DNA from: Endomicrobium sp.
GTDB taxonomy: Bacteria > Elusimicrobiota > Endomicrobiia > Endomicrobiales > Endomicrobiaceae
DNA length: 64,000 nucleotides
Direction: 5' to 3'
NCBI GenBank assembly: GCA_031260705.1
Contig: JAISLA010000001.1
Span: 124,001 to 188,000 of the forward strand
A model generated the notes under the pieces. The model did no database searches. It was not told the origin of the DNA and was given only the letters and a program-made list of their open reading frames with translations. Positions 1 to 64,000 of this stretch are shown here, piece after piece. Position 1 is the stretch's first letter, and the number at the start of each line of letters is the position of its first letter. Both the position numbers and the translations under genes were made by a program.

Positions 1-192
1 TTTTTGCGGCAATAGAAAGTAAAAAAATGTTAAAATAAATATAAAAGGAGTGAAAGAGACTGCTTCAGAACTTGATTTGGAATTATCGTAAAAAAAATAA
101 CCGGCCGCGGCAGACTGATGTGGAACACACAATTGTGATTTTGTATCCGGATAATTTCAACAAAGTCTCAAACTATTGAAGAAAACTATAAA

Positions 193-1644
193 ATGCATAA
201 CAATAATCAGGAAATAGATTTAAAAACAGAGGTTTTGGAAAGGATTATAAGAGCATTCTTTTCTCATGATTTTAAAGAAAGAGCGCGGCTTATACCGTTT
301 GATATGCGCCCGAAAGGCGCTGAAGTTTTGTACAGGTGTTGTATATATAAAGAGCGCGCTATCCTTAAGGACCGCGTTATAGCGGGACTGGGTTTTGCAA
401 TAGAAGATGACTGTGAAACGGTTGACTTGTCAAAATATGCAGAAAGATCTCTTGAGCGCAGGAAACCTGAGGAAAATCCCCTCACGATCGTTAAGGCTGC
501 CTGTAAAGGTTGCGTTCCTAATAGAATTTGTGTAACGAACTTATGTCAGGGATGTGTGGCAAATCTTTGTCGGAAGGTATGTAAGTTTGATGCAATATCC
601 ATAATCGGCGGAAAATCGGTAATTGACAGCAATAAATGTAAGAACTGCAAAATGTGTATAGAGGCTTGTCCGTATAATGCTGTAGTGAAAATAGCCGTTC
701 CCTGTGAGGATTCTTGTCCGGTTGACGCAATTAAAAAAAATGTAAACAGCACCGCGCAGATAGATTACAAAACCTGTATATATTGCGGTAAGTGTATTAT
801 GAGTTGTCCGTTTGGCGCTGTTCACGAAAAAAGTCAGATAATTGACATTTTAAAAAATATAGTTTCCTGTAAAAAAGTTATTGCTTTGATAGCACCTTCA
901 ATTGTCGGACAGTTTTCTGGAAACGTTTATCAGTTGAAATCCGCTATAATAAAAGCAGGCTTTTCAGATGTGTATGAGGTTGCGCAGGGAGCGGACACAG
1001 CCGCAATAAATGAAGCAGAAGAATTTGAAAAAAGAATGAAATCTGCCGGATCTATTATGACAACTTCCTGCTGCGCGAGTTATAATCAGTTTATAAAAAA
1101 ACATCTGCCCGAAATAAGAACGTTTGTGTCGGATACTGAAACGCCTCTTTACTATATTGCTGGGAAAGTGAAGGCTAAACATAAGGATGCTCTGACTGTT
1201 TTTATAGGTCCCTGTATTGCAAAAAAGAACGAGGTGAAGGAAAACAGCAATGTTGATTATGTAATAAATTACAAGGAACTTGCGGCGTTATTTAACGCAA
1301 AAGATATTAAAGTTCAGGATTGCAAAGAAGAAAAATTTGATATTGAAAGTTCAAGACAGGGACGCGGTTTTTGTATTACAGGTGGGGTTGTGGCTGCCGT
1401 ATCAAAAGTTCTTGAAACAAAGGATTTAGTAAAGCCGCATGTAATCAACGGTTTGAACAAAGAAACAATCAGACAGTTGAAAAAAATTGTTAAGGATCAA
1501 AAATGTGCAGAAGGAAATCTGATTGAGGTGATGTGCTGCGAAGGAGGCTGCATCGGCGGCAATGCAACAGTCTGCATGCCAAAAGTTTCCATAAAAGCGG
1601 TAAAAGCTTTATCGGAACAAAGTAAAGATATAACTGAAAAATAA
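193..1644 (+). CDS. Monomeric [FeFe] hydrogenase-like iron-sulfur protein
   Basis: This 483-residue protein has an N-terminal part of about 95 residues, a Cys-rich 4Fe-4S region (about residues 95-220, with two ferredoxin-type CxxCxxCxxxCP motifs near 150 and 197) and a C-terminal hydrogenase H-cluster domain. The three H-cluster motifs are visible: TSCCAS (about 290), GPCIAKKNE (about 339) and EVMCCEGGCIGG (about 445). The known role of the family is reversible proton reduction or H2 sensing with ferredoxin. TSCCAS in place of TSCCP and the diverged third motif suggest a group-B-like rather than a classical group-A enzyme; this is inference. Only a weak ribosome site (GAAG) precedes the ATG. 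A hairpin follows the stop codon, and the next gene is a pseudogene, so it is probably monocistronic. No HydE/F/G maturases lie in the window. Confidence 0.85.
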   Translation: MHNNNQEIDLKTEVLERIIRAFFSHDFKERARLIPFDMRPKGAEVLYRCCIYKERAILKDRVIAGLGFAIEDDCETVDLSKYAERSLERRKPEENPLTIVKAACKGCVPNRICVTNLCQGCVANLCRKVCKFDAISIIGGKSVIDSNKCKNCKMCIEACPYNAVVKIAVPCEDSCPVDAIKKNVNSTAQIDYKTCIYCGKCIMSCPFGAVHEKSQIIDILKNIVSCKKVIALIAPSIVGQFSGNVYQLKSAIIKAGFSDVYEVAQGADTAAINEAEEFEKRMKSAGSIMTTSCCASYNQFIKKHLPEIRTFVSDTETPLYYIAGKVKAKHKDALTVFIGPCIAKKNEVKENSNVDYVINYKELAALFNAKDIKVQDCKEEKFDIESSRQGRGFCITGGVVAAVSKVLETKDLVKPHVINGLNKETIRQLKKIVKDQKCAEGNLIEVMCCEGGCIGGNATVCMPKVSIKAVKALSEQSKDITEK

Positions 1645-1646
1645 AA

Positions 1647-1667
1647 ATCCGCTTTGAAAGAGCGGAT
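1647..1667 (+). terminator. Hairpin just after the hydrogenase gene
   Basis: ATCCGCT and AGCGGAT form a perfect 7-bp stem around a 7-nt loop, starting 3 nt after the stop codon. The tail (ATTTCGTT) is only moderately T-rich, so this may be a weak intrinsic terminator or a 3'-end stabiliser. Confidence 0.55.
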
Positions 1668-1753
1668 ATTTCGTTAACAAAACTTATGACTGATTGTTAA
1701 CCTTGCAGAAATTGGTATGTTATAAGCAGTTATTCGGGAGGGGGGGGTAGATA

Positions 1754-2687
1754 TTGAGAGTTTTAGTTACGGGCGCAAACGGTTTTGTCGGGAGACATAT
1801 TGTTGAAACATTGCTTGAGGCAAAACACAGTGTTATATGTGCCGTAAGAAAAACGTCAAATTTAAGATGGGTAGAAAATTTATCTGTAGAATACAAATAC
1901 GGCGATTTAAACGATAAAAAATTTTCTGAGACAGCCGTTAAAGACGTTGACGCTGTTGTCCACTGTGCTGGCATTGTGCGCGCTATGAGCATGAATGAAT
2001 ACTTTAAAGCAAACGCTGAAAACACTAAAAATCTGTGCGAGGCGGTTCTAAAAGTAAGTCCGTGACTAAAAAAGTTTATATTTATTTCTTCGCAGGTGGC
2101 TATGGGTCCGTCGGTTGCCGGTGGTGTTAAAAAAGTTACGGATAAAAATAATCCCGTTTCGGATTACGGGTTAAGCAAGCTGTCGGCGGAATCAGAGGTT
2201 AAAAAAATTCTTTGCGGAAAAGTTCCATATACAATTTTAAGCCCTGCCGCTGTTTACGGTCCGAGAGATAAAGATATTTTTTAATTTGGTATATAAACAT
2301 TTGAGACTTGCATCAATGACAAAAAGATTTTTACAGCTTATCTACGTAAAAGATGTTGCAAATGCTGTAACATCATGTCTGGAAAATAAAAAAACCGATA
2401 ATAATACTTATTATCTTGCAAACTCTGCTGTATGTACATGGTCTGAAAATAGGCAGAATTATATCCTCTTCTGCCGGCGTAAAGACAATTCTCTGCCTGT
2501 TGCGGATTTTGTTTTTAAATTTGCGGCAATGGCGGCGGGATCTTTATCCTATATAACAAAGAAGCCTGCGGTGTTAAACAGACAGAAAATTGTTGAAATG
2601 CTTTAGCAATATTGGACCGCCGATGCCGAACCTGCCGAAAACGATTTAAATATTGAGTTTACCTCGCTTGAGTTGCTTCTGAAATAA
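1754..2687 (+). pseudogene. Broken NAD-dependent epimerase/dehydratase (CerR-like)
   Basis: Translation gives an extended SDR/epimerase: GANGFVGRHI Rossmann motif at the start, VVHCAGIVRA, then YGLSKLSAE carrying the YxxxK catalytic pair, VYGPRDKD and, in another frame, RFLQLIYVKDVANAV. The reading frame is destroyed by an in-frame TGA at 2063-2065, a frameshift in a T-run near 2281, at least two further shifts between about 2445 and 2510, and a TAG at 2604-2606 before the last residues, which continue to 2687. A strong Shine-Dalgarno (GGGAGG) precedes the start. The intact protein would be about 310 residues. It sits ahead of remnants of an AONS-family synthase and a GNAT acyltransferase, an arrangement that recalls the ceramide reductase of bacterial sphingolipid loci. 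Confidence 0.85.
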
Positions 2688-2699
2688 CATATAATTGGT

Positions 2700-3110
2700 A
2701 TTTGAGCAATAAATTTTTCTAAACTATACTATTTTAAAGAACACCGATATTTTGAAAAATGTTTTAGGTTTTATGCCGCAAAAAAGTTAGGAAAAATAGG
2801 TTTCTATTCATATTTTTACATACTGTCGGGTATCATTCAATTTTGGAATCTCTTTCAAATCCGGCGTGCAAAAATGAAGTTTTGATTACAGACAAATTAT
2901 ATAATACATTTGATTGTTAGCTGTTGCTTATATTTTGAAAGAATAACAGAATAACAATGACATAGCGAACCTTAAACAGAAATATTACGAAAAAAACATA
3001 TTGCTTGTAATTAGCGGCATTTTTATATGGAAAACGGCTTTGTAAATTTCCCGTAAGTTTCAAGATTTGTAAAAAAGACGGAACGCAATCTGTCGGAGCA
3101 TAATAATTTA
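2700..3110 (+). pseudogene. Remnant of a serine-palmitoyltransferase-like PLP synthase
   Basis: No open frame survives, but pieces in different frames follow the order of the alpha-oxoamine synthase family. From about 2775 one frame reads KLGKIGFYSYFYILSG, like the FYPYFR stretch near the start of serine palmitoyltransferases. Near 2880 another reads VLITDKLYNT, like the ITDKLNHAS motif. Near 2955-3060 come NNDIANLK, LLVISGIF and MENGFVNFP, like HNDxxxLE and VVDGVFSMEGD. The PLP-lysine half is absent, so a large deletion has occurred. The assignment rests on my reading of short motifs across frames. The SPT subfamily is favoured over BioF/KBL by the GFYSYF segment and the two neighbours. Confidence 0.5.
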
Positions 3111-3146
3111 ATTGTATCGGAAATTATACGGCTGTATTAAAATAAA

Positions 3147-3973
3147 ATGAAGATAATTAAAGCAGATACCCGAGAGCAATTCAAGCGGTTTGTACGATTC
3201 CCTTGGAAAATTTATTCAAAAAATAGTCCGTAGGTGCCGGCTCTGATTTCAGATGCCGAAGGAATACTTTCAGAAAATAAAAATCCTTTCTGGATGCACG
3301 CAAAAAAGCAGCTTTTTTAGCTTACAATGATAGTGGCAATGTCATCGGCAGAATCGCGGCGATAATAGATTACAATCATATAACTTTTCAAGACGATAAG
3401 TGCGGATTTTTGTCGGAGGGATTTGATATACCGCCTAGTCTTATGATGGTTTATACTCCGCAATATTATCTGCGTCTTGTTGAATACGGTCTTAAAAAAG
3501 TAAAATAACTTTACGCTTATGATATGGATGTCAGCGAAGATTCAAGAGTTGGCAGGCTTGAAAGAATTGTTGTCGCGGCAAAAAAGAAACTTCCGACGTT
3601 AAAAATAAGAACTATGCAGGAAAGTTCGTTTGAAAAAGATTTAAAGTCTGTAAAATCAATATATAACCGCGCATGGGAAAAAAACTGGGGTTTTGTGCCT
3701 TGGAGCGATGAAGAATTTGTCGATCTTGCCTCGAAGTTAAAAATACTTATAATTCCGCAGATGGCAATAATAGCGGAAGTGTCGGGTTCGCCTGTAGGAA
3801 TGCTTATATCTGTGCCGGATTACAATTATGTATTGAAAAAACTTAACGGCAGACTTTTTCCGTTCGGAGTTTTTAAATTTTTATATCACAGAAAGAAAAT
3901 AGATAGTTTAAAGCTGATGATTATGGGCGTTATAAAAGAATGTAGACATAAGGGTATTGGATCCGGGAAGTAA
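3147..3973 (+). pseudogene. Broken GNAT-type acyltransferase (YghO / bacterial ceramide synthase-like)
   Basis: The start at 3147 gives MKIIKADTREQFKRFVRFPW, typical of the YghO-like GNAT family. A nonsense codon follows where a Trp is expected (about 3209, SP-stop-VPAL for DPYWVPPL), then a frameshift in a T-run near 3315 (LAYNDSGNVIGRIAAI continues in another frame), an internal deletion around 3405-3430 and a further stop near 3506. The longest surviving piece, 3524-3973, contains YNRAWEKNWGFVPW and reaches GIGS, where the acyl-CoA-binding region is cut off just ahead of smc. This family includes the proposed bacterial ceramide synthase; that link is inferred from family and neighbours. 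Confidence 0.75.
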
Positions 3974-4021
3974 AAATTTTGATTGATAACAGCGATAAGA
4001 AACCTGCGGAGAAATAATATA

Positions 4022-7000
4022 ATGTACTTAAAGAAAGTGGAAGTATGCGGTTTTAAATCGTTTGCCGACAGGACAGTATTGGATTTTGAACCTGGCATTT
4101 CTGGCATTGTGGGTCCTAACGGCTGTGGCAAATCTAATATATCGGATTCCATACGCTGGTGTCTCGGAGAGCAGAAAGCAAAATCAATGAGAAGCTCTAA
4201 TATGCAGGAAGTAATATTTGGCGGCACACAGACAAGAACTACTACCGGAATGGCCGAAGTTTCTCTTACTTTTGACAACTCGCAGAATGTTTTGCCTGTA
4301 GATTATTCCGAAGTTACCATAACAAGGCGATTATTCAGAAGCGGGGAAAGCGAATATTTTATAAACAAAATCCAGTGCAGACTTAAAGATATAAGAGATA
4401 TGTTTTTGGATACCGGCATAGGCTATGACGGTTATTCAATTATCGAGCAGGGAAAAGTTGACTTTCTGACTACTGCAAAACCTGAAGACAGAAGAGAGCT
4501 GTTTGAAGAAGCTGCCGGAATAGCAAAGTATAAAGTGAGAAGAGAAGAAACTTTAAGAAAACTTGAAAAAATCGACACTGATATGTCCCGTCTGTCAGAT
4601 GCTCTTGTTATTCATAAACGGCAGATAGCGGCTTTGAACTCTGCAGCAAAAAAGGCAAAACAGTATAAAGAGTACAGAGAAAATCTTGCAAAATATGAAA
4701 TTGTCTCTTTAGTGCGGCGCATAACCAGCGGCATCGGCGAAATAGAAAGAATCAAAAAAGCTTTGGACCCTAAAATAAAGGAATTTGAATCAGACAATGT
4801 CTTTATAGTGCAGCTTGATGCGGAAATTCAGGAAATGCGTCTTGTCTTAGACGGCAGAAATGAACAGTATGTGAATATAAACAGAGATTTAAGCGAAATA
4901 AAAACGCAAATAGGTGTTGCCGACCAGATGATACAGCATGCTATGGGGCGCGAAATCGAGATAAAAGCCGAGCAGGAGAGACTTGAGTGTGAGCTTGCGA
5001 CAAACCGCGATAAAGTTGCTCAAATGGAAAAACAGCTTAAAACTTTAAATGCCGACGACGACTCTTTGTCTGCTGAAGCTGTTCGTCTTGAAAACGTTTT
5101 CAAAGAAAAAGAACTGCAGTATAATTCGATAAAAGCCGGACTTTTGGAGTTTGAATCAAAAGAAAACGAAGTTCGTTCAAAGATTTCAAAGCTTAAGTCG
5201 GAAAAAGAGCAGCAGCTTAAATTAAAAACAGAGCTTGCGGAAATAAAAACACGTCTTGATACGGATACCATTTCTTTGGAGAGAATGATAACAATGCTTG
5301 AAAATGATGTTGAACCCGCAAATCGGGAAATTGCAGAGATTGAAGCTGAACTTGCCGACGCAGACAAGTCGCGGCATTTATTTGAATCCGAAAAAGAAAA
5401 AATAAATAAAACTGTTTCGGAAAATGAAGAGAAAATAAAAACTCTGGAAAACAGTTTGTCGCAGTGCAAAGAAACTCTTGCTTCATGTGAAGCCCGCATA
5501 GCTACTTTAAAGGAGTTTGATCAGCAGGATCCCGTAAGATCGTCTATAAGAGCGGTGCTGAGTTTGGGAAATGTTGCAAGAGGTCCCATAAGCAGTTTAA
5601 TTGATGCTGATGACGATAAAATCGGACTTATAGCGTCGGCTTTAGGCGAAAAATTAAATTACCTTGTTTGTGAAACTTCAGAAAGAGCCGAACGGGCTGT
5701 TGAATTTTTGGAAGACAATGGTTTGAGCAGGCTTTCTTTTATAGTTGCTGAGAAGATTTCCGATTCTTATAGGAAGTCCGATGTAGGACTTCCTCTGGGA
5801 TATGCTGAACTTATAAAATATTTTAGATATAATCCGGCAGATGAAAAAATAATCCGCTTTTTATGTTCCGATACTCTTGTCTGCGGGAATAAAATTTACG
5901 GGAATGTCATAGTTCAAGGCGGTGGAAAGATGTCTTTTGAGAAACCGGTGTTGATTGAAGAGCAGATAAAAAAACTTCAGAAAAAATCTGATGAAATCAG
6001 GCAGACTATTTCTTCCGTGCAGTCTGAAATAGAGCAAATGAGAGAATATCAGATAAATTCCCGTCTTGAAAAAGAGAGATTAGGTTTTGATACGATAAAA
6101 ATAAAAACGCAGATCGAGGAAAAACATTCCCGGATTGAAGAGAAAAAAAACGGATTAAAAAGTATTGTCAGGGAAATAAACAGACACAAAGAAGAAATAA
6201 ATTCTAAAAAAACGGAACTTGCGTCTTTTAGCGGGAAAATATCTGTTTTTGAAACAAAACTCGCAGATTATGAAAATGAAGAGAATAAGCTTTACGAAGA
6301 ATTAAAAATTTCTGACAACGGCATATTTTCGACGAGAAAAGAAGAAGAACTTATTGCTCCCCTTATGATGAGTGCTAGAAGCAGTTGGGATAAAAAAGCT
6401 GCTGAATTGGAAAATATGCGTAAAGGGCAGCAGTATATTCTTGACAATATTTCCAACATTAAGCAGCAGATAGTGTATGCTGAAAACAGAATCAGGGAAA
6501 ATAGTAAGAAACTTTCAGAATTGCTTGCTTTGCAGGAAGCGGAGACAGTAAAAATGCAGCAGTTATACGAGCGGCAGGCGCAGAAAGAAGCCGAAATAAG
6601 GATTTCTTTGACGGATAAGCAGACACTGCAGGACGCTCTAGACGCAAAAATAAAAGAATGGCGCGGTTTATGCGGTAAAGTTGATGGTTTAAACAACGAA
6701 ATAAACAATATGCAGTCCGATATAAAGAATTTTGAATATCAGAAAAATGATTTGGAAAAAAGACTTGCCGAAGCGTACGGTAAAAACTATGAAGATATTA
6801 AAAACGATTTTGATGGTGTTGATGAAGTAAACAGCGAAGAAATTACGGAAATAAAGAGAAAAATGGAATTTTTAGGCGCCGTAAATCTTGCTGCGCAGGA
6901 AGAATACGACGCTTTAGAAAAAAAATATAATTTCCTTTTAATGCAGCAGCAGGATTTGCTGAAAGCTAAAGACGATTTGTATGAAGTTATAAAAAAAATT

Positions 7001-7489
7001 AATAGTGCTACCGTAGAAAACTTTAAGGTGACTTTTGACATTGTAAAGGGAAATTTTAAAGGGATTTATAGAAAACTTTTCGGCGGCGGAGAAGCGGATT
7101 TAATGCTTACTGATGAAAATGATTTGCTTGGAAGCGGTGTTGACATCTATGCTCAGCCTCCCGGAAAGAAATTGCAGAACATCTCGCTTTGCTCCGGCGG
7201 CGAGAAAGCTTTAACTGCCGTAGCTCTGCTTTTTGCTTTTTTTGTCGCTAAGCCTTCGCCTTTTTGTATTTTAGACGAAGTTGACGCTCCATTAGACGAT
7301 GCAAACGTAGGCAGATATAACGCTATGGTTAAAGAGTTTGCCGCAAAAACGCAGTTTTTGATTGTAACTCATAATAGACGCACGATGGAGATGGCGGATA
7401 TTCTTTACGGCGTTACAATGGAAGAACACGGTATTTCAAAAATAATATCTGTAAAAATGAATAAACAAAACGATACAGTTGCGCAGTGA
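4022..7489 (+). CDS. smc: Chromosome segregation ATPase SMC
   Basis: This 1155-residue protein organises and segregates the chromosome as a DNA-bound condensin dimer. The N-terminal head has Walker A GPNGCGKSN (about 30-38). Two long coiled coils flank a hinge at roughly residues 500-660 (ISSLIDADDDKIGLIASALG and following). The C-terminal head carries the ABC signature LCSGGEKAL (about 1055) and Walker B FCILDEVDAPLDD (about 1081). The ATG at 4022 is preferred over an in-frame ATG at 3983: it starts at the conserved MYLKKVEVCGFKSF and has GGAG upstream, whereas the earlier start lies in the decayed acyltransferase tail. Length and motifs are complete, so the gene looks intact beside ruined neighbours. 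ScpA/ScpB are not in the window. Confidence 0.97.
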   Translation: MYLKKVEVCGFKSFADRTVLDFEPGISGIVGPNGCGKSNISDSIRWCLGEQKAKSMRSSNMQEVIFGGTQTRTTTGMAEVSLTFDNSQNVLPVDYSEVTITRRLFRSGESEYFINKIQCRLKDIRDMFLDTGIGYDGYSIIEQGKVDFLTTAKPEDRRELFEEAAGIAKYKVRREETLRKLEKIDTDMSRLSDALVIHKRQIAALNSAAKKAKQYKEYRENLAKYEIVSLVRRITSGIGEIERIKKALDPKIKEFESDNVFIVQLDAEIQEMRLVLDGRNEQYVNINRDLSEIKTQIGVADQMIQHAMGREIEIKAEQERLECELATNRDKVAQMEKQLKTLNADDDSLSAEAVRLENVFKEKELQYNSIKAGLLEFESKENEVRSKISKLKSEKEQQLKLKTELAEIKTRLDTDTISLERMITMLENDVEPANREIAEIEAELADADKSRHLFESEKEKINKTVSENEEKIKTLENSLSQCKETLASCEARIATLKEFDQQDPVRSSIRAVLSLGNVARGPISSLIDADDDKIGLIASALGEKLNYLVCETSERAERAVEFLEDNGLSRLSFIVAEKISDSYRKSDVGLPLGYAELIKYFRYNPADEKIIRFLCSDTLVCGNKIYGNVIVQGGGKMSFEKPVLIEEQIKKLQKKSDEIRQTISSVQSEIEQMREYQINSRLEKERLGFDTIKIKTQIEEKHSRIEEKKNGLKSIVREINRHKEEINSKKTELASFSGKISVFETKLADYENEENKLYEELKISDNGIFSTRKEEELIAPLMMSARSSWDKKAAELENMRKGQQYILDNISNIKQQIVYAENRIRENSKKLSELLALQEAETVKMQQLYERQAQKEAEIRISLTDKQTLQDALDAKIKEWRGLCGKVDGLNNEINNMQSDIKNFEYQKNDLEKRLAEAYGKNYEDIKNDFDGVDEVNSEEITEIKRKMEFLGAVNLAAQEEYDALEKKYNFLLMQQQDLLKAKDDLYEVIKKINSATVENFKVTFDIVKGNFKGIYRKLFGGGEADLMLTDENDLLGSGVDIYAQPPGKKLQNISLCSGGEKALTAVALLFAFFVAKPSPFCILDEVDAPLDDANVGRYNAMVKEFAAKTQFLIVTHNRRTMEMADILYGVTMEEHGISKIISVKMNKQNDTVAQ

Positions 7490-7671
7490 ATCTGTTATTT
7501 TTTTGCTGTAAACGCTTATTATTTTATTTCTTTATTGTAATTGGGTACGCTAGAGTTGTAAATTTTTGAAAAGATCTGGTTTTTCCGGGTACTTCAGTAA
7601 TTTGCAGGTTGCTTTGTTTTTTTTCAGCATGACAGAAAAAAAGAGTATGATAATTATATATCAGGAGTTTT

Positions 7672-8811
7672 ATGCCGGTGACAAAGATAAGTTTTATAAA
7701 ATGCGATGATTACGGTAAAGCGGATAATGCCGTCAGAGAAGCGGTCAGACTGTTGGGCTGCATATCTGCTTTTATAAGTCCGTCGGAGAAAATTCTTATC
7801 AAACCCAATCTTTTAAGTCCAAAAGATCCCTCCAAAGCGATAACAACGCACCCTGAGATTGTAAGAGCTGTTATAAAACTTGTAAAAGAAGCGGGAGCTG
7901 TGCCTGCAGTCGGCGACAGTCCGGGCGGTGCCATAAGAAACATAAAAAATTTATGGGAAACGACGCAGATGGAAAGAATTTGCAGGGAAGAAAATGTTGA
8001 ACTTATAAATTTTGAAGCTTCCAGTTCAAAAGAATTTGACATTAACGATAAAAATATAAAAAAAGTTAATTTCTCAAATGCTGCTCTGGACTGCGACGGA
8101 ATAATTAATCTGCCGAAGTTAAAAACGCATGCGTTGATGAGTTTTTCTGCAGGTATAAAAAATCTTTACGGATTAGTTCCGGGTCTTATGAAAGTGGAAT
8201 ATCATAAATATGCATCTAAAAACAAAGATTTTGCGGATCTGCTTACGAATATTTATTTGTTTTTCAAAGATAAAATAAGATTTACTCTTATCGACGGCAT
8301 TCTTTCTATGGAAGGAAACGGTCCGAGCGCCGGTGAAGTTAGAAAAACGGATTTAATTGCTGCTTCCCGCGATACTGCCGTTCTTGACGCATATCTGTTG
8401 AACGAGTTGAATTACGATATATCAAACAGCGGCATATTAAAAAATTTAAAAATAACAAAAGACATTCTCAAAACGGTTGAAGTTTCAGGTGAAAAACCTG
8501 AAAGTTTTAATTTAAAAAAATTTAAATTCCCGTCCGTAAGAAAGCTGGATTTGTTTCCGAAATCCTTAATACGTATTTTTGGGAAATTTTTGTGGGTAAA
8601 AGCGGATATAAATGAAAAAATATGCGTAAAGTGCATGCTTTGCGCCAGAGCATGTCCTGCGGGTGCAATACGGGCGGCAGCAGGTAATCAGTATCCGCAT
8701 ATTGACGCAGAGAAATGTATAAGCTGCTTTTGTTGTCACGAGATGTGTCCGCATAAAGCTGTCAAATTTAAAAAGAGCATGCTTGCAAAGATTTTTATAA
8801 AAGAAAATTAA
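7672..8811 (+). CDS. DUF362 protein with C-terminal 2x[4Fe-4S] ferredoxin domain
   Basis: This 379-residue protein has a DUF362 domain over about residues 5-260 (IKPNLLSP, THPEIVRAVI, GDSPGG, LPKLKTHALMSFSAGIKNLYG). A linker leads to a bacterial ferredoxin domain with CVKCMLCARACP (about 318) and CISCFCCHEMCP (about 349). The second motif begins CxxCxCC, slightly unusual but still supplying four Cys. The family is common in anaerobes and its biochemical role is not settled; an electron-transfer job is implied by the clusters. AGGAG lies 5 nt before the ATG. The next gene starts 12 nt downstream, so the two are probably co-transcribed. Confidence 0.88.
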   Translation: MPVTKISFIKCDDYGKADNAVREAVRLLGCISAFISPSEKILIKPNLLSPKDPSKAITTHPEIVRAVIKLVKEAGAVPAVGDSPGGAIRNIKNLWETTQMERICREENVELINFEASSSKEFDINDKNIKKVNFSNAALDCDGIINLPKLKTHALMSFSAGIKNLYGLVPGLMKVEYHKYASKNKDFADLLTNIYLFFKDKIRFTLIDGILSMEGNGPSAGEVRKTDLIAASRDTAVLDAYLLNELNYDISNSGILKNLKITKDILKTVEVSGEKPESFNLKKFKFPSVRKLDLFPKSLIRIFGKFLWVKADINEKICVKCMLCARACPAGAIRAAAGNQYPHIDAEKCISCFCCHEMCPHKAVKFKKSMLAKIFIKEN

Positions 8812-8823
8812 GAGAACGTTCGT

Positions 8824-9741
8824 ATGAAAAGAACCGGGCTGCAGAATTATGCAGAATATTGCGTGTTAAAAATCCTGATTTTTGCAGTCCGTTTATTGCG
8901 TAGAACTCTTGCTCAATTTTTGGGACGCGCAGCGGCATTGACGTTGTATTATTTTATTCCCATAAGAAAAAAAGATGTGCTCAAAAATATCGCTTTGTCT
9001 TTTCCTGAAAAGAGTAAAAAAGAAGTCGGTTTTATAGCTAAAAACGTCTATAAAACATTTACAAGGGTGCTTATAGATATGTTTTTTATCTTGAAGATGC
9101 CGGATGCTGAGATAGAAAAATTATTGATATATGATGAAGATATGATAAAAAGAGTGCTTGATAAAGGCAGGGGATTGGTTTTAATGTCTGCGCATTTTGG
9201 AAATTGGGAATTATCGGCTCTTGCGTTTGCGCAAAAATATCCTGTTGCGCTTTTTGTGTCGAGGCAGTCTAATAATTTTGTCAACACAATGATAAATAAT
9301 CTTAGAATGAAAGAAGGTTTTAATGTAATTAGTTTTCAAAGAGATGATAAAATGTCGTTTAGGAATATTGTGAAAGTGTTAAGGAAAAATCAGGTGTTTG
9401 CTATCCTCGGAGATCAGGATGCAGGAGAACACGGCGTTTTTCTGCCGTTTTTCGGACGGCTGGCTTCAACTCCTAAAGGTCCTGCATTTTTTGCTGTACG
9501 TGCAGGAAGTCCTATTATCACTGCTTTTGGAGTTTGCCAGAAAGACGGAAGTATGAAAATGAAAATTGAAGAGCTTCCCATGCCGGATACTGGCGATAAA
9601 GAAAAAGATATTGAGATAATCAACTCCATATATAATAAGAGACTTGAAGAAGTAATCCGCCAAAATCCCGAACAATGGTTTTGGTTCCATCGCAGGTGGA
9701 ACACTCGTCAAAAAAACGGTTTGCATAATAAAAAGGTTTGA
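8824..9741 (+). CDS. LpxL/HtrB-like lipid A acyltransferase
   Basis: This 305-residue protein belongs to the lysophospholipid/lipid A secondary acyltransferase family, which adds acyl chains to Kdo-lipid A or related lipids at the inner membrane. It has an N-terminal hydrophobic segment (about 10-45), the catalytic-type motif SAHFGNWE (HX4E, about 122-129), a glycine-rich GDQDAGEHGVFLPFFG block (about 199-214) with TPKGPAFFA, and the C-terminal PEQWFWFHRRW typical of LpxL/LpxM. Length is normal. Which acyl position it serves cannot be told. The TGA stop overlaps the -35 box of the tRNA-fMet promoter. Confidence 0.85.
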   Translation: MKRTGLQNYAEYCVLKILIFAVRLLRRTLAQFLGRAAALTLYYFIPIRKKDVLKNIALSFPEKSKKEVGFIAKNVYKTFTRVLIDMFFILKMPDAEIEKLLIYDEDMIKRVLDKGRGLVLMSAHFGNWELSALAFAQKYPVALFVSRQSNNFVNTMINNLRMKEGFNVISFQRDDKMSFRNIVKVLRKNQVFAILGDQDAGEHGVFLPFFGRLASTPKGPAFFAVRAGSPIITAFGVCQKDGSMKMKIEELPMPDTGDKEKDIEIINSIYNKRLEEVIRQNPEQWFWFHRRWNTRQKNGLHNKKV

Positions 9742-9767
9742 CAAATGTATTCAATCGTTGATATAAT
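9738..9767 (+). promoter_or_regulatory. Sigma-70 promoter of tRNA-fMet
   Basis: TTGACA at 9738-9743 and TATAAT at 9762-9767 are separated by 18 bp. The tRNA begins 36 nt downstream of the -10 box. The -35 box overlaps the stop codon of the preceding acyltransferase gene. Confidence 0.8.
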
Positions 9768-9802
9768 AATGTAATTGTTAAAAAGAAGATAAAAATAGTA
9801 GA

Positions 9803-9876
<74 letters not shown>

Positions 9877-10053
9877 GTCAATGCTTACTTCTTTCTGTGT
9901 CATACTTAGCGTAAAATTCTCTCCTTGTTGTATTTTATTTCTGCTTTTTTTCTTTACTTATCTTTTGTATTTCTTTTTGTATAAACCCTTTCTATTTTTT
10001 TCGGCTGCATTTAATCTTTTAAGTGAAATCGGGATGGGCACTGTCGTATTTGA

Positions 10054-10090
10054 TTGACAAAAATGCCAAAAAATTTTATATTAATCTAAC
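10054..10090 (+). promoter_or_regulatory. Promoter of the DtxR-type regulator with overlapping candidate operator
   Basis: TTGACA at 10054-10059 and TATATT at 10077-10082 have the ideal 17-bp spacing. Overlapping the -10 box, ATTAATCTAAC (10080-10090) resembles the core of the DtxR/IdeR box (GTTAGGCTAAC, 8 of 11 matches), a position suited to autorepression. The promoter is well supported by sequence; the operator is inference. Confidence 0.55.
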
Positions 10091-10112
10091 ATTTATGTTT
10101 TTTGGGGTTTTA

Positions 10113-10583
10113 ATGGTAAAGTTTAGAAGAAGCGAATCTCTTAACAATTTAAGTGCCTCGCTTGAGGACTATCTTGAGACTATTGCAGTGCTGAAAAGAA
10201 AAAAAGCATATGCAAGAATCGGCGATATTGCCAAATATTTAAATGTTAAAAGTTCAAGCGTTAACGTCGCAATTAATTTCTTAATCGAAAACGAACTTGT
10301 AGTACATGAGAAATACGGATATGTTGATTTAACCGACAAGGGAGAGAAGATAGCTTGGGAAGTTCAAAGAAAACATAAAATATTGTATAAATTTTTGAAT
10401 ACTCTGCTTTTTATAGATAGTAAAGTTGCTGAAAGAGAAGCCTGTGAAATAGAGCATTTAGTCGGTGTGGAAACTATACACAAGCTTGAAAGATTGTATA
10501 TTCTTTTAAAAAAATATTTTCTTACAGAATATGAAGATATGATTAATTTAAAAGAATATTTAGAAAAATGGAAAAATTATTAA
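10113..10583 (+). CDS. DtxR-family metal-dependent repressor
   Basis: From the ATG at 10113 the product is 156 residues. An N-terminal winged helix-turn-helix (SASLEDYLETIAVL, then IGDIAKYLNVKSSSVNVAINFLIENELVVHEKYGYVDLTDKGEKIA) is followed by the metal-binding/dimerisation helices, with conserved His/Glu/Cys residues (EREACEIEHLV). The C-terminal SH3-like domain is absent, as in MntR. The in-frame ATG at 10023 lies upstream of the likely promoter and is rejected; GGGG precedes the chosen start. Its place just ahead of feoAB indicates iron-responsive control of ferrous iron uptake, though a manganese-type sensor cannot be excluded. Confidence 0.85.
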   Translation: MVKFRRSESLNNLSASLEDYLETIAVLKRKKAYARIGDIAKYLNVKSSSVNVAINFLIENELVVHEKYGYVDLTDKGEKIAWEVQRKHKILYKFLNTLLFIDSKVAEREACEIEHLVGVETIHKLERLYILLKKYFLTEYEDMINLKEYLEKWKNY

Positions 10584-10631
10584 TAAATTGAAAGTTGTAT
10601 ATTGCCGTTTCGCTTTTATGTTTGCGGCTAG

Positions 10632-10645
10632 TTAGTTAAAACTAA
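10632..10645 (+). promoter_or_regulatory. Candidate DtxR operator ahead of feoA
   Basis: TTAGTT-AA-AACTAA is an inverted repeat with 6-bp arms, 33 nt before the feoA start, and is followed by a TATATAACTAA stretch. Half-site shape and position between a DtxR-type gene and feoAB suggest a metal-repressor site. This is inference. Confidence 0.4.
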
Positions 10646-10677
10646 AATAATTATATATAACTAAAAATGAGGCTGAT

Positions 10678-11094
10678 ATGAAATATCTGAAAAAAATTAT
10701 AAAACTTATTTGTAGATATTTGCATGAGCGCTGGGTTAAGGCTCGTTTTCAAACATATAAATCGTTTAACCACCACCACCATCACTATCTTTATGGATAC
10801 TGGCGTGAGCGCTGGGTTAAGGCTCGTTTTCAAAAGTATAAATCGTTTAACGACTGTCTTAAATATAATGGTATGGCTAAATTAAGCGACGCTGCCCCCG
10901 GTGTTTATAGATTTGTTGCGGCTTATTGCGATGGAAAATTGGTTCACAGGCTTCTTGAAATGGGTTTTGTTCCGGGCGAATATTTAACTGTTATTGAAAA
11001 CACTGGTCCAAAAGGCAGCATAATGATTAAAATAAAAGATTCAAAAATTGCTTTAAGCAATAAAATTGCCGATAAAATTTTATTGAGGAAATAA
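10678..11094 (+). CDS. feoA: FeoA-domain protein with a duplicated, His-rich N-terminal extension
   Basis: The C-terminal about 73 residues (from MAKLSDAAPG, residue 66) form a normal SH3-like FeoA domain (YRFVAAYCDGKLVHRLLEMGFVPGEYLTVIE), the cytoplasmic partner of FeoB. Ahead of it is an unusual 65-residue extension: two copies of ERWVKARFQxYKSFN (about 17-31 and 44-58) separated by HHHHHYLYGYW. At DNA level the copies are 46-bp near-identical repeats with an 81-bp period, in frame. GAGG lies before the ATG at 10678, while the internal ATG (10873) has only a weak site, so translation from the long start is favoured. The extension is not a FeoA feature I know. feoB begins 3 nt after the stop. 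Confidence 0.8.
   Translation: MKYLKKIIKLICRYLHERWVKARFQTYKSFNHHHHHYLYGYWRERWVKARFQKYKSFNDCLKYNGMAKLSDAAPGVYRFVAAYCDGKLVHRLLEMGFVPGEYLTVIENTGPKGSIMIKIKDSKIALSNKIADKILLRK
10725..10770 (+). repeat. 46-bp direct repeat, copy 1 (inside feoA)
   Basis: This copy begins TGAGCGCTGGGTTAAGGCTC and ends AAATCGTTTAAC. It is almost identical to the copy at 10806-10851, differing only at two bases around the ACA/AAG codon. Spacing is 81 bp, a multiple of three. Confidence 0.9.
10806..10851 (+). repeat. 46-bp direct repeat, copy 2 (inside feoA)
   Basis: Second copy of the in-frame repeat, coding for ERWVKARFQKYKSFN. It lies 14 codons after a CAC/CAT run that codes five His. Confidence 0.9.
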
Positions 11095-11097
11095 CGT

Positions 11098-13191
11098 ATG
11101 AATACAGATAAAAATATTACGGTTGCTCTTGTGGGCAATCCAAACAGCGGTAAATCAACAATTTTTAACAGTTTGACGGGGTCTAACCAGCATGTCGGTA
11201 ATTACCCCGGAATAACGGTGGAAAAAAAAGAGGGTTTAAAAAAGTACAAAGGATACAATATAAACTTTATTGATTTGCCCGGCACTTATAGTCTTTCTGC
11301 ATATTCCGATGACGAAGTGGTGGCAAGGGATTTTTTACTTAAAGAGAAGCCTGATGTTGTAGTTAATATAATTGACTCTGCCAACATGGAGCGCAATCTC
11401 TATTTGTTTACTCAGATAGTGGAACTTGATATGCCCATCATAATGGTTTTGAATATGGTTGACATTCTAAAATCACATGGGAAAACTGTCGATAAAAAAG
11501 TTATGTCGGACATTTTGGGAGTTCCGGTATTTGCTACAGTTGCAAGCAAAGGGGTGGGAATTGTCGATATTTTGGATTGTATTGTAAACATTTGTGAGAA
11601 TGGAGAGCTTAAAAATCAGACAAGAGTCAAGGTTGATTATGGCGATGATATTAAAGGTGAAACCGAAAAACTTGAAAAGCTTATATCAAAAGATTCCGTA
11701 TTATCAGAATTTCCAAAAAGCTGGCTTACGATAAAATTCTTGGACAATGATCCTTTAACCTTAAAACTTATCTGCAAAGCAGGTGACGAAACTGAAATAT
11801 CAGAGCAGATTGAAAAAAGCAGAAATCATATTAAAGAACATTTCGGCAGGAAAGCGGAAATTGAAATAGCCGACAGACGTTACGGTTTTGCAAACGCTGT
11901 CGTAAAAATGGTTGTAAAAAAAACTGGGCAGGAAAAAATTGATATGACCGAAATTATAGATAGTTTTACGCTCAACAGGTATCTGGGGATTCCCATTTTT
12001 GCTGCAGTGATGTATATAATTTTCAAGTTTACTTTTACTCTTTCAGAGCCTGTGGTAAAACTCTTCGGTTTATTTTTTCGCTGGTTTGGCGGCGCTGTTG
12101 CGGGAATTATCCCGGATGGTCCGGTGCGGTCTTTGATTGTTGATGGGATAATCGGCGGAGTCGGCGGCGTGCTTGGATTTTTTCCGCTAGTACTGTTTAT
12201 GTTTTTTGCAATTGCGTTTTTTGAAGATTCCGGATACATGGCGAGAGCCGCTTTTGTAATGGATAAAATTATGAGCAGATTTGGACTTCATGGAAAATCA
12301 TTTCTGCCTTTAATGCTTTCAACCAACGGATGTGCGGTGACGGGTATTCTTGCGACGAGGACTTTAGATTCAAAACGCGACAGGCTTATAACTATGTTTG
12401 TAGTGTCGTTTATGATATGCGGCGCTAAACTTCCGGTATTTGCTCTGATTATAGGAGCTTTCTTTTCGGCGAAATATCAGGCGGCTGTGATGTTTTTTAT
12501 GTATTTTTTGAGTATTGTTATTGCTTTAGGCATCGCAAAATTCTTGAACGCAACAATCTTATTAAAAGGGGAGTCGGCTCATTTTGTTATGGAGCTTCCT
12601 TCTTATCATCTTCCCACAATTAAAGGTTTATTGTTAAAAATGTGGGAAAGAAGCTGGCTCTATGTGCGCAAAGCCGGAACTGTAGTCGTTTTAATATCAA
12701 TTTTGATATGGGCGGTATTTGCTTACCCCAAAGCTCCTTTAAATGAAAACCTTACCGAAGCTGAAAAATCGTCGCTTCAATTGGAATACAGCATTGCCGG
12801 AAGAGCGGGAAAAATCCTCGAACCTTTGTTTAAACCTATCGGTATGGACGGCAGCAGGGCTGTTGCTTTAATAGCCGGATTTGCCGCAAAAGAAGTGATT
12901 GTAAGCACTTTGAGTACGGTTTACTCTATTGGTGAAGTTAGCTCAGGAGATACCCGGACTTTGAGAGAAAAAATTGCGACTGACGATGACTGGTCGTCGC
13001 TTAAAGGTATAGCTTTTCTTATTTTTTGTCTGATATATGCGCCCTGTATCGTATCTGTCATAGTTTTTTTTAAAGAGACTGGTTCAAGTTATAAGTGGCT
13101 TGCGCTTCTTGTTATAGGAAATACGGTTTTTGCGTGGATAGTTTCGTTTATTATTTTCCAGCTCGGGACACTGTTGAATATAGGCGTGTAA
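11098..13191 (+). CDS. feoB: Ferrous iron transporter FeoB
   Basis: This 697-residue inner-membrane Fe(II) transporter has an N-terminal G domain with G1 GNPNSGKST (12-20), a T-containing switch GNYPGITVEKK, G3 DLPGTYSL (about 58) and G4 NMVD (about 119). A helical spacer follows to about residue 270. The membrane domain has Gate motifs with conserved Cys and Gly (STNGCAVTGILATRTL, MICGAKLPVFALIIGAFF) and the late GRAGKILEPLFKPIG and FAAKEVIVSTL blocks. Length is typical and it looks intact. It is translationally close to feoA and followed 96 nt later by the small Cys-rich partner. Confidence 0.97.
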   Translation: MNTDKNITVALVGNPNSGKSTIFNSLTGSNQHVGNYPGITVEKKEGLKKYKGYNINFIDLPGTYSLSAYSDDEVVARDFLLKEKPDVVVNIIDSANMERNLYLFTQIVELDMPIIMVLNMVDILKSHGKTVDKKVMSDILGVPVFATVASKGVGIVDILDCIVNICENGELKNQTRVKVDYGDDIKGETEKLEKLISKDSVLSEFPKSWLTIKFLDNDPLTLKLICKAGDETEISEQIEKSRNHIKEHFGRKAEIEIADRRYGFANAVVKMVVKKTGQEKIDMTEIIDSFTLNRYLGIPIFAAVMYIIFKFTFTLSEPVVKLFGLFFRWFGGAVAGIIPDGPVRSLIVDGIIGGVGGVLGFFPLVLFMFFAIAFFEDSGYMARAAFVMDKIMSRFGLHGKSFLPLMLSTNGCAVTGILATRTLDSKRDRLITMFVVSFMICGAKLPVFALIIGAFFSAKYQAAVMFFMYFLSIVIALGIAKFLNATILLKGESAHFVMELPSYHLPTIKGLLLKMWERSWLYVRKAGTVVVLISILIWAVFAYPKAPLNENLTEAEKSSLQLEYSIAGRAGKILEPLFKPIGMDGSRAVALIAGFAAKEVIVSTLSTVYSIGEVSSGDTRTLREKIATDDDWSSLKGIAFLIFCLIYAPCIVSVIVFFKETGSSYKWLALLVIGNTVFAWIVSFIIFQLGTLLNIGV

Positions 13192-13287
13192 AGAAAAAAC
13201 AAAGTGGGTTTTAATTCGAAAAGGCTAAAATAACAATGAAATGCTGTTGTTTTTTTTGTCGTTGATTTTAAAAAAGAGGTTTTAAGA

Positions 13288-13434
13288 ATGTTGCAGAATA
13301 TAATAATAATTATGGTTGTGGCAGTTGCTACCGTACTTGTGGTAAAGCATTTAATAAAAGGTGGTTGTAATTGCTGCAATAAGGGTAAAAAAAGTTCAAA
13401 TTGTCGGATTGGCTGCTGTCGTCTAAAAAAATAA
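13288..13434 (+). CDS. FeoB-associated Cys-rich membrane peptide
   Basis: This 48-residue peptide starts with one transmembrane helix (IIIIMVVAVATVLVV, about 5-19) followed by a basic, Cys-rich tail: GGCNCCNKGKK and NCRIGCC, six Cys in all. This matches the short FeoB-associated Cys-rich family found after feoB in many anaerobes, thought to aid Fe(II) transport. GAGG sits 8 nt before the ATG. Missed by a length cut-off, but position, membrane segment and Cys pattern all agree. Confidence 0.8.
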   Translation: MLQNIIIIMVVAVATVLVVKHLIKGGCNCCNKGKKSSNCRIGCCRLKK

Positions 13435-13468
13435 AAAATGTTTACAGCTGTAAATAAAACTAATGTTA

Positions 13469-13539
13469 TGGAGCCAGCGGGAATTGAACCCGCATCTTAT
13501 CGTTGCGAACGATATATTCTCCCGTTTAACTATGGCCCC
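13469..13539 (-). tRNA. tRNA-Ala (CGC)
   Basis: On the minus strand a 71-nt cloverleaf forms: acceptor GGGGCCA with TGGCTCC including a G3-U70 pair (the alanine identity element), anticodon loop TTCGCAA giving CGC, and a GCGGGTTCAATTCCCGC T-arm. The D-loop is short. CCA is not encoded. Confidence 0.88.
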
Positions 13540-14128
13540 CCCGAATAAGACGGAAAAATCATTATTATAACGAGCATATTATAGCAATATTTTAATTTTT
13601 TTCACAGACTCAGATAAGGCGGTTGTCTGTTATATTGAGGAGATTTTATTTATGAAATATTCTTCATATCCGTTAAAACTTCCCATTTTTAGAATTACAA
13701 GGGTTTAATAAAAAAAAGAAGCGGTTAAAAGCAGACATAAAAGTTCCAAAAGTCTGAACATAGCGAGGTTAAAAAAACGAAAGGAATGAAATTGCAGAAC
13801 GACAATTTAAAAATTACTTAAAAGGCAGAGATACGACTTTGCGGATAAAGAGGATATCTGGCAAACCAACAAATCAATCTATGCCCGTCAAAATGCGGCT
13901 GCAATGAAAAATAAAGAATTTTGTTAAAACGCAAGCAGACTAAATGACATACAATGTCTGAGTTGTTTTTGAACTCTTAAATAATATTTTAAAGGATAAT
14001 ATTTTAAGCTTTAACTGCTGTAAAAACAGAACAAATGTCCGATAAACAATATCAGCGCCTAATTATTTTTCGGCGGATTTAGTTTATTATAACCAAATTT
14101 CCCAAATCATGCAGCGTATGATATTGTG
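13540..14128. other. Gene-poor stretch between tRNA-Ala and tmRNA
   Basis: No intact gene is visible. A frame around 13850-13926 reads FADKEDIWQTNKSIYARQNA and may be the tail of a lost gene, but I cannot identify it. On the minus strand, TATAAT-like boxes just beyond 13555 could serve the tRNA. Confidence 0.5.
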
Positions 14129-14492
14129 TGGAGGTGGCGGGAATTGAACCCGCGTCCGAAAATGTTTCGGCATGACCGCTACAGGCTTAGTCCGGAAAGT
14201 TTATTTCGTTTATAACGCTGTCTCCGGACAAGATTGCGTTACAAAACCAGTGCCGTTTTAATTTCATTTTAAGCTGACGGCACAAACCGCTTAAAACTAA
14301 CCTGCATTTGTCGTTTTATCCCCATAACAGGTGTCTGAAGTAAAACGAAGCCGCATTAAGCAGCCATCGCTCCAGTACTAATGCTGTTGCTTATTTTGTT
14401 GTTTATTGTTCAGTCGATTTTTACGGAGCCATCGACTAACTCCGGCCTGCTGTCATTACGTCTATCACTCCCGTCGAACCCTGTTCACCCCC
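14129..14492 (-). ncRNA. ssrA: Transfer-messenger RNA (tmRNA)
   Basis: Read on the minus strand, the RNA begins GGGGGTGAACAGGGTTCGACGGG and ends with a T-arm CGCGGGTTCAATTCCCGC and CACCTCC plus A, pairing into a tRNA-like acceptor. About 364 nt. It rescues stalled ribosomes with SmpB. The tag frame ends GCG ATG GCT GCT TAA (G-A-M-A-A) near 14357-14371. Upstream the frame is bounded by an in-frame TGA, so the tag is at most T-I-N-N-K-I-S-N-S-I-S-T-G-A-M-A-A; the exact resume codon is uncertain. CCA is not encoded. Confidence 0.93.
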
Positions 14493-14585
14493 CCATTTTT
14501 CTTTGTAAATATATACTTTCTGCTTTAACCTTGCTTTATTTTATTTTGCAACGTGAAAAAAACTTTATGTGTTCTTTACACAAGT

Positions 14586-15071
14586 CTATACTTTTTGCTG
14601 TCTTATTTTTTTGAAAAAGTCTTTTATAATATTTGCGCATTCTTCGCTTAAGTATTTTTCTTTTTTTCCGGAAATTACTATCCGTCGGCTGAGTTTTTTA
14701 ATATCTGCTGTTTTAAGCATACTTTTATAACAACCCGCTTTTTTGTCAAAAGCGCCGAAAATAATTTTTTTTATTCTCGCATTTGCTAAAGCGCTGGTAC
14801 ACATTGCGCACGGTTCAATTGTAGCATATACATAACAATCGTTTAAACGGTAATTCTTGAATTTTTTTGCGGCTTTTCTCAATGCAACAATTTCGGCGTG
14901 AGCCGTAGGATCTGACAATGCAATACATTTATTAAATCCTCTTGCAATTATTTTGCCGTCTTTAACTATAATAGCTCCTACAGGCACTTCCTGCGATTCT
15001 CGCGCTTTAAAGGCTTCTTTTAAAGCTTGAAACATAAAATAAGCATTGTCTTTAACTTGTTTATTTTTCAA
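14586..15071 (-). CDS. tadA: tRNA adenosine(34) deaminase TadA
   Basis: This 161-residue zinc deaminase makes inosine at the wobble position of tRNA-Arg(ACG). The catalytic HAE (58-60) and PCAMC (87-91) supply the zinc ligands and proton shuttle. The ARIKKIIFGAFDKKAGC segment is characteristic of TadA rather than cytidine deaminases. Length is normal. Its start overlaps the end of the upstream thioesterase gene by 11 nt, so the two form an operon. Confidence 0.9.
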   Translation of the reverse strand: MKNKQVKDNAYFMFQALKEAFKARESQEVPVGAIIVKDGKIIARGFNKCIALSDPTAHAEIVALRKAAKKFKNYRLNDCYVYATIEPCAMCTSALANARIKKIIFGAFDKKAGCYKSMLKTADIKKLSRRIVISGKKEKYLSEECANIIKDFFKKIRQQKV

Positions 15072-15459
15072 GGTGCTTTTCTATTAATTCTTTTATGTCT
15101 TCCGGAAAACGCACAGGTCTCATCATTTTGTTTACAAATGGATGTTTTGTCTTTCCAGTAACCAAAAGTTTTCCATCACATTTTACTTTATAAGAACATG
15201 TAGTACTTGCCGCCGTAACTTCGGTGAGTCTTGTTTCTATTGTTATTAAATCATCGTATTTTGCTGGTGCCAGATATTTGCATTCGGCATAAATTACTGG
15301 AAAATAAAACCCACGTTTTTCAATTGTTTTATATTCAAAACCTATATCTCTGAGTAATTCAGCTCTTCCTCTTTCAAAAAAAGTCAGATAATTGCCGTAA
15401 TAAACCATTCCCATCTGATCGGTATCAGCGTAAGCTATCCTCAAATGCAGTACATTCAT
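15061..15459 (-). CDS. YbgC-type acyl-CoA thioesterase
   Basis: This 132-residue hotdog-fold protein has the N-terminal YADTDQMGMVYYGNYL signature with the catalytic Asp (D14). The His of the usual VVYHANY is Tyr here, a common variant. It hydrolyses acyl-CoA or acyl-ACP thioesters; in Proteobacteria the family works with the Tol-Pal envelope system, but here the partner gene is tadA. It is complete, with GGGAG upstream of the ATG. Confidence 0.85.
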   Translation of the reverse strand: MNVLHLRIAYADTDQMGMVYYGNYLTFFERGRAELLRDIGFEYKTIEKRGFYFPVIYAECKYLAPAKYDDLITIETRLTEVTAASTTCSYKVKCDGKLLVTGKTKHPFVNKMMRPVRFPEDIKELIEKHLEK

Positions 15460-15817
15460 AATCTACTCCCGGGTTAAATTTACTTTATTATAATAAATTT
15501 GCTTTTGATAAATCAATATTTAGAGATACGCCGCCCAGCGTAGAAAGTTGGCAGGTGAGTTGGTTTCATATTGAATTTGTCTATCGCTTGTCTGAAGCAT
15601 AAAAGAATAATTTTATATTCTATTTTTTAATTTGTGTTTTAATTGTAATAATAGTAAAATAAAGTGTTAAGGGAAAATATATAACTATATATTTTATCAG
15701 TTTTTTGGTATCAATGAAAAAAATATTTTGTTGTGTTATTAGGTGATATCTTTTGTTACAGTACGTTCGCTGAAACGGTATTAATTGAGTTAAATTTTTT
15801 TTGGTAAAATATCAATC
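15460..15817. other. Gene-less divergent intergenic region
   Basis: AT-rich DNA between two divergent operons with no supported ORF. TAAAAT at 15805-15810 lies exactly 7 nt before the ATG at 15818 and may be a -10 box giving a leaderless or nearly leaderless transcript. Confidence 0.5.
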
Positions 15818-16447
15818 ATGCTGAAAATTTCAACCGTAGAAATCCCCTATAATAAACTGCTTGCGAGATTGGGATATCTGCAGACTAAAACCAAACTTGA
15901 TGAAAAAACTGCCGGCATGATAAAAGAGATTTTAAGTCTGGCGCAGAAACTTATTAAACCTAAAGCGGTGGTTGCTTTTGAAAATATAATGGCGATAAGC
16001 GGAGATAAAACCTCGAACGAGATTTCATTTGAAAACGGATATAAAATTAAAAGCGGGAATATATCGGAGCTTTTAAAAAACTGTTTTAAAGTTTACGGGA
16101 TCGGCATAACGGTAGGCGGAGCGTTAGAGCTGAGAATAGATGAGTTTTTGAAAAAAAAAGAAACTTTTAATGCTTTGATCTCAGATGCGGCAGGTTCTGT
16201 CGCCGCGGAAGAAACAATAAATCTTGCAAATGCGCAGATTAAGGCTTACGAAGAAAGAAACGGTAATATGTTGACGAGGAGATATTCGCCGGGATACGGA
16301 GACTGGATACTTGAAGACAACAGACAATTTTTGAATTGGATAGGTGCGGAACATATAGGTATTAAATTAAACGAGTTCTGTCAGATGAAACCTGAGAAAT
16401 CTGTTTCGGCTTTGATAGGAGTTGCTAAGAGACGGAGTGAAAGATAA
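15818..16447 (+). CDS. Stand-alone MetH activation-domain protein
   Basis: This 209-residue protein corresponds to the reactivation domain of cobalamin-dependent methionine synthase, which binds SAM and remethylates oxidised B12. The key motif is RYSPGYGDW (about 155-163), the form found in separate activation proteins of anaerobes. It precedes VSALIGVAKRR, the end of the fold. GIGITVGGALE and LISDAAGSVAAEE (about 95-130) build the core. metH itself follows 319 bp downstream and lacks this domain, so the two proteins together replace one long MetH. No Shine-Dalgarno is seen. Confidence 0.85.
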   Translation: MLKISTVEIPYNKLLARLGYLQTKTKLDEKTAGMIKEILSLAQKLIKPKAVVAFENIMAISGDKTSNEISFENGYKIKSGNISELLKNCFKVYGIGITVGGALELRIDEFLKKKETFNALISDAAGSVAAEETINLANAQIKAYEERNGNMLTRRYSPGYGDWILEDNRQFLNWIGAEHIGIKLNEFCQMKPEKSVSALIGVAKRRSER

Positions 16448-16766
16448 AGGGTTTAAAGAAAATATTATTAAAACCAAAAGGAAGAATTTATAATTAAGGC
16501 GATACATTTGTACAAACGGCTTCTTTATTAAAAAAGAATTTATTCTATTGGAACAGGTCTTTAGGTATGGCGGAGATGTAGAATGTAAATATGCAGAAAT
16601 AAAATATCAGGATGTCTGCTTTACAAAAAGCAATTTTTGGGCGGGCTTGAGTTTGATGTTGCAAAGCTGGCTGTGAGAATATTTTGAGAAAAGTATTATC
16701 GGCGGCAGCGAAAACTGCAAAAGACGGTTTTGAAAGTTTGAGCAGATAATAAGGATCTTTCTTTAT
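16448..16766. other. Spacer between MetH activator and metH
   Basis: No intact gene. Short open pieces (for example ILRKVLSAAAKTAKDGFESLSR ending at 16749) may be a remnant, but I cannot assign them. Confidence 0.4.
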
Positions 16767-19172
16767 ATGAATAAACAAAAATTTTTAGATATTTTAAAAA
16801 GCCGCGTATTAATAATGGATGGAGCTACGGGAACTGAACTGCAGAAAAAGAAGTATCTTGACGGCGTTGAAATTCCGGAAGAAATTAATATTAAATTTCC
16901 GGAAAGAATAGCGGATATTTATTCTTCTTATATAAATGCAGGTTCTGATATAGTTCTTGCAAATACGTTCGGTGCAAGTCCCATAAGATTAGAACAGCAC
17001 GGACTTTTGGACAAAGCTGACGACATAATAAAATCAGGAATTGATTTGATAAGGGAAATTTCTTCCGATACAATTGTTGCGGGTGATATTTCGTCAATAG
17101 GAGAGTATATCGAACCGCTCGGCTCTTTAACTTTTGATGAAGCTTATAACGCTTTTACATTTCAGGCGTCTTTGCTGCAAAAACACGGCGCAGATGTCAT
17201 AGTTATTGAAACAATGACCGAGATAAAAGAAACTAAAGCGGCAATTCTTGCGGCAAGAGAAAATTTTGACGGAGCGATTATTGTTCAAATGACTTTTTCA
17301 AAAGATGGAATCACGGTTACGGGAACTGATCTGAAAAGTTTTATTGCAATGGCGGAAAGTTTAGGCGTTGATGCACTGGGATTAAACTGTTCTATAGGCT
17401 CTCAAGATTTAGCAGAACTTGCAAAGGTTCTTTGCGCCAACACGAATCTGCCTATATCTTTTAAACCTAATGCGGGAATTCCTGTGTTAATTAACCGTGA
17501 GACCTGCTTTCCGGAAACAAAAGAAGAATTTATTGAAGCAAGCTTAAAAGCGTATTCTTACGGTGTTAATATGTTCGGCGGTTGCTGTGGAACGAATCCT
17601 GAATTTATAAAGATTCTGTCTGGAGAACTGAAAAATAAAGCGCCGAAAATACGCGGTGTAAAAAGCAAATATTTCCTTTCAACAAGAACAAAAACCATCG
17701 ATATAAATGAGGCTAAAAAGCCTGTTATGATCGGCGAAAGAATAAACCCGACGAACAGAAAAAAGCTTCAGGATGAGCTGCTTAAAGGCAATTTGTCAAT
17801 TGTAAAAGACGAGGCTCGCTCACAGGTTGGGTCCGGTGCAAATCTTCTAGACGTAAATATGGGAATTCCGGGAACAGACGAAGTAAAGCTTCTTATAAAT
17901 GCTGTAAACCAGATACAGGAGACGGTTTCTGTTCCTTTATGCATAGATTCAAGTAATCCCGGCGCTTTAGAACAGGCTGTTAAAAACTGTGCCGGCAGAC
18001 CTGTCATAAATTCCGTAAACGGCGAGCAGGCAAAGCTTGACGTAATATTGCCTATTGCAAAACGCTACGGCGCGGCGCTTATCGCATTGACGACAGATGA
18101 TAACGGAATACCTGCAACGGCAGCGGATAGATTAAAAATAGCTGCAAAGATTTTAAATTCTGCTGATCGCTGCGGACTTGAAAGAAAAAATATTGTTTTT
18201 GATTATCTTGTCCTTTCTGCAAGTTCTTCACCCGATCAGATAGGGGAAACGTTAAAAGCAATGAGGGAATCAAAGAGAATATACCCCGAATGCAAACTTG
18301 TTTTAGGTGTGTCAAATGTTTCTTTCGGACTTCCTTCAAGACAGACAATCAATTCAACTTTCTTAAAAATGGCTGTAGATGCAGGACTTGATTTTGCAAT
18401 TGCCAATCCCCACGAAAATTGGGATATAGATGACCCTTTTGCCAAAAATTTACTTGAAAATAAAGATAAGGGAGCGGTTAAATACATGGAGATTTTTGCC
18501 TCCTTTAAAAAGCAAATACCGGAAACCGAGACAGAAAAACTTACTGCAGATAAACGACTTTATTTTGCGGTTTTAAACGGGAACCGGGAATCTATAGATG
18601 ATATTTTAAATCAGATTATTGCTTCCGGCGACAGCAGTCCTTTTCGGACAGTAAACGATAATGTTTTGAAAGCGTTAAATGTTGTCGGTGAAAAATTTGC
18701 CTCAAAAGAATATTTTTTACCGCAGATAATTATGTCTGCTCAAGCCGCTCAGGCGGCTTTTGCTATAGTAAAGGCTACTCTGAAAAAAGACGAAACGTCT
18801 TCTGCCGGCAAAATTATAATGGCTACGGTTAAAGGCGATATGCATGACATAGGTAAAAATATAGTCGGTGCCGTGCTTGAAAGCTATGGTTTTGACGTCA
18901 TAGATATGGGTATAAACGTCGATTCTCAGGCGATAATAGATGAAGCCTATAAGATTAATCCGATTGCAATAGGACTTTCCGCTCTTATGACGACCACAAT
19001 GCCTGAAATGGAAATGGTTGTAAGATTAAAAAATGCGGCTCGTGTTCCCGCAAAAATCATTATAGGTGGCGCGGCAGTTACAGAAAAGTTTGCGAAAGAG
19101 ATCGGTGCAGACGCTTATGCCAGAGACGCTATGGAAGCTGCCGGATATATGAAAACTTTGCAAAAAAATTAG
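16767..19172 (+). CDS. metH: Cobalamin-dependent methionine synthase (no activation domain)
   Basis: This 801-residue protein transfers a methyl group from methyl-tetrahydrofolate via B12 to homocysteine. Domains: homocysteine-binding barrel (about 1-290) with zinc Cys in GLNCSIG and GGCCGTNP; pterin-binding domain (about 305-570, VMIGERINPTNRKKL and DVNMGIPG); B12 cap and Rossmann domain (about 590-801) with the cobalamin-ligating GDMHDIGKNIVG (DxHxxG). The C-terminal SAM-binding activation domain of E. coli MetH (about 1227 residues) is missing but is supplied by the gene upstream. AAGGA precedes the ATG. Confidence 0.95.
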   Translation: MNKQKFLDILKSRVLIMDGATGTELQKKKYLDGVEIPEEINIKFPERIADIYSSYINAGSDIVLANTFGASPIRLEQHGLLDKADDIIKSGIDLIREISSDTIVAGDISSIGEYIEPLGSLTFDEAYNAFTFQASLLQKHGADVIVIETMTEIKETKAAILAARENFDGAIIVQMTFSKDGITVTGTDLKSFIAMAESLGVDALGLNCSIGSQDLAELAKVLCANTNLPISFKPNAGIPVLINRETCFPETKEEFIEASLKAYSYGVNMFGGCCGTNPEFIKILSGELKNKAPKIRGVKSKYFLSTRTKTIDINEAKKPVMIGERINPTNRKKLQDELLKGNLSIVKDEARSQVGSGANLLDVNMGIPGTDEVKLLINAVNQIQETVSVPLCIDSSNPGALEQAVKNCAGRPVINSVNGEQAKLDVILPIAKRYGAALIALTTDDNGIPATAADRLKIAAKILNSADRCGLERKNIVFDYLVLSASSSPDQIGETLKAMRESKRIYPECKLVLGVSNVSFGLPSRQTINSTFLKMAVDAGLDFAIANPHENWDIDDPFAKNLLENKDKGAVKYMEIFASFKKQIPETETEKLTADKRLYFAVLNGNRESIDDILNQIIASGDSSPFRTVNDNVLKALNVVGEKFASKEYFLPQIIMSAQAAQAAFAIVKATLKKDETSSAGKIIMATVKGDMHDIGKNIVGAVLESYGFDVIDMGINVDSQAIIDEAYKINPIAIGLSALMTTTMPEMEMVVRLKNAARVPAKIIIGGAAVTEKFAKEIGADAYARDAMEAAGYMKTLQKN

Positions 19173-19240
19173 ACACTAAATATCAACACACAACCGCACA
19201 GCTTAAAGATATCTTAAACTATGGAATTCCAAGAGTGTAA

Positions 19241-19310
19241 AAGAGGCAGCTTTTATGTATAAGAAACGTCCGCAGATAGTATTTTTTGGCGGACGTCAGC
19301 TCTGCCTCTT
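19241..19310. repeat. Nested palindrome at the 3' end of nrdG
   Basis: Outer arms AAGAGGCAG (19241-19249) and CTGCCTCTT (19302-19310) enclose inner arms ACGTCCGC (19266-19273) and GCGGACGT (19289-19296). Both pairs are perfect. The element covers the nrdG stop codon and its last about 20 codons, so it could act as a terminator for the convergent metH and nrdG transcripts or be an inserted palindromic element. Confidence 0.7.
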
Positions 19311-19894
19311 GGGTTATTAAATTGTTTTCTGCATTTCTGAACGATATACTCTGAGTTTTCCGTTGTTGCTTTTATTTCATCTAAATCTCTTTTATTTAAA
19401 ATATCTGTATCATACGTGGTTCTGAAAATATGCGCTGTATCTGAAGATTTAATTACATACAGCGACTGCATAATTAAGTTTAAATTTCCTTTGAAAAATA
19501 GTTTGTATTTTTCATCGGACGATTTTATATCCATAGCTACGAAATCTATAAGTTTTTCGCGTATTAATTCTTGCAGTATTTCGGGACTTGTGCCGTTTGT
19601 ATCAAGCTTGACGAGGAACTTTAAATTTTTGATTTTTTTTATGAAATTGCACAAATCGTTTTGCAGCGTCGGTTCGCCGCCTGTCAGAACCACTCCTTTT
19701 AAGAGACCCTGTCTCTTTTTTAAGAAATGTAAGATTTCATTTTCATTAAGTGCTTTCTCAAATAGAGAGGGGTAAACTAATTGAGGATTATGACAGTAAG
19801 GGCAAAACATATTACAGCCCTGCGTAAAAATAACAGCTGCGGGAGTTCCGGGATAATCTATAAGCGATAATTTTTGAAGTCCGCCAATTTGCAT
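19253..19894 (-). CDS. nrdG: Anaerobic ribonucleotide reductase activating protein (radical SAM)
   Basis: This 213-residue radical-SAM enzyme installs the glycyl radical on class III ribonucleotide reductase. Cys 27, 31 and 34 (CNMFCPYC) bind the SAM cluster; VLTGGEPTLQ (about 70-79) is the GGEP SAM-binding motif. The LIDYPGTPAAVIFTQGC opening is typical of NrdG from anaerobes. GGAGG lies 10 nt before the ATG. It is the last gene of an nrdD - glycyl-radical peptide - nrdG set. The final about 20 residues come from the palindromic element at 19241-19310 and are probably not ancestral. Confidence 0.9.
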   Translation of the reverse strand: MQIGGLQKLSLIDYPGTPAAVIFTQGCNMFCPYCHNPQLVYPSLFEKALNENEILHFLKKRQGLLKGVVLTGGEPTLQNDLCNFIKKIKNLKFLVKLDTNGTSPEILQELIREKLIDFVAMDIKSSDEKYKLFFKGNLNLIMQSLYVIKSSDTAHIFRTTYDTDILNKRDLDEIKATTENSEYIVQKCRKQFNNPRGRADVRQKILSADVSYT

Positions 19895-19943
19895 AGTACA
19901 ACCGCCTCCTTTAATGTAATAATCCTAAAAAGAAGAGAGAATA

Positions 19944-20123
19944 TTATTTGCAAAAACAATAATTTTTGCGTATTTTAAATTCTTCCCTTTTACCTTCATT
20001 CCACGAAGCAACAGGTCTTAAATATCCTACCACTCTAGAATAAACTTCACATTTTGTGCCTTCAACTGAGTCTTTTTGCAGCTTTAATTCCTGAATTTTT
20101 TTCTGAATTTCGTTTATGGTCAT
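19944..20123 (-). CDS. Separate glycyl-radical peptide of class III ribonucleotide reductase
   Basis: This 59-residue ORF has an N-terminal helical part (MTINEIQKKIQELKLQKD) followed by the conserved C-terminal signature of class III reductases: YSRVVGYLRPVASWNEGKRE and then EFKIRK. The glycine of RVVGY (G33) matches the glycyl-radical site. The tail ends NYCFCK with a CxC. The upstream nrdD stops right after its zinc-binding Cys motif and has no such Gly, so this peptide appears to carry the radical in trans. AAGGA is 8 nt before the ATG; nrdD ends 93 nt upstream and nrdG starts 49 nt downstream. The role is strongly implied but unproven. Confidence 0.82.
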   Translation of the reverse strand: MTINEIQKKIQELKLQKDSVEGTKCEVYSRVVGYLRPVASWNEGKREEFKIRKNYCFCK

Positions 20124-20216
20124 TTCAGTTCCTTTATTGTGAATTTATTTTGCGGCAGATAAACTTTTAGTTTGGCAGGTTCCGCTCTCTTTACTGTGCA
20201 TAAAGAAGAATGTCTG

Positions 20217-22256
20217 TTACAGCATATTTTCGAGGACTTTTATTTGTCTGTCTATGTCGTCAAGTTTTTTCTGTTTGCATTTCGGACATTCGGCATGTTC
20301 GCCTTCAATATAACCGCACTGCGGGCATACGCTGAAAGTAGGTGTTATTGAAAAATACGGCAGACTGTAATTTTCGCATACGGTTTTTATAAAATTTTTT
20401 AGACTTTCCGTATCTTTAATGCGCTCTCCCACAAACATGTGCAGAACCGTGCCGCCGGTATACTTTGCCTGCATTGAATCCTGGAAATCCAAATTTTCAA
20501 AAATATCTTTGGTGCAATCTACCGGCAGCTGGCTCGAATTTGTGTAAAACGGCGTACCTATTGTTTTGCTTGCCGAAATTATATCCGGATATTTCTGCAT
20601 GTCAAGTCTTGCAAGTCTATAAGAAGCTCCTTCCGCGGGCGTAGCTTCGAGGTTATAGTTGTTTCCTGTTTCTTTCTGATACTTAATAAGAATTTCTCTC
20701 ATAAAATCCAGCATTTTTTCGCCGAAAAATTTGCCTTTTATGCTCCCGACTCCTTCGCCGAACAAGTTTATACAGGCTTCATTTAGCCCTATAATTCCTA
20801 TTGTTGAAAAGTGATTTTTCCAGTATTTGTTAAAACGTTCTTTAACTGTTCTCAGATAAAAACTCATATAAGGATATAAATTGTCGGACGTAAATTTTTC
20901 CAAGACATTTCTTTTTATTTCCAGACTTTGCTTTGCAATATCCATATTTGCTTTAAGTCTGTCTATAAAGTCAGATTCGTTTTTTGCAAGATAACCTATT
21001 CTTGGCAGATTGATTGTAACGACTCCTATAGAACCTGTGAGCGGAGACGCCCCGAAAAGTCCGCCGCCGCGTTTTTGAAGTTCGCGGTTGTCTATTCTAA
21101 GACGACAGCACATACTTCTTGCATCTTCTGGTTTCATATCGGAATTAATAAAATTTGCAAAATAAGGCACTCCATATTTTGCCGTTATATCCCATAAAGC
21201 GCTTATATTTTTATTGTTCCAGTCAAAATCTTTCGTTATGTTATACGTAGGTATGGGAAATGTAAAAACTCTTCCTTTAGCGTCTCCTGCAAGCATAAGC
21301 TCTAAAAATGCTTGGTTTAACGTGTCCATTTCTTTTTGAAATTCGCCGTATTTTTTATCTCGATGTTTCCCTCCGATTATAACAGGCTCGTTTTTATAAT
21401 ACGGAGCAACTGTCAAATCCATAGTTAAATTTGTAAAAGGAGTCTGGAAACCGACCCTTGTGGGAACGTTTATGTTAAATAAAAATTCCTGTAAAGCCTG
21501 CTTTACTTCTTCATAGTTTAATTTATCGTAGTAAATGAAAGGAGCAAGCAGAGTATCAAAGTTTGAAAAAGCCTGCGCTCCGGCGCTTTCGCCCTGAAGA
21601 GTATAGAAAAAATTTACAAGTTGTCCAAGCACTGTCCTGAAGTGTTTTGCCGGTTTTGCTTCAGACTTTCCATAAGCGCCTTTAAATCCGTTGAGCAGAA
21701 GATCCTGTAAATCCCAGCCTACGCAGTAAGCGCCAAGCAGTCCTAAATCATGCAAATGCAAATCTCCTTCGCTGTGCGCCTTTCTTACGTTTTCCGGATA
21801 GATTTTATTCAGCCAATAAATTTTGCTGATTTCCGAAGAAATATAATTGTTAAGACCCTGTAGAGAATAAGACATATTGCTGTTTTCATTTACCCGCCAA
21901 TCTGTTTTTTCTAGGTACTGGTCAACTAAATCAATATTGAAAGCAGAGGATACTTCTCTTATTTTACTGTGCTGATCACGATAGAGAATATACGCTTTTG
22001 CCGTCTTTTTATATGTTGAATAAAGCAAGACTTCTTCAACCGCGTCCTGAACCTTTTCAACAGTGGGTTTTCTGTCTTCAATCATATCGCGTAAAAGAAA
22101 TAGAGCTTTTATGGCAAGTTTGTCTGCTGTATCTTGTCCGAATTCTCCTGTGGCTTCGCCAGCTTTTGCTATGGCTGCAGAGATTTTTTTGGGGTTAAAC
22201 GCTTCTTTGGTGCCGTTTCTTTTCACAATTGAACTGAAAAGTCCTTCATTTTCCAT
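20217..22256 (-). CDS. nrdD: Anaerobic ribonucleoside-triphosphate reductase catalytic protein, without glycyl-radical end
   Basis: From the ATG at 22256 (AGAGGA upstream) the product is 679 residues; an in-frame ATG at 22295 has no ribosome site. An ATP-cone regulatory domain (about 8-95, VKRNGTKEAFNPKKI) precedes the ten-stranded catalytic barrel: NMSYSLQGLNNYI, HLHDLGLLGAYCVGWDL, GAQAFSNFDT, NVPTRVGFQTPFTN and MCCRLRIDN (about 380), which holds candidate catalytic Cys. The C-terminus has the zinc site CPQCGYIEGEHAECPKC and stops at KVLENML. The RVxGYxxP glycyl-radical motif is absent and lies in the next small gene. It reduces NTPs to dNTPs without oxygen. Confidence 0.93.
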   Translation of the reverse strand: MENEGLFSSIVKRNGTKEAFNPKKISAAIAKAGEATGEFGQDTADKLAIKALFLLRDMIEDRKPTVEKVQDAVEEVLLYSTYKKTAKAYILYRDQHSKIREVSSAFNIDLVDQYLEKTDWRVNENSNMSYSLQGLNNYISSEISKIYWLNKIYPENVRKAHSEGDLHLHDLGLLGAYCVGWDLQDLLLNGFKGAYGKSEAKPAKHFRTVLGQLVNFFYTLQGESAGAQAFSNFDTLLAPFIYYDKLNYEEVKQALQEFLFNINVPTRVGFQTPFTNLTMDLTVAPYYKNEPVIIGGKHRDKKYGEFQKEMDTLNQAFLELMLAGDAKGRVFTFPIPTYNITKDFDWNNKNISALWDITAKYGVPYFANFINSDMKPEDARSMCCRLRIDNRELQKRGGGLFGASPLTGSIGVVTINLPRIGYLAKNESDFIDRLKANMDIAKQSLEIKRNVLEKFTSDNLYPYMSFYLRTVKERFNKYWKNHFSTIGIIGLNEACINLFGEGVGSIKGKFFGEKMLDFMREILIKYQKETGNNYNLEATPAEGASYRLARLDMQKYPDIISASKTIGTPFYTNSSQLPVDCTKDIFENLDFQDSMQAKYTGGTVLHMFVGERIKDTESLKNFIKTVCENYSLPYFSITPTFSVCPQCGYIEGEHAECPKCKQKKLDDIDRQIKVLENML

Positions 22257-22623
22257 TTTTTCCTCTTGTTTATTGTATATATATAATAACAACACTGCGT
22301 GGCAGTTTTGCGAACTTAGTAAATTATAAAATTTAAATTCTGTCCATACAATTTAAAGTTATTATAGTTTTATGATTTAGAAATCTAATATTCTTGCAGT
22401 ATTTTTCCGTTTTAAGTCGGTAATTTTACAATTTATTTTGGAACATCTGAAATATTCTGACTTTTACGGAATTTCCTCAGCACACATTGCTAGCAGTATG
22501 ACAATATATCCTGTTAATGCTTGATGACTTCAAAGAAATTTTATAGAGCCTGTTATACAGGCATAAACGCCGCTTACTTACCGCACCTATTAAAAATTTT
22601 GGTATTGGTAAATGAATATTTTC
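22257..22623. other. Intergenic region upstream of nrdD
   Basis: AT-rich, no supported gene. On the minus strand TATAAT occurs near 22362-22367 without a clear -35 box. No NrdR-box pair could be recognised. Confidence 0.4.
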
Positions 22624-23559
22624 TCAGCCTTGTGCGTTTATTTCCAGCATCTTTAAAATCGGACGGTAAGCTTTCTGTCTTATATCTTCGGAGACGCGAA
22701 TCGCATTTTTCATATTTGTGAGAACATCTAAAACTTTTGCAAGCGTAATTTTTTTCATATTGGGGCATATCGTAAGAGATGACACGGGATAAAAGTTTTT
22801 GCCTGGATTATCTTTTTTAAGTTTATATAAAATTCCCATCTCTGTACCTATAATAAATTCTTTTGCGGTGCTTTTTTCAACGTATCTGCACATAACGCCG
22901 GTTGACATTATATGGTCTGCCGCAGATGCAACTTCCGGACGGCACTCGGGATGGACTAAAATTTCAGCATGCGGGTGTTCTTCTTTTGCTTTTAGTAAAT
23001 ATTCCGGCAGAATCAAATTGTTGTGCGTAGGACAAAAACCGTTCCAGATATTCATTTTTATGTCTGTCAGTTTTTGAACGTAGCTGCCTAAATTTCTGTC
23101 GGGAACAAAAATTATGTCACTGTTTTCCGCGTCTGTGTCTCCGGCGATGCTTTTTACGACGTTTACTGCATTTGAAGACGTGCAGCATATATCGCTTTCA
23201 GCTTTTACCGCGGCAGAAGTGTTTACGTAAGCTACGACCACCGGATTTTTATATTGCGATTTAAATTCTTTTAATTTTTCGGCAGTTATCATATCCGCCA
23301 TAGGGCAGCCCGCATTTAAGTCGGGAATTAAAACTTTTTTCTTTGGGTTTAGTATCGATGCGGTCTCCGCCATAAAATGTACGCCGCAGAAAACAATTAC
23401 ATCTGCGTTCGTCTGCACGGCTTTTCTGCTTAAATCCAGAGAATCGCTCACAAAATCTGCTATATTGTGAATTTCAGGCAACTGATATATATGAGCCAAA
23501 ACTACGGCATTTTTTTCTTTTTTTAATTTATTTAATTTTTTTATTGTTTCTTTCATCAC
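22624..23559 (-). CDS. nadA: Quinolinate synthase NadA
   Basis: This 311-residue [4Fe-4S] enzyme condenses iminoaspartate with dihydroxyacetone phosphate in NAD synthesis. Three cluster Cys lie in the expected motifs: NAGCPMAD or VFCGVHFMAE region, GFCPTH and ICPNMKK. Substrate residues are in AHIYQLPE, CCTSSNAV and VHPECRPEV. Length is typical. The start (ATGATG) overlaps the stop of the broken thiM upstream, so the pair was once translationally coupled. nadB and nadC are not in the window. Confidence 0.93.
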   Translation of the reverse strand: MMKETIKKLNKLKKEKNAVVLAHIYQLPEIHNIADFVSDSLDLSRKAVQTNADVIVFCGVHFMAETASILNPKKKVLIPDLNAGCPMADMITAEKLKEFKSQYKNPVVVAYVNTSAAVKAESDICCTSSNAVNVVKSIAGDTDAENSDIIFVPDRNLGSYVQKLTDIKMNIWNGFCPTHNNLILPEYLLKAKEEHPHAEILVHPECRPEVASAADHIMSTGVMCRYVEKSTAKEFIIGTEMGILYKLKKDNPGKNFYPVSSLTICPNMKKITLAKVLDVLTNMKNAIRVSEDIRQKAYRPILKMLEINAQG

Positions 23560-24200
23560 TTTCTTTCTTCAAATTTTTTCATTTTATTTATTGATGTATC
23601 GCTTAATGTAGTTATTTTGTCAAACAATTTTGTTTTAAACGTTCCGGGGCATTCAGAGGTTTTATCGGCGCTTTCCGCTGCGATTTCAAAACATACTAGA
23701 CCCGCGATTGTGGCAAAAAGATAATCTTTTTCAACGGCGTAGAACGTCCCTATGACAGAACTCGCCATACATCCCGTTCCTATAACCTGCGACATCATAG
23801 GAGACCCATTTTTTGACTATAAAAACTTTCGTTCTGTCAGTGCAGATATCTTCTTTTCCAGTTGCTGCAACGACGCTCTTTTTTTCATAAGCAAGTGTTT
23901 TTGCGATTTTTACCATATTTCCCAGAACGTTTCCGCTGTCAACGCCTTTTGTGGTAATGTCTATTCCCGCAGTCTTTGCTATTTCGGAAGCATTGCCTTT
24001 TATTACGGCAACTTTATACTGTAGAAGCTCTTTTTATTCGGGCGCGTGCGCCATTACCGGAGAACTGCCGAAAAGCTTGACGATATTTGCACAGTCTGAA
24101 ATTGTAACCCAGTTTGTGATATGATGACTAAAGGAGAGATTTTTCTTACTCTTTCTAAAACTTCGTAAATTTTATCCACATTAGTATCTCTATATTAGCG
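23556..24200 (-). pseudogene. thiM: Broken hydroxyethylthiazole kinase (thiM)
   Basis: Pieces in order on the minus strand: [13 protein letters not shown] and [11 protein letters not shown] with a stop at about 24033, then VAVIKGNASEIAKTAGIDITTKGVDSG, VAATGKEDICTDRTKVFIVK, a frameshift near 23810, and finally VIGTGCMASSVIGTF through to 23556. These are the N-to-C motifs of ThiM, which phosphorylates thiazole alcohol in thiamine salvage. At least three lesions make it non-functional. The upstream 5' end near 24200 is also out of frame and its exact limit is unsure. Confidence 0.85.
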
Positions 24201-24248
24201 TGATTAGCCTGCTTTATAGAAATTGCAGTCATAAGCCCTATTATACTT

Positions 24249-24868
24249 TTATTTGAGTTTTTTTCCTATAAAAAAACGTATGAGTGCTGCCGTTTTGTCT
24301 ATGCCGAGAGCGGAGGAATTAATGCATAAATGGTACGAATCTACTGCTCCCCAGACTTTTCCCGTATAGTAATTATAATATTTCGAACGTTCTCTTTCGG
24401 CGCGATCTATCTCTTCAAGAGCTTTATTGTCCGTGATATTTTTATGCAGACTTATGCGTTTTATTCTGTCTTTTATATCGGCGTACACAAATACATTGAT
24501 GCATTTTGGATGATTTCGCAGGACGTAATTGGCGCAGCGTCCGATAAAAATTGACGATTCTTTCTCTGCAAGCTGTTTTATTATGTAGCTTTGGATTTTA
24601 AACAAAGAATCGTTTAAAATAATATTGTTGTTGCTTTGCTCTAAACCGAAAATATTTGCAAACAGTTCGTGCAGTCCTCCCAAAAGCCAGAAATGTTTTT
24701 TTTTCGTCCGACGCTTCAAAAAGCTCCTTGCCCACTTTTTTCTGAAGCTATTTTTATAAGTTCTTTATCGTAAAATGCTGTATTTAAATCTTTGGACAGT
24801 TTTTTACCTATCAGAAATCCGCCGCTGCCGTATTGCCGCGCTATTGTTATTGCAAATTTTTTGTTCAC
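24249..24868 (-). pseudogene. Broken cytidylate-kinase-like gene
   Basis: From a GTG at 24868 (GGAGG 7 nt upstream) the frame reads NKKFAITIARQYGSGG, the P-loop start of the cytidylate kinase-like family, on to EKSGQG and then a stop. Sequence continues in a second frame as ELFEASDEK and, after a run of nine A near 24709, in a third as FWLLGGLHELF and onward to 24249 (SSIFIGRCANYVLR, DRAERERSKYYNYYTGKVWG). Two frameshifts separate the P loop from the rest. The A-run shift could be a sequencing or slippage effect; the other is a true lesion unless the read is wrong. Confidence 0.78.
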
Positions 24869-24990
24869 AACACTACCTCCATGTCTATGAGAGTGGAAAG
24901 CGTAATAGTCGGCAGAAGCTGTTTTCGTCTACTGCTTATTTTTTTGTTGTTGCGTTGAAAATTTTACGGTATTATCTCTTCAGCGTCTAT

Positions 24991-26346
24991 TTATCCTGTC
25001 TTTTTGCTCTGTAATTTGCGGTACTGTGTTGTAAACAGACAGATCGTCACGATAGAAGACGCCAGATCGGAGATAGGCATGCTAATCCATACTCCAGAAA
25101 TATTCATATATTTGGGCAGAATAATAAGAAGTGGTATAAGGAAAATCACCTGACGCGTAAGCGAGAGGAAAATAGTCTTTTGTGCTTTGCCGATACTTTG
25201 GAAAAAAGTTGACACCACCATCTGAAAACCTATAAGGGGGGAAAACATAAATGCGTAACGCAGTCCGGTCGTCGTCATATCAATGAGATTTTTTTCATCG
25301 GTAAAAATAGATGCCACCAAATACGGGAACAATTCTATGAGTACAGATCCAAAAGTCATTGTAGCAACCGCGATAATAATTGTTTTTTTTAAAACTTCTG
25401 TTACGCGTTCGTAAAGAGCTGCGCCGTAATTGTACCCGACTATAGGCTGCATGCCCTGATTAAGTCCGAAAACTATCATAACGGAAAGATATGCTATGCG
25501 GTTTACTATTCCGTAAGCTCCTACTGCAAGATTTCCGCCGTAATAAGACAAGTTCTTATTCATGAGAACGATTACCACGCACCCCGCGGCGTTAAGAAGA
25601 AACGGCGCTATGCCTATGGAAAATATTCCCTTTACGATTTCTTTTCTTAAGCGGAAAAATTCCTTTTTTAAATATATAAAACTTTTGCTGTTGCTGAAAA
25701 ACCATACCTGCCATGCTAAAACCAAAAATTGCGATATAATCGTAGCGGCGGCGCTTCCGCGTATTCCCCAGCCGAACTTAAAAATGAACAGAGGATTGAG
25801 TATCAGATTCATAAAGATGGTTATAATTGTTGCATACATCGCTTTTTGGGGATGACCAGCGGAGCGCAGCAAGGTGTTAAGACCTATATATGTATGTGTG
25901 ACTACGTTGCCCGCTAAAATGATAATCATAAAATCGCGCGCATACGGAAGCACTTGGCTGCTTGCGCCGAAAAATATGAGGATAGGATTTAGAAAAATGA
26001 GAGCTGTTACGGAAAACAGTATTCCCGTTATTAAGTTGAGTACATATACATTTCCGAGAATATAATTTGCCGCAACATAATCTTTTTGTGCAAGCCTAAG
26101 CGACATAAGAGTAGCCGCTCCGATGCCTATCAGAGAACCGACCGCCGCCGCTAAGTTCATAATAGGAAAAGTGATCGCAAGGCCGGATAAAGCCATAACT
26201 CCGATGCCGTGACCTATAAAAATACTGTCGGTTATGTTGTATAGCGATACGGCTAGCATAGCGATAATCGCGGGAATTGCATATTCTATTAACAGTTTAC
26301 CTATATCCGCAGTGCCTAAAGTAAGCAGAACTCTTTCTTTTTTCAT
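24991..26346 (-). CDS. MATE-family multidrug/cation efflux transporter
   Basis: This 451-residue integral membrane protein has about 12 transmembrane helices in two halves, with the repeated MATE features YNITDSIFIGHGIGV near the start, ATLMSLRLAQKDY, and NQGMQPIVGYNYGA at the start of the second half. Members export drugs or other cations with Na+ or H+ gradients. Substrate is unknown. It is complete and lies apart from its neighbours in orientation or spacing. Confidence 0.92.
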   Translation of the reverse strand: MKKERVLLTLGTADIGKLLIEYAIPAIIAMLAVSLYNITDSIFIGHGIGVMALSGLAITFPIMNLAAAVGSLIGIGAATLMSLRLAQKDYVAANYILGNVYVLNLITGILFSVTALIFLNPILIFFGASSQVLPYARDFMIIILAGNVVTHTYIGLNTLLRSAGHPQKAMYATIITIFMNLILNPLFIFKFGWGIRGSAAATIISQFLVLAWQVWFFSNSKSFIYLKKEFFRLRKEIVKGIFSIGIAPFLLNAAGCVVIVLMNKNLSYYGGNLAVGAYGIVNRIAYLSVMIVFGLNQGMQPIVGYNYGAALYERVTEVLKKTIIIAVATMTFGSVLIELFPYLVASIFTDEKNLIDMTTTGLRYAFMFSPLIGFQMVVSTFFQSIGKAQKTIFLSLTRQVIFLIPLLIILPKYMNISGVWISMPISDLASSIVTICLFTTQYRKLQSKKTG

Positions 26347-26586
26347 ATTTTTGGAATTCCTAAAAAAAATAAATAGAAATAGGTTTAATTAATCTTAACA
26401 TTTTAATAAAAATGGAATATTTTGCATATTAGTTATTTATTGCGTCGAATTAAATTAGATGTTTGTCCGTAATATTGAGGTCTTAAGCTGAAAGACTTTA
26501 AGAGACGGTTTTTTTTCTCGTTTTTGCCTTTTAGCGGGCTGCATTAATTAAAGATAATGCATATTAGAATTTGATATAATATTTAA

Positions 26587-27252
26587 ATGGATGAGATATT
26601 AACTTTTGAAGAAATAAAAAATAACCCTGAGATACAGACATATTTTGAATTTATGGACAAAACATTTGCTCTTATGGGATATAAAGAGCATGGTAGAGGT
26701 CATGCTTTGTACGCCGCTGAAATTGCCGAGCGGATTTTGAAATATTTAGCTTACAGTAAAAGAGAACAGGAACTTGCTAAAATTGCTGCTTATATTCACG
26801 ATATAGGCAATTTGGTTTCAAAATATGGACACGATCAAAGCAGCGCAGTAATGTTTTTAAATATTATCGGAGATAACAGATACAATGAAGATATTTTTGC
26901 TATAGCAAGCGCTGTAGGCTGTCATGAAGATAAGACTGTGGATCCGGTGTCGGCGATTGCTGCCGCTCTTGTTCTTGGAGATAAAACAGATGTACGCCGC
27001 GAGAGAATAAGGGCTGAAGATTTGTATTATGTCTATAAACATTCTCGTATCATTGCCGCCTGTCAAAAAGTTGATGTTGTTATAAATAAAGAAGAGATGA
27101 CTATCGGATTGCTGATAAAAATCGACACTACAATATGTTCGGTTATGGACTATTTTGAAATATTTATGTCAAGGACAAATTTCTGCAGAAGGGCAAGCAG
27201 CGTTTTAAACTGCAATTTTGAATTGTATATTAATGAGGATAAGTTTCTGTAA
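26587..27252 (+). CDS. HD-domain phosphohydrolase, paralogue 1
   Basis: This 221-residue protein has an HD domain: H in HGRGHALYAAEIAERIL, the metal pair in AAYIHDIGN (about 74-82), HDQSSAVM and a late D in ALVLGDKTDV. A C-terminal segment (YFEIFMSRTNFCRRAS...LYINEDKFL) is shared with the second HD protein at 28865. Substrate is unknown; such HD proteins often cleave nucleotides or nucleotide second messengers. A TATAAT box at 26575-26580 lies only 6 nt before the ATG and there is no Shine-Dalgarno, which suggests a leaderless mRNA. The stop overlaps the tgt start (TAATG). Confidence 0.8.
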   Translation: MDEILTFEEIKNNPEIQTYFEFMDKTFALMGYKEHGRGHALYAAEIAERILKYLAYSKREQELAKIAAYIHDIGNLVSKYGHDQSSAVMFLNIIGDNRYNEDIFAIASAVGCHEDKTVDPVSAIAAALVLGDKTDVRRERIRAEDLYYVYKHSRIIAACQKVDVVINKEEMTIGLLIKIDTTICSVMDYFEIFMSRTNFCRRASSVLNCNFELYINEDKFL

Positions 27253-28412
27253 TGGAATGCGGTTCTTACCAACTTATAAAAAAATCGTCTGAATGCAGAG
27301 CAAGACGCGGAAGAGTTTATACTGCAAGAGGCGTTATTGACACTCCGGTTTTTATGCCTGTGGGAACGCAAGGTTCGGTAAAAGGCGTCGCCGTCGAATT
27401 TTTGAAAAGTTCCGGTGCGCAGATAATACTTGCAAATTCATATCATTTATATCTTCGTCCCGGAACTGAGGTAATAAAAAAAGCGGGCGGAATACAGAAA
27501 TTTAATTCTTGGAACAGTCCTATGCTTACGGATTCTGGCGGGTTTCAGATGCTTAGTTTGAGCGATATCAGAAAAATTACTGAAGACGGCGCCGAATTTC
27601 AATCTCATATAGACGGGTCAAAACATTTTTTTTCGCCGGAAAAATCCATGCAGGTTCAGAAAGACATAGGCGCAGATATTATAATGTGTTTTGACGAGTG
27701 TGCGCCTTACCGCTCAGATTACGGGTATGCAAAAAATTCTATGGAATTAAGTCTTAAATGGGCTAAGAGGTGCAAAGAAGAATTTTATAAAGATGATTCT
27801 TATAAAACTCAGTCTTTATTTGGCATTATACAGGGATCTGTGTATAATGATTTAAGAATAAAAAGCACGCGGGAAATGTTGAATGTAGATTTTGCGGGCT
27901 ATGCAATCGGCGGACTTTCTGTAGGCGAACCGAAAAAGGACATGCATTCGGTTTTAGAAAATGTTTTGCCTGTAATTCCTGAAAATAAAGCCAGATATCT
28001 CATGGGTGTGGGAATGCCTGAAGATTTGTGGGAATGCGTTGAACGCGGAATTGATATGTTTGACTGCGTTATCCCTACGCGCAACGGACGAAACGGGCAG
28101 GTTTTTACAAGTCTTGGAAAAATTAACTTAAGGAATGCGGAATTTAAAAAAGATTTCAGTCCGCTGGACCCGGCTTGTGCCTGCCCTGCATGCACTGGAT
28201 ATTCAAAAGCGTATTTAAATCATCTGATAATATCCCGGGAGACTTTGTATTTAAGTCTTTTGTCTTTACATAATATTTATTTTATGGTAAACTCAATGTT
28301 AAAAATAAGAAAGTCATTGGAAAATGATACTTTTTTTAAATCAAAAAAAGAATTTTTTGAGAAATACTATTCAAGAAACAAATTTTCAAGAAACTTATAT
28401 TCGGAAAAATGA
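27252..28412 (+). CDS. tgt: Queuine/preQ1 tRNA-ribosyltransferase
   Basis: This 386-residue TIM-barrel enzyme exchanges guanine-34 for a queuosine precursor in GUN-anticodon tRNAs. Visible motifs: VFMPVGTQGSVKG, LTDSGGFQMLSL, FDECAPY, GIIQGSVY, GYAIGGLSVGEP, DCVIPTRNGRNGQVFT and the zinc site CACPACTGYSKAYLNHL. Length is normal. It begins with a 1-nt overlap with the HD gene and its stop overlaps the first possible yajC ATG, giving the common tgt-yajC-secD-secF order with HD genes interposed. Confidence 0.96.
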   Translation: MECGSYQLIKKSSECRARRGRVYTARGVIDTPVFMPVGTQGSVKGVAVEFLKSSGAQIILANSYHLYLRPGTEVIKKAGGIQKFNSWNSPMLTDSGGFQMLSLSDIRKITEDGAEFQSHIDGSKHFFSPEKSMQVQKDIGADIIMCFDECAPYRSDYGYAKNSMELSLKWAKRCKEEFYKDDSYKTQSLFGIIQGSVYNDLRIKSTREMLNVDFAGYAIGGLSVGEPKKDMHSVLENVLPVIPENKARYLMGVGMPEDLWECVERGIDMFDCVIPTRNGRNGQVFTSLGKINLRNAEFKKDFSPLDPACACPACTGYSKAYLNHLIISRETLYLSLLSLHNIYFMVNSMLKIRKSLENDTFFKSKKEFFEKYYSRNKFSRNLYSEK

Positions 28413-28420
28413 GGTTAAAA

Positions 28421-28810
28421 ATGAGAAATTTTATTAATTTATTTATATTTTTGCTGGCGATCATTTCAATGCCATCGTTATCGTTTGCGCAGCCGCTTTC
28501 CGGGGGATTGTCTTCTTTGGGCGGATTGATGCCGCTGATTCTTATATTTATTTTTTTCTATCTGTTTTTGTTAAGGCCGCAGCATAAAAAAGCTAAAAAG
28601 CACCGTGATTTATTAAATTCTTTAAAAAAAGACGACAGGATTATTACCGAAGGCGGTTTATATGCCACGATAAGTGCTGTAAAAGGAAACATTGTTGAAG
28701 CAAGAATTTCAGACGGAGTTTATGTTCAAATTGTGAAACAATTGATTTCTGGTGTTATAACAAAGGAAGATGAAGAAGCTGCGAAAATACCTGAGATAGT
28801 TAAGAAATAA
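28421..28810 (+). CDS. yajC: Sec translocase accessory subunit YajC
   Basis: From ATG 28421 (GAGG upstream; an earlier in-frame ATG at 28409 overlaps tgt) the product is 129 residues. It has an N-terminal signal-like hydrophobic stretch, a transmembrane helix (LMPLILIFIFFYLFLLRPQ, about 35-53) and the conserved RPQHKKAKKHRDLL...GDRIITEGGLYATI-type cytoplasmic part. It assists SecDF at the SecYEG channel. Confidence 0.92.
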   Translation: MRNFINLFIFLLAIISMPSLSFAQPLSGGLSSLGGLMPLILIFIFFYLFLLRPQHKKAKKHRDLLNSLKKDDRIITEGGLYATISAVKGNIVEARISDGVYVQIVKQLISGVITKEDEEAAKIPEIVKK

Positions 28811-28864
28811 AGTAAGATTTTAGTCGGACTCGGAAGATGAATACTGCGCCCGATGGTTAAAATA

Positions 28865-29548
28865 ATGGATGATAAAAATAAGTATTCAAATATAGTTCTT
28901 AAAGACATAAAGAAAAACCCGATAGTCAATGCGTTTATTAAATCCGCTAACGATTATTTGGGAACGATTGGCTATACCGAACATGGCGTCAGGCACGTAA
29001 AGCTGGTTGCTTCTATAGCTGAAAACGTTTTGTTATATCTCGATTATCCGAAAAGACTTCAGGAACTTGCGGGAATAGCAGGTTATATGCATGATATAGG
29101 TAATGTTGTAAACAGGAAAGATCACGGGCAGTCTGCCGCTCTTGTATCTATGAGATTGCTCAAAGATATGGGTATGACACCTGAAGAAACAGCATTGATA
29201 ATTTCAGCGGTAGGAAACCACGAAGAAGAAACAGGAGATCCTGTAAATCCTGTGGCGGCTGCTTTAATTTTAGCTGATAAATCTGACGTGCATAAAACAA
29301 GAGTTAGAAATCTCGATATTTCAAAATACGATATACACGATAGAGTGAATTCTGCCGTAGAAAGATCTTTTTTGAAAGTTCTTAAAGATAAAAAGATTAT
29401 ATCGCTTCAGCTTACCATTGATACGCAGATATCAAAAGTTATGGAGTACTTTGAGATTTTTATGTCAAGAATGCTTATGTGCAGGAGAGCTGCTGATTTT
29501 TTAGATTGTGCGTTTGAGTTAATAATAAACGAGAGGAAATTACTCTGA
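28865..29548 (+). CDS. HD-domain phosphohydrolase, paralogue 2
   Basis: About 227 residues from ATG 28865 (an alternative ATG at 28853 adds four residues; neither has a strong ribosome site). The HD motif set matches the protein at 26587: EHGVRHVKLVASIAENVL, AGYMHDIGNVV, DHGQSAALV, ALILADKSDV, and the shared tail VMEYFEIFMSRMLMCRRAADFL. The two are clear tandem paralogues separated by tgt and yajC. Activity is unknown. secD starts directly after its TGA. Confidence 0.8.
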   Translation: MDDKNKYSNIVLKDIKKNPIVNAFIKSANDYLGTIGYTEHGVRHVKLVASIAENVLLYLDYPKRLQELAGIAGYMHDIGNVVNRKDHGQSAALVSMRLLKDMGMTPEETALIISAVGNHEEETGDPVNPVAAALILADKSDVHKTRVRNLDISKYDIHDRVNSAVERSFLKVLKDKKIISLQLTIDTQISKVMEYFEIFMSRMLMCRRAADFLDCAFELIINERKLL

Positions 29549-30976
29549 ATGAAAATTAACTGGAAACTATTGATAACTGTTGCATTATTGGCTTTTTCGG
29601 TCTGGGCTTTGTGGCCGTCGCTTAAGTGGGCAGTAATGTCTGATGAGAAAAAAGAACAGGCGGAGAAAGAGAGAGATCCTATTTTGGGTAGGATTTTAAA
29701 ATTAGGTTTGGATTTAAAAGGCGGAACGCATCTTCTTTTGGAAACTGATACGTCGCATTTGGAGGGAGATGTAAAAGTAAAAGATGCTGTTAACAGAGCG
29801 ATAGAAATTATCAGAAATAGGATTGATCAATTCGGCGTAGCGGAACCTGTGATTGCAAAACAGGGAGATAAGTGGATAGTAATACAGCTTCCGGGCATTG
29901 AAGATCCTAAAGCCGCAAGGGATTTAATAGGTAAAACCGCATTGCTTGAGTTTAGAATAGCAAATACAGACAAAGAAGCAAGACGAGTTCTTGATTTGAT
30001 TTATGAGAAAGGAATTACGCCTGCGCAATACAGAGAAAATCCGTCGACATATCCAGATATCAAAGCTGTTATGCCGGAAGGCGCATCGGTTTTTGAGAGT
30101 AAAGGTAGTATGGACTATTACGTTTTGGATAAAGCTCTTTTGACGGGTGCTGCTCTTGCAAACGCAAAAGTTGAATTTGGCGGAGAGTACGGACAAATGA
30201 TGGTTTCAATAGAGTTCAATAGAGACGGCGGAAAAATATTTGAATATATCACTGAAAGAAATATAGGAAAAAGCCTTGCTATAGTTCTTGACGGCATCGT
30301 ACAGTCTGCTCCTGTGATCCGAACAAGAATTTCTAGGGGAGAAAGAGCGAGTATTGAGGGTGGTTTTAACTCTGAAGAGGCAAAAGTTCTTGCAGCCGTA
30401 TTAAGAGCAGGCGCTCTTCCGTCTCCGGTTAGATTAATAGAAGAGAGGACGGTCGGACCGTCACTTGGAGATGATTCGATAAAGAAAGGTTTTATATCGT
30501 CTCTTATCGGCATTGTATTAGTTTTTCTTTTTATGTTTATATATTATCGTTCTTCGGGATTGATTGCGGATGCGGCGCTCGCTTTAAATTTAATAATACT
30601 TATGGCTGTGATGGTATATTTAAAGTTTACTTTCACGCTTCCGGGCGTGGCGGGTATAGCACTTACTCTTGCTATGTCCGTTGATGCAAATGTGCTTATA
30701 TTAGAAAGAATAAGAGAAGAACTTGCCACTGGAAAAACTGTAAGAACGGCAGTAGATGCAGGTTATCAGAAAGTCTTTTGGACTATTTTTGATGCAAATT
30801 TTACGACTCTTATAGCCGCGGTTTTTCTGTTTCAGTTTGGGACGGGTTATGTAAAAGGTTTTGCCGTCACTCTTTCAATAGGTCTTATCGTAAGTATGTT
30901 TACTGCTGTAACGGTCACAAAACTTATATATGAGTTTTTGTTCAAGAGAAATCTATTATTAAAAATAAAAATATAA
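29549..30976 (+). CDS. secD: Protein translocase subunit SecD
   Basis: This 475-residue inner-membrane protein uses the proton-motive force to help pull preproteins through SecYEG. An N-terminal TM helix precedes the periplasmic P1 domain ([39 protein letters not shown]). Five TM helices follow from about residue 310 with the conserved [30 protein letters not shown]-type segment (here [10 protein letters not shown]). Complete, and in the order secD-secF. Confidence 0.97.
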   Translation: [475 protein letters not shown]

Positions 30977-30988
30977 TCGGAGGTCAGA

Positions 30989-31921
30989 GTGCGGTTTTTT
31001 AAGTCTACAGATATAGATTTTATCGGAAACCGTTACAAATTTTTTGCGATTTCTGGATTATTGCTGTTATTGACTGTAGGAGCTTTTATTTACAGGGGCG
31101 GACTGAATTATGGCATTGATTTTACCGGCGGTATTCTTATGCGGATTTCTTTCCAGAACGAAGTTGAATTGCAGGATGTGCGCAGAGCTGTGGAAGAAAG
31201 CGGAATAAATTCTTTTGAACTTCAGAGTTCCGGCAATCTTATTATGATAAGGGCAAAGAAAGATCTTGAATCTCAAGAAGAATTTGAGAGTTTGGTTAAA
31301 AATTCGATGCTGTTGAGATTTCCGGATAATCCGGTTAAAATTGAAGGGATTGAATACGTAGGTCCTACTGTCGGCGAATATCTTTCAAAGCAGGTTGTAT
31401 CCGCGTTTTTGTTTGCGTTTTTGGCTATGATTATCTACGTCGCATTCAGATTTAAATCCAGTTTATGGGGTATTGTGTCTGCTGTGGGGATTATTCATGA
31501 TATTGTCATCTCTCTTGGTTTTGTGATTCTTGCCAACAAAGAAATCAATATAACGGTCGTTGCCGCTCTTCTTACGGTTGCCGGCTATTCAATTAACGAT
31601 ACTATAGTTTTATTTGACAGGATAAAAGAAAATTTAAAACTTCTTGTAAAAGAAGATTTTTTAGTGGTAATCAATAAGAGCATAAATGAGGTTCTTGTCA
31701 GAACCGTTGTTACTTCGCTGACTGTGTTTATCGTGGCATGTTCGCTCTTTTTCTTCGGCGGCGAAGTCATGCATACTTTTGCATACATAATGATAATAGG
31801 TACGGTGCTTGGAGTGTTTTCTACAATATTTGTCTGCGCTCCGCTTGTTTGCGAATGGGGAATAAGAAGGAATAAACGTTTGAAAGCCGCTGTAAAACAG
31901 GGCGATGTTCGTTCAAAGTAA
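30989..31921 (+). CDS. secF: Protein translocase subunit SecF
   Basis: The 310-residue product starts with GTG behind GGAGG. Six TM helices, the short periplasmic GIDFTGGILMRISF domain, and the conserved AALLTVAGYSINDTIVLFDRIKENL block identify SecF, the partner of SecD. Its stop overlaps the start of the next gene (TAATG), so that gene is translated with the sec genes. Confidence 0.96.
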   Translation: MRFFKSTDIDFIGNRYKFFAISGLLLLLTVGAFIYRGGLNYGIDFTGGILMRISFQNEVELQDVRRAVEESGINSFELQSSGNLIMIRAKKDLESQEEFESLVKNSMLLRFPDNPVKIEGIEYVGPTVGEYLSKQVVSAFLFAFLAMIIYVAFRFKSSLWGIVSAVGIIHDIVISLGFVILANKEINITVVAALLTVAGYSINDTIVLFDRIKENLKLLVKEDFLVVINKSINEVLVRTVVTSLTVFIVACSLFFFGGEVMHTFAYIMIIGTVLGVFSTIFVCAPLVCEWGIRRNKRLKAAVKQGDVRSK

Positions 31922-32493
31922 TGCGAAAAATAAAAAATTTTAGAATAAATTTGCGCATAAAAGAAATTTTGCGCATACTTAAGAAACTTGTAAATACTGT
32001 TGAGCTGTCTGTAGAACTTGAAGAATCAGTTCGGCGGAGTTGTCATTTTTATTCCAGATTTCTGATTCCGTCTGCGGTTTATGAAACTTTTTCAAAAGAA
32101 ACACTTCCTTTTGTCTTCGAAAAAGACCTACCTTCAAAATGGATTGCCGAAAGTGTTTTTTTTGTAACTATAGGATGCGATCTTTATGAAGAATATAAGA
32201 AAGATAAAGGAACTTTTGTCGCGCATACCGGAAAAATCATTTCTGCAGTAGCTGTTGACGCTTTAGAACAGTCAAAAAATTTTATACAAAGACTCATTTC
32301 AAATGAAGCGCAGGAAGAAAACTGTAAAATTTCAAGAAGCGTTGACATTCCGTCGCATTTATATAAAACGGCTGCAGGATGTATTCCGACCGACAAAATA
32401 GGCATAAGCGCAGAAGACGGAAAGCTGAACCCACAATATTCGGAATGCGGATTATTTTATTGGATACCTTCTAAGAAAAAGGCAAAAAAGTAG
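31921..32493 (+). CDS. Hypothetical protein, possibly MetH-activation-domain-like
   Basis: This 190-residue protein is translationally coupled to secF. I do not recognise it with certainty. Its central part FFVTIGCDLYEEYKKDKGTF followed by AHTGKIISAVAVDALEQ parallels GIGITVGGALELRIDEF...ISDAAGSVAAEETINLA in the MetH activator at 15818. The C-terminal IGISAEDGKLNPQYSECGLFYW parallels the IGIKLNEFCQMKPEKSVSALIG end of that fold. The RYSPGYGDW loop is replaced by CIPTDK. It may be a distant relative that reactivates a different corrinoid protein or has lost SAM binding. No membrane segment or signal is visible. Confidence 0.45.
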   Translation: MRKIKNFRINLRIKEILRILKKLVNTVELSVELEESVRRSCHFYSRFLIPSAVYETFSKETLPFVFEKDLPSKWIAESVFFVTIGCDLYEEYKKDKGTFVAHTGKIISAVAVDALEQSKNFIQRLISNEAQEENCKISRSVDIPSHLYKTAAGCIPTDKIGISAEDGKLNPQYSECGLFYWIPSKKKAKK

Positions 32494-32595
32494 AAGTTGA
32501 AAATGAGAATGCAAGTGCTTCGGAAAGCAAAAAAATTGGGTTATGACGATGCAGTTGCACAAGTATCTTTATTTTAAGATACGATAATAAAAAAA

Positions 32596-33846
32596 ATGAA
32601 AAATTTTTTATTTGTAATATATAATGTTCTTTTTGTTCTGGCTTTACCTTTAATTGTAACTATTGTTCTTTTCAGCAATAAATACAGAAAAGAATTTTTT
32701 TATAGACTGTCCGAACGTTTTACTGTTTATAAACCTTTGAATAAAAAATCAAAAACAACTCTTTGGATACACTGTGCTTCTCTTGGAGAAATACGAGCCG
32801 TAGAGCCTATTTTGGGCGGACTTGAAGGTAAATATTATATTGTTTTAACGTCAACTACAAAAAGTGGCAGAGAGTATGCGCAAAAATTGCAGAAAGTGGA
32901 TTTTGCCGCTTTGCTTCCTTTAGACATCTATCCTTTTATGTGTAGAGCGTTTGATATTATCAAGCCGGATATGCTGGTGCTTGTCGAAACTGAATTTTGG
33001 GCAACTATGCTTTATACTGCGGCGTGCAAAAATGTAAAAGTTGTTACAATTAACGGAAGAATGTCCGACAAATCGTTTGAAGGTTATAAGAAATTAAAAT
33101 TTTTCTGGACTGAATTTGCAGGATTAATTGATGTTGTTATTGCAAGAAGTAACGACGATGCCGACAAATTTGCGTTTTTAACGGATGGGAAAAGTAAAAT
33201 TGTCGTTTCGGGAAATATAAAATACGACAGAGATTTTACGTTGAATTCAAAAAGAGAAGATTTTTCTTTAGTCGGAGAAGATTTTGTTTTTACTGCCGGC
33301 AGTACAAGAGAAGGGGAAGAAGAAATTATTTCGGACGTGTATAATAAAATAAAGTCCGATTTCGGCAGGATTAAATTCTTTCTTGCCCCCAGACATCTTT
33401 CAAGAATAAAAGACATAATGAAAGTTCTTGAAGATAGATGTATTAAATATTCATTGTTTTCCAGCGGCGATTTCAGGAATAAATTTATTTTAGTCGATGT
33501 TTTTGGAAAACTTCAGAGCATATATTCGTGTTCAGACGTATGTTATGTGGGAGGTTCCATTGTAAACAAGGGCGGACAGAATCCCATAGAGCCTGCGGCG
33601 TATGCTAAACCTGTTTTATTCGGCAAAAATATGGATAACTTTAAGACCGAATCTGAAATTCTTATAAAGTACGGCGGGGCTTTAATTGTTGAAAATGCCT
33701 ATGATTTGGCTGATAAGATAAGAAAATTTATGTCTGATAAAAAGTTTCTTGAAAGTATCGGCCGCAACGCTTTAGAAGCTGTTAAGTCGCAGAACGGCGT
33801 CGTATCTTTTACGGTGAAAAAAATAAAAGAAAATTTAGATGCGTAG
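32596..33846 (+). CDS. waaA: 3-deoxy-D-manno-octulosonate (Kdo) transferase
   Basis: This 416-residue GT-B enzyme transfers Kdo from CMP-Kdo to lipid IVA at the cytoplasmic face of the inner membrane. An N-terminal membrane anchor (about 4-28) precedes LWIHCASLGEIRAVEP, SGREYA, LVETEFW, INGRMSDKSF, VSGNIKYD, FTAGSTREGEEE, APRHLSR, and the late YVGGSIVNKGGQNPIEPAAY. All are WaaA hallmarks. It starts the LPS cluster; the next gene overlaps by 8 nt. Confidence 0.95.
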   Translation: MKNFLFVIYNVLFVLALPLIVTIVLFSNKYRKEFFYRLSERFTVYKPLNKKSKTTLWIHCASLGEIRAVEPILGGLEGKYYIVLTSTTKSGREYAQKLQKVDFAALLPLDIYPFMCRAFDIIKPDMLVLVETEFWATMLYTAACKNVKVVTINGRMSDKSFEGYKKLKFFWTEFAGLIDVVIARSNDDADKFAFLTDGKSKIVVSGNIKYDRDFTLNSKREDFSLVGEDFVFTAGSTREGEEEIISDVYNKIKSDFGRIKFFLAPRHLSRIKDIMKVLEDRCIKYSLFSSGDFRNKFILVDVFGKLQSIYSCSDVCYVGGSIVNKGGQNPIEPAAYAKPVLFGKNMDNFKTESEILIKYGGALIVENAYDLADKIRKFMSDKKFLESIGRNALEAVKSQNGVVSFTVKKIKENLDA

Positions 33847-35512
33847 CAAAAATTTGATAAAAATTATTGTGTTTATATGCCGCATTATAGATAAAACTTT
33901 GAGAAAAACATCTTTAAACGATACTTTTTATTATCCAAAATCTTCAGTTTATTCTTTCTGGCACGGAAATCAGTTTCCGATGATGTTGTCTAACCAAAAA
34001 AGTAATATAGTTATTATGGTAAGCCGCTCAAAAGATGGAGAGATTTTGTCTCGGATTTTACGAAGATTCGGTTATTTGACTGTCAGAGGATCGTCAAGCA
34101 AAGGTGGGGGAAGAGCGCTGATAGAAATTATAAGATATGCCCGCAGGGGATACAGTCTTGCTTTTGCGGCAGATGGTCCAAGAGGACTTTATCATATACT
34201 TAAATCCGGAGTTATATATGCTGCGCAGAAAACAGGTATGCCGTTGCTACCCATAAGCTGCTCGCCGAAAAATAAAATCGTAATTAATAAATTGTGGGAT
34301 AAAACGGAAATCCCGCTGCCTTTTTCTAAAATGGTGCAGATTTACGGCGAACCGATTTATATCAACGGTAAAGACAGTATTAAAGAGAAAACGGCTTTAG
34401 TGGAAGAAAGGTTAAACAAACTGTTTGAGTTTACGGATAAACATTACTGGAATAAAAATATTTTAAAATATTTGGAATATCATCCAGCTCCGAAAATTTT
34501 AATTGTTCAGCTCAGCAGAATAGGTGATATAGTATTTTCTATGCCGGTTCTTTCGGCAATAAAAAAAAGGTATCCGAATGCGAGATTAAGCTGGATTGTT
34601 GATGATAGATGCGTTGAAATTTTAGACGGCAGTCCTTTTCTCGAAAATATTTTTATCTGGGACAAAAGACAAACTTCTTTTAAGTATTATAAAAATCTGA
34701 GACAGCGGCTGAGAGGACAGAAATTTGATTTAAGCATAGATTTGCACGGGCTTGCTAAATCGGCGATGCTTGTCAAACTTGCCGGTGCAAAATTTAAGAT
34801 AGCGTCGTCTTCTACAAATGGAATGAGAGAGTTTTCATGGCTGTTTTCAAAAGAAATAAAATCTCGACGGGAAGCTCATTGTGTCGAGCGCCACTTTGAA
34901 GTTGCAAAATATTTGGACTGTCCCAGCGAAATAAATTATGCTATTGTAATACCTGAAAGAAGTTTTAAAAACGTTAGAGAAAAGCTGTTAAAAGAAAATG
35001 TAAATTTGAAAAAAATGATCGGTATTCATCCCGGAGGCGGCTGGATTTCAAGAAGATGGGATATTCATAGGTTTGCCGTTCTTGCCGAAAAATTAAAAAC
35101 CGAACTAGGTGCGGATATTATCCTTGTCGGAGGAAAAGAAGGCGGAGCGGACGAAAAAGGTTTGAACGAAGAAATAATTTCCGCTACCGGCGTTAAAATA
35201 ACCGATATGACCGGAAAATTTACATTAAAAGAATTATGTGCTTTTTTTAAAATATGCAGAGTTTTCATAGGAAACGAAGCGGGACCTATGCATATTGCAA
35301 CGGCATTGAATACTCAGGCAGTGGCGATCTTGGGTCCTACGGACGCAAAACGCACGGGACCGTACAAAGGCAGTACAAAAATTATACAGTATCGAGTGAA
35401 CTGCCAGCCGTGTAGAAACAGAGATTGTAAAAATGCCGTGTGCATGCGCAGTATAACCGTTTCGGAAGTTTTTGAAGAAGTAAAGAAAAAATATGAAAAT
35501 TTTGATTATTAA
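33839..35512 (+). CDS. Fusion of DUF374 acyltransferase-like domain with GT9 heptosyltransferase
   Basis: This 557-residue protein joins two enzymes usually separate. Residues about 1-210 are a DUF374/lysophospholipid-acyltransferase-like domain (SVYSFWHGNQFPMML with the HX4 catalytic type, SRSKDGEILSRIL, FAADGPRGLYHILKSG), a family often encoded beside waaA. Residues about 218-557 are a GT9 heptosyltransferase (ILIVQLSRIGDIVFSMPVLSAI, DLHGLAKSAMLVKL, IGIHPGGGWISRRW, FIGNEAGPMHIATALN, ILGPTDAKRTGPY). The CRNRDCKNAVCM Cys cluster near the end is seen in some GT9 proteins. Continuous reading frame; overlaps both neighbours. Probably acts on lipid A-core at the inner membrane. Confidence 0.88.
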   Translation: MRSKNLIKIIVFICRIIDKTLRKTSLNDTFYYPKSSVYSFWHGNQFPMMLSNQKSNIVIMVSRSKDGEILSRILRRFGYLTVRGSSSKGGGRALIEIIRYARRGYSLAFAADGPRGLYHILKSGVIYAAQKTGMPLLPISCSPKNKIVINKLWDKTEIPLPFSKMVQIYGEPIYINGKDSIKEKTALVEERLNKLFEFTDKHYWNKNILKYLEYHPAPKILIVQLSRIGDIVFSMPVLSAIKKRYPNARLSWIVDDRCVEILDGSPFLENIFIWDKRQTSFKYYKNLRQRLRGQKFDLSIDLHGLAKSAMLVKLAGAKFKIASSSTNGMREFSWLFSKEIKSRREAHCVERHFEVAKYLDCPSEINYAIVIPERSFKNVREKLLKENVNLKKMIGIHPGGGWISRRWDIHRFAVLAEKLKTELGADIILVGGKEGGADEKGLNEEIISATGVKITDMTGKFTLKELCAFFKICRVFIGNEAGPMHIATALNTQAVAILGPTDAKRTGPYKGSTKIIQYRVNCQPCRNRDCKNAVCMRSITVSEVFEEVKKKYENFDY

Positions 35513-36422
35513 ACCGAGTTCATTCGGCGATATTGTGCATGCTCTGCCTTGTGCAAATGCTTTAAAACGGATATATCATTTATGTGAAATAAGCTGGGTT
35601 GTTTTCAGCTGCTGGGCTTCGGTTCTTAGGGTTTGTCCTGACGTCGATAAAATTATAACGTGGGACAGAAAAAGAGGGTTGAGAGGTTTTTTTGAAACGT
35701 TAAAGAAGATTAATGAAACGGAGTATGATTTAGTTATAGATTTGCAGGGGCTTTTTAGAAGTGCTTTGCTTGCAAAATTTTCCAAAGCAGAACTAAAACT
35801 CGGCGTGCCGGGAATGAAGGAGTTCGGCAATCTTTTAATAAAGGAAGTATATCCTGAAAATGCAGTATTGAGTGCCATGTTTCGCAATCTTGAACCTGTT
35901 CGTTTTTTGACCGGCAAAACTTTTAAGCCCGAAGTAAACATAAAAATAGATTCAGATGCAGATAAGATTTTACGGGATAACGGAGTTTCTGGGAATTTTA
36001 TTTCCCTGATTCCTTTTGCAAGGGGAAAAGGAAAAGACTGGGACGTGTCAAATTACCGTAAACTTATTGATTTTATAAAAAAAGAATATTTTGATGTGCA
36101 GATTGTTGTTTTGGGCTCAGCTGAGAATTTCGGAAAATTACGCTCTGATAAAGTTGTAGATTTATGCGGTAAAACGAAAATAAAAGAAGTTGCGGGTATT
36201 TTGTTAAAAAGTGAAGTTGCCGTCGGCGCAGATACCGGACCTATGCATTTGTCGTCGGTTTTAGGGACTCCGTCTGTTTTTATATTGAGGATTTCGGATG
36301 CAAATAAAGCGTTTCCTCATATAGGAAGGTTTTCGTTGCTTTCAAATGAAAACAATCCTGAAAATATAAGCGGCGTTAAGCTGGAAAATGTTTTTGCAGA
36401 GATAAAAAAGTGGATAAAATAG
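35493..36422 (+). CDS. GT9 heptosyltransferase (WaaC-like)
   Basis: This 309-residue protein opens with ILIIKPSSFGDIVHALPCANAL, the substrate-binding start of heptosyltransferase I. It continues with DLVIDLQGLFRSALLAKFS, IPFARGKGKDW, and the donor-binding VAVGADTGPMHLSSVLGTPSV. It should add heptose from ADP-heptose to the Kdo core. Overlaps the upstream fusion gene by 20 nt and the next gene by 13 nt. Acceptor position is uncertain. Confidence 0.87.
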   Translation: MKILIIKPSSFGDIVHALPCANALKRIYHLCEISWVVFSCWASVLRVCPDVDKIITWDRKRGLRGFFETLKKINETEYDLVIDLQGLFRSALLAKFSKAELKLGVPGMKEFGNLLIKEVYPENAVLSAMFRNLEPVRFLTGKTFKPEVNIKIDSDADKILRDNGVSGNFISLIPFARGKGKDWDVSNYRKLIDFIKKEYFDVQIVVLGSAENFGKLRSDKVVDLCGKTKIKEVAGILLKSEVAVGADTGPMHLSSVLGTPSVFILRISDANKAFPHIGRFSLLSNENNPENISGVKLENVFAEIKKWIK

Positions 36423-37342
36423 TTTTTTTTCATATGAACCAGCTGGGGGATCTGCTTTTTTCGCTTCCGGTTATTAAATCTGCAAAACAGGAATTGAACG
36501 CAAAAATATATTGTGTCGTTAACCCTGCTTTATCGCCGATTTTGATATCTTCGGGTTTGGTTGATGGTATAATACCTAAAGGGGGAAATTTTATAAGAAA
36601 TATAAGAAAAGAAAAATTTGATAAAGCCGTTCTTTTTTCGGAATCGCCGAGTTCGCTGATTTCGGCTTATTTTTCGGGAATAAAAGAAAGGACGGGTTTT
36701 GAGACAGCATCTTTAAGTTTTCTGCTTACTAGAAAAGTGTGGAGATCGGGCGTTCCATCGTTGTTTAACAATGCAGCGCTTGGGCTTGCAATCGGTTTGA
36801 AAACTATTCAATCGGATTATACGGGCATATTGAGTATTCCGGACGGCAATTTAAACAGCGTCAAAAAATGGTTTGAAGAAAATAATCTTGATGTTTTGAG
36901 AACGGTTGCCATTTCGGTCGGTGCAAGCAGAAAAAGGCAGGATAAATGTTTGGAAGAAAATAAATGGATTGAAGTAATAGATATCTTGTCGGACAGAGGC
37001 TTTGACTGTGTCCTTTCAGGCGCTTGCTGGGAAAGAAAATTTTTGATTGAAATTGCTGAAAAATGTAAAACGATGCCGAAATTATTTACCGCGGAAAATG
37101 GCGTTTTAGACAGCGGCGCTTTTTTAAAAGTATGCGGTTTGTTTGTAGGTACGGATTCCGGCGCTATGCATTTGGCTGCTGCCGTAGGGACGAAGTGTGT
37201 AGGTGTATTTGGTTATACGGATCCGCTTCAAATAGGACCTGCGCCTTTAGAAAGACATGTGATAATAAAGAAAGACGATATTTCGCAAGTTATGCCGGAA
37301 GATATTGTTTCAAAAATTATAGCGCAGTACGGAGTCTGTTGA
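36410..37342 (+). CDS. GT9-family glycosyltransferase
   Basis: The third GT9 domain in a row, 310 residues: VFFHMNQLGDLLFSLPVIKSAK at the start, AISVGASRKRQDKCL in place of the usual PG-gs motif, and LFVGTDSGAMHLAAAVGTKCVGVFGYTDPLQIGP near the end. It probably adds a further heptose or hexose to the LPS core. It overlaps the preceding gene, so all four LPS genes are one operon. Confidence 0.85.
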   Translation: MDKIVFFHMNQLGDLLFSLPVIKSAKQELNAKIYCVVNPALSPILISSGLVDGIIPKGGNFIRNIRKEKFDKAVLFSESPSSLISAYFSGIKERTGFETASLSFLLTRKVWRSGVPSLFNNAALGLAIGLKTIQSDYTGILSIPDGNLNSVKKWFEENNLDVLRTVAISVGASRKRQDKCLEENKWIEVIDILSDRGFDCVLSGACWERKFLIEIAEKCKTMPKLFTAENGVLDSGAFLKVCGLFVGTDSGAMHLAAAVGTKCVGVFGYTDPLQIGPAPLERHVIIKKDDISQVMPEDIVSKIIAQYGVC

Positions 37343-37414
37343 ACACAAGCAGTGCATTTTTGTATTGTGTATGGACGGTAGCTACCCTGTGATAAAAATC
37401 GGAGGATGCAAAAG

Positions 37415-39094
37415 ATGGTATGGAAATCAGTAGGTGTTTCAGAACTTCAGATTGAAAGAAGGAAATTTGAGCCGGTTCTTCCGGATATATTAAAAAACGG
37501 AGCGGTTTCTGTAAAACCTGTTGAGGGAAAGATTACGCAGTCTGTAGCGGATCAGTCTAAAATAAAAGGGATTTTTAAAAATATCTATGGTTTGCCTGAA
37601 ATTACATTTAAAAAAGGCATAAACAAAGTTGTTGCAGAGAAAGCCGTAAAAGTTGCTGTAGTTCTTTCGGGAGGGCAGGCTCCGGGAGGACATAACGTAA
37701 TAGCAGGTCTTTTTGACGGATTAAAAATAGCAAATAGTAAAAACACTTTAATAGGCTATCTCGGAGGTCCTTCGGGAATTTTGGAAAATAAATATAAAGT
37801 GATTTCCGAAGAACTATTATGCGAATACAGGAATACTGGCGGTTTTGATTTTATACAGTCGGGGAGAACAAAAATTGAAACACCTGAACAATTTTGCTTG
37901 ACGAAAGACAATCTTTTAATGTCTAATGTAGATGCGCTGGTAGTTGTCGGCGGAGACGACTCAAATACTAATGCCGCTATGATAGCAGAATACTTAAAAA
38001 AAGAAAAATTGGATAAATGTGTTGTAGGTGTTCCCAAAACTATTGACGGCGATTTAAAAAATAAATATATTGAAACTTCGTTTGGTTTTGATACGGCGAC
38101 AAAAATTTATTCGGAACTTGTTGGAAATATCTGTAGAGATGTAAATTCCGCTCAGAAATACTGGCATTTTATCCGTCTTATGGGCAGAAGCGCTTCTCAT
38201 ATTGCGTTGGAAGTCGGGTTTAAAACGCAGCCTAACATTATTTTAATCGGCGAAGAGATTTTAGAAAAGAAGATGAGAATTGTCAAAGTTGTTGAAAATA
38301 TCGTTGATGTTATAATCAAACGTTCGCAGGCTGGTAAGAATTTCGGAGTTGTTTTAGTACCCGAAGGGCTTATAGAGTTTATACCTGAAATGAAAAAGCT
38401 TATTTCGGCTCTTAATGATGCTTTGGCTGAAAATGCAAGTACTGTCGCAGAGGTTAATTCAGTGGCAGGTAAAAAAGAATTTATCTGCACTAAGCTTCCG
38501 TCGGAACTTTCCGATTTAATGAAGTCGCTTCCTTCAGGCATTGCTTCACAGCTTATGTTGGACAGAGATCCTCACGGCAACGTTCAGGTATCGTTGATTG
38601 AAACGGAAAAACTTTTAATTGAAATGGTGCACAAAAAGCTTTCCGAACTGAAAAAAGAAAATAAATATAGAGGTAAATTCTCGACTATTACGCACTTTTT
38701 CGGATATGAAGGACGTTGCGGAATTCCGTCAAATTTTGATGCAAATTATACTTATGCTTTGGGCTATAATGCAGCTGTTCTTGTGCTGAACGGACTTACG
38801 GGTTATTTGTCGTCTGTAAGAAATCTTGCAAGATCCCCGAAACAGTGGGAATGTGGCGGGATTCCTCTTACAATGATGATGAATATTGAAAGAAGACACG
38901 GTAAAGAAAAGCCCGTCATACAAAAAGCTTTAGTTGATTTAAACGGCAGACCGTTTAAGGAATTTGTCAAAAACAGAGATAAATGGGCTCTAAGCGAAAG
39001 TTATATTTTCCCGGGACCAATACAGTATTTTGGACCTGCGGATGTAATGGATATGACGACGAGAACGCTTAAATATGAGCAGTCTGAAAAGTAA
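37415..39094 (+). CDS. pfp: Pyrophosphate-dependent 6-phosphofructokinase
   Basis: About 559 residues from ATG 37415, which has GGAGG at optimal distance (an ATG at 37406 touches the GGAGG). Motifs: VVLSGGQAPGGHNVIAG, VVGGDDSNTNA (about 176-186) whose GGDDS marks PPi rather than ATP as phosphoryl donor, VPKTIDGDLKN, LMGRSASHIALEVG and GYEGRCGIPSNFD. The long type resembles plant, chlamydial and spirochaete enzymes. It interconverts fructose-6-P and fructose-1,6-bisP reversibly and saves ATP during fermentation. A long palindrome follows the stop. Confidence 0.95.
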   Translation: MVWKSVGVSELQIERRKFEPVLPDILKNGAVSVKPVEGKITQSVADQSKIKGIFKNIYGLPEITFKKGINKVVAEKAVKVAVVLSGGQAPGGHNVIAGLFDGLKIANSKNTLIGYLGGPSGILENKYKVISEELLCEYRNTGGFDFIQSGRTKIETPEQFCLTKDNLLMSNVDALVVVGGDDSNTNAAMIAEYLKKEKLDKCVVGVPKTIDGDLKNKYIETSFGFDTATKIYSELVGNICRDVNSAQKYWHFIRLMGRSASHIALEVGFKTQPNIILIGEEILEKKMRIVKVVENIVDVIIKRSQAGKNFGVVLVPEGLIEFIPEMKKLISALNDALAENASTVAEVNSVAGKKEFICTKLPSELSDLMKSLPSGIASQLMLDRDPHGNVQVSLIETEKLLIEMVHKKLSELKKENKYRGKFSTITHFFGYEGRCGIPSNFDANYTYALGYNAAVLVLNGLTGYLSSVRNLARSPKQWECGGIPLTMMMNIERRHGKEKPVIQKALVDLNGRPFKEFVKNRDKWALSESYIFPGPIQYFGPADVMDMTTRTLKYEQSEK

Positions 39095-39108
39095 CGTCAA
39101 ATGACTGC

Positions 39109-39140
39109 TAAAATAAAAAGAGATATCTCTTTTTATTTTA
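39109..39140. terminator. Perfect 32-bp palindrome after pfp
   Basis: TAAAATAAAAAGAGAT is followed directly by its reverse complement ATCTCTTTTTATTTTA. Folded with a few unpaired central bases it gives an A-run, GC-poor stem and T-rich 3' arm, plausible as an intrinsic terminator in either direction. Confidence 0.65.
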
Positions 39141-39375
39141 TAAAAGACTCTCGCTCTTTTTCACTCCATATTTTATCTGTTTTATGGAAAAGCTATTTTC
39201 TATTGGTTTCTATTAACTATATTATTCTTTGCCGGTTATGTTTAAATGAATTCAGATCATTTTCAAATTTTGCGTCAATGAAGTTGCTTTGTTAGACTAT
39301 TTACCTGAGTTGATAGAAAACATTGATCAGTTTAAGCTAGCGGTAGATTTAAAAGAAGTATAGGAATATATAATG

Positions 39376-39684
39376 GAAAAATTTATTTCAGGGTTTCTGA
39401 TGGTATAGATGCAAAACTTCAAGAGATAAAAGACTTTTTTAATAATAAAATTGGAATTCTAAAAGAAAAGATGAGCAGGATTAGCAATGATTTAATAAAT
39501 GTTATCAACAGTATTGGCTTTCTTAAGGGACAAAGTGTTCTTACTTTACTACAAGCATCACAACCACCAGAATTACCAGGATCGACATCTAGAGATGGAT
39601 GAAGTCCGTAGCAAGTAATGAGGAAGAGGAAATCAAAGATAAGTCCCCAGAAAATGAAAAGCCTTCGGAACAATCCCAGAACTA
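39376..39684 (+). pseudogene. Unidentified broken gene with acidic C-terminal tail
   Basis: A coiled-coil-like frame (AKLQEIKDFFNNKIGILKEK, then SRISNDLINVINSIGFLKGQ) ends at a TGA near 39600. After a shift of frame a Glu/Lys/Ser-rich tail runs to a TAA at 39682-39684. No family recognised; composition would suit a surface or secreted protein, but that is a guess. Confidence 0.3.
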
Positions 39685-39828
39685 AAGGAAAACTTTAATT
39701 TAATACATATTTATTTAACGCAGAAGGATTACCAATGAAAATGAGCGTAAAGGCAGAGGCAGGTAAATTGATATACGCTATTTGCTGTAACTGCGCTCTT
39801 TAAGCTTGGCGGTGGTTGCGAGGATCAG

Positions 39829-39848
39829 CTGCCTCTGAAATATTTATC
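39829..39848 (+). repeat. Inverted repeat, left arm
   Basis: CTGCCTCTGAAATATTTATC, an exact reverse complement of 40045-40064. The pair encloses about 196 bp of non-coding DNA. Confidence 0.85.
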
Positions 39849-40044
39849 AATGTTGTTTGATGAGTTAAAGGCTGGAGTTCGTGTGGAATAGATAAACGTA
39901 TAGATTGTGTTTTATCGTAAGATTATTATATGCAGATTGCTAAACTCTATGTGCCGCCGGCACACGCTAGTACATTTTAACGGGCGGAACTTTTGAGAAA
40001 TTTGTAAAAGAAATAACACAATGTCGTTGTTAAAAAACTTCAAA

Positions 40045-40064
40045 GATAAATATTTCAGAGGCAG
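40045..40064 (-). repeat. Inverted repeat, right arm
   Basis: GATAAATATTTCAGAGGCAG, pairing perfectly over 20 bp with the arm at 39829-39848. Confidence 0.85.
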
Positions 40065-40739
40065 CCGAATTCAGCATATTTTTAATTCTGTTAATCTATA
40101 ACAATTATATTCGTACTGCTGTAAAATTTTATGATTCCTCTCAAAAGTTTGTTCTTTGCGGTTTCATTGCCTGTTTTCATATTTTGAAAGAGAAAAGTTA
40201 AGGCAGCAAGATTTTACCGAGAGAGATCTTTATTTATCCGCGTCCTTAAATGGGAAAGATTAAACCCTTGACAAACATTGCCAGATATATTTTCACGATT
40301 CTTTTATCCTCTCACTTTAAAAGAGGAGAAAAGATAACTCTGTGAAAGTAGCTGTCTTATTTTTTCTTTTATCCTCCCGCTTAAATACTTTAATATTGTC
40401 GTTCGTTTATACCGCGTCCCCCACTCTTGAAATGAAAATCGTTAAAGTCATCATCAATTTTCTATTAAGAGTCTAAAATTAATCCGTCTGTCATTTTAAA
40501 AAATTGAATCTTTTGATGAGTCTAAAAAAAAACAATAAAAAGCTGGATGTTTAGGGAATAAAGTCTGCTCAATAGGACAGACAATATACGGCAAAGTAAA
40601 GTTATTAAAGCCGGCAGATAATTCAGGGAGAAAAAGTCTATTCAAAATAACAAACAACAGCCGTTATTTTCTTAAACTTTTTAAAAACTGAGAGAAAACA
40701 GATAAAAACTTTTTATTGTAATAACTGTTACAGTTCAGC

Positions 40740-42032
40740 TCAAACTTCTATTTTAATTTTAACCGTTTTGGATTTTGTTATAGATTTTGTGGCATTAATC
40801 TGCTTTAAAGCTTTTTCAAGGTTTTCAGAATATGTTTCGTGCGTAATTATGGTAATTCTGCCGTAATCCTTTTTGCTTATATTAAATTGTGCAGAACTTC
40901 CTGCTATTGAAACTTTAAATTCGGACAAAATACCCGAAATTTTTGATAAAACGCCGGGTTTGTCTATGACCATAAACTTTAAATAGTAAGGCGCTTTACT
41001 CTTACCTGCAGGAAGAATTTTAATTTTTTTCGTACTGTCGTAAACCACGTCTGGAACAATACCTGCGGTATTTGTAACGATAGATTTTGAAAGATTTATA
41101 ATATCGGACATAACTGCGCTCGCTGCCGGCAGCTGTCCCGCACCTTTTCCGTAAAATAAAACGTCGCCTGAATCTTTTCCCGTAATCATAATGGCGTTAT
41201 ATTCGTTTTCAACTGTTGCAAAAGCGTGATCGTGGTTTACAAGGCATGGCTGTACGGACAAATCTATTCCGTCTTTTGTTTTCTGTGCAGAACCTATAAG
41301 TTTTACGTCATATCCGAAGTCCTGCGTTATTAAAATGTCCTCAATATTTAAATCCGCAATGCCTTTGATGAGCGATATATTTTTAACTTTTACCCAGCTG
41401 CCCCAAGCAAGAGAAGCGAGTATTGCAAGTTTGTTTGCCGTGTCAATGCCGTTGACATCAAAAGACGGATCAGCTTCGGCATAGCCGACTTTTTGGGCGC
41501 TTTTTAGTGCTTCTTCATAAGGAACACAGCGTTTTTTCATTTCGCTTAGAATAAAATTTGTAGTGCCGTTCAAAATGCCTTTAATTTCGAGTATTTCTTC
41601 GGAAGCAAGCCCCTCGCTTAAACCTTGTACCACCGGAATTACGCCGCCGACAGAAGCTTCGTAATATATTGATTTCTGGCAAATTTGCGCCGTTGTGAAA
41701 ATCTGATCCCAGTATTTTGCAAGCGCGGCTTTATTTGCGCTGACAATATTTTTGCCCGCTTTTAAAGATTCTATTATTATTGTTCTCGCAGGTTCATATC
41801 CACCGATAAGCTCAACAATCAAATCTATTTCAGGGTCTTTTATTATATCTTTAAAATTTTTGACGTAAAGTTCAGGTTTGTCTATGGGGTTTAAATCGCA
41901 GATCGATTTTATGCGTATAGGTTTGCCGACTTTTCTTAGAACTATTTTTTTGTTTTCTTCTAATATTTTTACTACACCTTTGCCTACTGTTCCGTATCCT
42001 ATGAGACCTATATTAATATAATTTTTTTCCAT
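40740..42032 (-). CDS. hom: Homoserine dehydrogenase
   Basis: This 430-residue enzyme makes homoserine for threonine and methionine. It has an N-terminal Rossmann motif IGLIGYGTVGKGVVKIL, the catalytic region (GGYEPARTIIIESLKAGKNIVSANKA, KGILNGTTNFILSEM, GYAEADPSFDVNGIDTANKLAILA) and a C-terminal ACT domain (about 350-430, YLKFMVIDKPGVLSKISGIL) for feedback control by threonine. Monofunctional, standard length. It pairs metabolically with metH in the window. Confidence 0.96.
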   Translation of the reverse strand: MEKNYINIGLIGYGTVGKGVVKILEENKKIVLRKVGKPIRIKSICDLNPIDKPELYVKNFKDIIKDPEIDLIVELIGGYEPARTIIIESLKAGKNIVSANKAALAKYWDQIFTTAQICQKSIYYEASVGGVIPVVQGLSEGLASEEILEIKGILNGTTNFILSEMKKRCVPYEEALKSAQKVGYAEADPSFDVNGIDTANKLAILASLAWGSWVKVKNISLIKGIADLNIEDILITQDFGYDVKLIGSAQKTKDGIDLSVQPCLVNHDHAFATVENEYNAIMITGKDSGDVLFYGKGAGQLPAASAVMSDIINLSKSIVTNTAGIVPDVVYDSTKKIKILPAGKSKAPYYLKFMVIDKPGVLSKISGILSEFKVSIAGSSAQFNISKKDYGRITIITHETYSENLEKALKQINATKSITKSKTVKIKIEV

Positions 42033-42506
42033 ATCCCATCCTTGATATTTTTCAATTTTTATTTATCTGCGGTGGTCTTGTTTATTTTGCGTACATTTTG
42101 TAATTTTGCTGCGGAGCAAAATGCTGTTGAATATTTTATTATGATCCGCCGGAGACATTTTTACATATCTTTTGCCACATTTGTCGGAATTTATGCCGTA
42201 CAAAACAAAAACTTCGTTTTTTTGCAAGTTTCTGGATCTTTCATAAATAGTCAAAAAATCCTGTCTGACTGTACACTGTGACTTTGGTTTTACGCTCTTC
42301 GTTGATGAAAAGACTTTGTTTCTCGCGCTGTGTTTACCGCCGAAATGTTTTGTCGCTCGCTCGGTTATGGCTTTTCTAAATATAGGTATCCGTATTGCTC
42401 GTGGATGCTTATATTTTTTGTAAATATATAAATATATATAAGGCGGCAGTTTTTCTAAAGTTTTTAGACAGTTCTGTACTCAGCATATTTTATTTAAACT
42501 CATAGT
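42033..42506. other. Intergenic region between hom and the HU gene
   Basis: A minus-strand frame at 42063-42254 would code 63 residues (VLYGINSDKCGKRYVKMSPADHN inside). Its composition is protein-like and it could be a fragment of a lost gene or a small gene in front of hom, but I cannot recognise it and no good ribosome site is seen. Confidence 0.35.
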
Positions 42507-42776
42507 CTATATTACTTTTCTGAGAGTTGTAGTAGGCTTAAATGAAACCTTTTTCCCCGGCGGAATGAGAATCACTTCTCTAGTTTTAGGGTTTCTACCC
42601 TGTCTGGCTTTGCGGGATTTTGCTCTAAAAGATCCAAGGCCAGATAAAGAAATCACTCCGCCGTTTTTTAAAGTAATCTGGATTACTTTAACCAAAGCTT
42701 TTATCGCTTTGTTTGAATCGCCTTGTGTCAATCCTGAAATGTCAGCAACCTGTTTAACAACATCAGGTTTTTTCAT
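42507..42776 (-). CDS. HU/IHF-family DNA-binding protein
   Basis: From ATG 42776 (GGAGG 10 nt upstream) the product is 89 residues, the normal HU length. It reads MKKPDVVKQVADISGLTQGD, then GGVISLSGLGSFRAKSRKARQGRNPKTREVILIPPGKKVSFKP with the flexible DNA-bending arm (RNPKT, IPP). It compacts and bends DNA. A longer reading from 42797 would only add seven residues and is not supported. Confidence 0.93.
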   Translation of the reverse strand: MKKPDVVKQVADISGLTQGDSNKAIKALVKVIQITLKNGGVISLSGLGSFRAKSRKARQGRNPKTREVILIPPGKKVSFKPTTTLRKVI

Positions 42777-42876
42777 CAAATTAATACCTCCACTCAAAAT
42801 AAACTTTATTTTTTCAAAAATACATTCATTTTATAATAAATTTCAATAAAAATGTCAATTATTATGAAGTATCGGA

Positions 42877-42906
42877 TTGACAATAATAGTAATCTTTCGT
42901 TATAAT
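42877..42906 (+). promoter_or_regulatory. Sigma-70 promoter of tRNA-Ala(GGC)
   Basis: TTGACA (42877-42882) and TATAAT (42901-42906) with 18-bp spacing; the tRNA starts 13 nt after the -10 box. The layout copies that of the fMet promoter. Confidence 0.82.
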
Positions 42907-42919
42907 ATTCTCTTATAAT

Positions 42920-42992
42920 GGGGCTATAGCTCAGCTGGAAGAGCGCTTGCATGGCATGCAAAAGGTCAGGGGTTCGATCCCCCTTAGCTCCA
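42920..42992 (+). tRNA. tRNA-Ala (GGC)
   Basis: 73-nt cloverleaf with acceptor GGGGCTA/TAGCTCC (G3-U70), anticodon loop ATGGCAT giving GGC, and T-arm GGGGTTCGATCCCCC. Nearly the same as E. coli tRNA-Ala(GGC) except a C27-A43 mismatch at the top of the anticodon stem. CCA is not encoded. Confidence 0.94.
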
Positions 42993-43677
42993 CATAAAGG
43001 TTATAGAATACAGAAGAATTTCAGCGTAGAAAAAATATAATTTATGACTGTTCGGTAAAAGGACACGGGATTTTCAGAAAGGAATAGAAGAAGAGGGGTG
43101 GCAGTCAAGAAAGTGATGGTTTGGAAGCAGAATGCTGATAATTTTTATAAAAGAAAAAAAGCCATGCCGGGTTTCTAAGTTTTTACAGTCTTCTCAAAAA
43201 CAAACTGTTATTTTCGTCTATTTTAAGGTTAGGGTATGAAAAGTAATTAACTAATATGGATAAATTCAAAGAGACAGTTAACCTGTCTAAACAGAGGGAT
43301 AAAATGAGAGTGCCGTCTTAGGAAGTAACAGTAGGAAATCGATAGCAAACGCTGTTTTCAATATACTCGCATAGACGTTTTTGTATAGGAAATAGTGTAA
43401 GCTTGAATATCCGTTGGACGATTATGCGTTGGAAAAAAACTGTCCGCTAAATACTTATTATTCACTTAGATTTTTTTGTCTTTCCGCCGCAGGTTATCCT
43501 TAAGAGTGCCGGAGAATATAAACACGCAAAAGCTTGTATATTGAAAGATTACTGTGCGGTGTGGCGAATGAGTAATACGTTTGACGGTGCAAGCAAGCCT
43601 ATAAGCAGGGGTTTAATTTATCCTCTCTGTGTCTATATTTTTTTAGGTTTAAAAATTGGAATAAGGAGAAATATAAA
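42993..43677. other. Gene-less stretch, probably decayed coding DNA
   Basis: Short open pieces such as YPLDDYALEKNCPLNTYYSLRF (about 43397-43465) and HAKACILKDYCAVWRMSNTF (about 43524-43590) hint at one lost gene read on the plus strand, with several stops. The family is not recognisable to me. Confidence 0.4.
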
Positions 43678-44094
43678 ATGATTTATTCGGAGTACATTAA
43701 CTGCGAAACTAAAGGGTATACTGATATTATTAATATAACGGACGATATTAAAAGAATTGTCGTCCGTTCTGGAATTACAAACGGTATAGCGACTTTGGGC
43801 GTGACAAGTTCTACGTCTGCTATCACGACTCTTGAATTTGAACCAGGACTTATTGTGGATTTTCGCAAATCTCTTGAAATAGTTGCTCCTGTTGACGGTT
43901 TTTATGCCCATGACGAAAAATGGCATGACGGCAACGGTTTTTCTCATATACGCTCTTCATTGATAGGCACGTCAAAGACCATACCCATTGCGTCAAAATC
44001 TCTGATGACGGGAACCTGGCAGCAAGTGATTTTAGTGGATTTTGATAACAGACCGCGAAGCAGAAAAGTTTTCGTTCAAATTTTCGGAGAATAA
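43678..44094 (+). CDS. YjbQ/UPF0047-family protein
   Basis: This 138-residue protein is a complete member of the YjbQ family: TDIINITDDIKRIVVRSGITNG, TTLEFEPGLIVDF, the His-rich active-site-like HDEKWHDGNGFSHIRSSLIG and the ending TWQQVILVDFDNRPRSRKV. Members have been reported to show weak thiamine-phosphate-synthase activity, but the true role is unsettled. AAGGAG lies before the ATG. rsmD starts 4 nt later, so the genes are co-transcribed. Confidence 0.9.
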   Translation: MIYSEYINCETKGYTDIINITDDIKRIVVRSGITNGIATLGVTSSTSAITTLEFEPGLIVDFRKSLEIVAPVDGFYAHDEKWHDGNGFSHIRSSLIGTSKTIPIASKSLMTGTWQQVILVDFDNRPRSRKVFVQIFGE

Positions 44095-44098
44095 CTAA

Positions 44099-44701
44099 GT
44101 GAGTTTGAAGGTTATAGCGGGTACAGCTCGCGGAAGAATAATAAAAACTCTGCCTCATGATAATTTGTCCATACGACCTATGCTCGGCAGAATGAAAAAG
44201 TCAATTTTTGATATAATACAATTTAAGATTCCCTGTTCTGTTTTTATTGATTTGTTTGCAGGAGTGGGTTCGGTTGGAATTGAAGCTCTTTCACGTGGCG
44301 CAAAAAAAGTGGTATTTGCAGAGTTAAGCGATATTTCTCTCTCACTAATTAGACGCAATGTAAATATGCTGGGGTTTAATGACAAAGCGAAAATTATTAA
44401 ATGCCACGTAATAAAAGATTTTGCCGTTTTGCAGGATAAATATGACATAGTTTTTATGGGACCTCCTTACAAAGACGAAAATAAAAAAGCGTTTGCGCTT
44501 ACTTATCCTGCGTTAAAAAATGTGGTGAGATACAATATTTTAAAAGACGACTCCATTTTAATAGCGCAGAAACATATAAAAGAACCTGTCGGAAATATTA
44601 CAGGACTTGAATGTTTTAGGACAGAGAAATATAGCGATACTATTATTTCTTTTTACAAGCGGGCAAAATTGGAAAACATAAGAAATGAGACAGGATTTTA
44701 A
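44099..44701 (+). CDS. rsmD: RsmD-like 16S rRNA (guanine-966-N2) methyltransferase, altered motif IV
   Basis: This 200-residue protein starts with GTG. The SAM-binding fold is clear: VIAGTARGRIIKTLP, RPMLGRMKKSIFDII, FIDLFAGVGSVGIEALSRGAKKVVFAE. RsmD methylates G966 of 16S rRNA in the 30S subunit. The catalytic motif IV, normally DPPY/NPPY, reads GPPY (residues about 121-124, IVFMGPPYKDEN), removing the side chain that holds the target amino group. It may be weakened or dead, or adapted. Its end overlaps the nuclease gene by 17 nt. Confidence 0.87.
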   Translation: MSLKVIAGTARGRIIKTLPHDNLSIRPMLGRMKKSIFDIIQFKIPCSVFIDLFAGVGSVGIEALSRGAKKVVFAELSDISLSLIRRNVNMLGFNDKAKIIKCHVIKDFAVLQDKYDIVFMGPPYKDENKKAFALTYPALKNVVRYNILKDDSILIAQKHIKEPVGNITGLECFRTEKYSDTIISFYKRAKLENIRNETGF

Positions 44702-45431
44702 GATAAGTTATTCAAGAGTAAATGCGTATTTGTTTTGTCCGTATAAATACAAACTTATATATTTAGATAATCTTCATATTCCGATTAATGCGGATATCAC
44801 TTTCGGACATATCATTCATAAAGCGCTTGAAAAATTTCACGCTGGCAGGGAACAGTCTTATGACATGTTATTTGAGTGTTATGATGATGCGTGGAGAAAT
44901 GACGGATTTGACGATCCGCAACAGATATTTGAATATTATGAATGCGGCAGACGTATGCTTGCAAATTATTATAAATCTTTTAACGTATCAGATACAGAAG
45001 TTTTATATGTTGAAAAAGCGTTTGACGCAAATATAGGAAAATATAAATTTATAGGTATTATTGACAGAATTGATAGATATCCTGACGGCAAATATGAAGT
45101 TGTGGATTATAAAACTCATGCGAAGATATGGGAACAGAAAAGAGTGGATAAAGATTTGCAGTTGAGTTTTTACGTATATGCGTGCAGAAACGTTTTTGGT
45201 TTTGATCCCGATGAAATATCGGTTTATTTTTTATCTGAAAATAAAAAGATTTACACAAAGAGATCTCGAAGCGAAATATCTGATGCAATAGATGTCGCAA
45301 TAGAAACTGCAGAGAATGTAGCGGCTGAAAATTTTGATCCTGACGTTTCAAAGTGCCAGACGTGCGATTTTAAGTTAAAATGCAAATTTTCGGCTTATAA
45401 AAAAGCGGATGCCGAATTGTATCCGGCATAA
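44685..45431 (+). CDS. RecB/AddB-type PD-(D/E)XK nuclease with Fe-S cysteines
   Basis: This 248-residue protein has a single PD-(D/E)XK nuclease domain: RVNAYLFCPYKYKLIYL start, FGHIIHKALEKFH, FIGIIDRIDRYPDGKYEVVDYKTH (catalytic D and DxK) and LQLSFYVYA. Cys 18 and CQTCDFKLKC at the C-terminus (about 225-234) form the four-Cys pattern that holds a 4Fe-4S cluster in AddB and Cas4. No helicase is fused and no CRISPR genes are near. Role in DNA repair is likely but unproven. Confidence 0.8.
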   Translation: MRQDFKISYSRVNAYLFCPYKYKLIYLDNLHIPINADITFGHIIHKALEKFHAGREQSYDMLFECYDDAWRNDGFDDPQQIFEYYECGRRMLANYYKSFNVSDTEVLYVEKAFDANIGKYKFIGIIDRIDRYPDGKYEVVDYKTHAKIWEQKRVDKDLQLSFYVYACRNVFGFDPDEISVYFLSENKKIYTKRSRSEISDAIDVAIETAENVAAENFDPDVSKCQTCDFKLKCKFSAYKKADAELYPA

Positions 45432-45489
45432 TTGGACCCTAGCGGCAGAGCTGCTGTTGAGAACGCGGTAGTTAAAATAGGTAGAATAA

Positions 45490-46239
45490 ATGAGTGAGTT
45501 AATGGTGGTGAAATTTGGTGGAAGTTTGACTAAAAATCCACAGGTGCAGAGCAGGTTTCTTGAAGAACTGGCTTTAATTTCAAAAAGACAAAATATTATT
45601 TTGGTGCATGGCGGCGGACCTGAAATAAATGCGCTGCTTGAGAAATTTGCAATACCGAGCAGATTTGTAAACGGCTTAAGGTTTACCGATGCGGATACAC
45701 TGGGCATTGTTGAAATGGCTTTGAGCGGTAAAGTAAACAAGGTTTTGACTACAGGTCTTATAAAAAACGGCGCAAATGCTGTCGGAATATCCGGTAAAGA
45801 CGGAAAAAGCGTAATATGCAGACAGGTTGAGCATCTCGGCTTTGTCGGCGAACCAGTTAAAGTAAACAGAAAACTTATAGACGTCTTAATAAAAGCCGGA
45901 TTTTTGCCCGTTATAGCTTCTATTGCCGCTGACACTGAAGGCAACATTATGAATGTCAACGCTGACACTTTAGCTGCTTCAATAGCTGCGGCTTTTAAAG
46001 CGCAGAAACTCATATTTTTAACGGATGTTGCTGGAGTACTTGATAAAAATAATAACACGATTAAAAAAATTAAAATAAAAGAAATAAACTCTTTAATAGA
46101 GGATAAAACCATAACCGGCGGAATGATACCAAAGATTAAAGGCTGTGCCGAATCCGTTAAAAAAGGCGTAAAAGAAGTATGGATAGCAGAGGGGATAAAC
46201 GGGATACAAAAAATAAGGGGAACAGTAATAAAACAGTAA
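45490..46239 (+). CDS. argB: Acetylglutamate kinase
   Basis: This 249-residue amino-acid kinase phosphorylates N-acetylglutamate in arginine synthesis. Motifs: VVKFGGSLTKNPQ, ILVHGGGPEINALL, RFVNGLRFTDADTL, VGISGKDGK, NVNADTLAASIAAAF, LIFLTDVAGVLD and ITGGMIPKIKGC. Slightly short but complete. It should form one unit with argD and argG downstream, but a restriction-modification locus separates them. Confidence 0.93.
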   Translation: MSELMVVKFGGSLTKNPQVQSRFLEELALISKRQNIILVHGGGPEINALLEKFAIPSRFVNGLRFTDADTLGIVEMALSGKVNKVLTTGLIKNGANAVGISGKDGKSVICRQVEHLGFVGEPVKVNRKLIDVLIKAGFLPVIASIAADTEGNIMNVNADTLAASIAAAFKAQKLIFLTDVAGVLDKNNNTIKKIKIKEINSLIEDKTITGGMIPKIKGCAESVKKGVKEVWIAEGINGIQKIRGTVIKQ

Positions 46240-46246
46240 TAAAGAA

Positions 46247-47359
46247 GTGAAAATAACAGGGAAATTTGAGATAAATAATATATATCAGGGCGATTGTATT
46301 GAGCTTTTGAAAAATATCGCCGCTGAGTCTGTTGATTTAATTTTTGCAGATCCGCCGTATAATTTACAATTGAATGGAGAACTCTATCGTCCAAATCAAA
46401 CAAAAGTGGATGCTGTTTCGGACGAGTGGGATAAGTTTGAGTCAAAAGAAAAATATGATGAATTTTCAAATTCCTGGCTTAAAGAATGTTATAGAGTTTT
46501 AAAGAAAAGCGGAAGTTTTTGGGTTATAGGCACATATCATAATATTTTTAGAGTCGGTTCAATTATGCAAAATGTAGGTTTTTGGATTTTAAATGATATA
46601 ATCTGGATTAAAACTAATCCAATGCCTAATTTCAAAGGTACAAGATTCAATAATGCTCATGAAACCTTAATATGGGCGACAAAGTCCGCTAAGTCCTGCT
46701 ATACGTTTCATTACCATGCAATGAAAGCGATGAATGATGATTTACAAATGCGTAGTGATTGGTTTATTCCAATATGTCATGGTAAGGAGAGAATTAAGAT
46801 CAACGGAAAAAAGGCGCATTCTATACAGAAACCGGCTGAATTACTATACAGAATTATGATATCAACTTCAAACTTAGATGATTTGGTTTTAGATCCGTTT
46901 ATGGGAAGCGGCACAACGGCAGCTGTTGCAAAAAGGCTTGGAAGAAACTTTATAGGTTTTGAAAAAGAGAAAACTTATATAGATGTTGCAAATAGTATGT
47001 TAAAGAAAATTGTATCGATAAAGAAAGAATTGTTACTTTATAAAATTGAAAATCCCAAGCCGAAAGTTGCTTTTGGAAATCTTATAGAAAAGGGATATGT
47101 AAAAATAGGTGAAAAATTATATTCAGAAAAGAAAGATAAAGAAGCTGTTGTTCAAGCGGATGTATCAATAGAAAGCGAAAATGAGATTGGTAGCATTCAT
47201 AAAATCAGTGCAAAAATACTAAATAAAGAAAGTAATAATGGTTGGGATTTTTGGTATGTTTTGAGAAATAATGAACTAATATCGATTGATAGTTTAAGAT
47301 ATGCCTATAAGAGAGATTTTTCTAATAAGAGTAAAGCTGATCAAGGTAGTGCAAATTGA
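46247..47359 (+). CDS. HinfI/CcrM-type DNA adenine methyltransferase
   Basis: This 370-residue protein starts with GTG, 7 nt after argB. It is a beta-class N6-adenine methyltransferase: motif IV DPPYNLQL (about 36-43) comes first and the SAM motif DPFMGSGTTAAVAKRLGR (about 216-233) last, followed by a C-terminal DNA-recognition segment (about 300-355, GWDFWYVLRNNELISIDSLRYAYK). This order and tail are those of M.HinfI and CcrM, which methylate GANTC. The neighbouring endonuclease remnant is HinfI-like, supporting GANTC specificity. A second-frame piece after the stop (47338-47443, VVQIEFKGNCVEELNDTLLG) may be a lost C-terminal extension or other debris. Confidence 0.9.
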   Translation: MKITGKFEINNIYQGDCIELLKNIAAESVDLIFADPPYNLQLNGELYRPNQTKVDAVSDEWDKFESKEKYDEFSNSWLKECYRVLKKSGSFWVIGTYHNIFRVGSIMQNVGFWILNDIIWIKTNPMPNFKGTRFNNAHETLIWATKSAKSCYTFHYHAMKAMNDDLQMRSDWFIPICHGKERIKINGKKAHSIQKPAELLYRIMISTSNLDDLVLDPFMGSGTTAAVAKRLGRNFIGFEKEKTYIDVANSMLKKIVSIKKELLLYKIENPKPKVAFGNLIEKGYVKIGEKLYSEKKDKEAVVQADVSIESENEIGSIHKISAKILNKESNNGWDFWYVLRNNELISIDSLRYAYKRDFSNKSKADQGSAN

Positions 47360-47443
47360 ATTTAAGGGAAATTGTGTTGAAGAACTGAATGATACTTTGT
47401 TGGGATATGTGGCAGAAAGTAGTAAGAAGGCAAGGAAAAAAAT

Positions 47444-48213
47444 GTGAATTTTAATAAATTTAAAGAAATACTTTTAACGGGGAAGTATTTGAAAGATCTA
47501 AAGCCGACTTGCTAGAAAAAATATCATATAAATCGGAAAGATATGTGGGATTGTTTAGACCGACAAAGCCCAAGGCGAAAATTTTACAAAACTTGTTACA
47601 ATCACAAGAAATCAAATTTGGAGATGCTTTTGAAAAATTAATTGAATTATACCTTACAGAAAACGGTTTTACTATTCTTCCAAAGAAAATTTCCGGCGAA
47701 AAAATAAATGAATCGTTGATTATTGATCAATATTTTAAAATTAAAGAAAAAATTTATTTTATAGAACAAAAAATTAGAGATGACCATGATTCTACGTAGA
47801 TCCTGATTTAACAAAAAAATAAGAACTATTATGAAAAAGAATTAACTTCTTTATCTGAAGACTATAAAATTAATACACATTTGTTCTATGGCAAAGCTGT
47901 TTTTAGCTATTTGAAAGTACCTTATTATATATGGGATGAAATAGTTGAACACTTGAAAAATTGGAAAACTGCCCTTCCTGATTTGCCTGAAGTGAATTTT
48001 GATTTAACGCCCGAAATTGCTTTCAATGAGATTAAAAATTTAAACGCTGCTGTATTTAGAAAACTTTTATCAAATGACGAAATGTATAATCAAATATTGT
48101 TAACTCTTTTTCCTGAAGGTAAAACTTTGAGATTGCTTTTGAACTATTTCAAAAATCAAGAATTGCCGATTTATTTAAAGCTGTCAGAATTATTAGAAAA
48201 GAGGTTGAGATGA
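47444..48213 (+). pseudogene. Broken HinfI-like type II restriction endonuclease
   Basis: From GTG 47444 (AAGGA upstream) the frame reads NFNKFKEILLTGKYLK and soon ends at a TAG. A shifted frame (from about 47495) gives SERYVGLFRPTKPKAKILQ, FGDAFEKLIE, LIIDQYF and YFIEQKIRDDHDST, where the ExK catalytic motif sits. A stop at 47797-47799 and a probable deletion follow, then YGKAVFSYLKVPYYIW, EHLKNWKTALPDLPEVNFD and FRKLLSNDEMYNQILLTLFPE to 48213. These match R.HinfI in order as I remember it. At least three lesions. The end overlaps argD by 4 nt (ATGA). Confidence 0.85.
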
Positions 48214-49406
48214 ATATAAAACAAATTGAAGACAAATATTTTATGCACACATATAAGCGCAGTGATTTAATAGTGAAAAAGACTAAAGACCAGTTTATAT
48301 GGGATGAAGACGGCAGAAAATATCTTGATTTTTTTGCAGGCATAAGCGTATGTAATGTCGGACATTGCAATGAAACCGTAATAGAAGCGGCAAAAAAACA
48401 ATTAGACAATTTCTCGCATGTTTCGAATTTATATTATGCGCCGCCGCAGATTAAATTAGGCGAGGAACTTGTTAAAAGAACATTTCCCGGCGGGAGAGTT
48501 TTTTTTTCAAATTCCGGAGCGGAAGCAAACGAATGCGCAATAAAAGTTGCAAGGAAATGGGGTTTTTTAAATCCTTCAAAAGAGGGAAACAGGTATGAGA
48601 TAATTTGTTTTTTCAACTCGTTTCACGGAAGAACGCTGGCTACGCTTTCTGCGACAGGACAGGATAAATTTCATAAACTTTTTAGACCGTTGCAGGAGAA
48701 ATTTGTTTTTGCGGAAATTAATAATATGGATTCCATAAAGAAACTTGCAAATAACAGAACTGTTGCCGTAATGATAGAACCTGTGCAGGGCGAAGGGGGA
48801 ATAATTCCCTCAGATAAAACATTTTTAAAAGAGTTAAGAGCATTTTGTGACGACAATAACTTTCTTTTGATTTTTGACGAAATACAGTGCGGTATGGGTC
48901 GCACCGGAAAATTATATGCCTTTGAAAATTACGGCATTAAACCGGACATTGTCACTTTGGCAAAATCTTTGGCTAACGGACTGCCCTTGGGAGCTGCCGT
49001 TGCCGGAGAGAAATGCGCTGAGACTTTTTTGTATGGCGATCACGGCTCCACTTTTGGCGGAAATCCCGTATCGTGCGCCGCTGCGCTTGCGGTATTAGAT
49101 ATTATCAATTCAGAATTTTTAGATAATTCTTTAAAAACTGCAGAATATCTCCGCATAAAACTTGAAAATCTAAAAGATAAATATTCAGTTATAAAATGTG
49201 TCAGGGGACTCGGGTTAATGATAGGAATGGATCTTAAAATAAGTGGCAAAGATATCGTAAATTATTGTATGGATAAAGGCTTGATTATAAATTGTACTAA
49301 TGATACGGTATTGAGATTACTGCCGCCACTTATAATTACGAAAAAAGACGTAGATTTTGCTGTGAAAATTTTGGAGGAGGCACTAAAATGGCAATTAACA
49401 AAGTGA
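48210..49406 (+). CDS. argD: Acetylornithine aminotransferase
   Basis: This 398-residue class III PLP aminotransferase converts N-acetylglutamate semialdehyde to acetylornithine. Motifs: YFMHTYKRSDLIVKKTKDQF, YLDFFAGISVCNVGH, FFSNSGAEANECAIK, FNSFHGRTLATLSATGQ, IEPVQGEGGI, LIFDEIQCGMGRTGKLYAFE, the PLP lysine in TLAKSLANGLPLGA, and HGSTFGGNPVSCAAALA. Complete. Starts inside the dead endonuclease; argG overlaps its end by 19 nt. Confidence 0.94.
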   Translation: MNIKQIEDKYFMHTYKRSDLIVKKTKDQFIWDEDGRKYLDFFAGISVCNVGHCNETVIEAAKKQLDNFSHVSNLYYAPPQIKLGEELVKRTFPGGRVFFSNSGAEANECAIKVARKWGFLNPSKEGNRYEIICFFNSFHGRTLATLSATGQDKFHKLFRPLQEKFVFAEINNMDSIKKLANNRTVAVMIEPVQGEGGIIPSDKTFLKELRAFCDDNNFLLIFDEIQCGMGRTGKLYAFENYGIKPDIVTLAKSLANGLPLGAAVAGEKCAETFLYGDHGSTFGGNPVSCAAALAVLDIINSEFLDNSLKTAEYLRIKLENLKDKYSVIKCVRGLGLMIGMDLKISGKDIVNYCMDKGLIINCTNDTVLRLLPPLIITKKDVDFAVKILEEALKWQLTK

Positions 49407-50629
49407 GTAGTAAACCTGCATGTAGCGATGGCGTTAAAAAAGTGGTTGTAGCTTATTCAGGTGGACTTGATACGTCTGTCATTCTCTCATGGGTAAAAGA
49501 AAATTATGAATGCGAAGTTGTGGCGTGCTGTGTTGATGTAGGACAGGGAAAAGAACTTGAAGGATTAGACGAAAAAGCAAAAAAAACCGGCGCTTCAAAA
49601 TCATATATAATTGATGCAAAAAAAGAGTTTGTTACAAATTATATTTACCCGACGATAAAAGTGAATGCTTTATATGAAAATAAATATTATTTGGGAACAT
49701 CGCTTGCAAGACCGATAATTGCTGAGAAAATTGCGGATATTGTAAAAAAAGAAAAAGCTGATGCCGTCTGTCACGGCGCAACCGGCAAAGGAAACGATCA
49801 GGTTCGGTTTGAACTTGCTTTTAAGTCTTTAATCCCTGATGTAAAGATTATCGCTCCGTGGAGAGAGTGGGATATAAAGTCAAGGGAAGATGCTATTGAT
49901 TATGCTAAAAAAAGGAATATTCCCGTTCTCGTAACAAAAACAAAACCGTATTCTTCAGATGCAAATTTATGGCATATTTCTTATGAAGGCGGAGTTTTGG
50001 AAGACCTTGAAAACGAGTACGACGAGTCAATGTTTAAAATGACTGTTTCTCCAGAAAAGGCTCCGGATAAACCAACGTATCTTACTATAGCATTTGAACA
50101 GGGCATTCCAGTTTCTATAGATGGCAATAAATTTGCGCCTGTTGAACTGATTACGAAATTAAATGAAGTTGCAGGTGCAAACAGTATAGGAAGAGCCGAT
50201 ATAGTTGAAAACAGGCTTGTCGGCATGAAATCAAGGGGAGTTTATGAATCTCCTGCAGCCACAGTATTGTATGCGGCACACGAAGAACTTGAATCAATTT
50301 CCATTGACCGCGATACGTTGCATTTTAAACAGTTGCTTGCCCATAAATATGCTGAAATTGCATATTATGGTTTGTGGTTTTCGCCTCTCAGAGAAGCTCT
50401 TGATGCTTTTATCAACGAAACGCAAAAATATGTTACCGGTAGTATAAAATTGAAACTTTATAAAGGAAACATTATAGTTGTCGCTAGACAAGCAAAGTAT
50501 TCTTTGTATTCAGAAAAACTTGCGACTTTTGAAAAGGACGAAATTTATAATCATAAAGATGCTGAAGGGTTTATTAATCTTTGGGGATTGCCGACAAAGA
50601 TAAAGGCTATGCTGAGAAAAAGTGAATAA
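49388..50629 (+). CDS. argG: Argininosuccinate synthase
   Basis: This 413-residue ATP-dependent enzyme joins citrulline and aspartate. The P-loop-like VVVAYSGGLDTSVIL (about 21-35), AVCHGATGKGNDQVRFE, APWREWD, PYSSDANLWHISYEGG and GRADIVENRLVGMKSRGVYESPAATVL are all present. GGAGGAGG sits 8 nt before the ATG. An N-terminal extension of about 18 residues precedes the core. argH, argF and argC are not in the window. Confidence 0.96.
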   Translation: MAINKVSSKPACSDGVKKVVVAYSGGLDTSVILSWVKENYECEVVACCVDVGQGKELEGLDEKAKKTGASKSYIIDAKKEFVTNYIYPTIKVNALYENKYYLGTSLARPIIAEKIADIVKKEKADAVCHGATGKGNDQVRFELAFKSLIPDVKIIAPWREWDIKSREDAIDYAKKRNIPVLVTKTKPYSSDANLWHISYEGGVLEDLENEYDESMFKMTVSPEKAPDKPTYLTIAFEQGIPVSIDGNKFAPVELITKLNEVAGANSIGRADIVENRLVGMKSRGVYESPAATVLYAAHEELESISIDRDTLHFKQLLAHKYAEIAYYGLWFSPLREALDAFINETQKYVTGSIKLKLYKGNIIVVARQAKYSLYSEKLATFEKDEIYNHKDAEGFINLWGLPTKIKAMLRKSE

Positions 50630-51509
50630 AAACAGCGGCTTTGACATGTCGACGGTTTTGCATGCCGGCAAATATCTAGCGTTGTTATTGTAAATATTTT
50701 TAGAGAGTTAATTCCTGGGTAGAGAATAGTTTTTATTTTTTCCAATACTATGTTTTTTGACGGTACATAAATGGCTTCATCAGAATATTGTCTTTTCTGG
50801 CGATGCCGGTTCTTTCTTTTTCCTCCACTCTTGTGGTAAAACTCTCTTTTTTCTTTCTGCTATAAGGGGATGTCGGGTTGAGAGCTAAGAGATATTTTAA
50901 AGTCCTAAAGAAGTAATTGTATTGCGACAAAGACATTTTTTATCTGTTTTACTGTTAAGATGCTGAATCTTGTTTCCAGTCCGGGAATTAATATCAATAG
51001 AGAAACAATATGTCTGTTTTCTCTGTAATCTTTAAAAGTTTAAAAACAATCCAGCCTTTATTTGTCATATCCATATTGAAGGATTTTCTCCTAAGTAGAC
51101 TTTGTCTTCAAATATCTAGTCTTTTATATTAAACAGGGCTTTAGAGGGAATTTGACGCTGAAAAATGTCAAAATTTTACTTTTGTAAATGATAAAAAAAC
51201 TGCAATGTAACTATTTACGCGCGGTAATTAATCTGCGAAAAGTCGCTGTTTAACCAAGCAAAAAAGCTGTAAGTCTAAAAACGTCGGAAATATTGTAATG
51301 TCGGACCGACGCTCGGTTTCTGCCTCTGCCTTTGACTTAAAACTATAATCTTAGAAAGCAGGTGCAGTTTTCTAAAGTAATATCACTGCATATTTTATTT
51401 GACAATATCTGATTTGCAGAGAAAATAATTCGTCCTGCGTCGCTTAATATCAATGTTCAGAACTAAGTTCCAAATTTAATTTTTCCGCAATGACGGCAAA
51501 GGGATTTAA
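50630..51509. other. Gene-less stretch between argG and bioF
   Basis: A minus-strand frame at 50748-50936 would give 62 residues rich in Lys/Arg/Ser with no recognisable family. The rest holds only short ORFs with many stops. It looks like decayed DNA; no repeats above background were seen apart from a GCAGAGGCAG-like motif near 51322 that also occurs near 39751 and in the nrdG palindrome. Confidence 0.45.
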
Positions 51510-52670
51510 ATGCTTGACGACTTTTTATTGAAAAAATTATCAGAAACGGAAAATGCCGGTTTACTAAGAACGTTAAATACGATACAATCAAATCCAGCGG
51601 CAAGGATCGAAATAAACGGAAGAAAATTCATAAATTTTTCATCAAATAATTATTTGGATCTTGCTGGAAATAAAGAAATAAATAAAGCAGTTGCGGACGC
51701 TGTAGAAAAATACGGATTTGCAGGCACATCTTCGCGTTTAGTTTGCGGCAATCTTTCAATCCACGAAGAACTGGAATCTGAACTTGCCGTCTTTAAAAAT
51801 AAAGAGACTTCTCTTGTTTTCCCGAGCGGTTATCAGACTAATGTCGGTATTATAAGTGCGTTGATGGCAAACGAGAAAAATTCGTGCATAATAATGGACA
51901 AACTGAACCACGCTTCGCTTTGGGATGGGGTAAAACTTTCAGGCAGCAGAATTTTTGTCTATGAACACTGCGATATGAACTCGCTTGAAAAAACGCTTAA
52001 GCGAGCGCATAAACATGAAATTAAATTAACGATAACTGAATCAGTCTTTTCTATGGACGGAGATTTTGCGCCTTTAAAAGATTTTGCCGAATTATGTCTA
52101 AAATATGGTGCCGTAAGCATGGTTGATGAAGCGCATTCGACAGGTGTTTTTGGAAAAGAAGGAAAAGGACTTGCCGAAGTTTTCGGCGTTTCAAACAAAA
52201 TAGATATAACCGTCGGTACGCTTTCAAAAGCTTTTGCCGCGCAGGGCGGTTTTGTCTGCGGTTCCCGTCAGCTTATCAATTTTTTAATCAATAAAAGCAG
52301 AGCTTTCATATACACAACGGCAATTTCTCCAGCAGTATGCGCCGCCGCTTTAAAATCTCTGGAAATCTTAAAAAGAAGCGCCGCTGAAAGAGCATTTTTA
52401 CTTAAAACAGCAGAATATTTAAAAAAGAAATTAAACAAACTCGGTTTTAATACTTTAAATACGCAGTCGCAAATAATACCAGTTGTAACCGGAAGCGTTG
52501 AAAAAACCGAAAGAATATCGTTATATCTTCGAGAGAAAGGAATTTATATTCCGGCGATAAAACCGCCTACTGTTCCTAAAGAACAATCAAGGATAAGAAT
52601 TTCGCTTACGGCGGGACATACTGCCCGGGATATTGAAAAACTGACAGATTCGATTTCAGAGATTGTCTAA
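51510..52670 (+). CDS. bioF: 8-amino-7-oxononanoate synthase
   Basis: This 386-residue PLP enzyme condenses pimeloyl thioester and alanine in biotin synthesis. Motifs: FINFSSNNYLDLAGNKEI, GFAGTSSRLVCGNLSIHEELE, VFPSGYQTNVGII, IIMDKLNHASLWDG, ITESVFSMDGDFAPL, SMVDEAHSTGVFGKEGKG and the PLP-lysine TLSKAFAAQGGFVCG. It could also be a related AONS enzyme, but the convergent bioA-bioD supports BioF. Its 3' end overlaps bioA by 15 nt on opposite strands. Confidence 0.92.
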   Translation: MLDDFLLKKLSETENAGLLRTLNTIQSNPAARIEINGRKFINFSSNNYLDLAGNKEINKAVADAVEKYGFAGTSSRLVCGNLSIHEELESELAVFKNKETSLVFPSGYQTNVGIISALMANEKNSCIIMDKLNHASLWDGVKLSGSRIFVYEHCDMNSLEKTLKRAHKHEIKLTITESVFSMDGDFAPLKDFAELCLKYGAVSMVDEAHSTGVFGKEGKGLAEVFGVSNKIDITVGTLSKAFAAQGGFVCGSRQLINFLINKSRAFIYTTAISPAVCAAALKSLEILKRSAAERAFLLKTAEYLKKKLNKLGFNTLNTQSQIIPVVTGSVEKTERISLYLREKGIYIPAIKPPTVPKEQSRIRISLTAGHTARDIEKLTDSISEIV

Positions 52671-54059
52671 TTCGATTTTAATTGCGCTTATTATTTTTGA
52701 TGTTTCCCGATTTGTCATTGTGAGATGTAAAAATAGAACAAGTGTATTGTTGAGATTTCTGATTATAATCCCGTGTTTTCTTAAATTCGCACAAATTTTT
52801 GCACCTATTTTAAGTTTAGAGTCGTAAGGTTTTCCTGTTTTTTTGTCTTCAACAATTTCTATGCCCGCCATTACTCCGCAATGCCTGATATTTCCGACTC
52901 TGTTATGCTCTAGCAATGATGCGAGTTCTTTTTCTAAGTGTTTGATTTTAGATTGCAGCTTCTGTAAAATTTTATTTTGTTTTAGCGTATCAAGAACCGC
53001 ATTTGCAGCAGCGCATGCAAGCGGATTTGCCGTATAAGAATGTCCGTGAAAAAAAGTTTTAAATTCTTCATATTTTCCTAAGAAAGCACTATAAATTTCA
53101 TTTGTGGTAGCAGTAATAGCCAGAGGCATATATCCGCCTGTTATGCCTTTTGACAGACATATAAAATCGGGTTTAACATCCTCATGCTCTACTGCAAACA
53201 TTTTTCCGGTTCTTCCAAATCCCGTAGCGATTTCGTCGCAGATTAAAGGTATTCCGTACTGCTTGCAAAGATTTGCGTATTCTTTAAGATAACCTTTGGG
53301 CATTATTATCATACCTGACGCTGCCTGATTCAGAGGCTCGATGACAGCAGCAGCAATTTTTTTATTATTTTCGGCAAGAATTGACTCAACCTCTTTTATG
53401 CACTGTCCCCTACAGTTCATCTGCATATTGTGATCTTTAAAATTTTCTGCAGTTGCGGGAAACTTTATTTCCTTTTTTCTGTAAACGCATCTATAGCAGT
53501 AAGGCGACATTGCAAAATAACTTTTAAAGAGCAAAGATCTAAACCTTAAATGGAACAAATCTGTGCCGCCTACTGAAACAGCGCCTATAGTGTCTCCATG
53601 GTAGGCGTTTTTTAAAGACAGAAAAAAGCTTCGTTTTTCATTTTTAAACTGCCAGTACTGATAAGCCATTTTTAACGCAACTTCTACGGCGGTAGAACCG
53701 TCATCAGAATAAAAAATTTTTTTTAAATTATCAGGCAGTATTTTTAAGAGTTTTTCGGATAAATCTATCGCGGGTTTGTGCGTAAGTCCAAGAAAAGTTG
53801 TATGTGAAACTTTATCAATCTGTTTTTTTACTGCTTTGTCTATTCTGGGATTTCTGTGACCTAAAAGAGTTACCCACAGAGAAGATACTCCGTCGAGATA
53901 CTTTTTCCCATCAACGTCATACAAATATGAACCTTTCGCTCTGTCTATTATTAAAGGTTTGCACGGATCGTCATTCAGCCAGTCCGCCATTTGCGTAAAA
54001 GGATGCCAAATATTGTTTTTATCTGAGTTTGTCAATGCCATCTTTATTTTATTATCCAT
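52656..54059 (-). CDS. bioA: Adenosylmethionine-8-amino-7-oxononanoate aminotransferase
   Basis: This 467-residue class III aminotransferase converts KAPA to DAPA with SAM as amino donor. Motifs: IWHPFTQMADW (the BioA substrate signature), LDGVSSLWVTLLGHRNP, FYSDDGSTAVEVALKMAYQYW, NAYHGDTIGAVSVGG, LICDEIATGFGRTGKMFA, CLSKGITGGYMPLA (PLP Lys) and FFHGHSYTANPLACAAA. An insertion with several Cys (YCYRCVYRKKE to CRGQC, about 180-225) is seen in some BioA forms. Overlaps bioD by 16 nt. Confidence 0.94.
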   Translation of the reverse strand: MDNKIKMALTNSDKNNIWHPFTQMADWLNDDPCKPLIIDRAKGSYLYDVDGKKYLDGVSSLWVTLLGHRNPRIDKAVKKQIDKVSHTTFLGLTHKPAIDLSEKLLKILPDNLKKIFYSDDGSTAVEVALKMAYQYWQFKNEKRSFFLSLKNAYHGDTIGAVSVGGTDLFHLRFRSLLFKSYFAMSPYCYRCVYRKKEIKFPATAENFKDHNMQMNCRGQCIKEVESILAENNKKIAAAVIEPLNQAASGMIIMPKGYLKEYANLCKQYGIPLICDEIATGFGRTGKMFAVEHEDVKPDFICLSKGITGGYMPLAITATTNEIYSAFLGKYEEFKTFFHGHSYTANPLACAAANAVLDTLKQNKILQKLQSKIKHLEKELASLLEHNRVGNIRHCGVMAGIEIVEDKKTGKPYDSKLKIGAKICANLRKHGIIIRNLNNTLVLFLHLTMTNRETSKIISAIKIELDNL

Positions 54060-54694
54060 CTGTTTTTCTCCAAATCAACTTTTTCATTGTATTCCAGCTC
54101 TAAAACGGACAGCTTCGTTATTTTTTTTATGATTGAAGCATTGGATTTTACCGAAACGTCATTGTTATTTTTCTTGCCGCTTAATATAACTCCTAAAATC
54201 TTTTGCCTGTCTCTTTTTAATTTTTCAACTGTAAGCAGCGTATGATTGAGCGTGCCTAAACCGAATCTCGCAACTACGATAACCGGAAGATTAAACTTTT
54301 TTATTAAATCGCTCACAAAAAAGTTTTGTTTTAGGGGGACTAAAATGCCGCCGACTCCCTCAACTACGGTGAACTCGTATTTGTTTAAAAAATATTCAAA
54401 CGCATCGTTAATTTTTTTTAAATCAAAAATTCTGTCTGAAGCTCTTCTTTCAAGTAAAGACGCTCCGTAAGGAGACATAGGATTTTTAAAAAATATAGGC
54501 GTGACCGTTTCAGTGTTTTCGTCAATTTTCGCGGCTTTAATTAAGGCTTTTGCATCATTTCTGTCGCCGGTTGACACTGGTTTAAAAACGCCGGTATTTA
54601 TGCCAGATTTTTTAAGAGTTTCCGCTATTTTACACGATACATAAGTCTTCCCCGCTTCCGTGTCAGTCGCTGTTACAAATATTCCTTTATACAT
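54044..54694 (-). CDS. bioD: Dethiobiotin synthetase
   Basis: This 216-residue ATP-dependent carboxylase closes the ureido ring of dethiobiotin. The P-loop variant VTATDTEAGKTYVSCKIA (about 7-24), FKPVSTGDRNDA, SPYGASLLERR and VVEGVGGILVPL (about 115) are typical. First gene of the minus-strand bioD-bioA pair. bioB and genes for pimelate supply are not in the window unless the synthase and SDR at 58-60 kb serve that role. Confidence 0.93.
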   Translation of the reverse strand: MYKGIFVTATDTEAGKTYVSCKIAETLKKSGINTGVFKPVSTGDRNDAKALIKAAKIDENTETVTPIFFKNPMSPYGASLLERRASDRIFDLKKINDAFEYFLNKYEFTVVEGVGGILVPLKQNFFVSDLIKKFNLPVIVVARFGLGTLNHTLLTVEKLKRDRQKILGVILSGKKNNNDVSVKSNASIIKKITKLSVLELEYNEKVDLEKNRWIIK

Positions 54695-54918
54695 TTTATA
54701 CCTTTTAGCGCAGTGCGATTATTATAAAAATAATTGTGCATATCAGTGAACAATAATTATATTTACCGGATAGCGGTGGGATACGACAGAAAGACAAATT
54801 AAATGCCTGTCTAAAACGTCTCCGCAGCGGAGAAAAAGACAACTGTCGCAGCCGATAAACTGCATATAGCGTTATCTGAAACAAGTTCCCAGACAGTTTC
54901 TATTCGGAAAAAGTATTT

Positions 54919-57528
54919 TTAATTTATGTATTTCTTTTTAAATTCCAGACTGTCTACGTCTTTCTCTGCCGTATTTACGAAAATATTGTCGCCTTCTTTA
55001 AATTCTCCTGAAATGAGTTTTGAAGAAAGAGGATTAAGTAAATATGTCTGTATAGCTCTTTTTAAAGGTCTTGCTCCGAAAGCGGGATCATATCCTTTTG
55101 AGGAAATAAAATCTTTCGCTTTATCAGTGAGCTTTACATGAATATTTTTTGCCGCAAGGCGGCTTTCAAAGGATTTAATCTGTATGTCAATAATTTTATT
55201 TAATTCCGTCTCACCCAAATTTCGGAATATTATTATTTCATCTATTCTGTTTAAAAACTCCGGTTTGAAATAGTTACGGAGTTCCTGTGTAACTTTGTTT
55301 TTCATTTCGTCATAGTTGTCAGATTCCTGAATATGCTGAGAACCTATATTTGACGTCATTATGACCACCGTATTTTTAAAATCAACGGTTTTTCCCCGTC
55401 CGTCCGTAAGTCTACCGTCGTCAAACAGCTGAAGCATAACGTTAAACACTTCACGATTTGCTTTTTCAATCTCGTCAAACAAAACTATGCAGTAAGGCCT
55501 TCTTCTTACGGCTTCCGTCAACTGCCCGCCCTCTTCAAATCCAACATATCCGGGCGGAGCACCTATAAGACGAGAGACGCTGTGTTTTTCCATATATTCG
55601 GACATATCGATTCTTACTATATTTTTTTCATCGTCAAATAGCAGCTCCGCAAGTGCTTTTGCAAGTTCCGTTTTGCCGACGCCCGTAGGACCCAAAAATA
55701 GAAATGAACCTATGGGTCTGTTGGTATCCGAAAGTCCCGAACGGGAACGTCGTACAGCATTTGCTATTGCGGATATCGCTTCGTCCTGTCCTATGACTCT
55801 CCCATGCAGTTTATCTTCCATTTTAAGAAGTTTCTGCATCTCGCTTTCCATCATGCGCGTAACAGGTATTCCCGTCCACTTGCTTACGACTCCGGCAATA
55901 TCTTCTTCGTCAACTTCTTCTTTTAGCATCTTTTTTTCTTTCTGCTGTTTAAGGAGTTTTTTATTTTCTTCTTCAAGCTGTTTTTGTGTCTGCGGAATTT
56001 TTCCGTAACGAATTTCCGCAACGGCGTTTAAATCGCCGTTTCTTTCGGCTTTCTGCTCTTCAATTTTCATATTTTCAATTTCTGCCTTAAGCCGTCTGAT
56101 TTCTGAAATCGAAGATTTCTCTTTTTCCCACTGAGCTTTCATTTCAGCGGAATCCCGCTTCAATTTATCTATTTCTTTTTCCATGTTTGCAAGACGTTCT
56201 TTTGATGTAGCGTCAGTCTCTTTTTTTACAGCCTGTCTTTCAACTTCAAGCTGCCTTAGTCTGTGTTCCACAGAGTCAAGTTCCGCCGGCATGGAATCTA
56301 TTTCTATTCTCAGTTTGCTTGCAGACTCGTCAACCAAATCTATCGCTTTATCCGGCAGATATCTGTCCGTTATATATCTTGCGCTTAACACCGCAGCGGC
56401 AACCAACGCCGAATCTTTTATTTTAACGCCATGATGCACTTCATATTTTTCTTTTATGCCTCTCAAAATCGCAATGGTGTCTTCAACAGTCGGTTCGCCT
56501 GCAAAAACCGGCTGGAAACGTCTTTCCAAAGCGGCGTCTTTTTCAATATATTTTCTGTATTCGTCAAGAGTTGTCGCTCCGACAAGTTTAAGTTCTCCGC
56601 GTGCAAGCATAGGTTTCAGCATATTTGCGGCATCAACCGTCCCTTCGGCGGAACCAGCTCCGACTATAGTGTGCAGCTCGTCGATAAAAAGAATTATCCT
56701 GCCTTGAGCCAACTGAATTTCTTTTAGAACCGCTTTGAGCCTGTCTTCAAATTCGCCTCTGTATTTTGCGCCTGCTATCAATGCTCCCAAATCTAAAGCC
56801 ATAACTTTTTTATCTTTTAAGTTTTCGGGAATATCTCCGGAAATTATACGCTGTGCCAGTCCTTCTACTATTGCCGTTTTACCGACGCCAGGCTCGCCTA
56901 TAATGACAGGATTGTTTTTCGTTCTTCTTGATAAAACCTGCACGCATCTGCGGATTTCTTCGTCTCTGCCTATAACGGGATCAAGTTTTCCGCGTCTTGC
57001 CAGGTCTGTTAAATCTCTTCCATATTTTTCCAAAGCCTGATATTTGTCTTCGGGATTCTGATCCGTGATTCTCTGATCGCCTCTTATACTTACAAGTATT
57101 TTTAAAATAATGTCTTTTGTAAGTCCGTATTTTTTTAATATTTTTGAAGCGTTTTCAGAACTTTCTTCAGATATGGCGATAAAAATGTGTTCTGTAGAAA
57201 TAAACTCATCTTTTAGATTTTTTGCCGTCTTTTCGGAATTATTTAAAATTTTGTTTAATCCCTGAGACAAAAATAAATTTCCGCCTGAAACTTTCGGGTT
57301 TTTTTCAATTTCCGAGAGCAAATCTTTTAAAATATTTGCAGACAGCATATTTTCCTGCTCTGGTGTCGCAGATTTTTTTATTATTTTGCCGACCGTCCCG
57401 TCCTGCTGCTTAACTAAAGCGTATAAAAGATGCTCAGAAGTGATTTCCTGATTGCCGTATTCCGACGCTATATTTTGCGCCTCTGCCAGAGCTTCTTGTG
57501 ATTTAATCGTAAATTTAGAAAGATTCAT
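54919..57528 (-). CDS. clpB: ATP-dependent disaggregase ClpB
   Basis: This 869-residue AAA+ hexamer rescues aggregated proteins with DnaK. N-terminal repeat domain (about 1-145), first AAA with [33 protein letters not shown], arginine-finger ERRFQPVF; a coiled-coil middle domain (about 405-525); second AAA with [34 protein letters not shown] and the sensor region [16 protein letters not shown]. The middle domain separates it from ClpA/ClpC. Complete. No CIRCE or sigma-32-type heat-shock box was recognised upstream. Confidence 0.97.
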
Positions 57529-58011
57529 ATTATCCCCCTCCCCTTGTATACAAATCAGATATTATTTGTATATATTGCGGTTTATCTTGGAACTGCTGCA
57601 CTGTTTCAAGCTGTCCGCTTAAACAATTTTTCTAAATTCCTGTAAAACCATATACTGCAGAATGCGATGCTTCTAAACAATATCTTGTTCTTCTTAGGAT
57701 AAACATCTTTGCTTTACTTTTGATATTTCATTCCTTACTGGTGACGTTAAGTCTCCGCCGGTTCGTGATGCAGTTGACAATGAAATAGGAAAGAGGAGCA
57801 ATCTTGAAACTATAGAAGTAATAGGTACTGGCGGTAGAATGATAAACGTTTATAACATAGCGGGTTTAAACTATATATCAGAGGTTGTATTATTGTACTT
57901 TCCTTTTGCTTTGAATCCATTACTATTATACATTTTTTTCTCATCATGTCTGAAAAGAAAGGATGCCATTTCGGACTTAACCCGGAGTCTTTTATGTAGT
58001 AATTTTGCAGT
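57529..58011. other. Gap between ketoacyl synthase and clpB with a stray valS fragment
   Basis: No intact gene. About 134 bp in the middle (57737-57870) is a diverged copy of an internal part of valS. The remaining DNA upstream of clpB shows no clear promoter. Confidence 0.6.
57737..57870 (+). pseudogene. Duplicated internal fragment of valS
   Basis: The segment ACTGGTGACGTTAAGTCTCC through GATGCAGTTGACAATGAAAT and on past GGTACTGGCGGTAGAATGAT matches valS at about 60853-60990 base for base over long runs, with point changes, a 1-2 bp length change near the start (GACGTTAAG for GCTGTTAAAG) and loss of similarity after AACGTTTAT. It carries no start or domain of its own. Confidence 0.85.
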
Positions 58012-59115
58012 TCAGGATTGTAACTTTTTAAAAAAAAGAGCGGCGCCTTGCCCTCCGAATCCAAAAGAGAGAGACAGAGCAGAATTTATAATCTTTCTTT
58101 TTGCTTTGTTTGGAGTATAATCCAGTCCCAGATTTATATCGGTATGCTTAAAATTTAAAGTAGGGGGGACAATATTGTTTTTTATCGCAAGTGCTGAGAA
58201 AACCGCTCCTGTCATTCCAGAAACTCCGAGTATATGTCCTGTCGCCGCTTTTGTAGAGCTTAAAGAAATTTTATCTGCGTTTTCAAAGTTTTCTGCAACA
58301 GCCATGCTTTCGTAATAATCGTTTAACTTTGTGCCGCTTCCGTGCATGTGTATATAATCGGGCGTTTCTGAGTTTACGGCTTTTTTTATTATATATTTCA
58401 TCTTTTTATGCGAATTTACGGACAGAGGGTCGTTTGAATAAATTCCGTTTGAAAAACCCTTAATTTCACAGTAAACTTTTGCTCCGCGGCTTAATGCTTT
58501 TTTTATATCTTCAACTATAACAAAACAGGCGCCTTCCGCTATTGCAAAACCGTCTCTGTTTTTGTCAAAAGGACTCGGATTGTGTTTTGCTAAAACCCTC
58601 ATATTCTTAAACGCCGAAATATACAGGGGGTGTATTGAAGTTTCGGCGCTCCCGCATATAACTACATCGCATAGTTCGCTTTCTATAAAGTTACAGCTTT
58701 TTGTAATTGTCAAAGCGCCTGTTGCACATGCCGCAGATATTGCAAGCATAGTACCGTGAAACCTGAAAATTTTTTTGAGTCTTTCTAAGAGAGTATTTTC
58801 AAAAGTAAAAACTTTGTTAAAGAGGTTTATTTTGCTTTCTCCAATGCAAAATCCGATTCTTTTTTCCTTATATCCCGAATTTCTTATGTCAGCTTCCTGC
58901 AGAGCTTCAAAAATTGCACTTTTTGCCATTTCATATTGTCGCATATCATCCTGCATTTTAAAACCGTAAACCGGAGCAGTGTATGTGTCGTATTGTTTGT
59001 CATAACGGATTTGAGATTCAGAATTGATAAGTCTCCGCCAGTTTATTTCTTTGCCTGAACCCAGAGGTGAAACTATCCCGATTCCCGTAATTCCGAATTT
59101 TTTTGTGTTTTTCAT
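58012..59115 (-). CDS. Beta-ketoacyl-ACP synthase family protein
   Basis: This 367-residue thiolase-fold condensing enzyme has the catalytic triad: Cys in ISAACATGALTI (about 128), His in YIHMHGSGTKLNDYYE (about 262) and His in TKAATGHILGVSGMTGA (about 295). Length is shorter than typical FabF (about 410). DEAVCDVVICGSAET-like text (here ESELCDVVICGSAETSIHP) is conserved. It is not next to a full fab cluster; an SDR gene lies just upstream on the same strand. It may serve a special acyl chain rather than bulk fatty-acid synthesis. Confidence 0.85.
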   Translation of the reverse strand: MKNTKKFGITGIGIVSPLGSGKEINWRRLINSESQIRYDKQYDTYTAPVYGFKMQDDMRQYEMAKSAIFEALQEADIRNSGYKEKRIGFCIGESKINLFNKVFTFENTLLERLKKIFRFHGTMLAISAACATGALTITKSCNFIESELCDVVICGSAETSIHPLYISAFKNMRVLAKHNPSPFDKNRDGFAIAEGACFVIVEDIKKALSRGAKVYCEIKGFSNGIYSNDPLSVNSHKKMKYIIKKAVNSETPDYIHMHGSGTKLNDYYESMAVAENFENADKISLSSTKAATGHILGVSGMTGAVFSALAIKNNIVPPTLNFKHTDINLGLDYTPNKAKRKIINSALSLSFGFGGQGAALFFKKLQS

Positions 59116-59154
59116 CTGAGTTTTCCGCTTTCTGATTTTTGCCGCTGCCTTTCC

Positions 59155-59175
59155 CGGATAAACTTAATTTATCCG
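59155..59175. repeat. Small hairpin between SDR and ketoacyl synthase genes
   Basis: CGGATAAA and TTTATCCG (8 bp each) around CTTAA. No T-run follows on the minus strand, so it is a hairpin of unknown role rather than a clear terminator. Confidence 0.6.
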
Positions 59176-59208
59176 CAGTGACAGCAAGAAAGATTTCTGT
59201 ATTGTTGT

Positions 59209-59910
59209 TTATGCTATTCTTGAATCAAAGTTAAAAATCTGTCCAGATACTGTTTTTACCCCGGCGAGAAAAAGAATAAAATCGGCAAGCTCTTTGATGT
59301 CTGTCGTAACATTTAAAACGCTTTTCCGTTTAACCTCTTCAATGTATGCATCTCCCGCATTGTCGCCCATACTTGTAAAATGAAAACCCGGCAAAACCGC
59401 ATTTACGGTTATTCCGAAACGTCCTGCCTCTCTTGCAGCTGTTCTTGTTAGAGATATAACCCCTGATTTTGAAGCTGAATAGCATGCCGCGCCGACGTAA
59501 GATTTAAACGCTGAAATTGATGCGATATTTATTATTGAGCCGTTTCTCTGCTTTATCATTGCTCTTAATGCCTCTTTGATTATGTAAAAAGTTCCGTTTA
59601 AATTTGTTTTAATGACGCGTTCCCACATTTCGTCGGTCATTCTAAGTATGGTTGCGCGTTCTGTAACTGATGCATTGTTTATAACGCAGTCAATTTTGCC
59701 GAACTCTCCGATTGAACTTTTTATAAGCTCCTTTACTTCATCATGCTTTGATATGTCCGCTTTTGTAAATTTAGAATTTGGAACTGTATAATCCGGCCTG
59801 CTATTTTTGTAACAGCCGCAGATATTCCAACCGTTTTTCGAAAAAGCTGATGCAAGTTCTTTGCCTATTCCTCTTGAAATTCCTGTTATCAATACTGTTT
59901 TCGCTTTCAT
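59209..59910 (-). CDS. SDR-family oxidoreductase (FabG-like)
   Basis: This 233-residue short-chain dehydrogenase has the NADP motif TGISRGIGKEL (about 10-20), CVINNAS (about 80), the catalytic Ser in IINIASISAF and Tyr-Lys in CYSASKSG (about 150), then GITVNAVLPGFHFTSM. It most resembles 3-oxoacyl-ACP reductases. With the ketoacyl synthase 93 bp downstream it would form a condense-and-reduce pair. Substrate unknown. Confidence 0.87.
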   Translation of the reverse strand: MKAKTVLITGISRGIGKELASAFSKNGWNICGCYKNSRPDYTVPNSKFTKADISKHDEVKELIKSSIGEFGKIDCVINNASVTERATILRMTDEMWERVIKTNLNGTFYIIKEALRAMIKQRNGSIINIASISAFKSYVGAACYSASKSGVISLTRTAAREAGRFGITVNAVLPGFHFTSMGDNAGDAYIEEVKRKSVLNVTTDIKELADFILFLAGVKTVSGQIFNFDSRIA

Positions 59911-60059
59911 AGCTGCCTCTTTAAAATTGATGTCGTCGTTTCGGACAAAAATACGCTTAGTTTAGAATAACGGAGAAAATAATAATAAATTATATAAAAA
60001 ATACAATTGACAGTGATTTTTTTGTATAATTTTTCAACTGGATTCAAAAAGGTTTTAAA

Positions 60060-62711
60060 ATGGAAAAAGTTTATAATTCTAAAGAAATTGAAGAAAAATG
60101 GCGTAAATACTGGATAGAAAATAAGACATTTTCAGCGAAATCGGACGGAAACAAGAGACCGTTTACCATGTTTATTCCGCCTGCTAATATAACTGGATCT
60201 TTGCACATGGGACATGCTTTGAATGTCACTCTGCAGGATATAATAATAAGATTTAAGAAGTTGAAAAGATATAATACTTTATGGGTTCCTGGTACGGACC
60301 ACGGCGGTATTGCTACTCAAAATGTTGTTGAGAAACTTCTTAAAAAAGAAGGCAGAACAAAATATGATTTAGGACGGGATAAATTTTTAGAAAAGATGCA
60401 GCAGTGGAAAACCGAAACAGGTAGCACAATATTAGATCAGCTTAAGAAACTCGGCTGTGGTCTGGATTGGGACAGACTGGCTTTTACTATGGATGAGAGT
60501 CGTTCAAAAGCTGTTAAAAAGGCTTTTATAAAGCTGTTTGATAAAGGTCTCATATACAGAGGAAAAAGACTCGTAAACTGGTGTTCCAGATGCGCAACTG
60601 CATTATCTGATATAGAAGTTGAATATGAAGACGAAAAGAGTAATCTATGGTATATAAAATACCCGCTGAGAGATTGCAGTAAATACATTATTGTCGCGAC
60701 GACAAGACCTGAAACAATATTAGGCGATACGGCGGTTGCCGTAAATCCTGACGATAATAGATATGCAAAGCTTATAGGAAAAATCGTAAAACTTCCTTTA
60801 GTGGACAGAGAAATAAAAATAATTTCAGACTATGTTGTTGATAAGTCTTTCGGGACTGGTGCTGTTAAAGTTACGCCGGCTCACGATGCAGTTGACAATG
60901 AAATAGGAAAGAGAAGCAATCTTGAAACTATAGAAGTAATAGATATCGGCGGCAGAATGATAAATGTTCCGTCGAAATATCTGGGTTTGAGTATAGAAGA
61001 AGCAAGAAAACAAATTGTTAAAGATTTAGAAGCTTCAGGATTTTTGGTAAAAACAGAAGATTATGTCCATTCGGTTGGAAAATGTTATAGATGTTCTGCA
61101 AAAATAGAGTCTTTGATGTCGGAACAGTGGTTTTTAAACGTAAGGAAAATGTCTAAAAAAGCGGTTGAGGCGGCAAATGACGGGAGAACGTCTTTTTATC
61201 CGCAGTCGTGGAAAAAGCCTTATGTTTTATGGCTTGAAAATTTGAAGGACTGGTGCCTGAGCCGTCAAATATGGTGGGGGCACAAAATACCGGTTTATTA
61301 CTGCGTTGACGAAAAAGGAAAAAGGACGGACTGTAAGCCGGTTGCTTCGTTTGATAGACCTTCAGTATGTTCTTGCTGCAAGGGCAGAAATTTTGTTCAA
61401 GATGAAGATGTTTTGGATACTTGGTTTTCTTCGGCGTTATGGCCTATGAGTATTTTTGACTGGGGTGAAGATGAAAATAATGAGGATTTAAGATATTTTT
61501 ATCCTGCGTCGGTTTTAGCTACGGGACATGAAATTATATATCTGTGGGTTGCAAGAATGGTGCAGTTCGGTTTGGAATTTATGAAAGACGTTCCTTATAG
61601 CGACGTGTTTATTCATGGCATAGTGAAAGACAAAAATGGTAAAAAAATGTCAAAATCTCTTGGAAATGTTGTTAATCCGGGCGATATTATGGACAAATAC
61701 GGCACGGACGCATTGAGATTTGCGCTGGCGCAGGCTGCTGCTCCCGGCAGAGATATGCAGATTTCGGAAGAATCTTTTTTGGCGGCAAGAAATTTTGCAA
61801 ATAAAATATGGAATGCTTCAAGATTTATAATAATAAATTCGCAAGACATCGGTGAACTTGACAAAAATATTCAAACGTTTGAGCTTGCCGATGAGTGGAT
61901 TATAGTAGAGTTTGCCGCGACCGCTTCAAAAGTTAAAGCGGACTATGAATCTTATAATATTGACAGTGCTGCAAGAGAGATTTATGATTTTTTCTGGACA
62001 AAATACTGCGACTGGTATGTGGAACTTTCAAAGATACGTATTATGTCGGCAGATTTAAATGTAAAAAAGCGGGTTCTCTCAATACTTGTGTATGTGCTGA
62101 AATTGACATTGCAGTTGGTATCTCCCGTAATGCCTTTTATAGCCGAAGAGATATGGCAGATATTAAATAAGGGTGAAAAATCTGTTGGAATAATCAGCGA
62201 AAGCTCTTTTACTGAAATTAAAGATGGAAATAGCGGTTCTGTTGAAAAAATGAAAGTTTTGCAGGATATAATCGTGAAGATAAGGATTTTAAGGAGCGAG
62301 ATGAACATTTCTCCTGCAGTTTGGATTGAAGCGTTGTTTAACATTTTAAATGAAAGGAAAGAAAAAGTTGTAAAGGAAAACGAGAGCTATATAAAACAGC
62401 TTGCGAAAATAAGTTCAATACGGTTTGGAAGAAATATTACAAGACCTAAAAATTCTGCGCTTGTTGTTGCAAGTGGTTTTGAAATATTTTTGCTTTTGGA
62501 AGGGCTTATCGATATTGATAAAGAAAAAGCGAGACTTGCGAAAGAAATTGCTCTTGCAAAGCAGGAAGTTAGCAGGACAACTTTAAGATTGCAGAATGAA
62601 TATTTTATAAAAAGAGCTGGTGAATCCGAAATAGAAAAAATTAAATTAAGACTTAGCGAGGCTAAGCTGAAAATTGAAAAGATAAATGAAAGTTTAAAAT
62701 TTTTGGGATAG
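60060..62711 (+). CDS. valS: Valyl-tRNA synthetase
   Basis: This 883-residue class Ia synthetase has the HIGH-type PPANITGSLHMGHALN (about 38-53), WVPGTDHGGIATQ, an editing domain (about 200-330, TTRPETILGDTAVAVNP), and KMSKS within NGKKMSKSLGNVVNPGD (about 528). The anticodon-binding domain and a C-terminal coiled coil (IDIDKEKARLAKEIALAKQE and on) complete the protein. AAAGG lies before the ATG. A TATAAT at 60025-60030 probably belongs to its promoter. Confidence 0.97.
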   Translation: MEKVYNSKEIEEKWRKYWIENKTFSAKSDGNKRPFTMFIPPANITGSLHMGHALNVTLQDIIIRFKKLKRYNTLWVPGTDHGGIATQNVVEKLLKKEGRTKYDLGRDKFLEKMQQWKTETGSTILDQLKKLGCGLDWDRLAFTMDESRSKAVKKAFIKLFDKGLIYRGKRLVNWCSRCATALSDIEVEYEDEKSNLWYIKYPLRDCSKYIIVATTRPETILGDTAVAVNPDDNRYAKLIGKIVKLPLVDREIKIISDYVVDKSFGTGAVKVTPAHDAVDNEIGKRSNLETIEVIDIGGRMINVPSKYLGLSIEEARKQIVKDLEASGFLVKTEDYVHSVGKCYRCSAKIESLMSEQWFLNVRKMSKKAVEAANDGRTSFYPQSWKKPYVLWLENLKDWCLSRQIWWGHKIPVYYCVDEKGKRTDCKPVASFDRPSVCSCCKGRNFVQDEDVLDTWFSSALWPMSIFDWGEDENNEDLRYFYPASVLATGHEIIYLWVARMVQFGLEFMKDVPYSDVFIHGIVKDKNGKKMSKSLGNVVNPGDIMDKYGTDALRFALAQAAAPGRDMQISEESFLAARNFANKIWNASRFIIINSQDIGELDKNIQTFELADEWIIVEFAATASKVKADYESYNIDSAAREIYDFFWTKYCDWYVELSKIRIMSADLNVKKRVLSILVYVLKLTLQLVSPVMPFIAEEIWQILNKGEKSVGIISESSFTEIKDGNSGSVEKMKVLQDIIVKIRILRSEMNISPAVWIEALFNILNERKEKVVKENESYIKQLAKISSIRFGRNITRPKNSALVVASGFEIFLLLEGLIDIDKEKARLAKEIALAKQEVSRTTLRLQNEYFIKRAGESEIEKIKLRLSEAKLKIEKINESLKFLG

Positions 62712-62924
62712 CCCTGCCCGGTTGCGGTTTTCAGATGCGCTTAAGATGATATTTAAATGCATAATACGGTTATCCGATTGAACACTTAGGGAACCCGGGT
62801 GCCAAATTTTGATGTGGACTTTTGCCTAGATAAGAATTAAACAAACTTTTGAGTATGCACTGCGAAAGCATAAAACAAATTGCGGATGAGCAGATGAGAT
62901 GAAAGTGTTGAAAGAAATTTTGCG

Positions 62925-63539
62925 ATGATAAAGGAAATAGTTCTTGCTACGGAAAATCGGCATAAAGGAGAAGAAATCAAATCTGTATTGAAAGATTTAG
63001 ATATTAAAATTATACCGATGACTTTTTTTCCAGACTACCCTGTGACGATAGAAGATGGGGCAACGCTTGAAGAAAATGCTTCAAAGAAAGCGAAGACAGC
63101 GGCTGAATTTTTTAAAAAATGGGCTATTGCAGATGACTCTGGACTTGAGGTTGATTATTTAAACGGTAGACCAGGAATTTATTCGGCGAGGTATGCCGGC
63201 GAAAACTGTTCTTATGACGATAACAATAAAAAATTACTCGCAGAGTTAAAGGATGTTCCTGAAGAAAAAAGGACGGCAAATTTCAGGACAGTGATTGCAG
63301 TTGCAAGTCCCGCCGGTAGACTGTTCTTGGCAGACGGAAAAATATTTGGTACAATAAAGAAGTATACTGTAGGGACTGACGGGTTTGGATATGATCCGGT
63401 TTTTTATGTTCCGGAATATGGAAAAACTTTTGCAGAACTCAGTTGTGAAGTAAAAAATTCTTTCAGCCACAGAGCAAAAGCTTTGCAAAAAGTAAAAAAG
63501 ATTATAAAAAATTTATCAAATTCGCAATTATCATTCTGA
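62925..63539 (+). CDS. rdgB: Non-canonical purine NTP pyrophosphatase (RdgB/HAM1)
   Basis: This 204-residue enzyme removes ITP/XTP/dITP from nucleotide pools. Motifs: VLATENRHKGEEIKSVL, ENASKKAKTAAEF, AIADDSGLEVDYLNGRPGIYSARYAG, FGYDPVFYVPEYGKTFAEL and NSFSHRAKALQKV. Complete, ordinary length. Confidence 0.95.
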   Translation: MIKEIVLATENRHKGEEIKSVLKDLDIKIIPMTFFPDYPVTIEDGATLEENASKKAKTAAEFFKKWAIADDSGLEVDYLNGRPGIYSARYAGENCSYDDNNKKLLAELKDVPEEKRTANFRTVIAVASPAGRLFLADGKIFGTIKKYTVGTDGFGYDPVFYVPEYGKTFAELSCEVKNSFSHRAKALQKVKKIIKNLSNSQLSF

Positions 63540-63686
63540 AAAATCGAAACAACATGGTTATAGAGCTTTGAAAGATCCAGAAAAGATCGTATATTTTACA
63601 GATAAAGCCTCCTAAATATTGAAAAACAAGCTGTAAATTCTGAAAATAAAGTTTATTCGGCATGATAAATGTGCGGTGATGTTAAC

Positions 63687-63760
63687 CGGGAAGTAGCGTA
63701 ATTGGCTATCGCGCCTGCTTTGGGAGCAGGAGGTTGTGGGTTCAAGTCCCGCCTTCCCGA
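63687..63760 (+). tRNA. tRNA-Pro (TGG)
   Basis: 74-nt cloverleaf with acceptor CGGGAAG/CTTCCCG, D-arm GTAGCGTAATTGGCTATCGC, anticodon stem-loop CCTGC-TTTGGGA-GCAGG giving TGG, and T-arm GTGGGTTCAAGTCCCGC. C1-G72 is the prokaryotic proline type. CCA is not encoded. gmk begins 26 nt later. Confidence 0.94.
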
Positions 63761-63786
63761 TATTTTTTTTTGTTTGGATTCTTGAG

Positions 63787-64000
63787 TTGAATAAAAGATT
63801 AAACAATCTTGGCAAATCATTAGGTAATATAATAATTATTTCTGCGCCGTCTGGAGCAGGTAAGACTGCTATATGCAATGCTGTTGTCAGAAGCAGCAGA
63901 AATGTGGTGTATTCGGTATCTTATACTACAAGACGTCCGAGGATAGACGAAAAAAACGGCGGAGAATACTTTTTTGTAAATAGAACCGAATTCAAAAAGA
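63787..64000 (+). CDS. gmk: Guanylate kinase (5' part; runs off the window)
   Basis: The frame reads NKRLNNLGKSLGNIIIISAP then SGAGKTAICNAVV (P-loop SAPSGAGKT), YSVSYTTRRPRIDE and GGEYFFVNRTEFKK, the GMP-binding start of guanylate kinase, which phosphorylates GMP to GDP. No ATG fits; TTG at 63787 with GGA upstream is the best start. The gene continues beyond position 64000. Confidence 0.9.
   Translation, partial: MNKRLNNLGKSLGNIIIISAPSGAGKTAICNAVVRSSRNVVYSVSYTTRRPRIDEKNGGEYFFVNRTEFKK

Follow-up and report, generated by a model that had tools for sequence, protein, structure and literature searches.

Remains of a probable ceramide operon, with the serine palmitoyltransferase gene lost first, in an Endomicrobium genome

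The window, the whole 64,000-nucleotide stretch analysed here (contig JAISLA010000001.1, positions 124,001 to 188,000), comes from a 990-kb, metagenome-like Endomicrobium assembly of 17 contigs that is about 81% complete (hereafter G000). Its nearest genomes belong to the genus Endomicrobiellum, e.g. Ca. E. devescovinae, E. cubanum, E. calonymphae and E. mastotermitis, the genus of all flagellate endosymbionts characterised so far (PMC11257099). On the plus strand, at positions 1751-3973, three pseudogenes lie head to tail: a CerR-like epimerase, a serine palmitoyltransferase (SPT) and a tandem GNAT of the YghO/bCerS type. Three adjacent dead genes had been described at 1754-3973 in the initial annotation, and these limits are correct to within a few bases. 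The genes on both sides are open:

193 to 1644, plus strand: monomeric group B1 [FeFe] hydrogenase, intact, upstream of the operon and outside it (TIGR04105, 492.6 bits, cut-off 450)
1751 to 2722, plus strand: pseudogene of an extended-SDR 'epimerase' (CerR-like ceramide reductase), from Pfam, frame-tolerant alignment and intact orthologues
2723 to 3146, plus strand: remnant of an SPT gene, from frame-tolerant alignment and comparison with the close relative G069
3147 to 3973, plus strand: pseudogene of a YghO/bCerS-type tandem GNAT N-acyltransferase, from frame-tolerant alignment and the intact G069 copy
3983 to 7489, plus strand: SMC chromosome segregation ATPase, intact downstream neighbour given for context, from its open reading frame and its conserved position in relatives

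The hydrogenase gene, intact in the window, is broken into short frames in G069 (L273), so that neighbouring genes have met opposite fates in the two genomes. Elsewhere in the window, a 65-bp direct repeat (10709-10854, 88% identical, spacing 81) falls within open frame 10678-11094 and adds a repeated peptide near its N-terminus. At 16767-19172, a MetH-like protein of 801 residues matches positions 2-850 of a 1182-position methionine synthase model and lacks the C-terminal part.

Lesions were mapped with position-specific protein models from intact relatives, which were aligned to the DNA with frameshifts allowed; all three of the families named at the outset were recovered. Residues 1-326 of the 326-residue epimerase aligned over 1751-2719, 77% identical to a consensus drawn from intact relatives, and two of its pieces matched the Pfam Epimerase family (8.7e-18 and 3.9e-07). 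This gene carries stops at 2063 (TGA) and 2604 (TAG), frameshifts near 2276, 2448, 2491 and 2673 and a two-codon deletion, and its start codon has been replaced by another codon, with a TTG at 1754. The SPT remnant keeps residues 6-27 (2751-2816) and 108-200 (about 2816-3077) of 395; residues 28-107 and 201-395 are gone, i.e. about 275 codons are deleted and about 30% of the gene is left. Its start codon is lost, and the piece covering residues 108-200 contains three frameshifts and a TAA stop at 3054. The remnant scored 128, compared with 32 ± 4 for dinucleotide shuffles (none of 100 as high) and 26 for the model on the reverse strand, while the N-terminal piece scored 95 compared with 24 ± 4 (none of 300 shuffles as high). 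In the GNAT pseudogene, residues 1-318 of 370 aligned over 3147-3958 with 79% identity; stops occur at 3231 (TAG) and 3506 (TAA), a frameshift near 3312, 46 codons (138 bp) are deleted at 3401 and the last 52 codons are missing. Both GNAT deletions were confirmed by comparison with the intact G069 copy. At the 138-bp deletion, the two flanking G069 matches overlap by 13 bp (3399-3411), a mark of deletion between short direct repeats. Thus, all three genes are broken, and the intact reading frames of a functional ceramide operon are absent from the window.

Single lesions in the window were read from the assembly, and some of the frameshifts lie in or near homopolymers of this metagenome-like assembly. 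That the genes are alive and only look broken through faults of sequencing or assembly is nevertheless very improbable: the stops arose by substitution, the deletions are large, the flanking genes are intact and the SPT lesions are common to the independent genome G069.

Intact copies in free-living Elusimicrobiota, a search proposed in the initial annotation, were found; they include the cultured isolate Endomicrobium proavitum, which carries an intact epimerase-SPT-GNAT row on a single contig of 1,588,979 bp, the length of its published chromosome (PMC4505116). Among 60 relatives searched, the GNAT was found in 49 and the SPT in 47, the latter count including distant paralogues. The epimerase search also picked up other sugar epimerases; among the genomes examined, the best epimerase match adjoined SPT and GNAT in every assembled locus, except in G055 and G058. 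The order epimerase-SPT-GNAT on one strand was conserved in all 31 genomes where it was measurable, with gaps mostly below 110 bp and SMC usually next downstream. Nearly all relatives have intact copies in this order, among them most of the congeneric flagellate endosymbionts, and intact pairs gave dN/dS values of 0.07-0.26 by simple pairwise counts. Across the phylum, an SPT-like gene was detected at E ≤ 1e-100 in 250 of 295 Elusimicrobiota genomes, about 207 of them at E ≤ 1e-158, and the about 43 weaker hits may be KBL-like. GNAT relatives occur in many phyla, where 41 of 80 have both SPT-like and epimerase genes within 6 kb, an association that is thus general and of long standing.

In relatives, GNAT and SMC are often separated by a fourth, short gene of about 120-160 codons (L063 1303-1776, L085 5684-6046, L270 and others). 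Two copies only gave a weak Y_Y_Y match; the gene is absent from the window and eroded in the relative G025. As to SMC itself, several small-genome endosymbionts (G007, G001 and G028, at L070, L071 and L074, respectively) have an N-terminal region that has diverged strongly and is broken up among frames, which suggests that SMC has been lost there.

The raw fragments of the middle gene had no Pfam match, and its identity was resolved only through the orthologues of relatives. The best NCBIfam model for the intact relatives was that of SPT, NF047600, at 504.5 bits, below its equivalog cut-off of 640 bits. In the PDB, the best match was the Sphingobacterium SPT (402 bits), with KBL and BioF enzymes at 296 bits or less. 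The pyridoxal phosphate (PLP) lysine and the active-site His, Asp, His and Arg are conserved in the intact Elusimicrobiota copies (H137, D208, H211, K242 and R365, by comparison with 3A2B and 8GUH; invariant in A2). In a maximum-likelihood tree drawn without ALAS, CqsA or cysteate enzymes, the middle gene joined characterised SPTs with support of 100/99, to the exclusion of KBL and BioF. G000 has a BioF gene of its own at another place, and this gene is intact (51510-52670, 439 bits, cut-off 426). Despite the lack of a Pfam match to the remnant alone, there is next to no chance that it is a BioF, a KBL or nothing at all and that the three genes are unrelated, since its score was 134 with the SPT of a relative and 38 with G000's own BioF, none of 100 shuffles scored as high, and relatives have an intact SPT at exactly the same place. 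A BioF or KBL assignment, the outcome that would have overturned the original SPT call, was therefore rejected on the tree and the remnant scores, and that call holds. The middle gene is a serine palmitoyltransferase, for which condensation of serine with long-chain acyl-CoA is predicted, the amino acid substrate not being readable from sequence. The BioF gene converges with an intact BioA gene (51510-54059), and biotin synthesis genes have been kept in the window.

The GNAT was 32.6% identical to E. coli YghO over 99% of its length and 33.6% identical to a Sphingomonas homologue over 96%; the genes for both lie a few kb from spt, acp and cerR (SDR) genes. In this and the epimerase comparison below, homologues from E. 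coli and Sphingomonas served as stand-ins for Caulobacter CC_1154 and CC_1164. The yghO gene has been named a homologue of that for CC_1154, an N-acyltransferase needed for dihydroceramide in Caulobacter (PMC9386255). An AlphaFold2 model of the GNAT (pLDDT 88) showed a tandem GNAT fold, with tandem GNATs as the best PDB matches (TM 0.6-0.7). The epimerase was only 29% identical to the SDR of the E. coli cluster and 24% identical to that of the Sphingomonas cluster, nearly over its full length, which counts somewhat against the assignment; when the CerR homologue of the E. coli cluster was searched against 11 genomes, however, the operon epimerase came first in every one. CerR reduces oxidised ceramide and is periplasmic in Caulobacter. 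The full-length YghO match and the 11 best hits bear out the families first proposed for both genes: the GNAT belongs with the bCerS type represented by YghO and CC_1154, with a predicted role in sphingoid-base acylation, and the epimerase belongs with the CerR-type SDRs, predicted to act in ceramide reduction.

The same three enzyme families make up the ceramide pathway of Caulobacter (Spt CC_1162, CerR CC_1164 and bCerS CC_1154). In contrast to Caulobacter, Elusimicrobiota group the three genes in a single short operon, without aasR or acpR adjoining, and use an SPT of the Bacteroidota type, and in the window the three genes are dead. The yghO/spt-acp-epimerase-acyl ligase cluster of E. coli (plasmid NZ_MG591698.1) holds full-length homologues of all three genes, but, unlike the Elusimicrobiota operon, it is accompanied by genes for an acyl carrier protein of its own and a fatty acyl-AMP ligase and by LptFG-like genes, and its SPT belongs to the other SPT subgroup. 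The closest solved SPT is that of Sphingobacterium multivorum (PDB 3A2B and 8GUH), a member of the NF047600 family with which the PLP lysine and active-site residues are common; as noted, the Elusimicrobiota SPT stays below the cut-off of that family (504 versus 640 bits).

The order of loss was read from two close relatives, both 99% complete. As rpoB is absent from G000, ValS was used as species marker, and in its tree G025 was sister to G000 with support of 100/100; G069 was left out of this tree, its closeness to G000 resting on 90-93% identity. Apart from its use as a marker, valyl-tRNA synthetase is present in two full-length copies in G018, and in-frame stops occur in G026 (one) and G030 (three). 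G069, whose SMC is 90% identical to that of the window, has an intact epimerase and GNAT, with about 240 bp left at the SPT site. G000 and G069 share the large SPT 3' deletion and the stop at 3054, which places the death of SPT before their split. In G025, SPT is heavily eroded (dN 0.33 to G026, compared with 0.06-0.11 for intact pairs over the same codons), and the epimerase and GNAT are again intact. None of the epimerase and GNAT lesions of the window was found in G069 or G025. Since the SPT lesions are shared and those of the other two genes are private to G000, SPT died first. The SPT start codon is lost in both G000 and G025 through different bases, so that one SPT loss preceding the divergence of G025 is likely but not proven. 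These two genomes had also been suspected of having a frameshift in common at SPT codon 183, which DNA alignment did not uphold.

Once SPT had gone, the other two genes remained constrained. Epimerase and GNAT gave dN/dS values of 0.15-0.17 between G069 and G025 by simple pairwise counts, with no stops in either genome. The window and G069 are separated by a dS of 0.12-0.16. In a neutral simulation with an assumed mutation model, 5.4 stops were expected in the two genes at as little as about 0.05 substitutions per site, and the probability of none was 0.002; G069 has none, indicating that CerR and bCerS were kept by selection without SPT. The decay of CerR and bCerS is confined to the window's lineage and is recent.

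The picture in the initial annotation, of a pathway discarded perhaps after the move into a host cell, is therefore too simple. Loss was stepwise, SPT being dead while G069 and G025 keep the other two intact. Removal of the whole pathway at once upon entry into a host is not supported, because most endosymbionts keep intact operons under purifying selection; life inside flagellates alone thus does not make the pathway dispensable. In a separate lineage, G010, G013 and G033 (90-95% complete) are without all three genes. Their contigs (L268, L267 and L269) end beside SMC in mobile-element-like sequence, with traces resembling the fourth gene upstream of SMC. The debris at this position also resembles what we take to be an IS1-type transposase.

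The above findings suggested that the pseudogenes are, very probably, the remains of a cerR-spt-bcerS ceramide operon inherited vertically in Elusimicrobiota, of which SPT was lost first; to this extent the lost ceramide-type operon first proposed is supported, in its three families and in their identity. SPT, of the Bacteroidota type and with no dedicated acyl carrier protein gene adjoining, would catalyse the condensation of serine and a fatty acyl thioester, bCerS would add an amide-linked acyl chain and CerR would reduce the 3-keto group, giving (dihydro)ceramide. Elusimicrobiota carrying the operon would, we infer, make sphingolipids.

The persistence of two genes without the third could also be explained if CerR and bCerS, and hence the operon, served a role outside sphingolipids, such as N-acylation of another amine. 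The epimerase and GNAT of G069 and G025, intact and constrained without SPT, fit this explanation, as does the generic tandem GNAT fold, whose best structural matches are sugar and thiol acetyltransferases. Two facts speak against it and leave it unlikely: across phyla the genes are linked to SPT, and the GNAT is homologous to the YghO/CC_1154 type. Somewhat less probable still is an operon with the same gene set and a head other than serine, making another long-chain amino lipid: a sulfonolipid (from cysteate), a 1-deoxyceramide (from alanine) or some other N-acylated amino ketone. SPT, cysteate acyltransferase and their relatives form one superfamily, a cysteate C-acyltransferase was among the PDB hits of the middle gene (247 bits) and this gene falls under the SPT equivalog cut-off, but the Sphingobacterium SPT scored far higher and the tree groups the gene with SPTs, though cysteate enzymes are not in it.

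The SPT gene thus died first, in the ancestor of the window's endosymbiont and its close relatives. CerR and bCerS then stayed long under purifying selection without SPT, presumably acting on host- or gut-derived sphingoid bases, the supply of which by the flagellate host is assumed here. In the window's genome alone, CerR and bCerS decayed afterwards, and recently. In the simplest biochemical reading, the symbionts would have turned from synthesis of sphingoid bases to their acquisition, with acylation and reduction continuing until the window's lineage gave these up too. It is conceivable, at somewhat less than even chances, that the intracellular symbiont clade kept such a 'headless' ceramide pathway, of which the window would show the final collapse.

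In the open-access papers searched, we found no link between Elusimicrobiota and sphingolipids and nothing on the sphingolipids of parabasalids. Progressive gene loss has been described in the same genus by Mies et al. 2024 (PMC11257099), the main text of which makes no mention of sphingolipids or ceramide; to this, the present analysis adds one pathway, together with the order in which its genes were lost. The series from intact operon to loss of SPT to loss of all three genes gives stages in the dismantling of a lipid pathway inside a eukaryotic cell, which may itself make the same lipids. Salvage of sphingoid bases by bacteria has been raised as a possibility for Caulobacter, without proof, and the stage at which SPT is dead while CerR and bCerS remain constrained bears on that question (PMC11324152). 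If true, the 'headless' pathway would be a bacterial route of sphingolipid salvage. The operon makes Elusimicrobiota a candidate sphingolipid-producing phylum that can be tested, with one cultured free-living endomicrobium.
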